Positions 1 through 64,000 of a stretch of 64,000 nucleotides of DNA are shown here, piece by piece. Source of the stretch: an uncultured Lachnospiraceae bacterium (GTDB taxonomy: Bacteria > Bacillota > Clostridia > Lachnospirales > Lachnospiraceae); assembly GCA_947174495.1 (NCBI GenBank), contig CAMWJC010000005.1, forward strand, positions 1-64,000, written 5' to 3'. A program made the translations under genes and the position numbers. The notes under the pieces are model-generated. The model ran no database searches. It saw only the letters and a program-made list of their open reading frames with translations, and was not told the DNA's origin. Each line of letters starts with the position of its first letter. The first letter of the stretch is position 1.

Positions 1-741
1 ACCATACTTGTCTATTAATTCCTTTAAGCATTCACTGAAAGTATTTCCATTAAAATATTCTTTTGTTTCCTCATAAAATAATTTGTTCTTTATTACTCTT
101 AAAGTTATTGTTTCAGCTAATACTAATTTATTACTTTCATTACAATTCAAGTGCTTCTTAATATACGTGGTTATCGGATCTTGTTCTTTCCGCTGTAATC
201 TATAAATAAACTCGTCTTTTATATCAGATTCTGTTATTTTATATCTTGCATACTTAAATTTTTGAATTTTCTTTATAGCTTGACTTCCGGACAAAGTCAT
301 GTCATCAATAAATACTATACTTTGATCTTTCTGAATTTCCTGTTCATCTCCAAAAAAGGAAACTGGTAAATCATTTTCCTGCCTAAACAGATATAACACA
401 TATGCTCCACTCTCACCACTTCTTCCTAATGGAACAAATTTTGATTTTTTCAAAACCTGATTTATTTCTTCTAAATTTGCAACTCTATCCTGTAATGCTA
501 TGTGCAAATATTTTTTTAACAGCAATTTACACAAGTGTTTGACTTCTTCCTCATTAAAATATGTAAAATTATATAGCATCCATAATGCAAGATTTTCTTC
601 TACTTCCTTACTTTCCAACGCCTCTCCTGTAAAATTATCCAACCACTTATTTATCATCGATAAGTCCAAGCCATTTCTCCAAGCAACTTCTATAGTTATC
701 CTAATCTGTTTCATTAATTCTTCTGAAGAAGGAATCTTCAT
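1..741 (-). CDS. Phosphoribosyltransferase-like protein (PRTase-CE-like), C-terminus truncated by window edge
   Basis: Hand translation of the minus strand from ATG at 741 is open for 247 codons to position 1 (MKIPSSEELMKQIRITIEVAWRNGLDLSMINKW...FVPLGRSGESGAYVLYLFRQENDLPVSFFG...QSIVFIDDMTLSGSQAIKKIQKF...). IVFIDDMTLSGS matches the PRPP-loop pattern of phosphoribosyltransferases. Not in the ORF track because it runs off the edge. Confidence 0.75.
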   Translation of the reverse strand, partial: MKIPSSEELMKQIRITIEVAWRNGLDLSMINKWLDNFTGEALESKEVEENLALWMLYNFTYFNEEEVKHLCKLLLKKYLHIALQDRVANLEEINQVLKKSKFVPLGRSGESGAYVLYLFRQENDLPVSFFGDEQEIQKDQSIVFIDDMTLSGSQAIKKIQKFKYARYKITESDIKDEFIYRLQRKEQDPITTYIKKHLNCNESNKLVLAETITLRVIKNKLFYEETKEYFNGNTFSECLKELIDKYG

Positions 742-744
742 AAA

Positions 745-1854
745 TTATTTCCCCCTTTTCGATAATTGACTATAATATTCAGTCTTTCTAATATTTGAAA
801 TAATATTTTTTTCTTCAAAACGTATTAATGACTGCACGCCATAACCTTCTTCGACTTCTATAGTTATCCATTTTCGTTTCAATTTTTCAGCACAAAAACC
901 TGTAGTATTACTACCCCCAAACGGATCAAGTACCAAATCATTTTCATCAGTTAAAAAGTTAATAAAAAAGCTTGCTAATTCTAACGGCATCCTTGCCGGA
1001 TGAGGCGTAATATTTTCTTCTCTACACCTCCTCATAAAATAATCATTTGATTTGGTATTAGAAATACTCAACATCGAATATGGTAATCTAAATTCTTTAT
1101 CATCCTCTATTGCTTCAAGTTCAATAACATTATGCGCTATACTTCCATTATTATTTGTTAAAAAGCTCTTTTCACTTATGGAATGCTCTGAAGGTCTTTT
1201 CCCTGCATTATATTCTCCACTTTTCAACAATTTCTTCATACTTTTACTATATGGACGAAGTATTTTTCTATTATCTGCTTTTGGATAATCCGAATTTGCC
1301 ATCCACCACACATGCGTATAACTATCTATTGCTCTTATTCTTTCAATTGTTACCCATTGTGCTGGTGATGGCAACCTCGCAGGATTGTAACACACAAACT
1401 CTTGACAAAGTCTAAGATTAGCTTCTGGATTTTCTAAAAATTGTAACAATGATTTTATCGTTAAAGTCGACTGCACCGGTCGGTTCTTTTCCCATGAATT
1501 ACCCATTTCAATCACAAGAGATCCATTAGGCCTCAGAACTTTTGAAAATAATGGTGCCAGGTTATACAACCACTGTAAATACTCTTCACCTATCATATTT
1601 CCATATTTTTTCTTTTTATTCAAAGGATATGGTGGTGAAGTAATCAACAATTGTACTTTTCCTTCTATACCTAATTCTTTGATTAATTCCTCACATTTTC
1701 CTATATAATATTTCCCATAATCACTTTCGTACAATAGATTGTTCACATTTTCTCCTCTCTTCTTAGTCATTAAAATACTTTTGAAATATCCTAATACCAA
1801 TTTACCATTCGATAAATCTTCGTATACTTTTTCCAATCTTGTACTGTACAACAT
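745..1854 (-). CDS. Beta-class site-specific DNA methyltransferase (m4C/m6A)
   Basis: TSPPYPLNKKKKYG (motif IV) precedes C-terminal DPFGGSNTTGFCAEKLKRKWITIE (motif I); permuted beta-class order. Confidence 0.9.
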   Translation of the reverse strand: MLYSTRLEKVYEDLSNGKLVLGYFKSILMTKKRGENVNNLLYESDYGKYYIGKCEELIKELGIEGKVQLLITSPPYPLNKKKKYGNMIGEEYLQWLYNLAPLFSKVLRPNGSLVIEMGNSWEKNRPVQSTLTIKSLLQFLENPEANLRLCQEFVCYNPARLPSPAQWVTIERIRAIDSYTHVWWMANSDYPKADNRKILRPYSKSMKKLLKSGEYNAGKRPSEHSISEKSFLTNNNGSIAHNVIELEAIEDDKEFRLPYSMLSISNTKSNDYFMRRCREENITPHPARMPLELASFFINFLTDENDLVLDPFGGSNTTGFCAEKLKRKWITIEVEEGYGVQSLIRFEEKNIISNIRKTEYYSQLSKRGK

Positions 1855-2018
1855 AATTCCCTAGAAATTACGTATTTGTAATCCGTTCAAAACTAAACAC
1901 CTATCCACGGAAATGCTATATATCCCCAATTGTAATATGTATCTCCTGAATGATCTTTGCTTTCATTTCTTCTCCAATGTACTCTTTAATATTTTTCAAG
2001 TTATCCCTCACCATAGGC

Positions 2019-2250
2019 TTAATCCGTAATTTTATCCGCAAATATTTCTTCAACTTCCTGTGACTTCATCAGCGTCTTTTTCTCAGCCCTTTCACGCTCA
2101 TAGTCTTCATATCCATAACCCCAAACTTTCCTCGACCATTTTTAGTCAAAAATACAGGTTCTTCAATCTGACAATTTTTTAATACTTCATTATAATTTCT
2201 TAAATCCGATACGGGCAATATATTTGGTATGAAATCAACTTCCTTTCCTT
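2019..2250 (-). pseudogene. Frameshifted Phd/YefM-type antitoxin remnant
   Basis: Minus strand reads DFIPNILPVSDLRNYNEVLKNCQIEEPVFLTKNGRGKFGVMD; after an apparent 1-nt loss near 2110 it continues YEDYERERAEKKTLMKSQEVEEIFADKITD*. No in-frame ATG found. Confidence 0.75.
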
Positions 2251-2418
2251 GATATAGTTTCTTTATTTATGCATATTATACAAAAATAAGCCATAAAACT
2301 CAACGTTAAATTTTACAGCTCACTTTTGTATTTCTATTATATATTCAAAATTCCATATTTGTTGTTGATACATAAATAGATACTCTCTCAAGAACACATG
2401 CGTTGCATCACCAAATCA

Positions 2419-5031
2419 TCACTTTTGAATCATAGCATCAAAGCCATTTTTTCGTATCTTAGCATCTGCTTTTGACATCTTTTCCATTGCATTGATAAAT
2501 TCGTTTCCTGCCTTTATCATATCTTTTACTTGTGCCCAATCATCTGGTATCGGAATAATCATCTCTTGAATATGTCTTGGTTGCAGATGCTGTTGCACAG
2601 AACCATACTCATCCAAAAGCATTAGCGATAATGCAGTGTTTGATGTGAAGTATGCTATTAAATAAGCCCTTAGATTCTTATCCTTAACACGTACTCTAAC
2701 CAAATCATCACTTATTATGTAGTTTTTGGCTAAATTCGCAGTAGCATATGTAACCTTTCCAATCGTACCAGATCGTGTAATAAGAATGTCACCCCTTTGA
2801 ACTCTTAACATGCCTATACAGGCTTTTTGCTGTTCAGTTGCCTTAGACACATCCAACCATTTAATTGTAAATCTTCGAAGTTCCAATGCTCCATTAGCTG
2901 TTAGGTATGGCATTAACCTCTCTGTATCAGAAGGATTATCCACCTTTATACTTGCAGAATTCCATCTTGGACCAATATATATTTTAATATCAGCCTCCAA
3001 TTGCCCAATTGTAGTAGTTGACCAATTTTCTCTATTGTCATATTCCAATACAGTTTTTAACGCAACATTTAATTTAGGCGAATAATGTTGCGGATTAATA
3101 TTATAGTGATCTTTAATATCCTTTTTACCTATTGTAAAGATATATTCAGATTTTTTGTGTTCCCTATTTGCCTTAAAATCTTCATAAGCTTCTGCTATGT
3201 CATCAAGGTCATGATTCAATTTTCCAGTACTATTTCCATTTCCATCCAGCATAAATACAGAATTACCTTTTGAATCCTGCCCAATTCGTTGTGACTGAGC
3301 CATAAAGATTTTATAATCCTCTGCCGGTTTAACACCTTCTGCCATTTTAGAAATAAACAGAATACAAGTTCTGACGCCCGTATCAGGCTGAAATGTATCC
3401 TTATGAAGTGTCACAACACCATTCAATTCATATTTTTCTAATAACCATTCCCTATAAGCCTCGTAACTTACATTATCTAAGAACCCCTTCGGCATGACAA
3501 TTCCAATACGTCCACCAGGTTTCACCCACTCTAAACATCTTTCTAAAAACAACAATTCTGGTGCTTGCCTCTGCAAAAGATCCATATCTTTATCACTAAA
3601 AACAAATTTACCGTCATCATTTTTCTTAAAAGTATGACCAAAAACAAACTGTTTTAATATAGATTTATCTGATATTTGTGAATCAATTTTTTGCCCAGAA
3701 AAAGGAGGATTTGTCGCAATTAATGAAGGTGCATTACTTTTTCCTTGTGCACATCTTGATGCAATCCATGGGTCTAGATATTCATACTTATCTAGAGAAT
3801 TACCTCTAGTCATTCCGGATTGACCATCTCCAGTAAGTAACATTGCACATTTTGCGATTTTTACTAGTCTTGCGGCGATTTCAACCGAAAATACACTCTC
3901 TTTAATTGTTGCAATTTGTCTATCTCTAACTGGTGTATTCGCTAATGTTGATGTAACCACCTTTCGTCTTAAATATCTAAAGATTGCCGTTGCAAATCCC
4001 CCACTTCCACCAGCTGGATCTAAGGCTCTTTCGCCAACTTGTGGATCAAGCATTTTAATCATCATATTAACAACTAACCTATTGGTAAAAAACTGGCCTT
4101 GCTGCCTTTTTAGATTTATATGTGTGAACTGTTCATATGTCTCCCCCATCAAATCCCAATCATCAGCATCATCATTTCTTGCAGCTAAACTCCAGTTTTT
4201 TAATATTCCTACTACTTCTGCAATGCAATCATCACCTACTTGTATTTTTTCATATTCATCGAAAACATCAGGATATTGATCAGCATATTCTCTAAATAAT
4301 TCTTGGATTGTTGCTGCAACATTACGTCTTCCATCCGAAGTATGAAAATCACTATCTGTAATCCAAAACTTAGGATAATCACCTGGTGTAGTTTCATCTT
4401 GAATTTTAGCCAGCAAAATCCTTACCATATCCATAGCTAAATCAAAATCTTCATTTTCCATTCCCCTACCATATAGTTTATTATGACAAGCTGATAAAAG
4501 AAATCTTACATTATACGGTCTTGGTAAATTTACTTTACTCGGTATTGTATCATCTGAATTCCAATCCTCTCCGTATCTCGGCAACGATAGTATTTCATCA
4601 AGACCAACTTCTCCACCCATTTTCTTTTTATATACAAACATTCCATCACCATTTGTCCATACTCCACCAATAGCAGATGTATTAAAAATATAAGAAACTA
4701 ATTGAGCGTATCCTTCTGTTGCATTTGGTTTTTTGCATTCGATAACAAACAGAATATTTCCTTGGTCTTTTTTCAAAGCGCTCTCCTCGTCAACATAAAC
4801 AACAATATCTGCTCTGATTTCAGAGCCATCTTCTGAATTAGTTAGTAATTTTGAACCGTGTTGTATTGATACCTCTCGTAACATATTCTTTTTAGGATAA
4901 CCATAATCAGATTGCAAAATTGATATAAATTTTTGGCGCACACGTTCTTCAGGTGTATCTTTCAATACTTTTCCTGATAAAAAGTCAACAATATCCCCTT
5001 CGTCGTTAATTTCAACATCATTTATGATCAT
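2419..5031 (-). CDS. Single-polypeptide restriction-modification protein: PD-(D/E)xK (HsdR_N-like) + N6-adenine methylase + HsdS-like target recognition region
   Basis: ADIVVYVDEES...LFVIECKKP (nuclease motif), ALDPAGGSGGFATA (SAM motif I), ATNPPFSG (NPPF motif IV), C-terminal NWSTTTIGQLEADIKIYIG...QEMIIPIPDDWAQ similar to HsdS. Confidence 0.85.
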   Translation of the reverse strand: MIINDVEINDEGDIVDFLSGKVLKDTPEERVRQKFISILQSDYGYPKKNMLREVSIQHGSKLLTNSEDGSEIRADIVVYVDEESALKKDQGNILFVIECKKPNATEGYAQLVSYIFNTSAIGGVWTNGDGMFVYKKKMGGEVGLDEILSLPRYGEDWNSDDTIPSKVNLPRPYNVRFLLSACHNKLYGRGMENEDFDLAMDMVRILLAKIQDETTPGDYPKFWITDSDFHTSDGRRNVAATIQELFREYADQYPDVFDEYEKIQVGDDCIAEVVGILKNWSLAARNDDADDWDLMGETYEQFTHINLKRQQGQFFTNRLVVNMMIKMLDPQVGERALDPAGGSGGFATAIFRYLRRKVVTSTLANTPVRDRQIATIKESVFSVEIAARLVKIAKCAMLLTGDGQSGMTRGNSLDKYEYLDPWIASRCAQGKSNAPSLIATNPPFSGQKIDSQISDKSILKQFVFGHTFKKNDDGKFVFSDKDMDLLQRQAPELLFLERCLEWVKPGGRIGIVMPKGFLDNVSYEAYREWLLEKYELNGVVTLHKDTFQPDTGVRTCILFISKMAEGVKPAEDYKIFMAQSQRIGQDSKGNSVFMLDGNGNSTGKLNHDLDDIAEAYEDFKANREHKKSEYIFTIGKKDIKDHYNINPQHYSPKLNVALKTVLEYDNRENWSTTTIGQLEADIKIYIGPRWNSASIKVDNPSDTERLMPYLTANGALELRRFTIKWLDVSKATEQQKACIGMLRVQRGDILITRSGTIGKVTYATANLAKNYIISDDLVRVRVKDKNLRAYLIAYFTSNTALSLMLLDEYGSVQQHLQPRHIQEMIIPIPDDWAQVKDMIKAGNEFINAMEKMSKADAKIRKNGFDAMIQK

Positions 5032-5509
5032 AATAGTTCACCTTTCTTAATTTTTCTATAATATAGACCATTTCAAGCAAAGCAAAACTTCTTACAAGTT
5101 CATCAGGTAATGTATATACTTCCAAATACACTACTTTTCTATTTCTTTCTTCGCTAAATCATATGTTCCTTTAATAATCTTGTTCATAACTATAAATTCA
5201 TAAAAATAATATAATTTATTTTCACCATATTATCAATATATTTCTCCATGTAAGATAAAAGTAAATTGAGCCAGAACATGATAAATTTTTCGATATCTCA
5301 ACTTTTGCAGAAATGCATGAAAAAATGAAAATATAAGAAATCCTTAAAGAATAAATTAGCGGATCGTACTGGACAGAATTATTAGACTGTATTCCATCAT
5401 CTTGCACCGCTCCATAATGTAAAATAATCAATCTGCAAGCAACCAATCTATAGGAATGCTTTAATGCACATAATCACCATAGCAAAATTTCGTGCTCATT
5501 TATATATAT

Positions 5510-5976
5510 GTAGACATAAAAATCACTAAACTACGCAAAGCATTGACCAAAAATATGCATCTTGAAGAACAGTACATGCTCGGAGGATTGGAAACAGAAA
5601 ACGGATATAATTGTCGTATTCCCTTATGTGACAAGATATTTCCCCTTATCTAGGACTAATACACCCCGACAAAAAGTATCTTATCAATAACAAATACGGA
5701 AATCATTACACCTATGGTTCCTATCAAAATGGAAATTGGAATACAGTCATGGCAAAACTCGGTTTTCAACACTGTCCTCATGATGGACGTTATACTTTCG
5801 CCTCTCTTGCAGATAACGCCGGACTTAACCCGGTCTGTCTCAAGATCATCATGGGGCATTCTGTATCCGATGAAGAAAAACAGAATTTCAAAACACGGAC
5901 TGGACTTGACATAACCAAAGGCGTATACACACAAAAAACAATGGCTGAACTTCTTAATGAAATCAACAAATTATAG
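5510..5976 (+). pseudogene. Tyrosine recombinase/integrase C-terminal remnant
   Basis: HDGRYTFASLADNAGLNPVCLKIIMGHS...GVYTQKT carries HxxR, GH and Tyr box equivalents. Upstream VDIKITKLRKALTKNMHLEEQYMLGGLETENGYNCRIPL...IFPLI* is interrupted by stop/frameshift. Confidence 0.75.
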
Positions 5977-6070
5977 GTTTATTTTTTTGTCGCCCACCTG
6001 TCGCCCACTTGTCGCCCACGGTGTTCTGTGAACGCCTTTTTACTTCTGTTTTGTGAATATTCTGACAATT

Positions 6071-6101
6071 AAAAACCCCGCAGATTCAATGTCTGCGGGG
6101 C
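6071..6101 (-). terminator. Rho-independent terminator downstream of gdhA
   Basis: Stem ccccgcaga/tctgcgggg with a T run on the minus strand. Confidence 0.85.
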
Positions 6102-6113
6102 ATTTTTTATCTT

Positions 6114-7466
<1,353 letters not shown>

Positions 7467-7473
7467 TTATAAA

Positions 7474-7498
7474 ACACACGGGTACTTTACCCGTGTGT
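7474..7498. terminator. Hairpin/terminator between the 7586 ORF and gdhA
   Basis: acacacgggta-ctt-tacccgtgtgt followed by TTTTATAATTT on the minus strand. Confidence 0.7.
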
Positions 7499-7585
7499 CC
7501 ACGTTTTTCCCAATGCATATTATATAACGTACTTTCCAAAATCACAAGACACTTTAAGCAATTAAATCGGAAAAGTTTAAAAAAT

Positions 7586-8017
7586 TTAGAGATACTGTTT
7601 CAGCCGCTCAATATTTTTTTCTTCAAAATCCATAAGTTCCTTTGCTATTTCCATAGACACATCCCCTGCCTTCTCATGGTGATTGACAGATTTCCACATA
7701 CTTGTAAGTCCACGATTTGATCCCTGTATCAGCATTTCTGCAATATGGCTGGTACTGGTGTTTAACATAGTATTCATATTGACACTGCCCTTCAACATCA
7801 TATCCTGAAAACCATTATCCCGATAAAAGTCCGCCTTCCCACTTAACAGCCTGTCTGCAGCCTTATTATATATTTCCGCATATTTCATGGATTCCCGTGC
7901 CATCTGTACGGACAGTCCATCATCATAAATTTTCCCGCTTAGGGCATCGATTGCTTTCATTGCCATCTTTGTGTTTTTTTGCACTTCCTGCAGGATGCCT
8001 ATATCATCACTTTTCAT
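7586..8017 (-). CDS. Hypothetical protein
   Basis: 143-aa ORF with intergenic boundaries and a downstream terminator; no family recognised. Confidence 0.7.
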   Translation of the reverse strand: MKSDDIGILQEVQKNTKMAMKAIDALSGKIYDDGLSVQMARESMKYAEIYNKAADRLLSGKADFYRDNGFQDMMLKGSVNMNTMLNTSTSHIAEMLIQGSNRGLTSMWKSVNHHEKAGDVSMEIAKELMDFEEKNIERLKQYL

Positions 8018-8135
8018 TTTACAAAATCCTTTCTCACTTCACAACAACATGGTCTTTCCATGAAACGAAAAACAGAATGAACTAACTGTCCACTCTGTTT
8101 TAGTATTGCCTTCTTTTATAAAAGTATACTTTATT

Positions 8136-9191
8136 CTATTCTGCCGCCTCTGCCTGTTCGTCTTCCTTCTCCGGTAAAGAAAGAGTTTCCTCCTGCACTT
8201 CCTCCTGCACCTTCTCAAAAGGATAAACAATTCCCCACTCCTTACGAAGGTTATCCATTAATTTCATTACCCGGATAGTCTCGCTGTGAGGCATCTCCAA
8301 ACACTCCATCTGACGATCACGAATCGCACGGATGCAGGCCTCCACCTCATATTCGTAACCGGATATCTGTTTGGGTCTCTTATACTCAGCTACCTTTTTG
8401 TAAGAAGTATCATATACTGCAATACTTTCAAAATTATTGATATTTTCTACGATTGCAAAACCCTTTGTACCATAGATGATGCCTTTGCGATCGCTAAGCG
8501 ACACCATAGAACTATTCAGTACAGCACATTTCCCATCCATGTACTGAATGGTGATGGTATTCTGCTGATCTACTCCTGTATCCGTATAGGTACAGCAGGA
8601 ATGTATCTTATCAATGTTATTTCCAAAAATCATCAGCGCAAAGTTAAGCGTATAAACCCCCACATCCAAAAGAGCTCCTCCTGCCAGAGCCGGGTCCTGA
8701 AGCCTTTCCACTTTATCAATCACGTATCCCAGATTTGCCGTAAGCGTTTTCGGCTCTCCAATCACACCGCTTCCCACAACCTCTCTGATCGTCGTAAGCA
8801 TGGGCATGTAACGTGTCCACATAGCTTCTGTGATAAACACACCGTTTTCCTGTGCAATCCGGAACAACTCTTCCGCCTGATATGCATTTGCGGTAAATGC
8901 CTTTTCGCACAATACCGGTTTCCCATTCATCAGACAAAGCTTTGCATTTTCAAAGTGCTCCGAATGCGGTGTTGCTATATAAATCAAATCAACCTTACTA
9001 TCCTTCACCAATTCCTCATAAGTGCCATAAGCCTTTTTACCGCCATGCTTTCCGACAAACACTTCAGCCCTGATCTTTTGCCTTGATGCAGCTGCATAAA
9101 ACCTTACACCTTTCATCCGCTTTATCGTCTCCGCCATGATTGACGCAATATTTCCGGTTCCCATAATACCGATATTGACTTTTCCGATCAT
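8136..9191 (-). CDS. Gfo/Idh/MocA family oxidoreductase
   Basis: NIGIMGTGNIASIMAETIKRM Rossmann motif; PVLCEKAFTANAYQAEEL (EKP-like motif). Confidence 0.92.
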   Translation of the reverse strand: MIGKVNIGIMGTGNIASIMAETIKRMKGVRFYAAASRQKIRAEVFVGKHGGKKAYGTYEELVKDSKVDLIYIATPHSEHFENAKLCLMNGKPVLCEKAFTANAYQAEELFRIAQENGVFITEAMWTRYMPMLTTIREVVGSGVIGEPKTLTANLGYVIDKVERLQDPALAGGALLDVGVYTLNFALMIFGNNIDKIHSCCTYTDTGVDQQNTITIQYMDGKCAVLNSSMVSLSDRKGIIYGTKGFAIVENINNFESIAVYDTSYKKVAEYKRPKQISGYEYEVEACIRAIRDRQMECLEMPHSETIRVMKLMDNLRKEWGIVYPFEKVQEEVQEETLSLPEKEDEQAEAAE

Positions 9192-9289
9192 ATTTTCACC
9201 CCCTAGTATTTTTGAAAGCTTGTGTCTTTCTCCTATGTAAAAATTGAACTACCGCTACGATTACAACATTTTCCTATATGATAAAAACA

Positions 9290-9311
9290 GGGCTGACCGG
9301 CCGGTCAGCCC
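9290..9311 (-). terminator. Terminator downstream of SH3-domain gene
   Basis: Perfect 22-nt palindrome gggctgaccggccggtcagccc followed by TGTTTTTAT on the minus strand. Confidence 0.75.
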
Positions 9312-9317
9312 ATATCT

Positions 9318-10592
9318 TTATTCCACATAATCAGACTTTACAAACGCGGTTTGTCCTTTGTATTTGATCTTTGTCCATCCGTCCGCCTGTTTCATAACAA
9401 GTTCAAATTCATCACCTGCATAAGCAGTCCCCAGTGCTGCAGAATCTGTGCTGGCACCCTTACGTATCTTGACGCTCTCCTTTACCTTAACCTTTCCGGA
9501 GGTAGTCTCATTGGTAACTACAGGAGTATTATCCTGCTCTTCTTCCGGTTCAATAGCTGCTTGCATCGGTTCCTCCGCCACCACTTCCAGATAGTCACTT
9601 TTAATAAATGCCTCTCCGCCTTTATAGCTGACTTTGCTCCATCCGTTCCCCCGCTCTTCTAAAAGCTGGAATTCCTGACCAATCTGTGCCTTATCAATAC
9701 GATCTGCTTCCTCACTGTCAGAAGAACGGATATTTACTACATCTGTAGCACGCACCGTCTTTGCTACCATTTGAGCTTCCTGCTCTGTCTCTTCCTCCGG
9801 CTCCGGCTCAGAAACTTCTACTTCCGGCTGCTCTGCCTGTGCAAGAATCTCGCCCACATCTTCATTAATCTTTTCTCTCAGATAAGCAATATATTCTTCC
9901 AGTTCTTCATCTTCTGCAAGTAGTTCATTGTACTCCACAACAATCTTATTGTTCAGATCTACTACATCGTCCTGAAGCGTAATCTCTTTGATGTAATTTC
10001 TTATAGTTGTATCATTGGTACCGTCATTAATAAAATAACTTCCGTCATCTTTAAGCCCAATATAAAATGTCTGCATTCCCGGAAGCTCCTGTTCCATCTC
10101 GGAAAACTTAACCTGAGAGCATACATATGCCACGTATGCATTCTCAGTCAATCCCGGCTTGGTGTAAACATTAAGCACCGGATACGACTCCACGTATTTA
10201 CTCATCTCCTGAACCTTAATAATTTCAATCTCATCTAAATAATTGTTCAGTTCAGAAATCACATCAACATCTCCTGAAGCCTGGGCATCATAATAAGCAC
10301 GAACCAGATTGTTGATCTCCGGATGTGCATTTTCTTCCAGCTCATATTCAGGAATCTCCAACCCTTCTACGGAAACGGCTACTCCTTCTTCGGTAGGGAC
10401 AGCCATCGCCGCCTGCTCTGCTTCCTTTTCCAAAGCTTCCCGGTGATTGGCATTTACTGCAATGATAACAGTTATGATTACGCATACAATCAGGACAAGC
10501 GGCATTACAATTTTGCTGTGATCCATAACAAAGTCCCTAACGGTTATGACTTTTTCTCTCAGCGTATGCATTTTGTTCTGATTTGAATGATT
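9318..10592 (-). CDS. Membrane-anchored protein with two bacterial SH3 domains
   Basis: Two SH3b-like repeats (VNIRSSDSEEADRIDKAQIGQEFQLLEERGNGWSKVSYKGGEAFIKSDYLE; VKIRKGASTDSAALGTAYAGDEFELVMKQADGWTKIKYKGQTAFVKSDYVE) after one TM helix. Start moved to MNHSNQNKMHTL. Confidence 0.85.
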   Translation of the reverse strand, partial: NHSNQNKMHTLREKVITVRDFVMDHSKIVMPLVLIVCVIITVIIAVNANHREALEKEAEQAAMAVPTEEGVAVSVEGLEIPEYELEENAHPEINNLVRAYYDAQASGDVDVISELNNYLDEIEIIKVQEMSKYVESYPVLNVYTKPGLTENAYVAYVCSQVKFSEMEQELPGMQTFYIGLKDDGSYFINDGTNDTTIRNYIKEITLQDDVVDLNNKIVVEYNELLAEDEELEEYIAYLREKINEDVGEILAQAEQPEVEVSEPEPEEETEQEAQMVAKTVRATDVVNIRSSDSEEADRIDKAQIGQEFQLLEERGNGWSKVSYKGGEAFIKSDYLEVVAEEPMQAAIEPEEEQDNTPVVTNETTSGKVKVKESVKIRKGASTDSAALGTAYAGDEFELVMKQADGWTKIKYKGQTAFVKSDYVE

Positions 10593-10647
10593 CATAGCTT
10601 TCCTTTCTTTAATTATTTCAGTTGCTAAATATTCAAGGTGATGTAAA

Positions 10648-10720
10648 TGCACCCGACAGGAATCGAACCTGCATTAAAGGCGTCGGAGGCCTTCGTTCTA
10701 TCCGTTAGACTACGGGTGCA
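10648..10720 (-). tRNA. tRNA-Arg (CCG)
   Basis: Minus strand TGCACCC...AAGGC-CTCCGAC-GCCTT...GGTTCGATTCC...GGGTGCA; acceptor and T arm pair, anticodon CCG. Confidence 0.93.
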
Positions 10721-10861
10721 TGTTGTGATCCCTGTTCCTTTACGGTCTTTTGGGATCTGTAAATATTACAAATTTGTTACATCACCTTGAATATCATATC
10801 ATATGACTTTATGATTGTCCAGTCTATCAATTATAAAAAAATTGTGAACAATCTTCTTTTT

Positions 10862-11851
10862 TTATGATAACAATAAAATATCATCTGTTATTTTGTTGTA
10901 ATAATAGACACTATCTGCCAAAACTTCCTCTTCTGCTACCTGCGTCCTGTTAATATCTGTCACAATTTCCCGAAGCTCTTCGCCTCCGGATGCTGCATTT
11001 GCCGGCACCAGAATCACCTCATGAATTGAACTTGGAAGAATATAGCAGTCCTGACCAATCTTCTCCGCGAAGTTTTTTAACAAATCCGGATAAAGCATGC
11101 ACACTGCACCATAAAGCTTTTGTCTGTTTGATAGCACATACATGGGAATTGTTCTTTTACTATTTTTACGACCGGACAGCATCAGAATATCTGCCCATTC
11201 CTCCTCACTGATTCCCAACTTACAGAGTTCTTCATTATTGTAGTTTTTTCCCAGTTCTGCAGAAAAAATCTGTTTCATAACATGATCCATACTTTCTATC
11301 TTCCCCGGAAAGAGTCTGGGAGTGTTCCCAATAGCATCTTTCAGCAGTTCTTCTTCATCGATTCCCCATTGTTTCCGATGCGTATGATAAATCAAAACAG
11401 ATGCTTTTCCTTCAAAAGGAACTTCCTGAACCGAATAATAGACCACCAGAGCCAGATCATAAAAGAGCTTATGAGGAATTTCCGCAAGCAGCTCCTTATT
11501 CTTTTTTGCATTGATCAGCTTCACAGCCACCTTTTCTTTTACCTTCTGATAATCTAAAAAATCTGAGAAGTCCAGATCTTCTTTTACCTCAGCCTTCTGA
11601 AACTGTTCATAGATTCGTTCTGCTTCCTTTTTAATCTCCTCCTCCGTAATATCCTTGTGATAAATATTATCAATATAAAAGGTAGGAGATGTGTTGCATC
11701 CGGTCCTGCTGATAACAATTCCGGTCAGTTCGATTCCATTATTCTTTTTTACATTATGGGCAAATACCGTATAATTCTCTCCCAGTCTTTCTTTCAGATA
11801 TGATAACATGATTTGAGTAAATGATTTGAAATTAATAGATTTGTCGTTCAT
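10862..11851 (-). CDS. DUF5688-like protein
   Basis: 330-aa Lachnospiraceae-type protein; family from memory. Confidence 0.6.
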   Translation of the reverse strand: MNDKSINFKSFTQIMLSYLKERLGENYTVFAHNVKKNNGIELTGIVISRTGCNTSPTFYIDNIYHKDITEEEIKKEAERIYEQFQKAEVKEDLDFSDFLDYQKVKEKVAVKLINAKKNKELLAEIPHKLFYDLALVVYYSVQEVPFEGKASVLIYHTHRKQWGIDEEELLKDAIGNTPRLFPGKIESMDHVMKQIFSAELGKNYNNEELCKLGISEEEWADILMLSGRKNSKRTIPMYVLSNRQKLYGAVCMLYPDLLKNFAEKIGQDCYILPSSIHEVILVPANAASGGEELREIVTDINRTQVAEEEVLADSVYYYNKITDDILLLS

Positions 11852-11898
11852 AGAATACCTCTTCCTTAAAATTTACTAACACACTTTGGGAACATAAA

Positions 11899-11926
11899 AA
11901 AGACAATGAATAAATTCATTGTCTTT
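11899..11926 (-). terminator. Terminator downstream of efp
   Basis: aaagacaatgaat/attcattgtcttt stem with T run on the minus strand. Confidence 0.85.
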
Positions 11927-11954
11927 CAGGCTTTTATTGATTTGGATTATGAAC

Positions 11955-12512
11955 CTATACTCTGGACAGATATTCACCTGTTCTGGTATCAATCTTGATC
12001 ACATCATGCATTTCAACGAACAGAGGCACATTGACAACCGCTCCTGTCTCTACGGTAGCCGGCTTCGTTGCACCTGTTGCGGTATCGCCCTTGAATCCGG
12101 GCTCTGTATCCGTGATCTCAAGTTCTACAAACAAAGGCGGTTCAACAGAAAATACGCTGCCGTTATGGGAGCACATCTTAACCATTTCGTTTTCTTTGAC
12201 AAATTTAAGCGCGTCTCCTACTGTTTCAGCATTTAACGCAACCTGATCGTAAGTTTCAACATCCATAAAGTTATACAGATCTCCGTCTGAATACAGATAC
12301 TGCATATCCTTTCTGTCAATTCGTGCCTGAGGACATTTTTCAGTAGGTCTGAATGTCTTCTCTACTACGCCGCCGCTCTTGATATTTTTCAGTTTCGTTC
12401 TAACAAATGCTGCTCCCTTACCGGGTTTCACATGCTGGAACTCAATAATCTGGTAAACATTATTATCTAACTCAATTGTAATACCATTTCTGAAATCGCC
12501 TGCAGAAATCAT
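11955..12512 (-). CDS. efp: Translation elongation factor P
   Basis: [43 protein letters not shown]. Confidence 0.97.
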
Positions 12513-12616
12513 AAATATATTCCTCCTAAATTTTCACGTTATAATTCTTTACCAGTTTAATATAAAAAATGATATTTTTCAACTACTTTCCTAAATTCTT
12601 CTGACAAAATTAGCGT

Positions 12617-13057
12617 TTAGCTTTGCCCCTTAAGCTCTATTACCGCATCAATCGCCTCCAGATACCCCTTAAGTCCATGCCCGTAAATCTGTTTGTCGCA
12701 AGCCGGAGCGGTGACTGAGACTTTACGGAATTCTTCTCTTGCAGTAATATCGGAAATATGAATTTCCACCTTGGGAATCGTAATACTCGCCAGTGCATCG
12801 TGGATTGCATAGCTGTAATGGGTATAAGCACCCGGATTGATCACAATTCCTTCTGTCCCGTCAAAATAAGCATCCTGAATTCGGTCAATAATAGCGCCTT
12901 CATGATTACTTTGAAATACCTCAATCACTGCGCTGCATTCCTTTCCTTTTTCCCCGATCATATTTAACAAATAATCGTAATCTTGCGTTCCGTATACTTC
13001 CTTTTCCCTGATTCCCAAAAAATTTAAATTGGGGCCATTGATCACTAAAATCTTCAC
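12617..13057 (-). CDS. aroQ: Type II 3-dehydroquinate dehydratase
   Basis: ILVINGPNLNFLGIREKEVYG; GIVINPGAYTHYSYAIHDAL. Confidence 0.96.
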   Translation of the reverse strand: MKILVINGPNLNFLGIREKEVYGTQDYDYLLNMIGEKGKECSAVIEVFQSNHEGAIIDRIQDAYFDGTEGIVINPGAYTHYSYAIHDALASITIPKVEIHISDITAREEFRKVSVTAPACDKQIYGHGLKGYLEAIDAVIELKGQS

Positions 13058-13584
13058 CTTTCGATTCCTCCCTTTTCTTCCAAATGATCTTTGATCTGTT
13101 CTATAATCTCATCAAAAGTCCGCCCAGATACATCAATAATTACATCCGCACAAGCGTTGTAACTGTCTTCTCTTGCTTCCAACAACATTCTGATCTGCTT
13201 TAATGGATCGTCAACCTGCAAAAGCGGACGGGTGGTATCATTCTTAATTCTTTCATAAATTGCTTCGGGTGATGCTTTTAAATAAAACACCCTGCCAAGC
13301 CGGGAAAGTAATTTTCGGTTTTCCTCTCTTACCGGAAGCCCTCCCCCAAGTGATATGATTTGATTATTGCAGGTTCTGATAAGCTCTTCAAGGCACGCTG
13401 TTTCCATTTTTCGGAAAGCCTCCTCACCCTCCCTTTCAAAAATCTCAGATACTGACATTTTTTGCCGATTCTCTATCCATTTGTCTGTATCGATCATAGT
13501 CTGCTTTAATGCATAAGAAAGCCTGATTCCTACGCTGGTCTTCCCACTCCCCATAAATCCTGCCAAAACAATATTATTTTTCAT
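13054..13584 (-). CDS. aroK: Shikimate kinase
   Basis: NIVLAGFMGSGKTSVGIRLSYAL (P-loop), DTDKWIE, SLGGGLPVREENR. Start at internal Met 13584. Confidence 0.93.
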   Translation of the reverse strand: MKNNIVLAGFMGSGKTSVGIRLSYALKQTMIDTDKWIENRQKMSVSEIFEREGEEAFRKMETACLEELIRTCNNQIISLGGGLPVREENRKLLSRLGRVFYLKASPEAIYERIKNDTTRPLLQVDDPLKQIRMLLEAREDSYNACADVIIDVSGRTFDEIIEQIKDHLEEKGGIER

Positions 13585-14443
13585 TATAAATCTCTCTTTC
13601 AAGTCTTTCGTATACCTGCATTGCCATTTTCTCGGGAACGGAAACCTCATTCCACAGCTCATAAGCAATAATTCCCTGATACAAGAGCATCTTCAGACCA
13701 TGATATGCCTTTCCGCCGCTTTGCCTCACCAACTTCATAAAAGAGGTATCCCGAGGCTTGTAAATCAGATCATAACCGGTATGGATCTTTTCATAAAAAG
13801 ACCTGTCCTGAATGATCACATCCTCTATATTGGGATATAGTCCCACACTAGTAGCCTGAATAGCAAGAAACTTTTGATCCGGAAGCGCCTGATAATCCTC
13901 AAGCGCCATAGGATAGATGCACTCTCTGCCGCTTTTTGAATTCACTTCCTCTGCTACCAGCTTTGCCTTATCTGCGGAGCGATTCAACATGTAAACCTTT
14001 TTAACTTGATGCACGGCACAAAGAAAAGCAACTGCCCTTGCCGCACCGCCTGCGCCAAGAAGGATCACCTCCTGATCCTCTAATTCGATCCCTTCACTTA
14101 CCAGTGCACGGTACAGCCCCGGCATATCCGTATTATATCCCTTGAAACCGCCATTGCAGCGCACCAGGGTATTGACTGCTCCAATCTTCTGCGCCAGTTC
14201 ATCCATCTCAACCAGGCTTTCCATCACCTGACTTTTATAAGGCACTGTCACGTTTACTCCCAGCACGTTCAGCGCATATGCTCCTTCCACCGCCTGCTGC
14301 ACCTTTCCCTCCTCTACATGAAAAGGCACGTAAACAAGATTATGAGAAAGCAGCCCCGCAAGTGTATTGTGAATCAGCGGGGACATGGTATGTTCCACCG
14401 GATTCCCAATCAATCCACAGGTTCTTGTATGTCCGTCAATCAT
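13574..14443 (-). CDS. aroE: Shikimate dehydrogenase
   Basis: GLIGNPVEHTMSPLIHN; NVTVPYKSQVM; LLGAGGAARAVAF. Confidence 0.95.
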   Translation of the reverse strand: MIDGHTRTCGLIGNPVEHTMSPLIHNTLAGLLSHNLVYVPFHVEEGKVQQAVEGAYALNVLGVNVTVPYKSQVMESLVEMDELAQKIGAVNTLVRCNGGFKGYNTDMPGLYRALVSEGIELEDQEVILLGAGGAARAVAFLCAVHQVKKVYMLNRSADKAKLVAEEVNSKSGRECIYPMALEDYQALPDQKFLAIQATSVGLYPNIEDVIIQDRSFYEKIHTGYDLIYKPRDTSFMKLVRQSGGKAYHGLKMLLYQGIIAYELWNEVSVPEKMAMQVYERLEREIYNEK

Positions 14444-14464
14444 ATCCTTTTTCCTTTCTGTAAT

Positions 14465-14989
14465 TTATCCTGCCAGATATTTTTTCCCTTCTTTCATACA
14501 TTTTCTTTTATAAAAAAAGAGTACAATCCTCTCCAGATAACGTTTTAAAATAATTTGAATTTCTTCCTTTTTATCAATGGGCTGTACCAACAGAGAAAAA
14601 ATCCCCGCATTTCTCGCTCCCCATACATCCGTAAACAACTGGTCTCCCACAAACATTGTATTATCCGTGTCCGTTCCCAGCTTCTCCATTGCAGCCAGAT
14701 ATCCTTTTTTCGCTGGTTTACCCGCCTTATAAATATACTGCACCTTCACTGCATCGTTAAACATTTTTACTCTCGGTTCTTTATTATTAGAAAGTAAAAG
14801 CATTTGAAAGCCCATTTCCTTAAGGCTGGAAAACAATCGAATACTTCTCTCATCCGCAGGCGCTCCATGGCATACCAACGTATTATCAATATCAAATATG
14901 ATTCCCCGGTAACCGGCATCATAATAACTTTGAAAATCAATCTTATAAGCGGAACTGATATACAGATCCGGATAAAAACGCTCCAGCAT
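14465..14989 (-). CDS. YqeG family HAD IIIA-type phosphatase
   Basis: MLERFYPDLYISSAYKIDFQSYYDAGYRGIIFDIDNTLVCHGAPAD; MFVGDQLFTDVWGARNAG. Start moved from 15325 to 14989. Confidence 0.9.
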   Translation of the reverse strand: MLERFYPDLYISSAYKIDFQSYYDAGYRGIIFDIDNTLVCHGAPADERSIRLFSSLKEMGFQMLLLSNNKEPRVKMFNDAVKVQYIYKAGKPAKKGYLAAMEKLGTDTDNTMFVGDQLFTDVWGARNAGIFSLLVQPIDKKEEIQIILKRYLERIVLFFYKRKCMKEGKKYLAG

Positions 14990-15142
14990 AAGCGCTCCTT
15001 TCTGTTCCCATACACATCCAAAGGACCTTTTTATTGTATATAATCCCCTCCAAAAAAGCAATATATATTGAAAGAAAGGACGCTCTGTGCTATGATAATA
15101 ACAGTGTGAAAATAACAGCTTATTTAGTAAAGGAGTGTGCTT

Positions 15143-15685
15143 ATGACCGCAAAAGAATGTATCAAAAGCCGCAGAAGTATCCGCCGCTTTAAGGATCAGC
15201 CCATCGACCATGCGCTGCTTTCCGAAATCATTGAAACAGCTTCCTATGCTCCCAGCTGGAAGAATACGCAGATTACCCGTTATATTGCTGTTTGTGGGGA
15301 ACTGAAAGACAAGATAGCTGCCCAATGCACCTCGGCATATCCGAGAAACGGGGAAATCATCGCACAGGCACCTATGCTTATCGTTGTAACATATATTAAA
15401 GGCAGAAGCGGTTTTGAACGTGACGGCTCCTATTCTACTGTTAAAGAAGGCTCCTGGCAGATGTTTGATGCCGGCGTAGCCACCCAGTCCTTTTGCCTTG
15501 CTGCCTATGAGCAGGGAATCGGAAGCGTTATCATGGGAATCTTTGACGAAGCAAAAGCTGCTTCGCTGCTTGAGCTTCCCGAAGAGAGAGAAATCGTTGC
15601 ACTTATTCCCATCGGTTATCCGGCTGAAGAGCCTGTTGCTCCCAAAAGAAAACCTGTGGAAGATCTATTATCATTTAAGGAATAG
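15143..15685 (+). CDS. Nitroreductase family protein
   Basis: CIKSRRSIRRFKDQPIDHALLSEIIETASYAPSWKNTQ; RBS aaaggag upstream of ATG 15143. Confidence 0.92.
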   Translation: MTAKECIKSRRSIRRFKDQPIDHALLSEIIETASYAPSWKNTQITRYIAVCGELKDKIAAQCTSAYPRNGEIIAQAPMLIVVTYIKGRSGFERDGSYSTVKEGSWQMFDAGVATQSFCLAAYEQGIGSVIMGIFDEAKAASLLELPEEREIVALIPIGYPAEEPVAPKRKPVEDLLSFKE

Positions 15686-15691
15686 TATTTT

Positions 15692-15721
15692 AAAATCGAA
15701 GAGAATTTTCTCTTCGATTTT
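15692..15721 (+). terminator. Terminator after nitroreductase
   Basis: aaaatcgaagaga-attt-tctcttcgatttt followed by T run. Confidence 0.8.
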
Positions 15722-15759
15722 TTATGCAAAAGTATGATTCTATAAAGGAGAAATACATT

Positions 15760-16677
15760 ATGAGACATCTTATGAGTCCTCTGGACTTTACGACAGCAGA
15801 ACTGGATCAACTCTTTGATCTGGCAAACGACATTGAATCCCACATGGATAAATATGCCCATGCCTGCAGCGGCAAAAAGCTTGCTACCTGCTTTTACGAA
15901 CCCAGTACCCGAACCAGGCTCAGCTTTGAAGCCGCTATGATTAATTTAGGCGGAAGCGTGATCGGATTTTCCGATGCAGGCTCCTCCTCCGCCAGCAAAG
16001 GAGAAAGTGTATCCGACACCATACGGGTTATCTCCTGCTTTGCAGATATCTGCGCCATGCGTCATCCAAAAGAAGGCGCCCCTATGGTCGCAGCCGGTAA
16101 GTCTTCCATTCCGGTCATTAATGCCGGAGACGGCGGGCACCAGCATCCCACACAAACCCTCACGGATCTGCTTACCATCCGTTCCCTGAAAGGACGCCTT
16201 GATCACTTTACCATTGGTCTCTGTGGTGATCTGAAATTCGGCAGAACCGTCCATTCCCTGATCAATGCACTTGTTCGTTACGAAGGAATTAAATTCATTT
16301 TCATATCTCCTAAAGAACTGATGCTCCCCGATTATATCACGGACATGCTGAAAGAAAAAAATATCCCTTATGAAGAGGTTATCCGTCTGGAAAGTATCAT
16401 GCCGGAGCTCGATTTTCTCTATATGACCCGCGTTCAAAAGGAACGGTTCTTCAATGAGGAAGATTATGTGCGGTTAAAGGACTTTTATATTCTGGATAAA
16501 TCCAAGATGGAGCTTGCCCGCCCGGATATGCTGGTACTCCACCCCCTTCCCAGAGTTAATGAGATTTCTGTAGAAGTGGACGATGATCCCCGGGCTGCAT
16601 ACTTTAAACAGGTTCAATACGGCGTCTATGTAAGAATGGCGCTTATTCTCACACTTTTAAATATTCACGTAGATTAA
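15760..16677 (+). CDS. pyrB: Aspartate carbamoyltransferase catalytic subunit
   Basis: [45 protein letters not shown] before ATG 15760. Confidence 0.97.
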
Positions 16678-16694
16678 CAGGGAGGAATAAAATC

Positions 16695-17126
16695 ATGCTG
16701 AATGTCGGAAAAATCGAAGAAGGCTTCGTTCTTGACCATATCAAAGCTGGAAAAAGTCTGTCCATTTATCATCATCTACAGCTTGATAAACTGGATTGCA
16801 CGGTAGCCATCATCAAAAATGCCAAAAGTAATAAAATGGGTAAAAAAGATATCCTGAAGGTCGAATGTGATATTAATATGCTAGACCTAGACGTTCTTGC
16901 TTTCATTGACCATAACATTACTGTCAATGTGATCAAGGACGGAGATATTGTATCAAAAAAGGAGCTCTTGCTGCCCAAAGAGATCAAGAATGTGATCCGC
17001 TGCAAAAACCCCAGATGTATTACTTCCATCGAACAGGAACTGCCTCATATCTTTGTCCTTGCCGATGAAGAAAAAGAAATTTATCGCTGTAAATACTGTG
17101 AAGAAAAATTTACCGGTTCTTTCTGA
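16695..17126 (+). CDS. pyrI: Aspartate carbamoyltransferase regulatory subunit
   Basis: CKNPRCITSIEQ...YRCKYCEEK zinc-binding Cys cluster; follows pyrB. Confidence 0.96.
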   Translation: MLNVGKIEEGFVLDHIKAGKSLSIYHHLQLDKLDCTVAIIKNAKSNKMGKKDILKVECDINMLDLDVLAFIDHNITVNVIKDGDIVSKKELLLPKEIKNVIRCKNPRCITSIEQELPHIFVLADEEKEIYRCKYCEEKFTGSF

Positions 17127-17128
17127 TC

Positions 17129-17650
17129 CTATAAGATGTGGCTTGCCGCCATCAGGCGGAAAAACCCCTTTAATGCGGAAATGGTAAGCATGATCAGCGA
17201 TACGGCCAGAAAACCGACAATTACGGCCGTTATGCTGATCAGCATTTCTTCATAGCTATAGTGTCTGGAAGGAATATATACCTTAAGCTTTTCCGTTAAA
17301 AAGGCAATTACCAGAAGAATCACTGCCGTAAAGATTGTCCTAACTGCCCAATTCCATTTGGGGCAGGACAAATGCACTGCAGCCGTGCCAACAATTCCGA
17401 GAATCAAGAATGCCAGCGCTCTTCCACCCTGTCTGATATCATAGGTAAGCGCACTCAGTTCCGCAGCACTCACATTTTGCTTATGATTTATATTTTGCGC
17501 CAGATGCAGTATGAACTGTTCTCCCAGCCTCTTAGCCTCCTCTCCGTTTTGAAAGGAAAGGAAGGCAATTCCTGCTACTGTCACTGCAAAGAATATCCAC
17601 AGAATCGGCACGATTGCACTTCTTTTTGTTTTTTTCATTTTGTTCCCCAA
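17129..17650 (-). CDS. VanZ-like family membrane protein
   Basis: Multiple TM helices; IAFLSFQNGEEAKRLGEQF and LTEKLKVYIPSRHYSYEEMLI are VanZ-like. Confidence 0.75.
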   Translation of the reverse strand: MGNKMKKTKRSAIVPILWIFFAVTVAGIAFLSFQNGEEAKRLGEQFILHLAQNINHKQNVSAAELSALTYDIRQGGRALAFLILGIVGTAAVHLSCPKWNWAVRTIFTAVILLVIAFLTEKLKVYIPSRHYSYEEMLISITAVIVGFLAVSLIMLTISALKGFFRLMAASHIL

Positions 17651-17800
17651 TTAATTCCCATCTTACCAATACTTTCTACATACACTTTCGTGTTTTTCTA
17701 TTATATTCAAATTCTACAGCTATTGTCAATTCTCAATAGCCTATCTTAAGAATAAATTCATAAACAAAATCCGACATTCTTTGCACATTTTCAGACTAAT

Positions 17801-18406
17801 TCAGGCTTTTGATCCTTCATAAGGTGAAAACTCCAGACGAATGAAATAGCCTTTGTCATGCAGACAAACCGGGCATTTCTCCGGCACCTGCTCTCCTTCA
17901 AAAATGTGCCCGCAGTTTAGGCACATAAAGCCGGTCTTAACATCTGAGACAAAAAGCTTGTTTTCTTCCATCCACTTGGCAAATCTTCCAAACCGGTCTC
18001 CGTGTACCTTTTCAATATCTGCAATCATAAAAAAGGAATTGGCAACCTTCTGAAATCCTTCTTCCAACGCTTTTTCTCCAAAGCTTTTATACACTGGGTC
18101 ATGTTCCTCGTATTCGTTATGCTGTGCCATCTTAAGGAGATCAAGTACATTCCCTGAAATGTCCACTGGATAACCGCCGTCAACATGGATGGTCTCTCCT
18201 GCCAGTTCCTTTAAGTGATCATAAAAAACCTGCGCATGCGCCTTTTCCTGATTTGCTGTGTAGGTGAAAACAGCCTCTATCACCTGCAGTTTTTCCTTTT
18301 TGGCCTGCTCCGCTGCAAAAGTATATCGGTTTCTCGCCTGACTTTCCCCTGCAAAGGCACGCATCAGATTCTCCTTGGTTACACTGTTTTTAAAATCAAC
18401 TGCCAT
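17801..18406 (-). CDS. Rubrerythrin
   Basis: FAGESQARNRYTFAAEQAKKE; C-terminal rubredoxin-like CLNCGHIFEGEQVPEKCPVC. Confidence 0.96.
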   Translation of the reverse strand: MAVDFKNSVTKENLMRAFAGESQARNRYTFAAEQAKKEKLQVIEAVFTYTANQEKAHAQVFYDHLKELAGETIHVDGGYPVDISGNVLDLLKMAQHNEYEEHDPVYKSFGEKALEEGFQKVANSFFMIADIEKVHGDRFGRFAKWMEENKLFVSDVKTGFMCLNCGHIFEGEQVPEKCPVCLHDKGYFIRLEFSPYEGSKA

Positions 18407-18414
18407 TTCTTCCT

Positions 18415-18454
18415 CCTTTTATTTACATTTCTTCTATATAGTGTAAATAAAAGG
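18415..18454 (-). promoter_or_regulatory. 13-bp perfect inverted repeat in the rubrerythrin leader, overlapping the Shine-Dalgarno
   Basis: ccttttatttaca ... tgtaaataaaagg; minus strand continues AGGAAGAAATGG into the start codon. Confidence 0.7.
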
Positions 18455-18469
18455 AAAAAAATTATACAT

Positions 18470-19984
18470 TTACGGCAATGCAAACTTAATCGGTTCTACC
18501 TCCGGTGATAAAACCTCCATTTTATACTCCGGGAACTGTGTGATTAGACGGTCCAGACAAAGTGCCGTATTATACACTCTGTCATGTGCCAGCATGATAA
18601 CCTTTTTCCGCCCCAGCGTAGTTTCTTTTGCATTCATAAGCAATTCTTCCGGCGTGGAGTCTCCTACAGCATCCCCCAGACTGGCATTCCAGTCATAATA
18701 AATAAATCCCCGATCCGTCATTTCTTTGATAATTTCTTCACATACCGTTTTATTATATGCATTGACGCTTCCTCCCGGAAAGCGGAATAACCTTGTCTTT
18801 ACCCCGGTTGCTGCCTCTATCACATCATAAGCTTTGTGAAAATCCTCAAGATAGCTATCCACACTTTGATATAGCACATCATAGTCATGACGATAACATT
18901 GGATTCCAACGGTATGGCCTTCGTCAACAATACGTTTTGCCGTCTCTGGATACTTTTCCACATACTCCCCAATTAAAAAGAAGGTTGCCTTTATATTTCT
19001 TTCTCTCAAAATATTGAGCACCATATCTGTGCATACCGCCGAAGGTCCGTCATCAAAGGTAAGATACATCGTTTTGGGATAAAAAAACAAGTAAATTCCC
19101 TCTGCAATTCCTTCTGCAAGCTTATCCTGATATTCCGTATCCGTCAGGCTCTTTTTTTCTTTTTTACCGGTTAAAAATCCGGTTTCAATCAAACATGCCG
19201 GCATTTTTGTATTGGTTGTCACGTGAAAATCCGAATCTCCCCGAAGTTCCCGTTCTGAGGCTCCTGTAGTCTTGATGGTCTGTTCGTGGACAAGCTGTGC
19301 AAGTCTTCCATTGTCTCTCTTTGTTCCTGCTCCATCATACCATGTTTCAATTCCACTAATTTCGGTATCCTCAAAGCTGTTTTGATGAATACTGACAAAT
19401 GCATCTGCCTTCACCCGGTTTGCAAAGTCTGCTCTTTCCTCCTTGGAAAGATAGGTATCCTTCTCCCGGGTAAGCATCACACGCATTCCCTTTTCCTCAA
19501 GCTTCTCTTTTACAAGCAGAGCAATCTGAAAATTAACCTCCTTTTCCTTTACTCCGGAAACCACACAACCATCATCCATGCCTCCATGTCCGGGATCAAT
19601 GACAACAAGCGGCTCCTCCTCTGATGTTTCAAGCAATCCGTCGGCATTCAGGGTGAACTGCTTTTGGAGTTCTTCACTTCCGGATAGTGGTATCTCCGCA
19701 ATTTGGGACTGCTTCAGCTCTTTGACTCCCCCATGGCTGCTGCCTGGTGCAGTCCGCTCCGGCAGAATCTCCAAATTACCTTCCTCCATTTCCACCGTCT
19801 CTTCCTGTTCCAATCCCCAAAGATCACCAAAAGGTTTAGCAACAGCTAACCATGTAATTGCCAGAGAAAAGATCAGCATTCCAACAGCAATCAACAGACT
19901 TTCTACTCTCTCCGCCTTCTGTTCGATTCCTTCGGATTTATATGTATATTTCTTTTTTTCAAAATACTTCTTTCTTTTGTACAT
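18470..19984 (-). CDS. Bifunctional N-acetylmuramoyl-L-alanine amidase (Amidase_3) / polysaccharide deacetylase (NodB-like) fusion
   Basis: LVVIDPGHGGMDDGCVVSGVKEKEVNFQIA and SIHQNSFED (Amidase_3); MYLTFDDGPSAVCTDMVLNIL...FRFPGGSVNAYN (deacetylase). N-terminal TM segment. Confidence 0.9.
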   Translation of the reverse strand: MYKRKKYFEKKKYTYKSEGIEQKAERVESLLIAVGMLIFSLAITWLAVAKPFGDLWGLEQEETVEMEEGNLEILPERTAPGSSHGGVKELKQSQIAEIPLSGSEELQKQFTLNADGLLETSEEEPLVVIDPGHGGMDDGCVVSGVKEKEVNFQIALLVKEKLEEKGMRVMLTREKDTYLSKEERADFANRVKADAFVSIHQNSFEDTEISGIETWYDGAGTKRDNGRLAQLVHEQTIKTTGASERELRGDSDFHVTTNTKMPACLIETGFLTGKKEKKSLTDTEYQDKLAEGIAEGIYLFFYPKTMYLTFDDGPSAVCTDMVLNILRERNIKATFFLIGEYVEKYPETAKRIVDEGHTVGIQCYRHDYDVLYQSVDSYLEDFHKAYDVIEAATGVKTRLFRFPGGSVNAYNKTVCEEIIKEMTDRGFIYYDWNASLGDAVGDSTPEELLMNAKETTLGRKKVIMLAHDRVYNTALCLDRLITQFPEYKMEVLSPEVEPIKFALP

Positions 19985-20044
19985 AAAAATGATGCTCCTC
20001 TCTTGCGGCTGTTTTCCTTCTATATAAACAGCATACAACCAGAG

Positions 20045-20110
20045 TGCATCATTTTTTCATCATATTTGCATCATCTTTGCATCATTTTTGCATCATTTTT
20101 GCATCATCGT
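20045..20110 (-). repeat. Six tandem 11-bp repeats (tgcatcatttt-like) upstream of amidase/deacetylase gene
   Basis: Units: tgcatcatttt, ttcatcatatt, tgcatcatctt, tgcatcatttt, tgcatcatttt, tgcatcatcgt. Confidence 0.85.
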
Positions 20111-20952
20111 GAAATTTTTAAATATAATTCATTGATTCCCTCATAAAATCCTATTGTAACAATCGTTCTTTCTTCTCCGTTCCCCTTAAAAACATACTTT
20201 TTGTAATAAGGCGTTGTCTCTAAAAGCGGGTTATCCGTCTCATATGCTTCCGCATCTCCCAACCCCATGTAATCTCCCCAGCTGTTAATGATCTCATCCG
20301 GATCGATTTCCTCCCAGCTAAGCTGTATTCTCGCATAAAATTCATAAAGCTTTCCTGTATCCGCATCCACATAGGCGTCAATCAGGCGGTTTGCTTTGTC
20401 CGCATTTTTCTGGTTGGTGGACAAGCTTACTTTCCAGACGGAAACATTATTTCTGGGCTCTAAAACATCAATTGCCGAATATAGTACTGCATCATATCCT
20501 CCGGAAGTTACCTCCCGCAGCGTATCCGGAAGAATTCCGTAGCTTTTCATCTCCTCCAGCATCCGATTACAGGTATTATAAATTTCTTCGTCCGTAATCT
20601 CCCTTCCTGAGGGTCCTTGGCGATTTATCACAAACGCATAAGTACCGTCTGACTCCTGATACTCTACCTCTTCTTCTGTACGGGTCAAAGCATTCTGCTC
20701 ACTTTCTGGAAGCGTCTGACTGTTTAAACATCTGGAAAGGATATAAACCCTCTCTCCGCTGCTAAGTTGATAACGGTAGCCTTCTTCCTCCATCTCCGTA
20801 GTCTGTGTATGAATAGAATTTAATACGGTTCTGTCCTTGTATACGGTGATCGCCTCTGGACCCCATACGGCAAAAACAACAACCACCACTGCTACCAGAA
20901 GAAGGGCATAACTAATGACTGACTTTTTCATGCTGCTCCTCCTTCCTGTCAC
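20104..20952 (-). CDS. Membrane-anchored hypothetical protein in two-component operon
   Basis: N-terminal TM helix; start overlaps end of histidine kinase gene. Confidence 0.8.
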   Translation of the reverse strand: MTGRRSSMKKSVISYALLLVAVVVVVFAVWGPEAITVYKDRTVLNSIHTQTTEMEEEGYRYQLSSGERVYILSRCLNSQTLPESEQNALTRTEEEVEYQESDGTYAFVINRQGPSGREITDEEIYNTCNRMLEEMKSYGILPDTLREVTSGGYDAVLYSAIDVLEPRNNVSVWKVSLSTNQKNADKANRLIDAYVDADTGKLYEFYARIQLSWEEIDPDEIINSWGDYMGLGDAEAYETDNPLLETTPYYKKYVFKGNGEERTIVTIGFYEGINELYLKISR

Positions 20953-22342
20953 TTTGAATCAGAAAACTCATGGTCGTTCCCTTTCCCGGCATGCTTTCAA
21001 TGTAAAGCTTGCTCTCATGAAGAGTAAGTATCTCTGCACAGAGAGCCAGCCCAAGACCTGCACCATTTTTGCTTCTGGATCTGGACTTATCTACCATATA
21101 AAAAGCCTGAGTAATCTTCTGAACTTCCTCAGCCGGAATTCCTACTCCATAATCCTTTACTCCAAATCGATAACCGTCTTCTTCCGCCTTCCCAAAAATT
21201 TCAATCCTGCTTCCTGGTTCGGATGCCTTAACCGCATTGTCCAAAAGATTGATCAGCACCGTAATGATCAGATCCTTCTCGACCAAAACCGTATGCTTAT
21301 CGTAAGAGTACACAAAATCCATTTCTTCATTGGTCTTAAACATATCTTTCAAATAAAGAAACAGGCTTTCTGCAGATACACTTTGAAATTCCGGTGTTCC
21401 GTGTCTTGCCACCATAATATCCAAAAGACGGATGGACATGGCTTCCAGCCGCTTTCCTTCTGTATAGATATAATTTGCAGATAAAAAGCTTTTTTCTTCA
21501 TCCAGCTTTCGTGAACGAAGAATATCCGCATATCCAATAATCGAAGTTAAAGGGGTTTTCAGCTCATGTGCAAAAGCCGCCATGAAATCTTCCCTGGCCT
21601 GCAGTTCATCTTCCAGCTTTCGGACATTCTCTTCCAGGGCCTCCGCCATCTGATTAAAGTCCAAAGTAAGCTGTCCCAACTCGTCATTACTCATCTTCCG
21701 GGCTCTGTATTCATAATCCCCTGCCGCCATCTGCTTGGTGGCCTTTGTCAGAAGACGTATAGGCTTGGTCAGCCAGGAGGCAATCAGGTGCATGATCACC
21801 GTTCCCAACACAAGCATCAACACCATCACTCTTCGATACACGGTAAACCCAAGCGCCCGCTCGTTAAATACTTCCGTCACATCCCGCAGAGTTTCCAAAT
21901 AAAGCACTCTGTCCAAGGCCTTGACCGTGCTTCCGGTCTGAACATAATACTGTTCATTCAAGGAAATGACTTGATAGGTTTTTGTCGTCTCATCGGTAAT
22001 TGCAAGCAATTCTTCATCCGCATCAAAACCGTCACTGGCATAAAGAACTTCTTTCTCTTCATCGGAAATACGCAGCATACGTCCTGTATTCATGCCCCCG
22101 GCTTCCAAATTGACTGCGATCTGCTCAATGGAACTGTCCTGCAATACATCATATTTGGCTGGCACATTTAAAGCCGCCGTCTCAAACGCAAAACGGAGGA
22201 TACTGTTTTCATCCAGCGCCTGCCCCACTTCACGCTCAATGGACGTCTCAAACACATAATTTACAAAATAAAATCCGCCGAAGCCCAGTGACATTGCCAT
22301 CACTATGATGCTCCATAACAGAAGTTTCAAAGAAAATTTCAT
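20912..22342 (-). CDS. Sensor histidine kinase
   Basis: HAMP region; FAHELKTPLTSIIGYADIL H-box; NLLDNAVKAS and GAGLGLALC. Confidence 0.95.
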   Translation of the reverse strand: MKFSLKLLLWSIIVMAMSLGFGGFYFVNYVFETSIEREVGQALDENSILRFAFETAALNVPAKYDVLQDSSIEQIAVNLEAGGMNTGRMLRISDEEKEVLYASDGFDADEELLAITDETTKTYQVISLNEQYYVQTGSTVKALDRVLYLETLRDVTEVFNERALGFTVYRRVMVLMLVLGTVIMHLIASWLTKPIRLLTKATKQMAAGDYEYRARKMSNDELGQLTLDFNQMAEALEENVRKLEDELQAREDFMAAFAHELKTPLTSIIGYADILRSRKLDEEKSFLSANYIYTEGKRLEAMSIRLLDIMVARHGTPEFQSVSAESLFLYLKDMFKTNEEMDFVYSYDKHTVLVEKDLIITVLINLLDNAVKASEPGSRIEIFGKAEEDGYRFGVKDYGVGIPAEEVQKITQAFYMVDKSRSRSKNGAGLGLALCAEILTLHESKLYIESMPGKGTTMSFLIQSDRKEEQHEKVSH

Positions 22343-23019
22343 TGCGGTACCTCTAAGCGGTATCCTATCTTATACACCGCCACCAGATTCTGTTCCCATC
22401 CCAGCTTTCTTCTAAGCCGCTGCACATGAAGGTCAAGAGTACGGCTGTCACCGAAATAATCTTCCTCCCAAACCTTCTCATACAGGCTTTCCCTGAACAA
22501 AGCCACATTTTTGTTTGTAATGAATAATACCAACAATCCAAATTCCTTGTTGGTCAAAATTACCGGTCTTCCTGCCCTGGTAACCTGCCGTGCTTCCATA
22601 TCCACTACCACATCGCCTACGGTAATGATTCTTTCCGATTTGTGATAACGCCGAAGCACTGCTTCCACTCTTGCTACCAGTTCCACCACATCAAAGGGCT
22701 TAACCAAATAGTCATCAGCCCCCAGCTTCAACCCTTTAACCCGATCCTTCACTTCATGCTTGGCAGTGATAAAAATCACCGGAATCCTTAAAGGGCGGAT
22801 ATAATCCATAATATCATATCCGTCAGCTCCCGGAAGCATTATATCAAGAAGCACCAGGTCAAAGCTTTCCTTCTCAAGCAGTGCAATCGCCTCAAGTCCA
22901 TCCTGCACCGTAGTACATTGATAGCCGGAGGACGATAAATTCAAATCAATCAAATCACATATTGCCTTTTCATCATCTACAATCAGTATCCTAATCATTC
23001 TTCTGCTTTCCACCCCCAA
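22339..23019 (-). CDS. OmpR/PhoB-family response regulator
   Basis: LVLLDIMLPGADGYDIMDYIR receiver; C-terminal SRTLDLHVQRLRRKL winged helix. Confidence 0.96.
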   Translation of the reverse strand: MGVESRRMIRILIVDDEKAICDLIDLNLSSSGYQCTTVQDGLEAIALLEKESFDLVLLDIMLPGADGYDIMDYIRPLRIPVIFITAKHEVKDRVKGLKLGADDYLVKPFDVVELVARVEAVLRRYHKSERIITVGDVVVDMEARQVTRAGRPVILTNKEFGLLVLFITNKNVALFRESLYEKVWEEDYFGDSRTLDLHVQRLRRKLGWEQNLVAVYKIGYRLEVPQ

Positions 23020-24095
23020 TAGGCCCTTGCCCTCTCAACCAGCTCTGCCACCGTATCCTCATCGCTGCAAGGGTATTTCTTTTGTATTTCCGTATCCTCA
23101 TAAAATCCGCCGGTTCTCTGATAATAAATAGTATAACTGCTTTCGGTCAACAGCTCATTTCCCTCATAGCTGTACCGCGCCAGAACCAGCAAATCCTTCA
23201 TTCCATCCCCGTCAATATCACGGCAGGCCATTCCCTTTAATGCATACAGGTTATCGTAATCTCCCATTGGCTGAAAACTCCAAACAATATCTCCCTGCTC
23301 GTCAATCAGGTAGATCATAAAAGTAGCAAAATTAGACATGGTATATGTACCCGGAACCACCTCCAGCCGTCCCAGCTTTTCAAACTGCCGGAAATAGCAT
23401 AATTCTTTGGTGATCTGAAATCCATTTCTGAGAAGTTCCTTTTTGGTAGTTGCGGTATACAAAAACTCTGCGCTTCTTCCGTCCCTTACAAATGCCGTAA
23501 TGCAATCTACACTCTTATTCATACTAAATCGGTTGATCTTGTCTGAGATCCTATAATCCCGATAAAATCCCTGATTATTTTGAAAAAGCACATCCCCCAC
23601 CTTATAAGGCTTTCCCTTATATGCTCCGGTCTTATTTTCACAGATGGCAATTAATACAATATCCGTTTTGCCATCTCCGTCAAGCTCCTGAAAAGACACA
23701 GCCGCAAGCTTCTGAATAGGCTGCTCCATCTGTCCCTTATTTCTACTGTTCACCTCAAGCTGATCAGTTGCATATACAATGGTACCGTCTTCTCTGGCAA
23801 GAAAAATCGCCAGCCTGTGATATGTCTTTTCCAGTGCAGGAATCAGGATAACTCCTCCAAAACACTCTGTCTCTATGGGGAATATCTGACTACTTATCAC
23901 CTGAAACCCCGCCGTTTCAATCTCATAGCGCTTGGTAATGCCTGATAGCCGCTGTTGATAATCCTGATAGGCTTCCAGTAGCTCTCCGGAAGTTTCGGAA
24001 GCTTCTGACCCATGGACAGAAAAAGAGAAAGCGGGTGACATACATAAAAGACAAATTATCAAAAAGGAAGTAATTAATACTCTCTTATGTTTCAT
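22995..24095 (-). CDS. Secreted hypothetical protein with VCBS/FG-GAP-like segments
   Basis: Signal peptide; LDGDGKTDIVLIAIC and IDGDGMKDLLVLARY; overlaps response regulator start. Confidence 0.75.
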   Translation of the reverse strand: MKHKRVLITSFLIICLLCMSPAFSFSVHGSEASETSGELLEAYQDYQQRLSGITKRYEIETAGFQVISSQIFPIETECFGGVILIPALEKTYHRLAIFLAREDGTIVYATDQLEVNSRNKGQMEQPIQKLAAVSFQELDGDGKTDIVLIAICENKTGAYKGKPYKVGDVLFQNNQGFYRDYRISDKINRFSMNKSVDCITAFVRDGRSAEFLYTATTKKELLRNGFQITKELCYFRQFEKLGRLEVVPGTYTMSNFATFMIYLIDEQGDIVWSFQPMGDYDNLYALKGMACRDIDGDGMKDLLVLARYSYEGNELLTESSYTIYYQRTGGFYEDTEIQKKYPCSDEDTVAELVERARAYWGWKAEE

Positions 24096-24171
24096 GGCAT
24101 CCCCACCTTCTCATTCGTTTCTTTCAACTATTAGTTCTAATATAAGATTATAGGTGATTTCTATCTGTTTT

Positions 24172-25851
24172 TCAATATTCTCCTACATAGTTATATTTAT
24201 AAGTGTACTTTCCGGCAGTATACCCGTAAACATAATCCCGCCCGTAAACTTCATGACTGATCAGATTTCCAAATGTATCATATGATTTTTCCCATATAAG
24301 CTCTTCGCCTTTTTCTACAAGCCTATCTTCTTCACTATCATACTTTACCATGTTCTGTTCATCCTCTTCAAACACAATCTGATACCCTTGTATCTGCTCT
24401 CCCGCCTCATCATATTTATAATTGCCTCCCCATAAATAAAAGCCATCTTCTGCCGCTTCATAAAAAATCGCTTTTATTGGGTTTCCCGCTTCATCATATT
24501 CATATTGATAATATTTGTATAAACTTTTATCATCAAAGTATTTCACTACCTCAATCAAATTCCCATTCTTATCATATTCGTATTCATTCCATTCTAAGAT
24601 TTCTCCATCCGATGTTTGACAGATATATTCTACAGGGGCTCCTGCCTCATTATATTGATATACAAATTCTACCCTTGCACCATCTGACAAATATGTTTGT
24701 TCTGAAAGGGTTCCATCCCTGTTAAATTCGAATTCTACATCAAACCCCCAGCTGCTGTCTATTATTTTCCTCACATTTGGTTTATAAACATATTTGTTAA
24801 GCCCTAAAGAATACATAAATCCTTTTGAGCTCTCATCAATGTCATAAATCTCTTCCTTTACGGACTTGGGCTCTTCATCTTCCCAATATTCAACGGAATA
24901 CCATGTCTCTTTCCATGAATATTTATCATCTCCTACTTCGGAAACCATTACGTTCCCTTCTTCAAAGTCATAAGCATAGCCACCGATCAAATTAGAATCA
25001 CTGTCAAAAACTCCATCTTCGCTATTCAGTAATTCTTCCACCCTCTTCAATTTTCCATTATTGTCATACTCATATGAAATTTCTGCCATAACAGATCCAT
25101 CTCTTCCACAAATTTCTTCTTTTACGATAGCAATATTTTCCAGGATCTGCTTCTCTCTTGACGATAACTTATCATTTTCAGTATCCCATACCATAGCCTG
25201 TCCTTCTTCCAGGACCTCCACTGCCTGCTCATAGTCTCCCTGCTCAATAAGCTCATCCGACTTTTCCCTGTATATTTCCACTAATTTCTGAAGCAGACGC
25301 CCATCCACATCTCCTTCTTTCTCCCAATATTCTTGTAACGCAAATGCTGCCTGCTCATAGCCTTTGTTCTCCAAAAGAGCATTGACTTCCTCCAAATGGA
25401 TGTCTGTCAACCTGGTTAACAGTGAGGTCTTCTGATCTTCCTCAACTGCCTCCATTCCTTTTTGTAACTGCTCCTCTGCTTTTTCAAGATCTCCATTCAT
25501 CTGATGAATCTCTGCTGTTATCAGATAAATATCGCATAAAGACGGCTCCAATTCAAGCACCTTGTCATAATATATTAGCGCTTCCTCATATTCTTCCGCC
25601 TGTAAATGCTCCTCGGCAAGCTGTAAATTTTTGTTGAATTGATATCCATCGCTGGTAATATATAAAACAACACCTACGCCTGCAAGTACAAGAACCAACG
25701 CTACAGCCGCAATAACCACCAAAACCCATTTCTTCTTGCCGCTTTCTTTTGCTTTCTTTCCTTCCTCTCCATGCACAGAAGCACCACATTTATGACAAAA
25801 TGCTACTCCTTCCGGCAATTCCGTTCCACATTGATCACAAAATCTCCCCAT
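24172..25851 (-). CDS. Zinc-ribbon, TM, TPR protein with YD-like repeats
   Basis: FCDQCGTELPEGVAFCHKCG; TM; TPR-like helices; repeats such as YDKNGNLIEVVKYFDDKS. Confidence 0.85.
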   Translation of the reverse strand: MGRFCDQCGTELPEGVAFCHKCGASVHGEEGKKAKESGKKKWVLVVIAAVALVLVLAGVGVVLYITSDGYQFNKNLQLAEEHLQAEEYEEALIYYDKVLELEPSLCDIYLITAEIHQMNGDLEKAEEQLQKGMEAVEEDQKTSLLTRLTDIHLEEVNALLENKGYEQAAFALQEYWEKEGDVDGRLLQKLVEIYREKSDELIEQGDYEQAVEVLEEGQAMVWDTENDKLSSREKQILENIAIVKEEICGRDGSVMAEISYEYDNNGKLKRVEELLNSEDGVFDSDSNLIGGYAYDFEEGNVMVSEVGDDKYSWKETWYSVEYWEDEEPKSVKEEIYDIDESSKGFMYSLGLNKYVYKPNVRKIIDSSWGFDVEFEFNRDGTLSEQTYLSDGARVEFVYQYNEAGAPVEYICQTSDGEILEWNEYEYDKNGNLIEVVKYFDDKSLYKYYQYEYDEAGNPIKAIFYEAAEDGFYLWGGNYKYDEAGEQIQGYQIVFEEDEQNMVKYDSEEDRLVEKGEELIWEKSYDTFGNLISHEVYGRDYVYGYTAGKYTYKYNYVGEY

Positions 25852-25885
25852 TCCTTTATCCCTCCTAGTAATTTGGGCTCCATAC

Positions 25886-27790
25886 CTATTCTGCCTTGAA
25901 AGCCCTCTCTGCTAATACATTATCATTAGAATCCAAATAACGTATGATGATTGTACATGCACCTGCCCGGCCAATTTCGTCATCTATCTCCGCAGCTTGC
26001 ATCTCGAATAAAAAAGCAGCCTCCTCAAGACCAGCCTCAAGCTGTTCGCCTACATCATCTGGCAACACTATATCTTCATTATATTTATAAGTCATGATAA
26101 AATCATTACCCTTTGCTTCTATAGTTATAGACAACCCAAATTCTTCTGCTGCCCGTATCTGTTCTTCATACAATGCCCTGACCCAAGGATCATTGTAATA
26201 TTTTTCGACTGTATTTTCCTTGATTTCTTCTGTTAATGCAATATATTCCAGAACAACCTCCTGCTCCTCGTCTCTTTCATCCCCCAAAAGGGCATAGGTA
26301 TATTCATAAACATAATTGCCATCTTCGCTATCACTGAGTATATTCCCTAACGAATCATAGCTTTTCTCCCACTGTTCGCCCGGATTCCCCTTATCATCGT
26401 ATTCTGTATATTTTATTTCATTGCCCCATTGATCATATTCTATAACACTGGATATACTTCCATCACTGTCATATGCTATGTATTCCTTAACATGTCCTTC
26501 CTCGTCATATTCAGCTTCCTCTCTTTCTGTTATATTCCCTTCCTCATCATAAGACAAATACTTTACTCTATTCCCTGTTTCATCATATTCTGTCACGCCA
26601 CTTATGCTTCCATCGCTGTAATATCCTATGCTCTTTATCAGATTTTCATTTTCATCGTATTCATATTCTATCCATTCCCGCACACTCTCATCATCATTAT
26701 AAAATACATATTTTGACTCGCTTCCGGCCTCATTATATTCAGTCACGAACTTCAAATAACCGCCTTGAAAATACCATAAATGCTTTGTCATATTTCCGTT
26801 TTTATCGTATTCATATTCTGACCAGTTACCTTTGCTCCCATCACTATAATAATCAATAAATTTGGCTACATTCCCTGCTTTATCATACTCAGCTTCCCCA
26901 TATAAGTATACATTCCCGTTAGCGTCATATGATTCACTTTTTATCTTGCTTCCCAATTCATTATACTCATTTTCTTCCCATTCACTTATTATTCCAGACT
27001 CATAATACACATATTTCGTTTCGTTTCCGTCTGCATCATACTCAAACTCCATTCCCCATTCTACATTTCCATCGCTGTCATAACATTCATATTTAATCAC
27101 ATTACCAGTATTGTCATATATATATTCATACCACTCATCAATATTATTATCATCATCACATTCTGTCATTTTCTCCCTTCTGACAATAATATTTTCCCGC
27201 AGATATGCTTCCTTTTCCGCTAAATCTGCCGCATCGGTATAGCCTGTCCCTTCGTTTAAAATTCCAACTGCCTGTTCATACTCTCCCTGTGCCAAAAAAT
27301 AATCGGACCTCTCTATGCATAGCTCCGCCAGCTTATCCTCCAGATTTCCTGCATTTTCCCCTTCTATATTCTTTGCAATGCCGTCCTTTAATATAGCAAT
27401 CGCTTCATCATACGACTCCTCTGCAAGATAAATATCTGCTGATTTCAAATATGCGTCTACAACAGAATCATCCCGTTCCAATGCTGCCTGATAATAAGAA
27501 AGAGCTTCCTCGTATTCCCCAGCCTCATATTTTTTCTCCGCCAGCTTCATATTCTTTTTGCATTGATAGCTGTTACTATTCAAATATAAAAAAGTACCTG
27601 CACCTGCCAACATAAGAATTAATACTGCCGCACAGGCCGAAGCCACTAAAATCCATATCCGGATATTATTTCCGGATGACTTTTCCTCTTTTTCAACCTT
27701 ATTTAAATTGCTGACAGGTGCTCCGCATTCAGTACAAAATGCAGCTCCTTCTACTAACTTTTTTCCACACTGATCACAAAATTTTCCCAT
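25886..27790 (-). CDS. Zinc-ribbon, TM, TPR protein with extended YD-like repeats
   Basis: MGKFCDQCGKKLVEGAAFCTECG; TPR-like region; about 12 repeats of the type YDxxGNxxKYxxYDSDG over 26293-27136. Start placed at 27790. Confidence 0.85.
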   Translation of the reverse strand: MGKFCDQCGKKLVEGAAFCTECGAPVSNLNKVEKEEKSSGNNIRIWILVASACAAVLILMLAGAGTFLYLNSNSYQCKKNMKLAEKKYEAGEYEEALSYYQAALERDDSVVDAYLKSADIYLAEESYDEAIAILKDGIAKNIEGENAGNLEDKLAELCIERSDYFLAQGEYEQAVGILNEGTGYTDAADLAEKEAYLRENIIVRREKMTECDDDNNIDEWYEYIYDNTGNVIKYECYDSDGNVEWGMEFEYDADGNETKYVYYESGIISEWEENEYNELGSKIKSESYDANGNVYLYGEAEYDKAGNVAKFIDYYSDGSKGNWSEYEYDKNGNMTKHLWYFQGGYLKFVTEYNEAGSESKYVFYNDDESVREWIEYEYDENENLIKSIGYYSDGSISGVTEYDETGNRVKYLSYDEEGNITEREEAEYDEEGHVKEYIAYDSDGSISSVIEYDQWGNEIKYTEYDDKGNPGEQWEKSYDSLGNILSDSEDGNYVYEYTYALLGDERDEEQEVVLEYIALTEEIKENTVEKYYNDPWVRALYEEQIRAAEEFGLSITIEAKGNDFIMTYKYNEDIVLPDDVGEQLEAGLEEAAFLFEMQAAEIDDEIGRAGACTIIIRYLDSNDNVLAERAFKAE

Positions 27791-27988
27791 CTGTTTATCT
27801 CCTTGATGTTTTCCTATATAGGAACCACTGTTCCGCTTTTTACGCATTACTATATTAATAGTAGTATAATTCATATAAGAAAACAAGAACAAAACAGAAA
27901 GTTCGACAAGTTGAACAAAAGAAGCATTCATCATCCGACAAATGCTCCTCTTAAAATATAATCTTCAAATCCAAATTAATAAACCTAA

Positions 27989-29869
27989 TTACTCTCTTTC
28001 TGCCCGAAGCGCCCGCATGGAATTCAGGATTGCAATCACGGAAACTCCAACATCTGCAAACACTGCCTCCCACATATTGGCAACGCCAAATGCTCCAAGC
28101 AAAAGAACCAGGGCCTTCACTGCTAGGGCAAATACAATATTCTGCTTCACGATCGACAATGTTTTTCTGGATATCCGCACGATGGATGCAATCTTTTTCA
28201 CATCATCATCCATTAAGACCACATCCGCTGCTTCAATGGCCGCGTCAGATCCCATGCTCCCCATGGCAATACCAATATCGGCTCTGGTGAGTACCGGTGC
28301 ATCGTTGATACCGTCTCCCACAAAGGCAAGCTTTGACTTTCCTTCCTGCATAGTCAAAAGTTCTTCGACTTTGGCTACCTTATCACCGGGAAGAAGTTCT
28401 GCATGAACCTCATCAATTCCCAATTCCTTTGCCACCGCATCAGCCGCTTCTCTCCGGTCTCCGGTTAACATAACACACTTTTTCACACCCACCCGCTTCA
28501 TGTTACGGATAGCCTGTGCTGCTCCTTCTTTCACGCTGTCCGCAATGACGATCGTCCCCGCAAAGCTTCCTTCACATGCCGCATAAACAACGGTTCCCGC
28601 ACTCTTATCAAGTAAATAATCAATATTTCTTTCTTTCATCAGCTTTTCATTGCCGATCAGAATTTCTTTTCCATCCACCGACACGCAGATACCGCATCCG
28701 GCAATCTCTTCTGCCTGCCCTACCCGTTCTATGTTCAGTTCCTTTCCATATGCCTCACGGATAGAACCGGCAATGGGATGTGTGGAATAGCCTTCTGCCA
28801 GTGCCGCCAATTCCAGAAGCTCTTCTTTGCTCCGGTTCACCAGGCAGATTTCCTGCACTTTAAATTCTCCTTTGGTCAGCGTTCCCGTCTTGTCAAACAC
28901 AATGGTTTCCATCTCAGCAACCGCTTCCAGATAATTACTGCCCTTTACCAGCACTCCAATCCGGGAAGCTGCACCGATTCCTCCAAAGAAGCCAAGAGGC
29001 ACGGAAATAACCAGCGCACAGGGACAGGAAATAACCAAAAAGATACAAGCCCTTTTGATCCATTCGCTCCATCCTCCGCCTAAAATAAGCGGCGGCAGTA
29101 TTGCCAGGATCACTGCACCAATTGTAACCACCGGGGTATAATATCTTGCAAATTTCGTAATAAAATTTTCTACTTTTGCTTTTTTACTGCTGGCATTTTC
29201 CACCAGCTCCAGAATTCTTGCAACAGTAGAATCGTCAAACTCCTTCGTAGTCTGCACCTTCAGCGTTCCGCTGCCATTCACACAGCCACTGATAACCTCA
29301 TCGCCCACGGCCGCCTTTCTCGGAACCGATTCCCCGGTAAGCGCTGCCGTATCAATAAAGGATTCTCCTTCCTGTACCACACCGTCTAAGGGAATTCTTT
29401 CCCCCGGCTTGACTACAATGATGCTTCCAAGCTCCACATCATCCGGGTCTACCTGCGTCAGTTTCCCATCTACCTCAATATTGGCATATTCCGGACAAAT
29501 GTCCATCATGTCGGAAATAGACTGGCGGGACTTGCCCACCGCATATCCCTGAAACAACTCTCCGACCTGATAAAACAGCATCACCGCAACGCCTTCCGAA
29601 TACTCCCCTACTCCAAAAGCTCCAAAGGTAGCTATCATCATGAGAAAGTTTTCGTCAAACACCTGCCCGTGTCTGATATTTCTTACTGCCTTGTAAATAA
29701 TGTCATAACCGATAATTAAATAAGGCACCAGATAGATAAAAAATAAGAATATGGTATGCTCCATGGATGTAAACAGCCCCGCATGCTCACAGGCAAACAG
29801 ACCTGCAAAAAGGACCAATGCCAGAATGATACGTATAAGCATCTTTTTCTGCTTCTTTGTCATAACCAA
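27989..29869 (-). CDS. Heavy-metal translocating P-type ATPase
   Basis: VISCPCALVISVPLGFFGGIG (CPC), FDKTGTLTKGEF, GDGINDAPVL. Confidence 0.96.
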   Translation of the reverse strand: MVMTKKQKKMLIRIILALVLFAGLFACEHAGLFTSMEHTIFLFFIYLVPYLIIGYDIIYKAVRNIRHGQVFDENFLMMIATFGAFGVGEYSEGVAVMLFYQVGELFQGYAVGKSRQSISDMMDICPEYANIEVDGKLTQVDPDDVELGSIIVVKPGERIPLDGVVQEGESFIDTAALTGESVPRKAAVGDEVISGCVNGSGTLKVQTTKEFDDSTVARILELVENASSKKAKVENFITKFARYYTPVVTIGAVILAILPPLILGGGWSEWIKRACIFLVISCPCALVISVPLGFFGGIGAASRIGVLVKGSNYLEAVAEMETIVFDKTGTLTKGEFKVQEICLVNRSKEELLELAALAEGYSTHPIAGSIREAYGKELNIERVGQAEEIAGCGICVSVDGKEILIGNEKLMKERNIDYLLDKSAGTVVYAACEGSFAGTIVIADSVKEGAAQAIRNMKRVGVKKCVMLTGDRREAADAVAKELGIDEVHAELLPGDKVAKVEELLTMQEGKSKLAFVGDGINDAPVLTRADIGIAMGSMGSDAAIEAADVVLMDDDVKKIASIVRISRKTLSIVKQNIVFALAVKALVLLLGAFGVANMWEAVFADVGVSVIAILNSMRALRAERE

Positions 29870-29880
29870 AACACACCTTT

Positions 29881-30099
29881 CTACAGGAGAATCTTACAAT
29901 CCGGCTCTACCTTTGCACAGACAGCCACAACTTCCTTCATAATTTCATCAAACTTTTCGTCCAATGCATCAATAGTCATCTTCTGTGCCAGAAAGCTTAC
30001 GCTGGCATCGTTTACTCCTTCGATTTTTTTGATGGCATCCTCCATCTTTGCTGCACAGTTTGCACAATCCAAATCTTCCAGTTTAAATTTTTTCTTCAT
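29881..30099 (-). CDS. Heavy-metal-associated (HMA) domain protein
   Basis: KLEDLDCANCAAKMEDAIKKIEGV, CxxC HMA motif. Confidence 0.92.
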   Translation of the reverse strand: MKKKFKLEDLDCANCAAKMEDAIKKIEGVNDASVSFLAQKMTIDALDEKFDEIMKEVVAVCAKVEPDCKILL

Positions 30100-30151
30100 G
30101 TTCTTCTCCCTCTCTTTTCATATTCTCTATCGAGAAATTATCTTTTACCTG

Positions 30152-30511
30152 TCATTCCTCGATGTGTTCTCTTCCCTGCGCAATGATCGTTCTTACATGA
30201 TTATCTGCCAGAGAATAAAATACCGATTTCCCATCCCGTCTGCTCTTTACAAGCTTACTCTGCTTCAGGATTTTCAGCTGATGAGAAATTGCCGATTGTG
30301 TCATATTAAGCGCCTGTGCAAGATCACATACACACACTTCCGCTTCGAACAGCACATATAAGATTCTGATTCTGGTCGAATCACCAAACACTTTGAATAA
30401 TTCTGCCAGGTCATAAAGTTCATCTTCATCAGGCATCTTTTGGGATACCAGATTAAGAAGCTCCTCATGTGTCTGAAAAGTATCACAGCACTCCACGTCA
30501 TGCATTGCCAT
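30152..30511 (-). CDS. ArsR/SmtB-family metalloregulator (CadC-like)
   Basis: FGDSTRIRILYVLFEAEVCVCDLAQALNMTQSAISHQLKILKQSKLVKSRRDGKSVFYSL; N-terminal ECCDT. Confidence 0.94.
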   Translation of the reverse strand: MAMHDVECCDTFQTHEELLNLVSQKMPDEDELYDLAELFKVFGDSTRIRILYVLFEAEVCVCDLAQALNMTQSAISHQLKILKQSKLVKSRRDGKSVFYSLADNHVRTIIAQGREHIEE

Positions 30512-30565
30512 TCTCTCACCGCCTTTTCAAAAATTCTGCTATAATTAGGAATTAATTGATATTTT

Positions 30566-30593
30566 ATCATTTGAACAACTGTTCATATGTTCA
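30566..30593 (-). promoter_or_regulatory. ArsR/SmtB-type operator
   Basis: TGAACA-ac-TGTTCA with extended dyad atcatttgaacaactgttcatatgttca, just upstream of the arsR start. Confidence 0.7.
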
Positions 30594-30631
30594 GAATAAT
30601 ACAGGGCTGACAAAATGTCAACCCCTAAAAT

Positions 30632-31083
30632 CTATGTAATTTGATACGTCAGAATTTTGGAGTGTCAATTCCTGTTTGGCTGCTATGACAGCTTTCGGGA
30701 TTTTGGGAAATGGCTGTCAAAAATATCTATAAGCTGCCCTACGCAGAAACTCAATGCCCTGAATCGAAACAGATGCGATGAGCTTATAAAATTTTTAGCG
30801 TAGAATCAAGAATCCGTCTCGAAGTAAATGTACGCCCTGTTTTCTTTGTTCGAGGTATACCGAGTTTGAAAACAGGGCGTTAATATCATTTCTGAGAGCG
30901 GATTCTTAGATTCTGCCTAAAAATTTTATCGCTCAAGCAATGTTTTGATCAGGGCATTTCAGACAACTGCTACGGGCAGCAATATTATTTTGACAGCCAT
31001 TTCTCCAAAATCTATCGAAAGACTGTCAAAAGTCAGCCAAACAGGAATTGACAACCAAAAATTCTGATGTCTCAAATCACATG
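30632..31083. repeat. 452-bp imperfect palindrome (two arms of about 226 bp)
   Basis: Left arm CTATGTAATTTGATACGTCAGAATTTTGGAGTGTCAATTCCTGTTTGGCTG... matches the reverse complement of the right arm CCATGTGATTTGAGACATCAGAATTTTTGGTTGTCAATTCCTGTTTGGCTG... through to the centre GGTATACC (30854-30861). Confidence 0.92.
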
Positions 31084-31099
31084 GACAAATAGTTGCCTT

Positions 31100-32755
31100 T
31101 TATTCCGCCCAACTAAGGGCCTCCTCAATGCTTTCAGCCCCCAGTATATTGAGCATAAATTCCGTATATTCCTGTGCCTCATCCGTATCAATATAACGAA
31201 AAATATCCTTTAAAAACTTCTCAGAACCGTCATATTCATAGATTCCCAGAGACAGTCCCTGCACCATCTCCTCCGGAGCATCCGTCTGTCTGCTCAAAAT
31301 CAGCGCCTCTATATAAGGATTGGCCTCCACAATATAGTAACAATATGCAAATGCTGCTGCCTGCAGCTTCTCTCCAAACCTTGAGGAAAATCCAAGCTCG
31401 GTGATGGAAATCTTTCGAACCTGTCCGTCCGGATTTAAATATTCCTCCTGCTCCAGGAAATCCGTCAACACATTCAAATTCATAATAGTGAGCATTGGTG
31501 CATTCTGTGTTTTATCATATTCTAAAGACCAGTAATTGACACGGGTAAGAGGATCCGGATAAGGATGGATGGCAATTCCCCAGTCATAATTGCCATGCTC
31601 TCTGGCTACGATGTTAAACTGCTCGATAATCTCCCTTCCGTTAAAATACACCCGGTTATGTCCTCCGTTACTGTTCCACTCATGATCGATACTGAAAGAA
31701 ACTCCTGCATTTGCATAATTACTTTTTATTGCCTGATAAAAAATCCGAAAAGCCTTTTCAAATTCCTGAGTATAATATGCTGTATCCTTGGTATCCAGAT
31801 AGTTCCACGTCTTATGCTGGTTGATCTCATTTGCAATCACCCAATTGGATACCATACCATGCTTTCCGCCGGAATAACGCTCCGCCAGAAAACAGGCTGT
31901 CGCTTCCAGCATTTTGGTTCCCTCTTCTTCTTTGGTATTGAACATATAATACAGTGCGCCGCTTTCCCTGTTTCTTGCCCCGGGATGAATCATCTGCGTA
32001 AAGTTTTCATTCCAGTCATTTAAAACCACCGCCGTGGTACACATATCCAGCTCTGTCAAATAAGTAAAAAGCCCATCATAGCTGTGTATCGCCGCTCCAT
32101 TAAACTCATAGTCTTTCCCATCATAGGCATAAATGATCGTGGGATAATCTTTATTCGTTGTTTTGCCCATGACGACAGATAATGGAATGTTGTAAATGGC
32201 ATGCTTCACTCCTAAATCTGTAAGCTCATCCGTTCCCAGCATAGCCGGGTCCAGCAAAAGTCCCTTTTTCGACTGAATTTCCGGGTATGCCTCCTGGTTC
32301 TCGGCTAAAAGTGCCGGATTTTCCAGATAAACTCCCTTCCCTATAGGCACATATTTGCCATTCAGCAAAAGTGCCGGAATAAACTGTGCAAACAGATAAC
32401 TCTCCTCATAGTCTATGGAAATCTCGCACCGCTGCCCTTTCCGGCAGGATGCAATCGGTTCTCCTTCCGGGTTTTCCGTATTTTCATAGCATTCCTTCGC
32501 AAACAAATATACATTGCTATCATCACTTTCCGGAATCAGAGACATGGTAAAAGAATACACGACCTTACCCGGTTCTTCCCCGCTAAGAACTGCCCGTCCC
32601 AAGGCGTACTCTGTCAGTTTCCCTGTTTTCAGATTGATTTCACTTTTCACACTCTCTCCATTAGCCGGCATCTGTTTTCCACATCCGAAAGAAAGAAAAA
32701 CAGTGAGAAAAATGCCAGCGATCCCTAGGGCTCTTATTCTGATTTTGCCGTTCAC
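31100..32755 (-). CDS. DUF5722-like lipoprotein
   Basis: Lipobox LSFGC; TIM-barrel-like segments (NWVIANEINQHKTWNY, ITELGFSSRFGEKLQ). Confidence 0.75.
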   Translation of the reverse strand: MNGKIRIRALGIAGIFLTVFLSFGCGKQMPANGESVKSEINLKTGKLTEYALGRAVLSGEEPGKVVYSFTMSLIPESDDSNVYLFAKECYENTENPEGEPIASCRKGQRCEISIDYEESYLFAQFIPALLLNGKYVPIGKGVYLENPALLAENQEAYPEIQSKKGLLLDPAMLGTDELTDLGVKHAIYNIPLSVVMGKTTNKDYPTIIYAYDGKDYEFNGAAIHSYDGLFTYLTELDMCTTAVVLNDWNENFTQMIHPGARNRESGALYYMFNTKEEEGTKMLEATACFLAERYSGGKHGMVSNWVIANEINQHKTWNYLDTKDTAYYTQEFEKAFRIFYQAIKSNYANAGVSFSIDHEWNSNGGHNRVYFNGREIIEQFNIVAREHGNYDWGIAIHPYPDPLTRVNYWSLEYDKTQNAPMLTIMNLNVLTDFLEQEEYLNPDGQVRKISITELGFSSRFGEKLQAAAFAYCYYIVEANPYIEALILSRQTDAPEEMVQGLSLGIYEYDGSEKFLKDIFRYIDTDEAQEYTEFMLNILGAESIEEALSWAE

Positions 32756-32773
32756 ACCTTGTCCCCTTTCTTC

Positions 32774-33901
32774 TTATAAGTAGTTTACGGTTATATCCAG
32801 ATGTAGCTTTTGCTTCATTTCATCGGATACCTTAGTTTCCCCACTTCGGATACGCTGATATATTTCCAAAAAATCCTCCCTGGTCACATTTTGAAATCTC
32901 CACTCCGTATCCTGCACCGGTATTCCTGTGCAGCGGTTGGATGCCCCATAGCGAACACATTTTCCCGCAAAATCTTTTGACCATTTTCTGCCGGACGCAT
33001 AATAATCATCCAATGAGATAATCACTCCTTTGGTAATATCCTTAATTGCGCTGGTCAGAAAGCGTTTCGAAATACTGCTCTGATCCCTGCCTGCGCCGAT
33101 CAGCATCCCATCCTTTTCTTTGGCAGCTTCCAATACTGCCTCATACAAAGAGTCTCCACAAACAAAAATCACTTCTGTTCCCGTTTCATACCACTGCTGT
33201 GCCAGCTCCTTAGTTTCCTGTTCCGGCAGATGAGAACCGGTATAGTAATAATTCACCATTACATCTTCAAGTCTCATATCCTGCGCTGCATCCTCAATCC
33301 CCTGTAAATACCCATAACCATACCGGGTCACAGAAGGCTCCTTTTCACTGCCCAGGAATCCCAGTCTGCGGTATCCTTCCAGAACAGCCATATAACCTGC
33401 AAGATAGCCTGATTCCTCCTCCCGGAACAAAACACAATGTACGTTTTTCTGTAACTTCACTTTGCCTTCTTCGCCATCTTCTAAATTTCCGTCTATCAAA
33501 AGAAAGGAAATCTCCGGATACTCTCCCTGCAATTCCTCTACCGCCTCCTGAAAATCATATCCCGCACAGACAATGATCCCTGCCTGACTTAATACCGCAT
33601 GCTCAATCGCCGCCACATGTCCCTTAGATGAATCCTCCTCTGTTCCGTAATGTGAAAAAGAAATGCCAGCTGCTAAGGCATACATCCGTATTCCTTCATA
33701 AATTTCTTCGTTGTAACTACCATCCTCGATAACACCGTCAAATACAAATGCAATCTCTCCGCCTGTTTCCTGATAATCTCCATAAGGGTCCTGCAAAAGC
33801 TCTGTCATGGGATCATGTGTCTCGGAACATGATGTCAATATACCCAGCAACAGTAGAAAACAAAGTATATAAAAATATTTTTTCTTCATTCTCAAATTCA
33901 A
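32774..33901 (-). CDS. BMP-family substrate-binding lipoprotein
   Basis: Lipobox LTSCSE; IAFVFDGVIEDGSYNEEIYEGIR; IIVCAGYDFQEAVEEL. Confidence 0.85.
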   Translation of the reverse strand: MNLRMKKKYFYILCFLLLLGILTSCSETHDPMTELLQDPYGDYQETGGEIAFVFDGVIEDGSYNEEIYEGIRMYALAAGISFSHYGTEEDSSKGHVAAIEHAVLSQAGIIVCAGYDFQEAVEELQGEYPEISFLLIDGNLEDGEEGKVKLQKNVHCVLFREEESGYLAGYMAVLEGYRRLGFLGSEKEPSVTRYGYGYLQGIEDAAQDMRLEDVMVNYYYTGSHLPEQETKELAQQWYETGTEVIFVCGDSLYEAVLEAAKEKDGMLIGAGRDQSSISKRFLTSAIKDITKGVIISLDDYYASGRKWSKDFAGKCVRYGASNRCTGIPVQDTEWRFQNVTREDFLEIYQRIRSGETKVSDEMKQKLHLDITVNYL

Positions 33902-34192
33902 CCCCTTTCCAAGATTATTTTATCAGTATAACATTTCTTCTCTCAGTCTTCAAATTATGCAGACTTCATTTGCCACATATCAGTCCACATGGACAAATAA
34001 TCAATCCAACGCTTTATGTAGTTCCAATAACTACGATGTGTGGGTAAAAAAGCTTCAAATAATAATATTTATATACAAAACTAATTGCTTTTTCCCCATA
34101 AACGTAGTATTCTATGTATCAGCAAAGCTGTCTCATATCCTTTTAGACAGTGTCCACTAAAGAATTATAGGAATGAAAGGTTTGATTATTTT

Positions 34193-35098
34193 ATGAGTGA
34201 GGTATTTCATATCATCAGTGACGGCTCCTGCGATCTGCCGACTGCGCTTGTCCAGGAAAAGAACGTCACTGTAGTACCGTTTTATGTATCTTTCGACGAT
34301 GAAAACTATCTGAAGGAAAACGTGGACATCGATATCCGGGATTTTTATCAGCAGATGGTTGACAAAAAGGGAGTATATCCCAAATCCTCCATGCCCTCTG
34401 TCCATGACTATGAAGAAGTATTTTTACCTTATGCCATGGCAGGAACGCCTGTGATCTGCATTTGTATCACCACGAAATTCAGCGGTTCCATGCAGTCCGC
34501 ATTAAATGCCCGGGCTCTGGTACTGGAAAAATATCCTCAGGCTGAAATTACCGTTATCGACGCTACCATCAATACCGTATTGCAGGGACAATATGTATTG
34601 GAAGCCGTAGAATTGCGTGACAGCGGTGCCAGCTATTCGGATACCGTTAAACGGCTTGAAGAGATCAAGAGCACCGGACGGATTTTTTTCACTGTAGGCA
34701 ATATGGAATATTTAAAACATGGGGGACGCATCGGAAAGGTTGCCGCTGCAGCAGGCGGTTTTCTGAATATACGGCCTGTGATTACCTTGAAACAGGGAGA
34801 AATCTTTCCTTCCGGCATTGACAGAGGACGTAAACGCACTACTCAAAAAGCCTTAGAACTTTTACTTGAATATATAGAGGAAAGCAAGCTGGGAATCGAG
34901 TGTTTCAGCATTGCTGTCGGATACGGATACGACCAGGAAGAAGGGGTTGCCTTCCGTGATCATGCACTTAACGTTTTACAAAGCAAGGGGTATGATATCA
35001 AGGAAATTCCCACTTATCAGATCGGTGCCACTATTGGAGTTCACACCGGTCCCTATCCGCTTGGATTTGGTATTATCGAAAAAGCAATTCATTCTTAA
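34193..35098 (+). CDS. DegV family protein (fatty-acid binding)
   Basis: HIISDGSCDLPTALVQEKNVTVVPFYVSFDDENYLKE; GNMEYLKHGGRIGKV. Start moved to 34193. Confidence 0.95.
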   Translation: MSEVFHIISDGSCDLPTALVQEKNVTVVPFYVSFDDENYLKENVDIDIRDFYQQMVDKKGVYPKSSMPSVHDYEEVFLPYAMAGTPVICICITTKFSGSMQSALNARALVLEKYPQAEITVIDATINTVLQGQYVLEAVELRDSGASYSDTVKRLEEIKSTGRIFFTVGNMEYLKHGGRIGKVAAAAGGFLNIRPVITLKQGEIFPSGIDRGRKRTTQKALELLLEYIEESKLGIECFSIAVGYGYDQEEGVAFRDHALNVLQSKGYDIKEIPTYQIGATIGVHTGPYPLGFGIIEKAIHS

Positions 35099-35127
35099 TA
35101 AGAACTTTTATATATCTATAACATGGA

Positions 35128-35168
35128 GAAGAGACTGGATAAACACAACGTGTTTTTCCAGTCTCTTC
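35128..35168 (+). terminator. Terminator after degV
   Basis: gaagagactgga...tccagtctcttc followed by tttt. Confidence 0.85.
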
Positions 35169-35320
35169 TTTTACTAACCCATTCTCTTTTTCTTTTAATC
35201 AGACAATCATTATTTTTCAACCATTAAGTGTCTGACCATGAATATTTTCCCATCATTCGGTGCATGATTTTATTACAGTGAAAATTTTGAAAATGGTAAA
35301 AATCAGGAGGACTCACGCAG

Positions 35321-36100
35321 ATGGCGCAGGGAAAGGTGGAAATATGCGGTGTTAATACAGCAAAACTGCCTCTTTTGAAGGCAGATGAAAAAGAAAAGCT
35401 TTTTAAACAAATCGAAGAAGGAGACTCTTTGGCCAGACAACAATATATAGAAGGAAATCTGCGTCTGGTGTTAAGTGTCATCAAGCGTTTTTCAGCCAGC
35501 AATGAAAATGTGGATGATCTGTTCCAGATTGGCTGTATCGGACTGATCAAGGCAATCGACAACTTTGATTCATCTCTGAATGTGAAATTCAGTACCTATG
35601 CAGTACCCATGATTATCGGAGAAATAAGACGTTTTCTCCGGGACAACAACTCCATACGTGTAAGCCGTTCTCTGAAAGATACTGCCTACAAAGCCATTTA
35701 TGCCAAAGAAAATCTAATCAAACAAAATATGAAGGAACCTACCATCAATGAAATAGCCTCCGAAATCGGTATTCCCAAGGAAGATATTGTCTATGCTCTC
35801 GATGCAATTCAAAATCCCATGAGTCTGTATGAGCCGATCTTTACGGACGGCGGCGACACGCTCTATGTGATGGATCAGATTAGTGATAAGAAAAATAAAG
35901 AAGAAAACTGGGTGGAGCATTTGTCCCTAAGTGAAGCTATGAAAAAACTCGGCGAACGGGAGCACGAAATCATTAGTCTCCGATTTTTTGAGGGAAAAAC
36001 CCAGATGGAAGTAGCCGACATGATCGGAATTTCCCAGGCACAGGTATCTCGGCTTGAAAAGAATGCTCTGAAGGTTATGAAAAACTATTTGACGGCGTAA
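35321..36100 (+). CDS. sigG: RNA polymerase sporulation sigma factor SigG
   Basis: KVEICGVNTAKLPLLK start and NVKFSTYAVPMIIGEIRRFLRDNNSIRVSRSLKD are SigG signatures. Confidence 0.95.
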   Translation: MAQGKVEICGVNTAKLPLLKADEKEKLFKQIEEGDSLARQQYIEGNLRLVLSVIKRFSASNENVDDLFQIGCIGLIKAIDNFDSSLNVKFSTYAVPMIIGEIRRFLRDNNSIRVSRSLKDTAYKAIYAKENLIKQNMKEPTINEIASEIGIPKEDIVYALDAIQNPMSLYEPIFTDGGDTLYVMDQISDKKNKEENWVEHLSLSEAMKKLGEREHEIISLRFFEGKTQMEVADMIGISQAQVSRLEKNALKVMKNYLTA

Positions 36101-36123
36101 ACAGGAGCCGGCGTAAAGCCGGC

Positions 36124-36138
36124 CCTTCTACACGATCT
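36124..36138 (+). repeat. Direct repeat copy 1 (ccttctacacgatct)
   Basis: Same 15-mer at 44200-44214, with flanking similarity. Confidence 0.7.
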
Positions 36139-36171
36139 GCATAGGTGTGGTAGTGTAAAGAAATGCATTTT

Positions 36172-36510
36172 TTACTTTTTTCGCAGCTGATATACCCTTG
36201 CTCTGTTGGTTCCCAATGCCTCAACCTCCTCCATCTCAGAAAGTACAGCTCTGGCTCTAGCCACACTTAAGTTAAGCAATTTTGCTATATCGCTTGTTCT
36301 TGCTATTTCATGCTTTTGCAAATAAATTCTAATTTTTTCTTTATTTTTTATGGTTTTATTTGCTTGCTTTTTATCGCTTGCTTTTATCGCTTGTTTTTTA
36401 TCGCTCATTTTTATCGCTTGTTTCTTTGTAAACCTTAACACAAGCGAAGTTCTATCTGGATCAAAACTTTCTTCTATTGTCGGTTCTTCCCAACCTTCAT
36501 CTTCCCACAC
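36172..36510 (-). pseudogene. C-terminal fragment of AlbA_2/RecG-C-type ATP-binding transcriptional regulator
   Basis: MWEDEGWEEPTIEESFDPDRTSLVLRFTKKQAIK... followed by a winged helix; resembles the C-terminus of AlbA_2/HATPase_c_4 proteins, no N-terminal part. Confidence 0.6.
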
Positions 36511-36776
36511 ATTAAGAATAAATGCTTAATTTATTTAAAAGCATCATCTCTCGATAGATGAATATTCTTGCGACTCGAAATCACAAATCCGGAAATTTGG
36601 AAATCGGAGTTCCAGTACTTGGAAATCGCTTTTTTGTGCTTGACCATATATACATTTCTGTGAGGATATGGGTCAAGGCCTTGCCGCATCTGCGGTGCGT
36701 AGCAGCCTTTACCAATATTCTAAAAGAAATTATTATCCAATATACACAAAAACGAATCTAAAAAGTGATTTCCATA

Positions 36777-37352
36777 CTACCGGACAGCTGATGGAAAATC
36801 AACCGGAATATTCAATAGACTTGCCGCCACACGATAAGTAATATTATTGGTATTCCCTTCTGCTACTACGCATTTTGTTTCTATAAGTATTTTAAAGTAC
36901 CTGCGTACTGTCGCAGCAGATTTCTTTGTGATTTTTTCAGCCTCTTTAGGCGTAATTTCTCCATGCTCTTCTATAAAATCAATAATTGTACTTACTCTAT
37001 CATAATCTTTTTTTGTTAAAACTCCGCTCAAAACTTCGCTCATTTTTTTGAGCGAAGTTTACAAAATTAAACTCTTTGTGAATCCTTATTGTAGTAATCA
37101 TATAAGTTCTGTCTGCATCTGTTTTAAATTCCGGTAACGGAGAACCATTCCTTTTTAATTCACGCAAGATATTTGATATACCTGTAGATTTCTTTTCAGA
37201 CAAATCAATTTCCTTAAAAAATTCCCCTCTCTTAGGGTTTCGATATCTTCTCGCTCTGACCTTACCTGCCGCAAAACTCTCCATATCAATATAATGTTCC
37301 GGGCCTGGAAAATTAATAATTTGTATCTGATCTAAATTGATTCGAATTTCTA
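36777..37352 (-). pseudogene. Second AlbA_2-type regulator C-terminal fragment, frameshifted
   Basis: EIRINLDQIQIINFPGPEHYIDMESFAAGKVRARRYRNPKRGEFFKEIDLSEKKSTGISNILRELKRNGSPLPEF...NFAQK, then continues in another frame MSEVLSGVLTKKDYDRVSTIIDFIEEHGEITPKEAEKITKKS. Shift lies at an A7 tract near 37040. Confidence 0.65.
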
Positions 37353-37628
37353 TACCGATTTATTCCATTAATCACATTATTTGTATAATACTTGTATTAT
37401 TTGGAAAGCATACTTCCATACCTTCTAAGTCCAAATTCTTCCCATGTCATTTCATCCAATTCTTTATATGTATATCTTCTTTCACATACATAATAAATAA
37501 TAGAGAGCCTTTTCTCTAGTTCGGGTTTCCAAAATCTTTTTGTAACCAAATAGTTTCATTCACGTTACCTCCTAACTACAATCACGATAAACGTTTGTCT
37601 CCTTTGAACATTATGTAAAATATTCTCT

Positions 37629-38110
37629 TCAATGTACTCTAAACTCATCCAAAATTACTGCTGCTTTTGGATTATTAAGTTCTACCAACGACTGTAACAC
37701 GCCCTCAAATGCCCTAGTTAACTCATCATCATTTTTAATATCATCACTATGGTATACAAACGCCTTTAACACCAACATATCAAGTATCCATTACTTAAAA
37801 TATCCTGTATATATTCTGTTATTTTCTTCTTATCCTCATAAGACAAATTTAAATAGCTTTTATTTCCAAGAAATTTGTTAGCTATTTCATTAATTTCAGC
37901 CTCTGAAAATATATGTTCCTTATATTCTGCCCTAACGTCAGATTTAAATGAATCTAAGACATGCTGTACAATTGGATCTTTAGAATCCCAATTACTCAAT
38001 TTAATTTAATTTTTTGCTCTCTGATTCTTTATTATGGAAAGCCAACCTCTCCCTGCCTCTTCGAAGGTTACCAAAGTTCCAATTAATCCAATAATTGTTG
38101 TAAAATCCAT
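37629..38110 (-). pseudogene. Degraded small protein gene downstream of hsdS
   Basis: MDFTTIIGLIGTLVTFEEAGRGWLSIIKNQRAKN*(TAA)IKLSNWDSKDPIVQHVLDSFKSDVRAEY... in one frame, then MLVLKAFVYHSDDIKNDDELTRAFEGVLQSLVELNNPKAAVILDEFRVH* in another. Confidence 0.5.
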
Positions 38111-38164
38111 GCAATAAACCACTTCCTTTAAATATACTCTTAAAATCTACACGTGTTTTTTCTG

Positions 38165-43825
<5,661 letters not shown>

Positions 43826-44199
43826 AATGCTCTATTCCAATTATTCATATTACAATTTGCTCTTAGTATGTTCACTTCTAAAACAGCCAAATACATCATA
43901 AATATTATAAGCGTACAAATGTCCAATATCAATAAGAACATGTGCAAATATCCGTATATTATGAAACTACCATCTGTTACAAATCGTCTTACCAAAAGTA
44001 CCTTTCAGTATACAACTTTCAAAATGTATTATGAGATAAACTTATCACTACTGACAAAATTCATCTGACTCAACTTCATAAATTCTGAAAGTTAATATAC
44101 TGTCCCTTATAGATGATCCCTTATTAACAAACATGGAGCAGATTTCTCTGCTCCGCACCTTCATAAACAATATCCCCGAAAGGGATAGCATAAAGTTGA

Positions 44200-44214
44200 C
44201 CTTCTACACGATCT
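44200..44214 (+). repeat. Direct repeat copy 2 (ccttctacacgatct)
   Basis: Identical 15-mer to 36124-36138. Confidence 0.7.
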
Positions 44215-44290
44215 AAATAGGATACACTATTGATCCGTATCTCTCTCACCTTTAACATAATTTAATGAATACCTAGCAAACAGGACTTTG

Positions 44291-44722
44291 TTATAACGTT
44301 AATCTCATAAAAATATACCCGTCTTCGACATTATCGGAAAAAACGAATCCTAACTTTCCCCAAAACCTTTTCGCAGCTGTATTTTTCAATTCCACCGGAA
44401 CGGAAACTTTTTCTGCACCATACTCATTTTTTAGATAAGAAATGCAGGCTTTTGCGGCTTTTGTTCCCAATCCCTTTTTCTGAAAAGCATCATCAATCAA
44501 AAAATTAATGATCTGATAGTGTTCCTCTCCAACATACATTGAAACAAATCCAATCATTTTATCATCATCATAAATTGCAAACGGCCTGGTATCTTTATAA
44601 AAGACCCATGCCTCTGCTAAAGAATAAGTGACTGAATCTACAAAACTTTCATTTTCAACGCTTGCCTTCAAGTTGAGACATTGTTCATAATTATCTTCAT
44701 TAATTGTCCGTAATTCTATCAA
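44291..44722 (-). CDS. GNAT family N-acetyltransferase
   Basis: INFLIDDAFQKKGLGTKAAKACISYLKNEYGAEKV acetyl-CoA loop; AAKRFWGKLGF. Confidence 0.92.
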   Translation of the reverse strand: MIELRTINEDNYEQCLNLKASVENESFVDSVTYSLAEAWVFYKDTRPFAIYDDDKMIGFVSMYVGEEHYQIINFLIDDAFQKKGLGTKAAKACISYLKNEYGAEKVSVPVELKNTAAKRFWGKLGFVFSDNVEDGYIFMRLTL

Positions 44723-44754
44723 CTATATCAGCTCCTCATTTCCTTCCGCCTGAA

Positions 44755-45540
44755 TTAAAACAACTCATCCAATAAGATGTAGTATCTGAGTTTCTCCCAG
44801 TTTGGCTGGATTCCCAGCTTCTCAAACAGCATATCCGGCTGAAAATCCGCATAAACCTTACCGCCATAGCTTCCGTCAAAATTATGCTTCAAGCTTCGAT
44901 AACACAGGGCGATATCTCTCCATTTATCACCAATACCAGTATCACCCAAGTCAATAAACCCACTTATCCTGCCATCCTCTATAAAGATATTCGGCAGACA
45001 AAAGTCGCCATGTGACAGCACCGGCTCATAGTCCGGTCTGTTGTCCTTAAGCCATTGCAGAAGCTCTTTTGGATCACGAAAGCCGCCTTCACCAAAAGTA
45101 GTCGGTTCCACATTATCCATATCCACCAGATCATTTTCGACTCTGTACTTTGCTTCAGCCAGTTCTGCATCTATATCTCTTTTGCGCGGACAATCCGTCA
45201 CATCCACCGCCCAAAGCATCTTCATAGCTTCTGCAAGCAGGGTCAGCAGTTCCTGCGGACGCTCCATATAATACTCATCACAGGACATTTTCCCTGTCAA
45301 CTTGCTCATGAGCAGATATTGGTATTCATTATCCTGCTCATAGCAGATGATCCTCGGAACCGGAATTCTGCCTTCAAGCCATCGCATCATCTGCACAGTG
45401 TCATCATTCTCCTTCCGACACTTGACAATCTTGAGCACAACGTCATCGAAAACCATAATCTGTGAACCAGACATACCGACATCATCTACGCTGTATTGCT
45501 TTCCTTCTATTAGTCTTGATATACTTTCAGGCAGTTTCAT
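44755..45540 (-). CDS. Aminoglycoside 3'-phosphotransferase-like protein
   Basis: VLSHGDFCLPNIFIEDGRISGFIDLGDTGIGDKWRDIALCYRSLKHNFDG; APH(3') catalytic core. Confidence 0.88.
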   Translation of the reverse strand: MKLPESISRLIEGKQYSVDDVGMSGSQIMVFDDVVLKIVKCRKENDDTVQMMRWLEGRIPVPRIICYEQDNEYQYLLMSKLTGKMSCDEYYMERPQELLTLLAEAMKMLWAVDVTDCPRKRDIDAELAEAKYRVENDLVDMDNVEPTTFGEGGFRDPKELLQWLKDNRPDYEPVLSHGDFCLPNIFIEDGRISGFIDLGDTGIGDKWRDIALCYRSLKHNFDGSYGGKVYADFQPDMLFEKLGIQPNWEKLRYYILLDELF

Positions 45541-45556
45541 CCGATACCTCCCACTA

Positions 45557-45973
45557 TTAATGCCCTTTGTGCTTTTCCTTCCGTTTCTGCCGTCTCAGGT
45601 CAAACTGACGTTGCTTTTCAGCCTCTTTCTGTTCCTTGCTAATCTGCCAACGCTCAGTTTTCATTTCCTCCCGCTGTATCTGCAGCGCCTGCTGAGACTT
45701 CGTGCTGATGCCGGAATCCATCAGCTGCTTTCTTGCATTGCGCTGTCTGCGCTTCGGATTATCCGTAGTCTGCTTCGCCTTTGCCTCGACGGCCGGACTA
45801 AACTTCAGCTTGTAGTAGTGATGAAGGATAAAATCCCACACCTCGTAATCCTTCGGCTCTGCACCGAAGGTAACCTTACACACCGACAACTTTTCATCCG
45901 ACACCCGCTCAAAGACTCCTACCCAGAACGGATCTTCAAAATATACCGTCAGCTTGCCACTCGTCTTGCCCAT
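45557..45973 (-). CDS. yjdF: YjdF family protein (DUF2992)
   Basis: LTVYFEDPFWVGVFERVSDEKLSVCKVTFGAEPKDYEVWDFILHHYYKLKFSPAV; Lys/Arg-rich C-terminus. Start at 45973 with aaaggaggg RBS. Confidence 0.9.
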   Translation of the reverse strand: MGKTSGKLTVYFEDPFWVGVFERVSDEKLSVCKVTFGAEPKDYEVWDFILHHYYKLKFSPAVEAKAKQTTDNPKRRQRNARKQLMDSGISTKSQQALQIQREEMKTERWQISKEQKEAEKQRQFDLRRQKRKEKHKGH

Positions 45974-46004
45974 AACATTCCCTCCTTTGACTTTTGTTAC
46001 GGAC

Positions 46005-46115
46005 AAAGAACGGACAACCCAGGAGGGGCAGGTTACTTACCCTGCTTTCGCAGGACGGCCGGGCTACCTACCGGCTCTGGCGCATCCCGAAGGATGTGCG
46101 TTGCGTTTTTATCTT
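46005..46115 (-). ncRNA. yjdF-motif riboswitch
   Basis: Minus strand AAAAACGCAACGCACATCCTTCGGGATGCGCCAGAGCCGGTAGGTAGCCCGGCCGTCCTGCGAAAGCAGGGTAAGTAACCTGCCCCTCCTGGGTTGTCCGTTC immediately upstream of yjdF, with several paired hairpins. Confidence 0.85.
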
Positions 46116-46174
46116 TGTCATTTGCTAATCTATATGAAGCATCTAAATGCAACATATCGTTAATTGTTCTACCT

Positions 46175-46657
46175 CTAAGATTTCTCTGTCTCCAATTCCT
46201 TTCTATGCATTAAATGAATGCCTATATGTCCTATTCCAAGAATAAACACAGCCACTGCAAGCACTATATTCCTTCCGTATACCGCAAGCAGCATGAATGC
46301 CATCACGGGAAGAGTCGCACCTGCTACCGGAATCCCAAATATGCTGCTGTAAAAATCCCTCATAGTCTTCTCACTCTTAAAATACCGCACCCAGTAAACC
46401 TCATATAACACCATCAGTAAAAATGAAGCAACCAGCCACCATGTCCAGTTCGACCATGGTTTGATATTAAAGTCGGAGAAAACCAGCACTACGCAGGAAG
46501 CCGAAACTTCCCCCACTCTTTCCAAAGTCAAAAGCACCTTATTCTCGTTACCAACGTATTTACTGTAGTCCTTCGGCTGATTCTTCGTCCATATAATGTT
46601 TGGCAACATCAACATGACAAGATAAATCAAGCCAACATAAGAAAAACCCAAATGCAT
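46175..46657 (-). CDS. Hypothetical membrane protein
   Basis: Four to five predicted TM segments. Confidence 0.75.
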   Translation of the reverse strand: MHLGFSYVGLIYLVMLMLPNIIWTKNQPKDYSKYVGNENKVLLTLERVGEVSASCVVLVFSDFNIKPWSNWTWWLVASFLLMVLYEVYWVRYFKSEKTMRDFYSSIFGIPVAGATLPVMAFMLLAVYGRNIVLAVAVFILGIGHIGIHLMHRKELETEKS

Positions 46658-46730
46658 CGCTGCCTCCTTACTTTAATTCTCCTTCTCTACTAAGGGACGA
46701 ATACCATATTCCACATCGGATACCTTAATC

Positions 46731-47879
46731 CTACTTCCCAAATATCTCCGCTGCCTGTTTCATATTCTCCCTAATAGACACCCCAAATGGACATCTGGTC
46801 TCGCAGGCTCCACATTGGATACACTCTCCTGCATGATGCGAAAGCACTTCATAATGCTCCCGTACCGTCTCCGGTACGCTTCCCTGTGCCTTGGCAAGAT
46901 TCAAAAACTTGGTAACTGTGGCTACGTCGATCTGTTTCGGACAGGGTGCACAATGACTGCAGTACATGCAATGTCCTTCCCAGCTGATATTAGGGAAGGT
47001 CGCAAATGCCGCAGCATAATCCTTTTCCTCATCCGATGCATTCTCATACTCTATGCTTACCTCCAGCTGATCCAGAGAACGCGCTCCCGATAAAACCGTA
47101 GCAACACCGGGACGGGTCAGTGCATAATGAAGACATTGGTTGACCGTCAACGCCTTTCCTGCCGGTGATAAGGATTCATCCAAAAGATCTCCGCCGCCAA
47201 ATGCCTTCATCACCGTGATTCCCACACCCAGTCTCTGGCAGGTTTCATATAACTCATTCCTCTCCGGGTCAATATTGACCAAGTGCTCACGATAGTTCTT
47301 CTCATCCCACAATGCATTGACATCTTCATTGGCTGGAAGTAGATCATAACACGGGTTGATACTGAACATTAAGACCTCGATGTGACCGCTCCTAACGGCC
47401 TGCAGCGCCACCTGCGGATTATGGCTGCTCAGTCCCACATGATGAATCACTCCTCTTTTCTTCAAATCCAACACATATTCCAAAACCGATCCCTCTGCTA
47501 CAGTTTTCCAGTCTTCCATAGAATCCACATAATGAATCATGCCTACATCAATATAATCTGTGGCAAGCAGGGACAGCATTTCGTCCATTCCCTGTTTTAC
47601 CTCTTCAATATTCCGCGTCCTTTTGTATTGCCCGTCTTTCCAGACAGAACAGATATGAGACTGTAGGATAAATTTCTCCCGTCTTCCCGAAAGGGCTTTC
47701 CCTACACCGGAGCGCGCCTGCGGGTCCGATGTGTACATATCAATATAATTTACTCCATATTCCTGTGCTGTATCTAAAAGCAATCTGATATTCTGATACT
47801 GATTCTCCAGAAATCCCTCACACCCAAGACCAATCTCGCTGACCTTTAAGCCTGTATTTCCTAATTCACGATATTTCAT
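46731..47879 (-). CDS. Aldo/keto reductase with C-terminal 4Fe-4S domain
   Basis: MKYRELGNTGLKVSEIGLGCEG; C-terminal CMYCSHCAPCPKQI and CIQCGACETRCPFGV. Confidence 0.93.
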   Translation of the reverse strand: MKYRELGNTGLKVSEIGLGCEGFLENQYQNIRLLLDTAQEYGVNYIDMYTSDPQARSGVGKALSGRREKFILQSHICSVWKDGQYKRTRNIEEVKQGMDEMLSLLATDYIDVGMIHYVDSMEDWKTVAEGSVLEYVLDLKKRGVIHHVGLSSHNPQVALQAVRSGHIEVLMFSINPCYDLLPANEDVNALWDEKNYREHLVNIDPERNELYETCQRLGVGITVMKAFGGGDLLDESLSPAGKALTVNQCLHYALTRPGVATVLSGARSLDQLEVSIEYENASDEEKDYAAAFATFPNISWEGHCMYCSHCAPCPKQIDVATVTKFLNLAKAQGSVPETVREHYEVLSHHAGECIQCGACETRCPFGVSIRENMKQAAEIFGK

Positions 47880-48010
47880 GACTTCTGCCTCCCATCATTT
47901 TTAAATTTTGCAACAGGCTGACCTGTCTTCAGCCTTACAAAATAGCCTTCTTATCTCTTATCATACCGAATTCCCACTTAAGAATCAACCTCAATCATGA
48001 AGTCAATTTC

Positions 48011-48071
48011 CTCTGCGAGCAATGAGCCAAATATCCATGCAAGCATGTCCCTTAGCTCATTGCTCGCAGAG
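48011..48071. repeat. Inverted repeat, 17-bp perfect stem, between divergent genes
   Basis: ctctgcgagcaatgagc ... gctcattgctcgcagag with loop caaatatccatgcaagcatgtccctta. Confidence 0.85.
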
Positions 48072-48133
48072 TCAGGAACCTTTGAAAGTCTCTTACATAA
48101 TATAAATTATACGGGAAAAGACGGAGATGCAAA

Positions 48134-48367
48134 ATGCTGTTTTCAGAATTAAAATGCAAAGATGTAATTAATCTGCGGGATTGTAAAAAATTGGGAAGAA
48201 TCTCTGATTTGGAATTTGACGAATGCAGCGGACAAATCTGCAAAGTGATTGTTCCAAGTGGTAACAAATTCTTAAATATCCTTTGTTCCGATCCTGATTA
48301 TGTGATTCCCTATAAGGATATCAAACAGATAGGTCCTGACATTATTATTGTAGATATACGATGCTAA
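48134..48367 (+). CDS. YlmC/YmxH family sporulation protein (PRC-barrel-like)
   Basis: LFSELKCKDVINLRDCKKLGRISDLEFDECSGQICKVIVPSGNKF. Confidence 0.92.
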   Translation: MLFSELKCKDVINLRDCKKLGRISDLEFDECSGQICKVIVPSGNKFLNILCSDPDYVIPYKDIKQIGPDIIIVDIRC

Positions 48368-48370
48368 AAC

Positions 48371-48450
48371 CGTGACAGCGCTACACACAGTCTCAGCCAT
48401 AACAGCGCCTAAGCGCAGTCTCAATCGTGACAGCGCTATGCGCTGTCACG
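48371..48450. repeat. Three imperfect ~28-bp tandem repeats containing GTGACAGCGCT, running into the sigE stop region
   Basis: cgtgacagcgctacacacagtctcagc / cataacagcgcctaagcgcagtctcaat / cgtgacagcgctatgcgctgtcacg; last unit is an 11-bp-stem hairpin. Confidence 0.75.
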
Positions 48451-49203
48451 GAGAAGTTCCTTTTTAAGCCTTTTCATGATCTTCTTTTCCAGTCTGGATA
48501 TGTATGATTGGGAGATACCAAGCAGATCAGCTACCTCCTTCTGTGTCATCTCCTGTCCGTCAGGAGATCCAAGCCCAAACCGTAGATTGATGATTGTCTT
48601 TTCCCGTTCTGTAAGCTTATCAATTGCTTTAAGGAGAAGCTTTCTTTCCACCTCATTTTCTAAATCACGGTAGATCACATCCTCATCGGTTCCCAGGATA
48701 TCTGAAAGAAGCAGCTCGTTTCCATCCCAGTCCACATTCAGAGGTTCATCAATGGAGACCTCAAGCTTTGTCTTATTATTGCGTCTTAAGTACATTAATA
48801 TCTCATTCTCAATACATCTGGATGCGTAAGTGGCAAGCTTGATATTTTTAGCTGGATTAAAGGTATTGATCGATTTAATAAGTCCGATTGTTCCTATGGA
48901 TATTAAATCCTCCACACCCACACCCGTATTGTCAAACTTTTTGGCAATATAGACAACCAAACGAAGATTATGCTCAATTAAAATTGACTTAGCCTCATCC
49001 TCATACTCTGTCCCTAGATCACTGATTACTGCATTTTCCTTTTCAATCTCAAGGGGCGGCGGAAGCACCTCCGAGCCGCCTATGTAGTGGACATCTCCCT
49101 GTCTTCCCATTAAAAATCCCGGTTCTCTGCGATATATTTTAAACTGCAGTCTTCCGGGAATTGCTACCTTAAAAACCATTTCCGGTTCCTCCTGTCTAAT
49201 CAT
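48436..49203 (-). CDS. sigE: RNA polymerase sporulation sigma factor SigE
   Basis: [19 protein letters not shown]-type start ([19 protein letters not shown]), [32 protein letters not shown]. Confidence 0.96.
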
Positions 49204-49212
49204 TTTGGCATT

Positions 49213-50043
49213 CTATATAGATAATTGGAATGGCAGAATCATCTGATAGCTGCCCTTTCCCGACACTTTACCTTTAAATACGGCTATAATAACTTTCTCG
49301 AACTGTTTCTTTCCCGTACTTCCTTTCACAACCATCTCATCGACCTCATATCCTTCCAGAAGGCCTTTTTCCTTTCCAATGCTGTGATAAGGAATTATTT
49401 TATACTTCTCCGGTCTCATCCACCGTTTTAAACTATTCCACACCTCTTCATCAAGCACAGCTACTGGCTTATGACTGATGGGGTCCAGCAAGCCATTTCC
49501 GGTATCAATCAGCGCTCTGATTTCCACTGGCTTCTCGTCCCCTGCAATCATAACCGTACAGAAACAGTTGTTTCTACTTTGCTTCCACCTTGCTATTCCT
49601 CCTGCACAGACTGCATATCCTACGAATCCAAGCAATAATACTACCCGAAGAGAATCTTCATACTGCCTCAAAAATGGCATTTTTCCTTTCAGAAATATTA
49701 TGAGGCCTCCCAGTACAAAGGAGAAAAAGTAGAGATAACCCATGATCCGGAAAAGCTCTGCAAAACCCTTGGTATGAAAGGTGACCTTTATCATCAGCAT
49801 TCCTACCGGCAGCATCCCAAGCAATACTTTCACTCCATAGGAAACTCCCGGAATGCACAAAACCGTGCAATATCCCAATGCGCCTGTCATGCTTCCCGCT
49901 AAAATTGCCGGATATGTGGCAGTCTTTCCCAGAACTTTTGCGGTCAGCTTGAGCAGATAAAGATCCATAACAAGATTCAGCAAAAAGACACTGTCGATAT
50001 AGACGGTATTTGGCACTTGCACCTTGCAGCATTTCACCTCCAT
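49213..50043 (-). CDS. spoIIGA: Sigma-E processing peptidase SpoIIGA
   Basis: VYIDSVFLLNLVMDLYLL; RALIDTGNGLLDPISHKPVAV (aspartic protease motif); adjacent to sigE. Confidence 0.95.
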   Translation of the reverse strand: MEVKCCKVQVPNTVYIDSVFLLNLVMDLYLLKLTAKVLGKTATYPAILAGSMTGALGYCTVLCIPGVSYGVKVLLGMLPVGMLMIKVTFHTKGFAELFRIMGYLYFFSFVLGGLIIFLKGKMPFLRQYEDSLRVVLLLGFVGYAVCAGGIARWKQSRNNCFCTVMIAGDEKPVEIRALIDTGNGLLDPISHKPVAVLDEEVWNSLKRWMRPEKYKIIPYHSIGKEKGLLEGYEVDEMVVKGSTGKKQFEKVIIAVFKGKVSGKGSYQMILPFQLSI

Positions 50044-50251
50044 TTCTTATGTACCAGTTCATTATAAACATTAAGGTCTTCACAATTTGTCAAAACAGTG
50101 TCCAAAAAGGTGTCATCCATCGCCTTTTTCGTACAAACATCCAAAAGGACTATCTCAACGCAGCAATTGTAATGTCCTCCGGCACAACGATGAGAAAAAA
50201 GCGCCGCCATATGGCGACGCTCTCATAGAAATCTATACTCTAGAAAAATCT

Positions 50252-51529
50252 TTATTTATTATAAAAAACCTTCAACGCTCTGATTAGGTAATCTATATCT
50301 TTGCTGCCCGCTGTTTCCACTGCTGAATGCATGGCAAGCTGTGGCAAACCGATGTCAACAGCGGGAACTGCCACCTGCGCCGATGACAGATTTCCCAAAG
50401 TTGAACCGCCCGGAATATCAGAACGATTATGGTAGCTTTGGAAAGGTACTCCCGCTTCCATACAAATGGATTTCATAACTGCTTCCGTATATCCATCTGT
50501 GGTATATTTCTGTCCTCCATGATGTTTAATCACAATTCCTCCGTTTAAAACCGGTCTATTAGTCAGATCCGCCTTTTCCGGATGATTCGGATGAAGTGCA
50601 TGTGCATTATCTGCAGAAATCATGAAGCTGTCTGCAAGTAACCTTAAATAACCCTCTCCCGAACAGGAAAACGCCTCTCCAATCCTCATAAGGGTATCTT
50701 TCAAAAAGGTAGAAGCTGCTCCTGCTCTGGTCAGACTCCCCACCTCTTCATTATTAAAAACCGCGCAGACTGCTCCATATTCTTTAGGATCTGTGGCAAG
50801 AATTGCTTCCATGGAACCATAAACACACTCTAAATTATCCAGCCTCGGAGAGATCATCAACTCTTCCGAAGGTCCTGCCAACCTGCCCTGCTCTCTTACA
50901 TAAAGAAACAAGTCACTTCCAAGAATCTCCGTCTCTTCTGTTCCTGTCTGATGGGCTATTTCCTTAAGAAGAAAGCCTTTGCCCTCTTCATCTCCCATCA
51001 GCGGCAAAAGATCAATCTGCGGATTATACTCTACTCCTTTATTCATATCACGGTTCATATGAATAGCAAGGCTTGGAATCACGCAAAGATCCTTGTCAAT
51101 ATTTACATTTATACAGACTGGTTCCTCCTTGCCTCTGATCACCACCCGTCCCGCCACGGAAAGACTTCTGTCAAACCAGGTGGAATAGATCATACCACCA
51201 TAATTTTCCGTGTTAAGCCGAAGATAATGCTTTTCCGTCAAAAGCTCCGGATTGGTTTTTAACTTAAAACAGGGAAAATCGCTATGTGAGGCAATGATCC
51301 GAAATCCCTTCATCTCTTTTTCCGGTATCCGGAATGCTATGATGGAGGAATCATTTCTTTTTACATAATATGCATTTCCTCTTTGCAGCTTCCACCGCTC
51401 CCTCTCCTTAAGAGGCTGAAAATCTGCTTTCAACAGCCGTTTCTCCACCGCCTCCACGGCATGATAACAGCTTACACTCTCTCTGATAAAATCTAAACAT
51501 TTCTGTGCTGCATTCTTTTTCATGCTCAT
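50252..51529 (-). CDS. M18 family aminopeptidase
   Basis: IASHSDFPCFKLK; VFNNEEVGSLTRAGA; SADNAHALHPNHPEKAD. Start MSMKKN at 51529 or MKKN at 51523. Confidence 0.95.
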   Translation of the reverse strand: MSMKKNAAQKCLDFIRESVSCYHAVEAVEKRLLKADFQPLKERERWKLQRGNAYYVKRNDSSIIAFRIPEKEMKGFRIIASHSDFPCFKLKTNPELLTEKHYLRLNTENYGGMIYSTWFDRSLSVAGRVVIRGKEEPVCINVNIDKDLCVIPSLAIHMNRDMNKGVEYNPQIDLLPLMGDEEGKGFLLKEIAHQTGTEETEILGSDLFLYVREQGRLAGPSEELMISPRLDNLECVYGSMEAILATDPKEYGAVCAVFNNEEVGSLTRAGAASTFLKDTLMRIGEAFSCSGEGYLRLLADSFMISADNAHALHPNHPEKADLTNRPVLNGGIVIKHHGGQKYTTDGYTEAVMKSICMEAGVPFQSYHNRSDIPGGSTLGNLSSAQVAVPAVDIGLPQLAMHSAVETAGSKDIDYLIRALKVFYNK

Positions 51530-51554
51530 ACTCCTTCTAAAATTGCCTTTATAA

Positions 51555-51584
51555 AAAGCTGTACACCTTATGGTATACAGCTTT
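51555..51584 (-). terminator. Terminator downstream of ftsZ
   Basis: aaagctgta/tacagcttt stem followed by TTATAAA on the minus strand. Confidence 0.75.
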
Positions 51585-51606
51585 ATGGACAAACTATACA
51601 TAAAAC

Positions 51607-52824
51607 TTATTTCTTTTGAAGAAAATCAGGAATCTTAAGCGGCTTGTCCGCAACGTTACTCCTAAGATCTCCCGGGCTGGTAAGTGTGGACACTGGTCTT
51701 GGCGGAACTGCCGTCACCGGCGTCTGAACAGTTCTTCCGGGAATTCCGCTAATTCCCTCTGAAGCTCCTGCTCCCATACCGGAAGGTCTGAGATTGATAT
51801 TCGGTGTTACGGGCTTCACATACTTATTTGCAAAGGTTCCAAAACCGGAAACCGGCTTATTGGTAGGAAGCGTTGCATCTTCAAGACCTGTTGCAATAAC
51901 TGTGATTGAACACATATCACTCTTTGACTCATCATACATGGCACCAAAGATAATATTGACCTCATCTCCTGCCAGTTCCTGTACATAGCTCGCAGCGTCA
52001 GAAGCATCTGCCAGAGTAATATCACCGGAAACATTGATAATAACATGCGTTGCACCGGAAATATTGGTCTCCAGAAGAGGACTTTCCACTGCCATCTTAA
52101 CAGCTTCACTTGCTTTGTCATCTCCCTTACCGATTCCGATACCGATATGAGCAATACCCTTATCTTTCATAACAGTCTGTACATCTGCGAAGTCAAGATT
52201 GATAACTGCAGGCACATTAATCAAGTCTGTAATACCTTGTACAGCCTGCTGAAGCACTTCATCTGCTTTCTTAAGTGCATCCGGCATGGTTGTCCGTCTA
52301 TCGACAATCTCTAATAATTTATCATTCGGAATAACAATTAAGGTGTCTACATTGTCCTTAATCCGTTCAATACCACTGATCGCGTTGACCATACGGGCTT
52401 TGGCCTCAAAACGGAAAGGCTTGGTCACTACGCCTACCGTCAGAATTCCCATATCCTTCGCCAGCTTGGCGACCACCGGAGCTGCTCCGGTTCCGGTTCC
52501 GCCACCCATACCGCAAGTGACAAACACCATATCGGCACCCTTTAACGCTGCTGCGATCTCCTCGCTGCTCTCCTCAGCTGCTTTCTCACCGATTTCAGGC
52601 TTCGCGCCAGCTCCGAGTCCCTTGGTAAGCTTCTCACCGATCTGTAAAAGCTTCGGCGCACGGCATAACTGCAACGCCTGCTTATCCGTATTGATACCGA
52701 TAAACTCTACCCCTGTTATATTTTCATCTACCATTCTATTAACAGCGTTGTTACCTGCTCCTCCAACACCGATTACGATGATCTTAGCAGCAGATTCAGC
52801 GTCGTTTGTCTTAATTTCCAGCAA
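51607..52824 (-). CDS. ftsZ: Cell division protein FtsZ
   Basis: [31 protein letters not shown]. Confidence 0.99.
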
Positions 52825-52986
52825 AGGTGTTTCCTCCTATCATTCCTGACCATCCCCTATGATCTGACCTTACATCATATCTTTTATACAAATTCCGTCA
52901 GACTCATATACATTATCATATAATCTTTTCCTTCAATTATCAACCACAAATTTAAGTTTTTTTCATTTTTCTTCTCTTAAAACTGA

Positions 52987-53772
52987 TTAGTCCAACTCGA
53001 AGGGTATATTTTTGGTATCCCCGGTATAATTTTCCATACGCAGCGTTCCCTCTTGTCCTGACAGCTTTGGAAGGATATCCTGAAGTATCATCATTTTTTC
53101 GTCCAAATACTCTCCCATTCCCAGAGAAGCTCGTACATCCCCAAAATAAAGCATCAATGAACCGTCGTTGCCAAAATAAATCCGGTCCGTAGAAAGGTTG
53201 TACTTATTTACAAGCTGGGTGATGCTCAAAATTGATCGAAAAATACTTGCATCCTCCACTGGAAGTGGTTCATACATAACCACATGATCAAAAGTTAGCC
53301 CTGTCACCTGTGGAATCCCGGCGGTTCTCTCCTTTGAACTCTCTACAACGATCCCATCCTTATCAAAATACATAAATCTCTCCAAGTACTCCACATAGCC
53401 TGCAATAGCTTTCTCATATACTTCTATCTTAATCGTATGGGGATTTTCAACGGATACATCCATCTTTTCTACAAATGGAACACCTTCAATACTTTTATTT
53501 TTATAGCGAAGGGACAGCAGAAGGGAATTGTTTCCATAACTCCCTTCCATAACCATCCCTATGATTTCTTCATTGGTGTAGTGGATATTTCCCTCCACAT
53601 ACACAGTCGTCACAGTATAGTTTGTGATCACATAGTTGTATCCCACAATCAGTGCAATGAAAAGGAGCAGAATCATTGCGCCAATGATAAACAGACTCTT
53701 ATGACTCACCACATATTCGCCCATATTCATTTTTGTCGTCTGTTTCTTTTTTGTCTGTTTTTTCTTCGCCAT
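52987..53772 (-). CDS. ftsQ: FtsQ/DivIB-type cell division protein
   Basis: Single TM plus POTRA-like VTTVYVEGNIHYTNEEIIGMV; located between murA and ftsZ. Confidence 0.88.
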   Translation of the reverse strand: MAKKKQTKKKQTTKMNMGEYVVSHKSLFIIGAMILLLFIALIVGYNYVITNYTVTTVYVEGNIHYTNEEIIGMVMEGSYGNNSLLLSLRYKNKSIEGVPFVEKMDVSVENPHTIKIEVYEKAIAGYVEYLERFMYFDKDGIVVESSKERTAGIPQVTGLTFDHVVMYEPLPVEDASIFRSILSITQLVNKYNLSTDRIYFGNDGSLMLYFGDVRASLGMGEYLDEKMMILQDILPKLSGQEGTLRMENYTGDTKNIPFELD

Positions 53773-55024
53773 ATTCTGTATATATATTTACTCCCAGATT
53801 TTGAAAATCTCTGCAGATATCCTCGTATCCTCTCTCAATGAAATGCCGGTTTTTTACCACAGTCTCGCCTTCTGCCATACAACCTGCAATAACCAGCGCT
53901 GCGCCGCCTCTGAGTTCATCCGCCGTAACCTCACAACCAAGCAAAGAATCCACTCCGTTTATCACAGCCTGACGTTTTCCCTGCAGACTGACGCTAGCCC
54001 CCATCTTCCGAAGCTGATCTACGATCCGAAATCGGTTTTCAAAAACAGTTTCTTCAATCACACTGATTCCTGAAGCCGTAGTCAACGGAACCATAAGTAG
54101 TGACTGCATATCTGTCGGAAATCCCGGATAAACTTCTGTTTTAATTAAGGGCAGCGGACGAATTTTCTGATCTGCCATCACACTGATGCCGTCTCTAGAA
54201 ACAATGATTTCCGCCCCAGCAAGCTCAGCAGTCTTAAGGACGCTCTGCATCTGCGCTACAGGTGCATCTTCCAAAAAAATATGACCTCCTGTTCCCAGAA
54301 CCCCCATCAGATAGGTTCCTGCGACGATCCGATCTGCCGGTATCCGAAACCGTACCCCATGAAGCTTATGTCCTCCCTGTATGATCAGAACAGAACCCCC
54401 GATTCCCTCTATCACCGCTCCCGCTTCCCGCAAAAACTCACATAGGGCGATGATCTCCGGCTCCTTAGCCGCATTTTGCAGAACCGTCACTCCTTTTGCG
54501 CGGACGGCTGCAAGGATTACATTTTCTGTAACTCCCACGCTGGAAACGGGTGGTCGTATCACAGTTCCTTCCAGTTTTTTAACTCTTGCTGTGAACGAAC
54601 CTTCTTTTTCGTAAATCTCCACACCCATTTTTCTGAGCGCCCCTAAATGCATGTCAATGGGACGTTCCCCAATGACACAGCCTCCCGGGTATGCCATTGT
54701 GATCTCTCCAACTCTCCCCAGCATTGCACCCAGAAGCATAATAGAGGACCGCATGCCTGTCACATTTTCTCCGGACACAGTATCCTCAGACACATTTCTT
54801 GCATCTATGGTAATGGTCCGATCCGATCTGCTTACTCTGCATCCAATTCCGGAGAGTAACATCAGCATGTGATGTACATCCGAAATCCTGGGACAATTTT
54901 CCAATACGCAGACATCTTCTATCAAAAGAGCGGCTGCCAGAATCGGCAGCACTGCATTCTTTGAGCCCTGTATTTTTGTTTCTCCAAAAAGAGCGTTTCC
55001 TCCTCTAATATGAATAGAATCCAA
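53699..55024 (-). CDS. murA: UDP-N-acetylglucosamine 1-carboxyvinyltransferase
   Basis: IRGGNALFGETKIQGSKNAVLPILAAALL; YPGFPTDMQSLLMV. Confidence 0.97.
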   Translation of the reverse strand: MDSIHIRGGNALFGETKIQGSKNAVLPILAAALLIEDVCVLENCPRISDVHHMLMLLSGIGCRVSRSDRTITIDARNVSEDTVSGENVTGMRSSIMLLGAMLGRVGEITMAYPGGCVIGERPIDMHLGALRKMGVEIYEKEGSFTARVKKLEGTVIRPPVSSVGVTENVILAAVRAKGVTVLQNAAKEPEIIALCEFLREAGAVIEGIGGSVLIIQGGHKLHGVRFRIPADRIVAGTYLMGVLGTGGHIFLEDAPVAQMQSVLKTAELAGAEIIVSRDGISVMADQKIRPLPLIKTEVYPGFPTDMQSLLMVPLTTASGISVIEETVFENRFRIVDQLRKMGASVSLQGKRQAVINGVDSLLGCEVTADELRGGAALVIAGCMAEGETVVKNRHFIERGYEDICRDFQNLGVNIYTEYGEEKTDKKETDDKNEYGRICGES

Positions 55025-55102
55025 ATTATCACCTTCTGCCTTCCGGTTAAAAAGTAAGACCTATTCTAAATATATGACTCTCTGGAAGAAACGTGTCTTG
55101 TA

Positions 55103-56275
55103 CTATAAATCTTTCAGCCGTATTCCTCTCCCCACACTGAGAACAATTCCGATCTCAATCAGCAGGAACATAACTGCCGAGCCTCCGTAGCTAATAAAAG
55201 GAAGAGTAATTCCCGTATTGGGGATGGTATTGGTGACAACCGCCACATTTAAAATCACCTGAATGGCAATATGGCCAAGCACACCTACCACCAAAAGCGC
55301 ACCAAACAAATCCGGTGCATTGTTGGCGATCACCATAAACCGCCAGATTAGAAGTATAAACATGATCAAAATAGAAATTGCACCAAACAGGCCCAGTTCC
55401 TCACAGATAATGGAAAAAATCATATCATTCTGCGCCTCAGGCAGAAATCCCAGCTTCTGCATGCTCATTCCTAATCCCTTACCTAAAATTCCTCCTGAGC
55501 CAATGGCATAAAGCGCCTGAAGCGTTTGAAAACCTTTTCCGCTGGCATAGGCCTCCGGATCCAACCACGCTAAGATACGGCTTCCTCTGACTCCCAGAGA
55601 ATCTGCGCTGCCTGCACTTGCAATCAGGTAGACTGCCAGCGCACAGACCGCTGCACCTACAAGCCCCAAAATAATAAACCTTTTATAATCCGGGCAGGAA
55701 ACAAAAAGCATCAGCACTGCAATTCCGAAAATGATGATCGCAGAACTCATATTTTCCGTAACTTTCCACACCAACAGACAGATTGGCATTGGAACCCCCA
55801 ACACGATCAAAAAACCTTTCCCCGTCCGAATCTTACGCCCCATATGGCAGATCAGACTGGCCAAAAATAAAATCATACCTAGTTTCGCAATCTCCGCAGG
55901 CTGAATGGACATACCTGCAATCCGGAGCCATCTCTTTGCACCGCCAGCTTCATATCCAAATGGGATAATAAGCAAAATCAGTATTACCGAAACAATATAG
56001 CCTAAAAGGGCAAATTTTTCCCAAAAATGATAAGGGATATTTGCCACCACGATCATTGCAATAACACCTAATATAGTAGATAAAAGCTGTCTTTTCAAGA
56101 AAAAGGCCGGATCCCCGTGCTGCAGTCCGCCGTCATAGCTGCTGGTTGAATAAAGCATTACAAGTCCAAAGCCAAGCAAAAACAGCACAATGAACAGCAG
56201 GGTATAGTCAAAAAATGACTCCTGCGCTCTGCTTCCTCTTCGTCCGTTTGCCGTTATGCTTCTCCTGTCCGCCAC
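55103..56275 (-). CDS. ftsW: FtsW/SpoVE-type SEDS protein
   Basis: Polytopic; GKGLGMSMQKLGFLPEAQNDMIFSIICEELG; NTGITLPFISYGGSA. Confidence 0.95.
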   Translation of the reverse strand: MADRRSITANGRRGSRAQESFFDYTLLFIVLFLLGFGLVMLYSTSSYDGGLQHGDPAFFLKRQLLSTILGVIAMIVVANIPYHFWEKFALLGYIVSVILILLIIPFGYEAGGAKRWLRIAGMSIQPAEIAKLGMILFLASLICHMGRKIRTGKGFLIVLGVPMPICLLVWKVTENMSSAIIIFGIAVLMLFVSCPDYKRFIILGLVGAAVCALAVYLIASAGSADSLGVRGSRILAWLDPEAYASGKGFQTLQALYAIGSGGILGKGLGMSMQKLGFLPEAQNDMIFSIICEELGLFGAISILIMFILLIWRFMVIANNAPDLFGALLVVGVLGHIAIQVILNVAVVTNTIPNTGITLPFISYGGSAVMFLLIEIGIVLSVGRGIRLKDL

Positions 56276-56277
56276 GT

Positions 56278-57639
56278 TTAAACTCCAATCTTTTCCACTA
56301 ACTCTTTAAATACTTTTCCTCTCACCTCATAATTCGGAAACATTCCCCAGCTTGCACAGGCTGGTGAAAGCAATACTGCATCTCCGGGCTGAGCCTGCTC
56401 GACACAGATAGAAAATGCCTCCTCAAAGGTATCCGCCAAAATTATATTTTCAATGCCGTGCGCCCTTGCACATTCGGCAATTTTATCACGGGTCTGGCCA
56501 ATCAGTACAAATGCCTTAACCTTGCCATCGAAGGCCTCAATCCACTGGTCATACTCACTCTGTTTATCGTAACCGCCACCGATCAAAACCGTAGGCTTAC
56601 TCATTGCTCTGATTCCCTGGATTGCAGCATCCGGATTGGTTCCCTTTGAATCATTGTAATAGTCCACACCGTTTTTCGTTGCTACAAACTCGATCCGGTG
56701 TTCCACCGCCTTAAACTCACGCACAGTTTTCAGTATCAAATCCATCGGTACCTTCATGGCATCTGCAATGGCAATCGCCGCCATCACATTTTCCACATTG
56801 CATATGCCGACGAGATTCATATCGTGAATATTCATCAGTCTCTTAGCTTCGCCATCCTGCGCAATAAATATCTCTTCTCCCTCCAGATAAATGCCTTCGG
56901 TAAGCTTTCGTGCAGAGGAAAAATAAATAACCCGTGCAGAACAGTTTTGGCCGAATTCTCTGGTATAGGCATCCTCATAATTAAGTACGCACACATCTTC
57001 CTTTGTCTGATTATGTGCAATCATCTGTTTCGTCTCTACATAGCATTCCATAGTATGATGACGGTTCAGATGATCCGGTGTAATATTTAAGATCGCTGAA
57101 ACCTCGGGTCGGAAGCTGTGTATGGTTTCAAGCTGAAAACTGCTGATCTCCGCCACCGTCACACTGTCGTCCCCTGTCAGAAGCGCCGCCTCCGTATATG
57201 GATTTCCGATATTACCGACCACAAAAACCGATGAATAATACGCTTCCATGATCTGTCCTACCAGTGTCGTCGTAGTAGTCTTTCCGTTGGTCCCTGTTAT
57301 CGCTGCAATTTTCCCTTTGGCAAAAGTATAAGCAAGTTCAATCTCACCCCAGATCGGGATTCCGCGTTCCCGATACTCTTCAAGAAAAGGGGCGTCAACC
57401 GGGACTCCGGGACTTATTACCACAAGTGCAATCTCCTTCTTTTCTTCCTCCGGAACCGAGCCCAGATAAATAATTAATTCCTTCCCGCCCCCGGCTCTTT
57501 GCCGAATCTCTTCAGGATCAAGCTTTTCATTGCCATCAAACAAAACCGGCACTGCCCCTACTGCATTTAAAAGACTTGCAGCTCCTATACCACTTTTGCC
57601 GCTTCCTACCACCAATACTCTTTTTCCCTGTATTTCCAT
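56278..57639 (-). CDS. murD: UDP-N-acetylmuramoylalanine-D-glutamate ligase
   Basis: AAITGTNGKTTTTTLVGQI; VEHRIEFVATKNGVDYYNDSKGTNPDA. Start at 57639. Confidence 0.97.
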   Translation of the reverse strand: MEIQGKRVLVVGSGKSGIGAASLLNAVGAVPVLFDGNEKLDPEEIRQRAGGGKELIIYLGSVPEEEKKEIALVVISPGVPVDAPFLEEYRERGIPIWGEIELAYTFAKGKIAAITGTNGKTTTTTLVGQIMEAYYSSVFVVGNIGNPYTEAALLTGDDSVTVAEISSFQLETIHSFRPEVSAILNITPDHLNRHHTMECYVETKQMIAHNQTKEDVCVLNYEDAYTREFGQNCSARVIYFSSARKLTEGIYLEGEEIFIAQDGEAKRLMNIHDMNLVGICNVENVMAAIAIADAMKVPMDLILKTVREFKAVEHRIEFVATKNGVDYYNDSKGTNPDAAIQGIRAMSKPTVLIGGGYDKQSEYDQWIEAFDGKVKAFVLIGQTRDKIAECARAHGIENIILADTFEEAFSICVEQAQPGDAVLLSPACASWGMFPNYEVRGKVFKELVEKIGV

Positions 57640-57653
57640 TTCGATTCCTCTCT

Positions 57654-58625
57654 CTAAGAAATTCCGAACAATGCCAGGATACAAAGCACCGCCGTCACAA
57701 CGGAGAATGCCGCTACAATCGTCGTTTCCTTTAATCCGCATAATTCAAAATGATGATGCAGCGGAGCCATTTTAAAGAAGCGTCTTCCGCCGCTTATTCG
57801 AAAATATGTCACCTGAATGATCACTGACAAAACTTCTATAACATAGATAAATCCCACAATCGGCAAGTAAAGCGGCATCTGCATCATGTAAACACTGCCT
57901 GCTATAAAACCCCCAAGCGCCAGAGAACCCGTGTCTCCCATAAAAACACTTGCCGGGTGCACATTGAACAGCAGAAAACCTAGCAATGCTCCCGCAACTG
58001 CACTGGTAATCGGTTCGATCCCCGCTCCCACACCAATGGATGCAACTGTCAGAAATGTCGCCACCATGACCGTCACGCTGCTTGCCAGTCCGTCTAATCC
58101 ATCTGTAAAATTGGTTCCATTGGCCGTTCCCGCCACTACCAAAAACAAAAAGGGAATCTCCATTTGGCCCAAATTCAGATAACAACCTTTCACAAAAGGA
58201 ATTCTCATAGTCTGCGGCAGAATCCCGATATGAAACAGGTACCACGCAAACACGCCGGTGACTAAAAGCTGTCCCAGCATTTTCTGCCAGGGGCGAAGCC
58301 CCATGGAATTTCTCTGCACTACCTTAATATAGTCATCTAGAAAGCCGATCAATCCAAATCCTACTGTCAAAAAAAAGATCGGCACAATCTTCGGATATTT
58401 TTCTGCATACAGTACTGTCGTAACCGCCACACTGACTATAATCAGAATGCCTCCCATAGTAGGCGTTCCCGACTTTTTCAGATGCGTGTAAGGTCCATCC
58501 TCGCGCACCGTCTGCCCTGCTTTCAGCTGCCGCAGAAAAGGAATGACTACCGGTCCGAGTAGCACACTGAGACCAAATGATATCAGCATCGGCATAATAA
58601 TATGCTCTTTTGCCATTGCTTGCAC
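57654..58625 (-). CDS. mraY: Phospho-N-acetylmuramoyl-pentapeptide transferase
   Basis: KKSGTPTMGGILII; FLDDYIKV; NGTNFTDGLDGLASS. Confidence 0.98.
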   Translation of the reverse strand: MQAMAKEHIIMPMLISFGLSVLLGPVVIPFLRQLKAGQTVREDGPYTHLKKSGTPTMGGILIIVSVAVTTVLYAEKYPKIVPIFFLTVGFGLIGFLDDYIKVVQRNSMGLRPWQKMLGQLLVTGVFAWYLFHIGILPQTMRIPFVKGCYLNLGQMEIPFLFLVVAGTANGTNFTDGLDGLASSVTVMVATFLTVASIGVGAGIEPITSAVAGALLGFLLFNVHPASVFMGDTGSLALGGFIAGSVYMMQMPLYLPIVGFIYVIEVLSVIIQVTYFRISGGRRFFKMAPLHHHFELCGLKETTIVAAFSVVTAVLCILALFGIS

Positions 58626-58628
58626 CTC

Positions 58629-60359
58629 TCAATTATAATCCATTTTCTCCAAATAAGGAAGAATATTTTCAAAAAGCTGCCGTACCACCGGTGCTGCCAC
58701 CTGACCGCCGTAATAAACTCCCTGAGGGTTATGAATTATGGCAAGTGCAAGCACCTGCGGGTCATCTGCTGGTGCAAAGCCGATAAAGGATGCAATATAT
58801 CTGCCGCTTCCCCTTGGAAGAGTCTGACTTGTTGCCGTCTTTCCTCCTACTCTGGCTCCCTCTACATATCCGTTTTTTCCTGTTCCGTTCTCCACCACCT
58901 GTTCTAGGATCATGCGCATTGTTGCGGAAGTCTCCTCCGATACAATATGCTCTGTCACTGGATACGAAAACTGTTCCATTTCTGTCTTTTGTCTGTCTGC
59001 ACTGGCAACCCCAAAGTGAGGTGTCACCCGGTTTCCTCCATTAATAATGGAAGCGGCCGTAGTTGCAAGTTGTATGGGTGTAATCTGAAAAGACTGCCCG
59101 AAAGATACTGTTGCAAGCTCAACCGCCTTCATATCTTCCATCTTATGCATAATGGTTCCTGCCTCCCCCGGCAGATCCACCCCTGTCTTTCCAAGCAAAC
59201 CAAACTGCTTAAAATATTTATAGTAATTTTCAACTCCCAGTCTCAGTCCTACCGTAATAAATACCGGATTGCAGGAATTCATGGTCGCTTCCATAAAATT
59301 CTGAGAGCCATGACCTGTGGTTTTATGGCACCGAATCCGTCTGTCCTCTACCATAATATATCCCGGACAACTGAAACGATCCTCCACCGTGACAACGCCT
59401 CCTTCAAGCCCCGCCGCTGCCGTGATGATCTTGAAGGTGGACCCCGGTTCATAGGTATCATTGATACAACCGTTACGCCACATCTGATTTAACAATTCCT
59501 GCTGTTTTTCCTGTGAAAGACCTTCTGCAACACTCCCCTCCGGAAGCTCATAAGGATTGTTAAGATCAAATTCAGGAACATCTACCATCGCCATGATCTC
59601 TCCGTTTTGAGGATTCATAACCAATATGGACACTCTTTCCGCCTGCTTGGTCTCCATCACCTGTTTTGCAAGCTGAGTGGCATAGCTTTGTATGTTAATA
59701 TCCAAACTGATATAGAGATCCTTTCCTGCTACCGGCTCTACTCTCTCCTCTCCGGCCTCGCTGATCTCAACGCCTCTGGCATCGGTGACTGTAAGAATAG
59801 TTCCCTCCTGTCCTTTCAGATAGTCTTCATATTTTACTTCAAGTCCGATAATTCCCTGATTATCCCCGCCTGTAAAGCCGAGTACCTTCGACGCAAGCTC
59901 TCCATAAGGGTAATAGCGCTTGTAATCTTCATCCACCTTTACCCCGTCAAGATCATAAGCACGGATGGCATCTCCCTTTTCCTTCTCCACATTACTCTTG
60001 ATCCTTTCGATGGAAGAATACTTTTCCACTCGCTTCCGCACATATTCTTCCGACAAATCAAGCTCTTTACTTAGAACTTCAACGATTCTGTCAGGATCTT
60101 TGATCTGGTTGTGGATTACGGAAATAGTACACACGGTTTTATTGTCTGCAATTACGTTTCCATTTGCATCCAATATCCTTCCTCTGGCAGCCTTAATACT
60201 CCGTTCCCGTTCATGAAGCTGCTTCGCCTGCTCTGTATAATAATCAGATTGAAATACCATCAAATAGACCAGTCTACCCGCCAAAACCAAAAAAAGCGCT
60301 AAACAGACAAAAAAAACAACAACTATTTTTTTACGGATAAAGGTTTTGTGATTTACCAT
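58629..60359 (-). CDS. Class B penicillin-binding protein (FtsI/SpoVD-like)
   Basis: YEPGSTFKIITAAAGLE (SxxK); GGKTATSQT (KTG-like); dcw position. Confidence 0.95.
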   Translation of the reverse strand: MVNHKTFIRKKIVVVFFVCLALFLVLAGRLVYLMVFQSDYYTEQAKQLHERERSIKAARGRILDANGNVIADNKTVCTISVIHNQIKDPDRIVEVLSKELDLSEEYVRKRVEKYSSIERIKSNVEKEKGDAIRAYDLDGVKVDEDYKRYYPYGELASKVLGFTGGDNQGIIGLEVKYEDYLKGQEGTILTVTDARGVEISEAGEERVEPVAGKDLYISLDINIQSYATQLAKQVMETKQAERVSILVMNPQNGEIMAMVDVPEFDLNNPYELPEGSVAEGLSQEKQQELLNQMWRNGCINDTYEPGSTFKIITAAAGLEGGVVTVEDRFSCPGYIMVEDRRIRCHKTTGHGSQNFMEATMNSCNPVFITVGLRLGVENYYKYFKQFGLLGKTGVDLPGEAGTIMHKMEDMKAVELATVSFGQSFQITPIQLATTAASIINGGNRVTPHFGVASADRQKTEMEQFSYPVTEHIVSEETSATMRMILEQVVENGTGKNGYVEGARVGGKTATSQTLPRGSGRYIASFIGFAPADDPQVLALAIIHNPQGVYYGGQVAAPVVRQLFENILPYLEKMDYN

Positions 60360-60424
60360 AGAAACCTCATAGAAAAGGTATTATTACAATTTATTACCTT
60401 TCCTACGAGGTTATTCTTAAAACT

Positions 60425-62692
60425 CTATTCTTCTGGTGCTGGCGATGATTCTTCCCGGGGTGTACCCGCTCCAGGATTTTCATCCTCCAAGCCTGCACCC
60501 AGTACATAACCAGTTTCTGGATCTACATAATTTCCGGTACTTGGATCTACCGCATAACCGGTTTCCGGATCAATGGGGAAGTCTCTCCATGGTTCACTGG
60601 GCTTCTGTTCTCCTTCTGGAGGATTTTCACCTTCTCCGGTGCCTTCTCCGCCTTCCTCTCCTTCACCTTCGCCTTCCGCTGCCTCTGTCCCTTCACCTTC
60701 CTCGGTTCCCGGTGCAGGGGCTGTCATAATTTCAATCTGAAGGGCTTCCAGTTCTTCGATTTCTTTGTCTGTCAATTCCTCAGTCATGTAAATTCCCATA
60801 TAAGGAAGAACTTCTGTCAAAACATTGCGTACGATCTTAGTAGCAAACTTCGCACTATCCATAACGGAATTGCTGACGTTCGGCCGGTCAACCACTACAT
60901 AAATAGCAATCTGGGGATCATCAACGGGTGCATAGCCTAAAAAGGAAAGTACGTACTCTTTAGCGGAACGGGGGGCTGTCTGAGCGGTTCCCGTCTTTCC
61001 GCCGATCATATAGCCTGCCGGGCGGGCTGTCTTTCCCGTACCATTTTCTCCGGATACCACAAGATTACACATCTCCCTAACCTTGGCGGATGTAGTTTCC
61101 GATATGGTCTGCCGCAGGAGCCTTGGTTCAATATTCTGTACCGTTGCCCCTGATGGACTAATAATTTTTTTCACCATATGAGGTTCATAATAGTAACCAC
61201 CGTTGATCAGGGAACAAAAGGCCGACATCATCTGTATCATCGTACAGTTGTAACCCTGTCCGAAGCTACAGGTAGCAAGCTCTGTTGACCGCATATTAGT
61301 TTTATCATATACAAGACTTGCTGTCCTCGCCTCTCCTGCCAGATCAATATTCGTTTTCAGTCCAAAATTGAACATATGCTGAAACTCAGTAAATGTCTCT
61401 ACACCGGTAGCACTTGCAATATACATCATATTCACGTTACAGGATCGCTCAATCCCTTCCGAAACACTTAAAACCCCGTCACCCCAGGTATTGTGGCAGG
61501 CGATTGGCCAACCTCCTATTTCCAACTTTCCCTGACAATTATACGTCTCATTCCCTGTGATGCTGCCGCTTTCAATACCTGCCGCTACCGTTATGGGCTT
61601 GGACACCGATCCGGGTTCATAAGTTTCACTAATACAAAAATTCTTCCATAATGCATTTAACTGCCGGTACATGGCGTCATTGTCGTTCTTAAGCTCTGTG
61701 AGGTTTTCCTCATTTACATATTCTCCGGTTCTCGCTCCCTCCTCGTTCAAGATCGGCATACCAATCAAAGCTTCCAAATTTCTGGTATCATTTAAGTCAA
61801 ACACCGGATATCCAGCCATTGCAAGCACTTCTCCGCTGTTCACATCCATGATGATGCAGCCCACATTATTGGCGCCGTTTCCTTCATGGAAATTGTCACG
61901 GTACTCTTCGTCAAATTTCCTTAAATACTTTTCCACAATATTCTGGATATTAATATCAATGGTGGTAATAATGCTATTTCCATCCACTGCTGGTATGGTT
62001 GTTCTCTCCAAATTGGAATCACCGTTCAGATAACCGTATTCCCTGCCTGGTGTCCCCGATAAAGTATCATTATAAAACTCCTCAAGTCCATAGGAGCCCA
62101 CATTATCGCTGGTCGTAAAACCGATTACATCACATGCAAGACTTCCCCCAGGATAACTTCTCTTATATTCTTCCTCAAACCATATGCCTTTGACCAGCGA
62201 TTTTTCCTCGTTGATCAGTTCCATGAGTCCCTGTATCTCCCCAAATGTCAGACGCCTTGCCAGCACATAATATCTGGATGTCTCTTTATTCGCTGCAATA
62301 TAGGAACGCACTGCCGAGACATCCACACCAATCTGACTTCTTAACGCATCCAGAGTCGGTTCCAAATAGGATTCATCCATGGATACCGCAACAGCATCCA
62401 GAACCACATTGTATACCTTCTCGCTGGATGCAAGAATGCTCCCGTTTGTATCAAGAATTGATCCTCTTTTGTACGGAAGTATTGTACTGTCGTATTTTTG
62501 CTGGGAAAGCACCTGCTTTTTGTATCGCTCGCCATTATCTCTGGTAATGATAAATAATCGATAGGATAATCCCACAAAAGCCAGTAGTACAAAAATAAAC
62601 AGTACTACCAGCTTCTTTTGCATTTTAATTGTAAATTTGTTTTTTCTCTTTTTGCTATCCAAACTAACACCTGCTTTATTCCGGAATTTCAC
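60425..62692 (-). CDS. Class B penicillin-binding protein (FtsI/SpoVD-like) with acidic repeat tail
   Basis: YEPGSVSKPITVAAGIE (SxxK); GGKTGTAQTAPRS; tail GEGEGEEGGEGTGEG and DPETGYAVDPSTGNYVDPETGYV. Confidence 0.95.
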   Translation of the reverse strand: MKFRNKAGVSLDSKKRKNKFTIKMQKKLVVLFIFVLLAFVGLSYRLFIITRDNGERYKKQVLSQQKYDSTILPYKRGSILDTNGSILASSEKVYNVVLDAVAVSMDESYLEPTLDALRSQIGVDVSAVRSYIAANKETSRYYVLARRLTFGEIQGLMELINEEKSLVKGIWFEEEYKRSYPGGSLACDVIGFTTSDNVGSYGLEEFYNDTLSGTPGREYGYLNGDSNLERTTIPAVDGNSIITTIDINIQNIVEKYLRKFDEEYRDNFHEGNGANNVGCIIMDVNSGEVLAMAGYPVFDLNDTRNLEALIGMPILNEEGARTGEYVNEENLTELKNDNDAMYRQLNALWKNFCISETYEPGSVSKPITVAAGIESGSITGNETYNCQGKLEIGGWPIACHNTWGDGVLSVSEGIERSCNVNMMYIASATGVETFTEFQHMFNFGLKTNIDLAGEARTASLVYDKTNMRSTELATCSFGQGYNCTMIQMMSAFCSLINGGYYYEPHMVKKIISPSGATVQNIEPRLLRQTISETTSAKVREMCNLVVSGENGTGKTARPAGYMIGGKTGTAQTAPRSAKEYVLSFLGYAPVDDPQIAIYVVVDRPNVSNSVMDSAKFATKIVRNVLTEVLPYMGIYMTEELTDKEIEELEALQIEIMTAPAPGTEEGEGTEAAEGEGEGEEGGEGTGEGENPPEGEQKPSEPWRDFPIDPETGYAVDPSTGNYVDPETGYVLGAGLEDENPGAGTPREESSPAPEE

Positions 62693-63170
62693 CGGTCTGT
62701 CTTACATAATCACTGCCTTCACCATGGAAGGATATGATCTGTCCCTCCTTGGCATAGCTCATGCCAAGCTCCTGAATGGCAATTCTTTTGACTTCGTCCA
62801 GATTGATGTTACTAATGATCCTGTCATAGTTTTCATCATTGGAAAGCTTCAACTCATTCAAGGTACTTTCCATTCTGGAAATATTCTTAATACTACTTGT
62901 GATATCTGCTCTCAGTGTCAGATATCCCGTAAGGATAAAAGCAGTTGCCACAACTGCCGCCACCAAAAACAGCACATATCCAATATTCATATAGAGGGCA
63001 CGATCCCTGTTTCTGCGCACATTTTTCCCTGCACGCCGAACAGGCTCCTGCTGCCGCGGCACAACACGAATTCTTTCCTCCTGTGCCAATCTTCTGGCGG
63101 CAGTATTTCCCTGAACATAAATGCTGCTTCTGTATGCATTTTTATGTCTTTCTCTTGCATTTACCGCCAT
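62676..63170 (-). CDS. FtsL-like septum protein
   Basis: Single TM and coiled-coil segment between rsmH and the PBP. Confidence 0.8.
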   Translation of the reverse strand: MAVNARERHKNAYRSSIYVQGNTAARRLAQEERIRVVPRQQEPVRRAGKNVRRNRDRALYMNIGYVLFLVAAVVATAFILTGYLTLRADITSSIKNISRMESTLNELKLSNDENYDRIISNINLDEVKRIAIQELGMSYAKEGQIISFHGEGSDYVRQTGEIPE

Positions 63171-63252
63171 GTTACCCTCCTACTGCAACTGACAAATTCT
63201 ATAGTTAACGATATTAGATATCGCTTACTATGTTTAACCTCTTCCTATTTCC

Positions 63253-64000
63253 TTAACCGGAAATTTTCTCAAAGATCCGAAGCTTCGCGCTTTTCGATCT
63301 GCTGTTTTCCTCTTGTTCCTCTTCTCCCGGTAAAATCGGTTTTGATGTGATCACCTTTCCTTTGCTTGTCTTTCCGCATACACATACCGGAAATTCGGAA
63401 GGGCAGGTGCAGGGATTTTGTGCTTGTCTGAATTCTGTCTTTACGATTCGGTCTTCCAGAGAATGAAAGGTAATAATACAGAGCCTTCCTCCTGGATTTA
63501 ACAAATCAATCAGTTCTCCGATAGATTCCTTCAGCACCTCCAATTCTCTGTTACACTCAATGCGGATCGCCTGAAAGGTTCTTTTGGAAGGATGTCCCCC
63601 TTCTGCACGCATTTTGGCAGGAATCGCCGAGCGTATGATCTCATTTAACTCTCCTGTGGTCTCAATGGATTTCTCTGCTCTCGCCTTTACGATATGCTTA
63701 GCGATATTTTTTGCAAATTTCTCTTCGCCGTAATCTCTTATTACCCGATACAGCTCCATTTCACTGTATTCGTTCAGAATATCTCTTGCACTTTTTGTCT
63801 GTCTTTGATCCATCCGCATGTCTAACGGAGTATCAAAGCGATAAGAGAATCCTCTCTCCTGCGTATCCAGCTGGTAAGATGATACTCCCAAATCCAGCAC
63901 CATACCGTCTATCCCTGTGATGCCAAGCTCCCAAAGCACTGCTTTGGTATTTTGGTAATTATCCCTTATGATGGTCACCTTATCTCCAAATTGGGAAAGT
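63253..64000 (-). CDS. rsmH: 16S rRNA (cytosine1402-N4)-methyltransferase, N-terminus truncated by window edge
   Basis: [54 protein letters not shown]; frame stays open to 64000 (LSQFGDK upstream of the GTG). Confidence 0.96.

Follow-up and report, generated by a model that had tools for sequence, protein, structure and literature searches.

The genes for a DNA methyltransferase (MTase) and a phosphoribosyltransferase (PRTase)-like protein at the left edge of the window (the whole stretch of 64,000 nucleotides that was analysed, G000:C5:1-64000) are very probably the promoter-proximal part of an operon that runs MTase, PRTase-CE, ORC/CDC6-like ATPase and CARF6, and that is cut by the end of the contig. 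What emerges is a CARF/ORC system of four to five genes with ThyX or dUTPase attached, which goes beyond what the original prediction, a conflict or defence module of a methyltransferase and a PRTase-like enzyme, could see. It is likely that the operon serves in defence, probably against phages. The overall explanation that we slightly favour is that of a truncated MTase/PRTase-CE/ATPase/CARF6 immune operon with a nucleotide-directed effector and ThyX or dUTPase as a buffer. The closest relative of the window region is L002, contig CANRMI010000001.1 of an uncultured Lachnospiraceae MAG, and the features of the left edge are as follows:

1..741, minus strand: PRTase-CE-like effector gene, 5' 247 codons (Pfam PF24390, 1.8e-22); its 3' part is lost at the contig end.
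283..318, minus strand: PRPP-loop-like motif IVFIDDMTLSGS, with the invariant DD at 301-306.
742..765, minus strand: MTase-PRTase junction, a 3-nt gap plus a purine-rich (AGGGGGAA), ribosome-binding-like stretch inside the 3' end of the MTase gene.
745..1770, minus strand: DNA methyltransferase PF01555 with motifs TSPPY and DPFGGSNTTG (Pfam 1.4e-30; PADLOC MTase_II 1.4e-82).
1771..2036, minus strand: ParE-like toxin remnant, frameshifted, aligned at the DNA level with the intact ParE at L002 8673-8972 (PF05016 1.2e-12 there).
2030..2336, minus strand: Phd-like antitoxin remnant plus upstream region, 84% identical in DNA to L002 8315-8622.

The 3' part of the PRTase gene is missing because contig C5 itself ends at position 1 of the window, so that the sequence cannot be extended to the left. 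Up to that edge, the 247-codon frame that had been reported (741..1, minus strand) is indeed free of stops, and its ATG (741-739) lies 3 nt past the MTase stop (747-745), as claimed; in L002 the gap is also 3 nt. The PRPP-loop motif that had been quoted was found at 318-283, with bases 306-301 encoding the Asp pair D146 and D147. The MTase gene placed within the span 1-1854 is real as well, but its start at 1854 made it too long. Homology places the start at the ATG at 1770, since the sequence at 1771-2036 is a ParE remnant and that at 2030-2336 a Phd remnant. This Phd/ParE pair (1771-2336, minus strand) has decayed via frameshifts and deletions and is intact in L002 (8315-8972), so that the predicted Phd remnant can be recognized at 2030-2336 as a decayed antitoxin gene with an intact counterpart. 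As for the "second R-M locus" described next to it, a restriction-modification (R-M) gene does adjoin the PRTase module, in the form of one 870-aa protein (2419-5031, minus strand) in which HSDR_N_2, N6_Mtase and Methylase_S (specificity) parts are combined into a self-contained enzyme of R-M type. Elsewhere in the window (38165-43825, minus strand) there is a type I R-M operon consisting of a specificity subunit, HsdM and an EcoEI-type HsdR.

Several observations concern the identity of the truncated protein. Firstly, its assignment to PRTase-CE was borne out by Pfam: the window fragment matches PF24390 with 80.9 bits, the curated cut-off being 27 bits, and the intact L002 homologue reaches 151.8 bits. 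The fragment spans profile positions 1-127 of 253, and hence about half of the PRTase is missing. Secondly, 14 diverse PRTase homologues all share D146, D147 and the G of "SG", and nearly all of them the S. Thirdly, the PADLOC retron profile PRTase_III-A is matched by both the L002 protein (7.4e-34) and the window fragment (5.2e-10). The AlphaFold check that had been proposed points in the same direction, but weakly: the nearest solved folds are orotate/uracil PRTases with a probability of 0.85-0.97, at a best E-value of only ~0.1, which is not significant, and the model has a mean pLDDT of 68, being poor in the insertion at residues 215-282. A weak OPRT match was all that a PDB sequence-profile search with the PRTase gave, and a protein-only search of 299 genomes of the family returned the window itself as the sole match. 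The window PRTase is 81% identical to the intact 407-aa L002 homologue and the MTase, by alignment, 92% identical to its own. Against L002, dN/dS is 0.17 for the PRTase, as calculated over 247 codons, and the MTase has a value of 0.054, which shows that both are genes under selection.

The original prediction also held that more genes lie beyond position 1, and this is what L002 shows. There, a Phd/ParE pair is followed by the PF01555 MTase, PRTase-CE, ORC-CDC6-like AAA+ ATPase (PF24389, 1.5e-93), CARF6 protein (PADLOC CARF6, 5.8e-66) and ThyX (PF02511, 1.2e-54), with thyX located 44 nt past the CARF gene; the operon genes are co-stranded and overlap or are separated by short gaps. By extrapolation from L002, the genome of the window would itself carry the ORC, CARF and ThyX genes, and its operon, too, probably ends in ThyX. 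None of the three was found on the other contigs of its assembly, which is 78% complete, so that their absence there is uninformative; ThyA is present in this genome (G000), and no ThyX occurs elsewhere in the assembly. Taken as a whole, the original prediction was essentially right: the nearest solved folds are PRTases, albeit weakly matched, and neither a lack of conserved linkage with the methyltransferase nor a plainly housekeeping left flank was found.

Conservation of the linkage was assessed by searching plasmids, phage records, IMG/VR contigs and Firmicute genomes, starting either from the PRTase or from the ATPase, which yielded 21 distinct PRTase-CE loci after merging near-identical copies (L002, L004, L005/L012, L006, L007, L008, L009/L010/L081, L011, L043, L044, L045, L078, L079, L080 and L084-L090). 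MTase, PRTase, ATPase and CARF genes co-occur in 21 of the 21. The MTase-PRTase pairing proposed for the window is therefore conserved throughout this set, with a gene order that varies and an MTase class that changes. The four genes are mostly separated by -26 to +12 nt in Firmicutes, rhizobia, Moraxella, Acinetobacter, Klebsiella plasmids and the seven IMG/VR contigs that carry the core; the latter came from a scan with the ATPase alignment, the PRTases being too diverse when aligned to yield a pattern for scanning, and a scan of viral contigs with the L002 PRTase as query gave no match. In Firmicutes the ATPase is rare, with strong full-length matches in 2/399 and 2/391 sampled genomes, every one of which adjoins a CARF6 gene. 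PRTase-CE exceeded the cut-off in 2/300 genomes, the two that the first search with the ATPase had also picked out. Many genomes gave weak PF24389 matches of about 18-40 bits over a short P-loop stretch, which were set aside as generic matches to AAA proteins. A nearly identical ATPase is encoded by ~140 plasmids of Klebsiella, Serratia, Enterobacter and related bacteria, most of them conjugative, and in the three that were examined (L009, L010 and L081) the operon was seen, its genes being annotated as a methylase and hypothetical proteins. The carriers range from Firmicutes, rhizobia, Moraxella and Acinetobacter to Klebsiella/Serratia-type plasmids and prophage contigs, and the sequences show that the operon has spread horizontally. 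Some copies show particular features. In L080 (6989-10780) the ATPase gene is interrupted by a stretch of ~2.3 kb, and in L005 and L012 it is split into two frames; the neighbouring genes are still open in all three. In Moraxella (L011, 2080-4940), a NACHT-domain protein is encoded directly upstream of a dUTPase-PRTase-ATPase-CARF-MTase operon.

The window pair could in principle consist of an orphan methyltransferase and an unrelated PRTase reading frame that are maintained by a toxin-antitoxin pair and have no role in defence, as the Phd/ParE genes directly upstream (decayed here, intact in L002) might suggest. The linkage of the core in 21/21 distinct PRTase-CE loci, the strong purifying selection and the PADLOC and Pfam matches to conflict families all argue against this explanation, which we consider very improbable.

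Comparison of the loci shows that the ATPase and CARF genes form a constant core, around which the MTase class and the effector are exchangeable. The effector slot is occupied by HD-CE instead of PRTase-CE in L092, L099 and L105, and by a calcineurin-like metallophosphatase in L091 and L103. The MTase slot holds PF01555 (TSPPY), PF02384, Dcm or Dam-type enzymes, Dcm being accompanied by Vsr in L092; no MTase is annotated beside the L103 copy. According to the alignments, the ATPase keeps Walker A GxxGxGKT, Walker B DE and an invariant Arg, and the CARF family conserves GTKP and YxEPxxY. The CARF model (pLDDT 75, pTM 0.81) has two Rossmann-like halves; its best E-values in Foldseek are to universal-stress-type Rossmann proteins, and the list of matches includes Can1, Cam1, Csm6, Sso2081 and a viral SAVED ring nuclease. 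A PDB sequence-profile search found no solved relatives of either the CARF protein or the ATPase.

The attachment of ThyX or dUTPase was analysed in a core-first set of 23 loci, consisting of the 21 PRTase-CE loci plus L091 and L092. ThyX is encoded in or beside the operon at eight of them (L002, L044, L005/L012, L006, L007, L008, L080 and L092), and a dUTPase_2 gene (PF08761, ~1e-27) directly precedes it at two more (L011 and L045). Neither is found at the other 13, among them the Klebsiella-type plasmids and each of the seven copies on viral contigs, and ThyX/dUTPase must therefore be regarded as accessory. The operon ThyX proteins are 68-72% identical within the Firmicute group and 65-68% within the rhizobial group, and only ~21% identical between the groups, which implies that the link between the core and ThyX arose at least twice. 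A rough binomial calculation, illustrative in that it assumes a ThyX/dUTPase background of 1%, gives 9e-5 when only four independent gains among 24 loci are counted. The ThyX of the operon comes on top of the housekeeping enzyme: the genome of L002 has ThyA, and genome G378 has a second, distant ThyX. The motif RHRxxSxxxxSxR is kept in the operon enzymes with the sole exception of L103 (RHRMANVNEYSAR), which has N at the first S position. The idea that the Firmicute operon ThyX is of phage-like origin, based on its 72% identity to MT837074, was rejected, since that record looks chromosomal: its thyX adjoins cmk-, plsC- and ispH-like genes, as judged by eye. The label "Bacteriophage sp." of this record (L095) is probably a mistake.

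In the reverse direction, plasmids were searched with the rhizobial ThyX alone. The best 13 records (64.9-100% identity) are all from rhizobia, and ThyX lies beside the ORC-CARF core in ten of them and beside the candidate defence system PDC-M65 in three; here Bradyrhizobium sp. 183 was judged from adjacent match coordinates, and L101 and L102 from gene lengths and order matching L100. The effectors at the ten core loci are PRTase-CE (seven), HD-CE (two) and a metallophosphatase (one). A 14th record, from Acidiphilium (61.5%), has neither the core nor PDC-M65. In the rhizobial plasmids L100 (6938-11290), L101 and L102, PDC-M65A/B comes directly after a ThyX gene of this lineage, and PDC-M65B contains a stretch resembling the PRTase loop, VVIVAATIGSGQS, in which both Asp are replaced.

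These data bear on the question of whether ThyX and dUTPase are functionless passengers that moved along horizontally, the four-gene core working alone. On the one hand, 13 of the 23 core-first loci do without them, and ThyX, which also occurs beside PDC-M65, might be carried as general cargo by defence plasmids of rhizobia. On the other hand, two ThyX lineages that are only ~21% identical joined the same core in two phyla, all of the best 13 ThyX-first records place the gene beside the core or PDC-M65, and the ThyX and dUTPase genes often overlap or nearly abut the operon (-1 and -8 nt from ThyX to MTase; +2 and -4 nt from dUTPase to PRTase). We therefore consider passengers rather unlikely. 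Tentatively, and with somewhat less than even confidence, we propose instead that ThyX/dUTPase is integral to a methylation-keyed immunity built on ORC-ATPase and CARF, with nucleotide-attacking effectors, and serves as the system's own metabolic antidote or co-effector and recruited independently at least twice.

How might such a system function? Many known relatives of PRTases, HD proteins and metallophosphatases act on nucleotides or phosphate esters, and ThyX and dUTPase work around dUMP, so that what they have in common is the nucleotide pool. In the scheme we envisage, the MTase would mark host DNA as self, and the ATPase and the CARF protein, the latter binding a nucleotide-type ligand, would form a sensor or gate. 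Upon infection, or when unmarked DNA is encountered, this gate would license the effector enzyme; the PRTase would then use up PRPP, convert bases or nucleotides, or do both, which would stall phage replication and probably also growth of the cell. ThyX or dUTPase would sustain the dUMP-to-dTMP supply of the host as a built-in metabolic buffer. It speaks against this scheme that the operon encodes no synthase for a CARF ligand. That the effector attacks the nucleotide pool seems to us an evenly balanced proposition, and the role of ThyX as a metabolic buffer is possible though doubtful.

The roles could also be distributed differently. The PRTase might be a signal enzyme that makes or removes a nucleotide-like ligand sensed by the CARF protein, with the ATPase or the CARF protein as effector. 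This would fit with a CARF sensor that is always there in an operon that has no Cas10 or cyclase, and with a slot that holds three nucleotide- or phosphate-handling classes (PRTase, HD and metallophosphatase). Such unlike chemistries would hardly yield one common ligand, however, and swappable slots seem typical of effectors; moreover, Pfam and PADLOC reveal no nuclease or other toxic domain in the ATPase or in the CARF protein. This arrangement is thus unlikely. Another possibility is a modification pathway with no effector, in which ThyX, PRTase and MTase make and place an unusual base as a protective self-modification. ThyX and dUTPase do act at the dUTP-dUMP-dTMP step, nearly all copies include an MTase, and the weak nearest folds of the PRTase are pyrimidine PRTases. 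Yet four unrelated MTase classes fill the slot, including an ordinary Dcm with Vsr, ThyX also joins the HD-CE and metallophosphatase versions that lack a PRTase, and all operon ThyX but one have a normal RHRxxS motif, which makes a modification pathway quite improbable.

PRTase effectors are encountered repeatedly, in retrons as well as elsewhere, and their mode of action has been stated to be unknown (PMC9122126). A single sensor core that swaps PRTase, HD and metallophosphatase enzymes and recruits ThyX or dUTPase leads to the hypothesis of an attack on the nucleotide pool combined with a thymidylate buffer. Since the core ATPase is present on ~140 mostly conjugative Klebsiella/Serratia-type plasmids (the operon being seen in three), the system may affect the phage sensitivity of important hosts. 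In the literature covered, we found no relevant text on "PRTase-CE" or "CARF6", no phage assay or other experiment on the system, and no description of the thymidylate link to the core; the source papers on CARF6 and the CE families probably lie outside that coverage. A 2026 study lists a dUTPase among defence domains that are predicted but not validated, and names a thymidylate synthase domain among the newly validated ones, according to its text in other contexts (PMC13092281).

Several known systems resemble the operon in part. Retrons of type III-A combine a PRTase with a reverse transcriptase and a winged-helix protein (PMC12548924). The PRTase described here belongs to the same family, as the PADLOC PRTase_III-A match indicates, but assignment to these retrons was rejected: the L002 genes are MTase, PRTase, ATPase, CARF and ThyX, without a reverse transcriptase. 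Type II restriction-modification was rejected as well, since neither L002 nor L004 has an endonuclease gene in its operon; the gene at 2419-5031 beside the window pair encodes a separate R-M protein. Likewise rejected were CBASS and type III CRISPR signalling, as Pfam and PADLOC reveal no CD-NTase or Cas10 in the L002 operon. In DprA-PRTase of P2-like phages, a two-gene system with DprA as sensor that protects against T7 and lambda, the PRTase is the presumed effector (PMC9122126); the likeness lies in this presumed role of a PRTase in defence. PDC-M65 shares with the operon the same adjoining ThyX lineage in rhizobial plasmids, and differs in consisting of PDC-M65A/B genes with no ORC-CARF core. 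In the loci tested, the fourth gene of the core matches PADLOC CARF6 (CARF6--CARF_CARF_CARF), down to an E-value of 2.6e-141, and Pfam CARF_Card1 matches the CARF protein at 2.6e-4, which is below the cut-off; the operons described here have no nuclease, CRISPR or cyclase partner. Finally, the Pfam trio PF24389 (ORC-CDC6-like), PF24390 (PRTase-CE) and PF24391 (HD-CE) all occur in the operons found here, the first being matched by the L002 ATPase and the second by the window PRTase, and their accession numbers are consecutive, which points to a shared origin of the three descriptions. The core is therefore of an already known, predicted kind, whose parts are named by Pfam and PADLOC.
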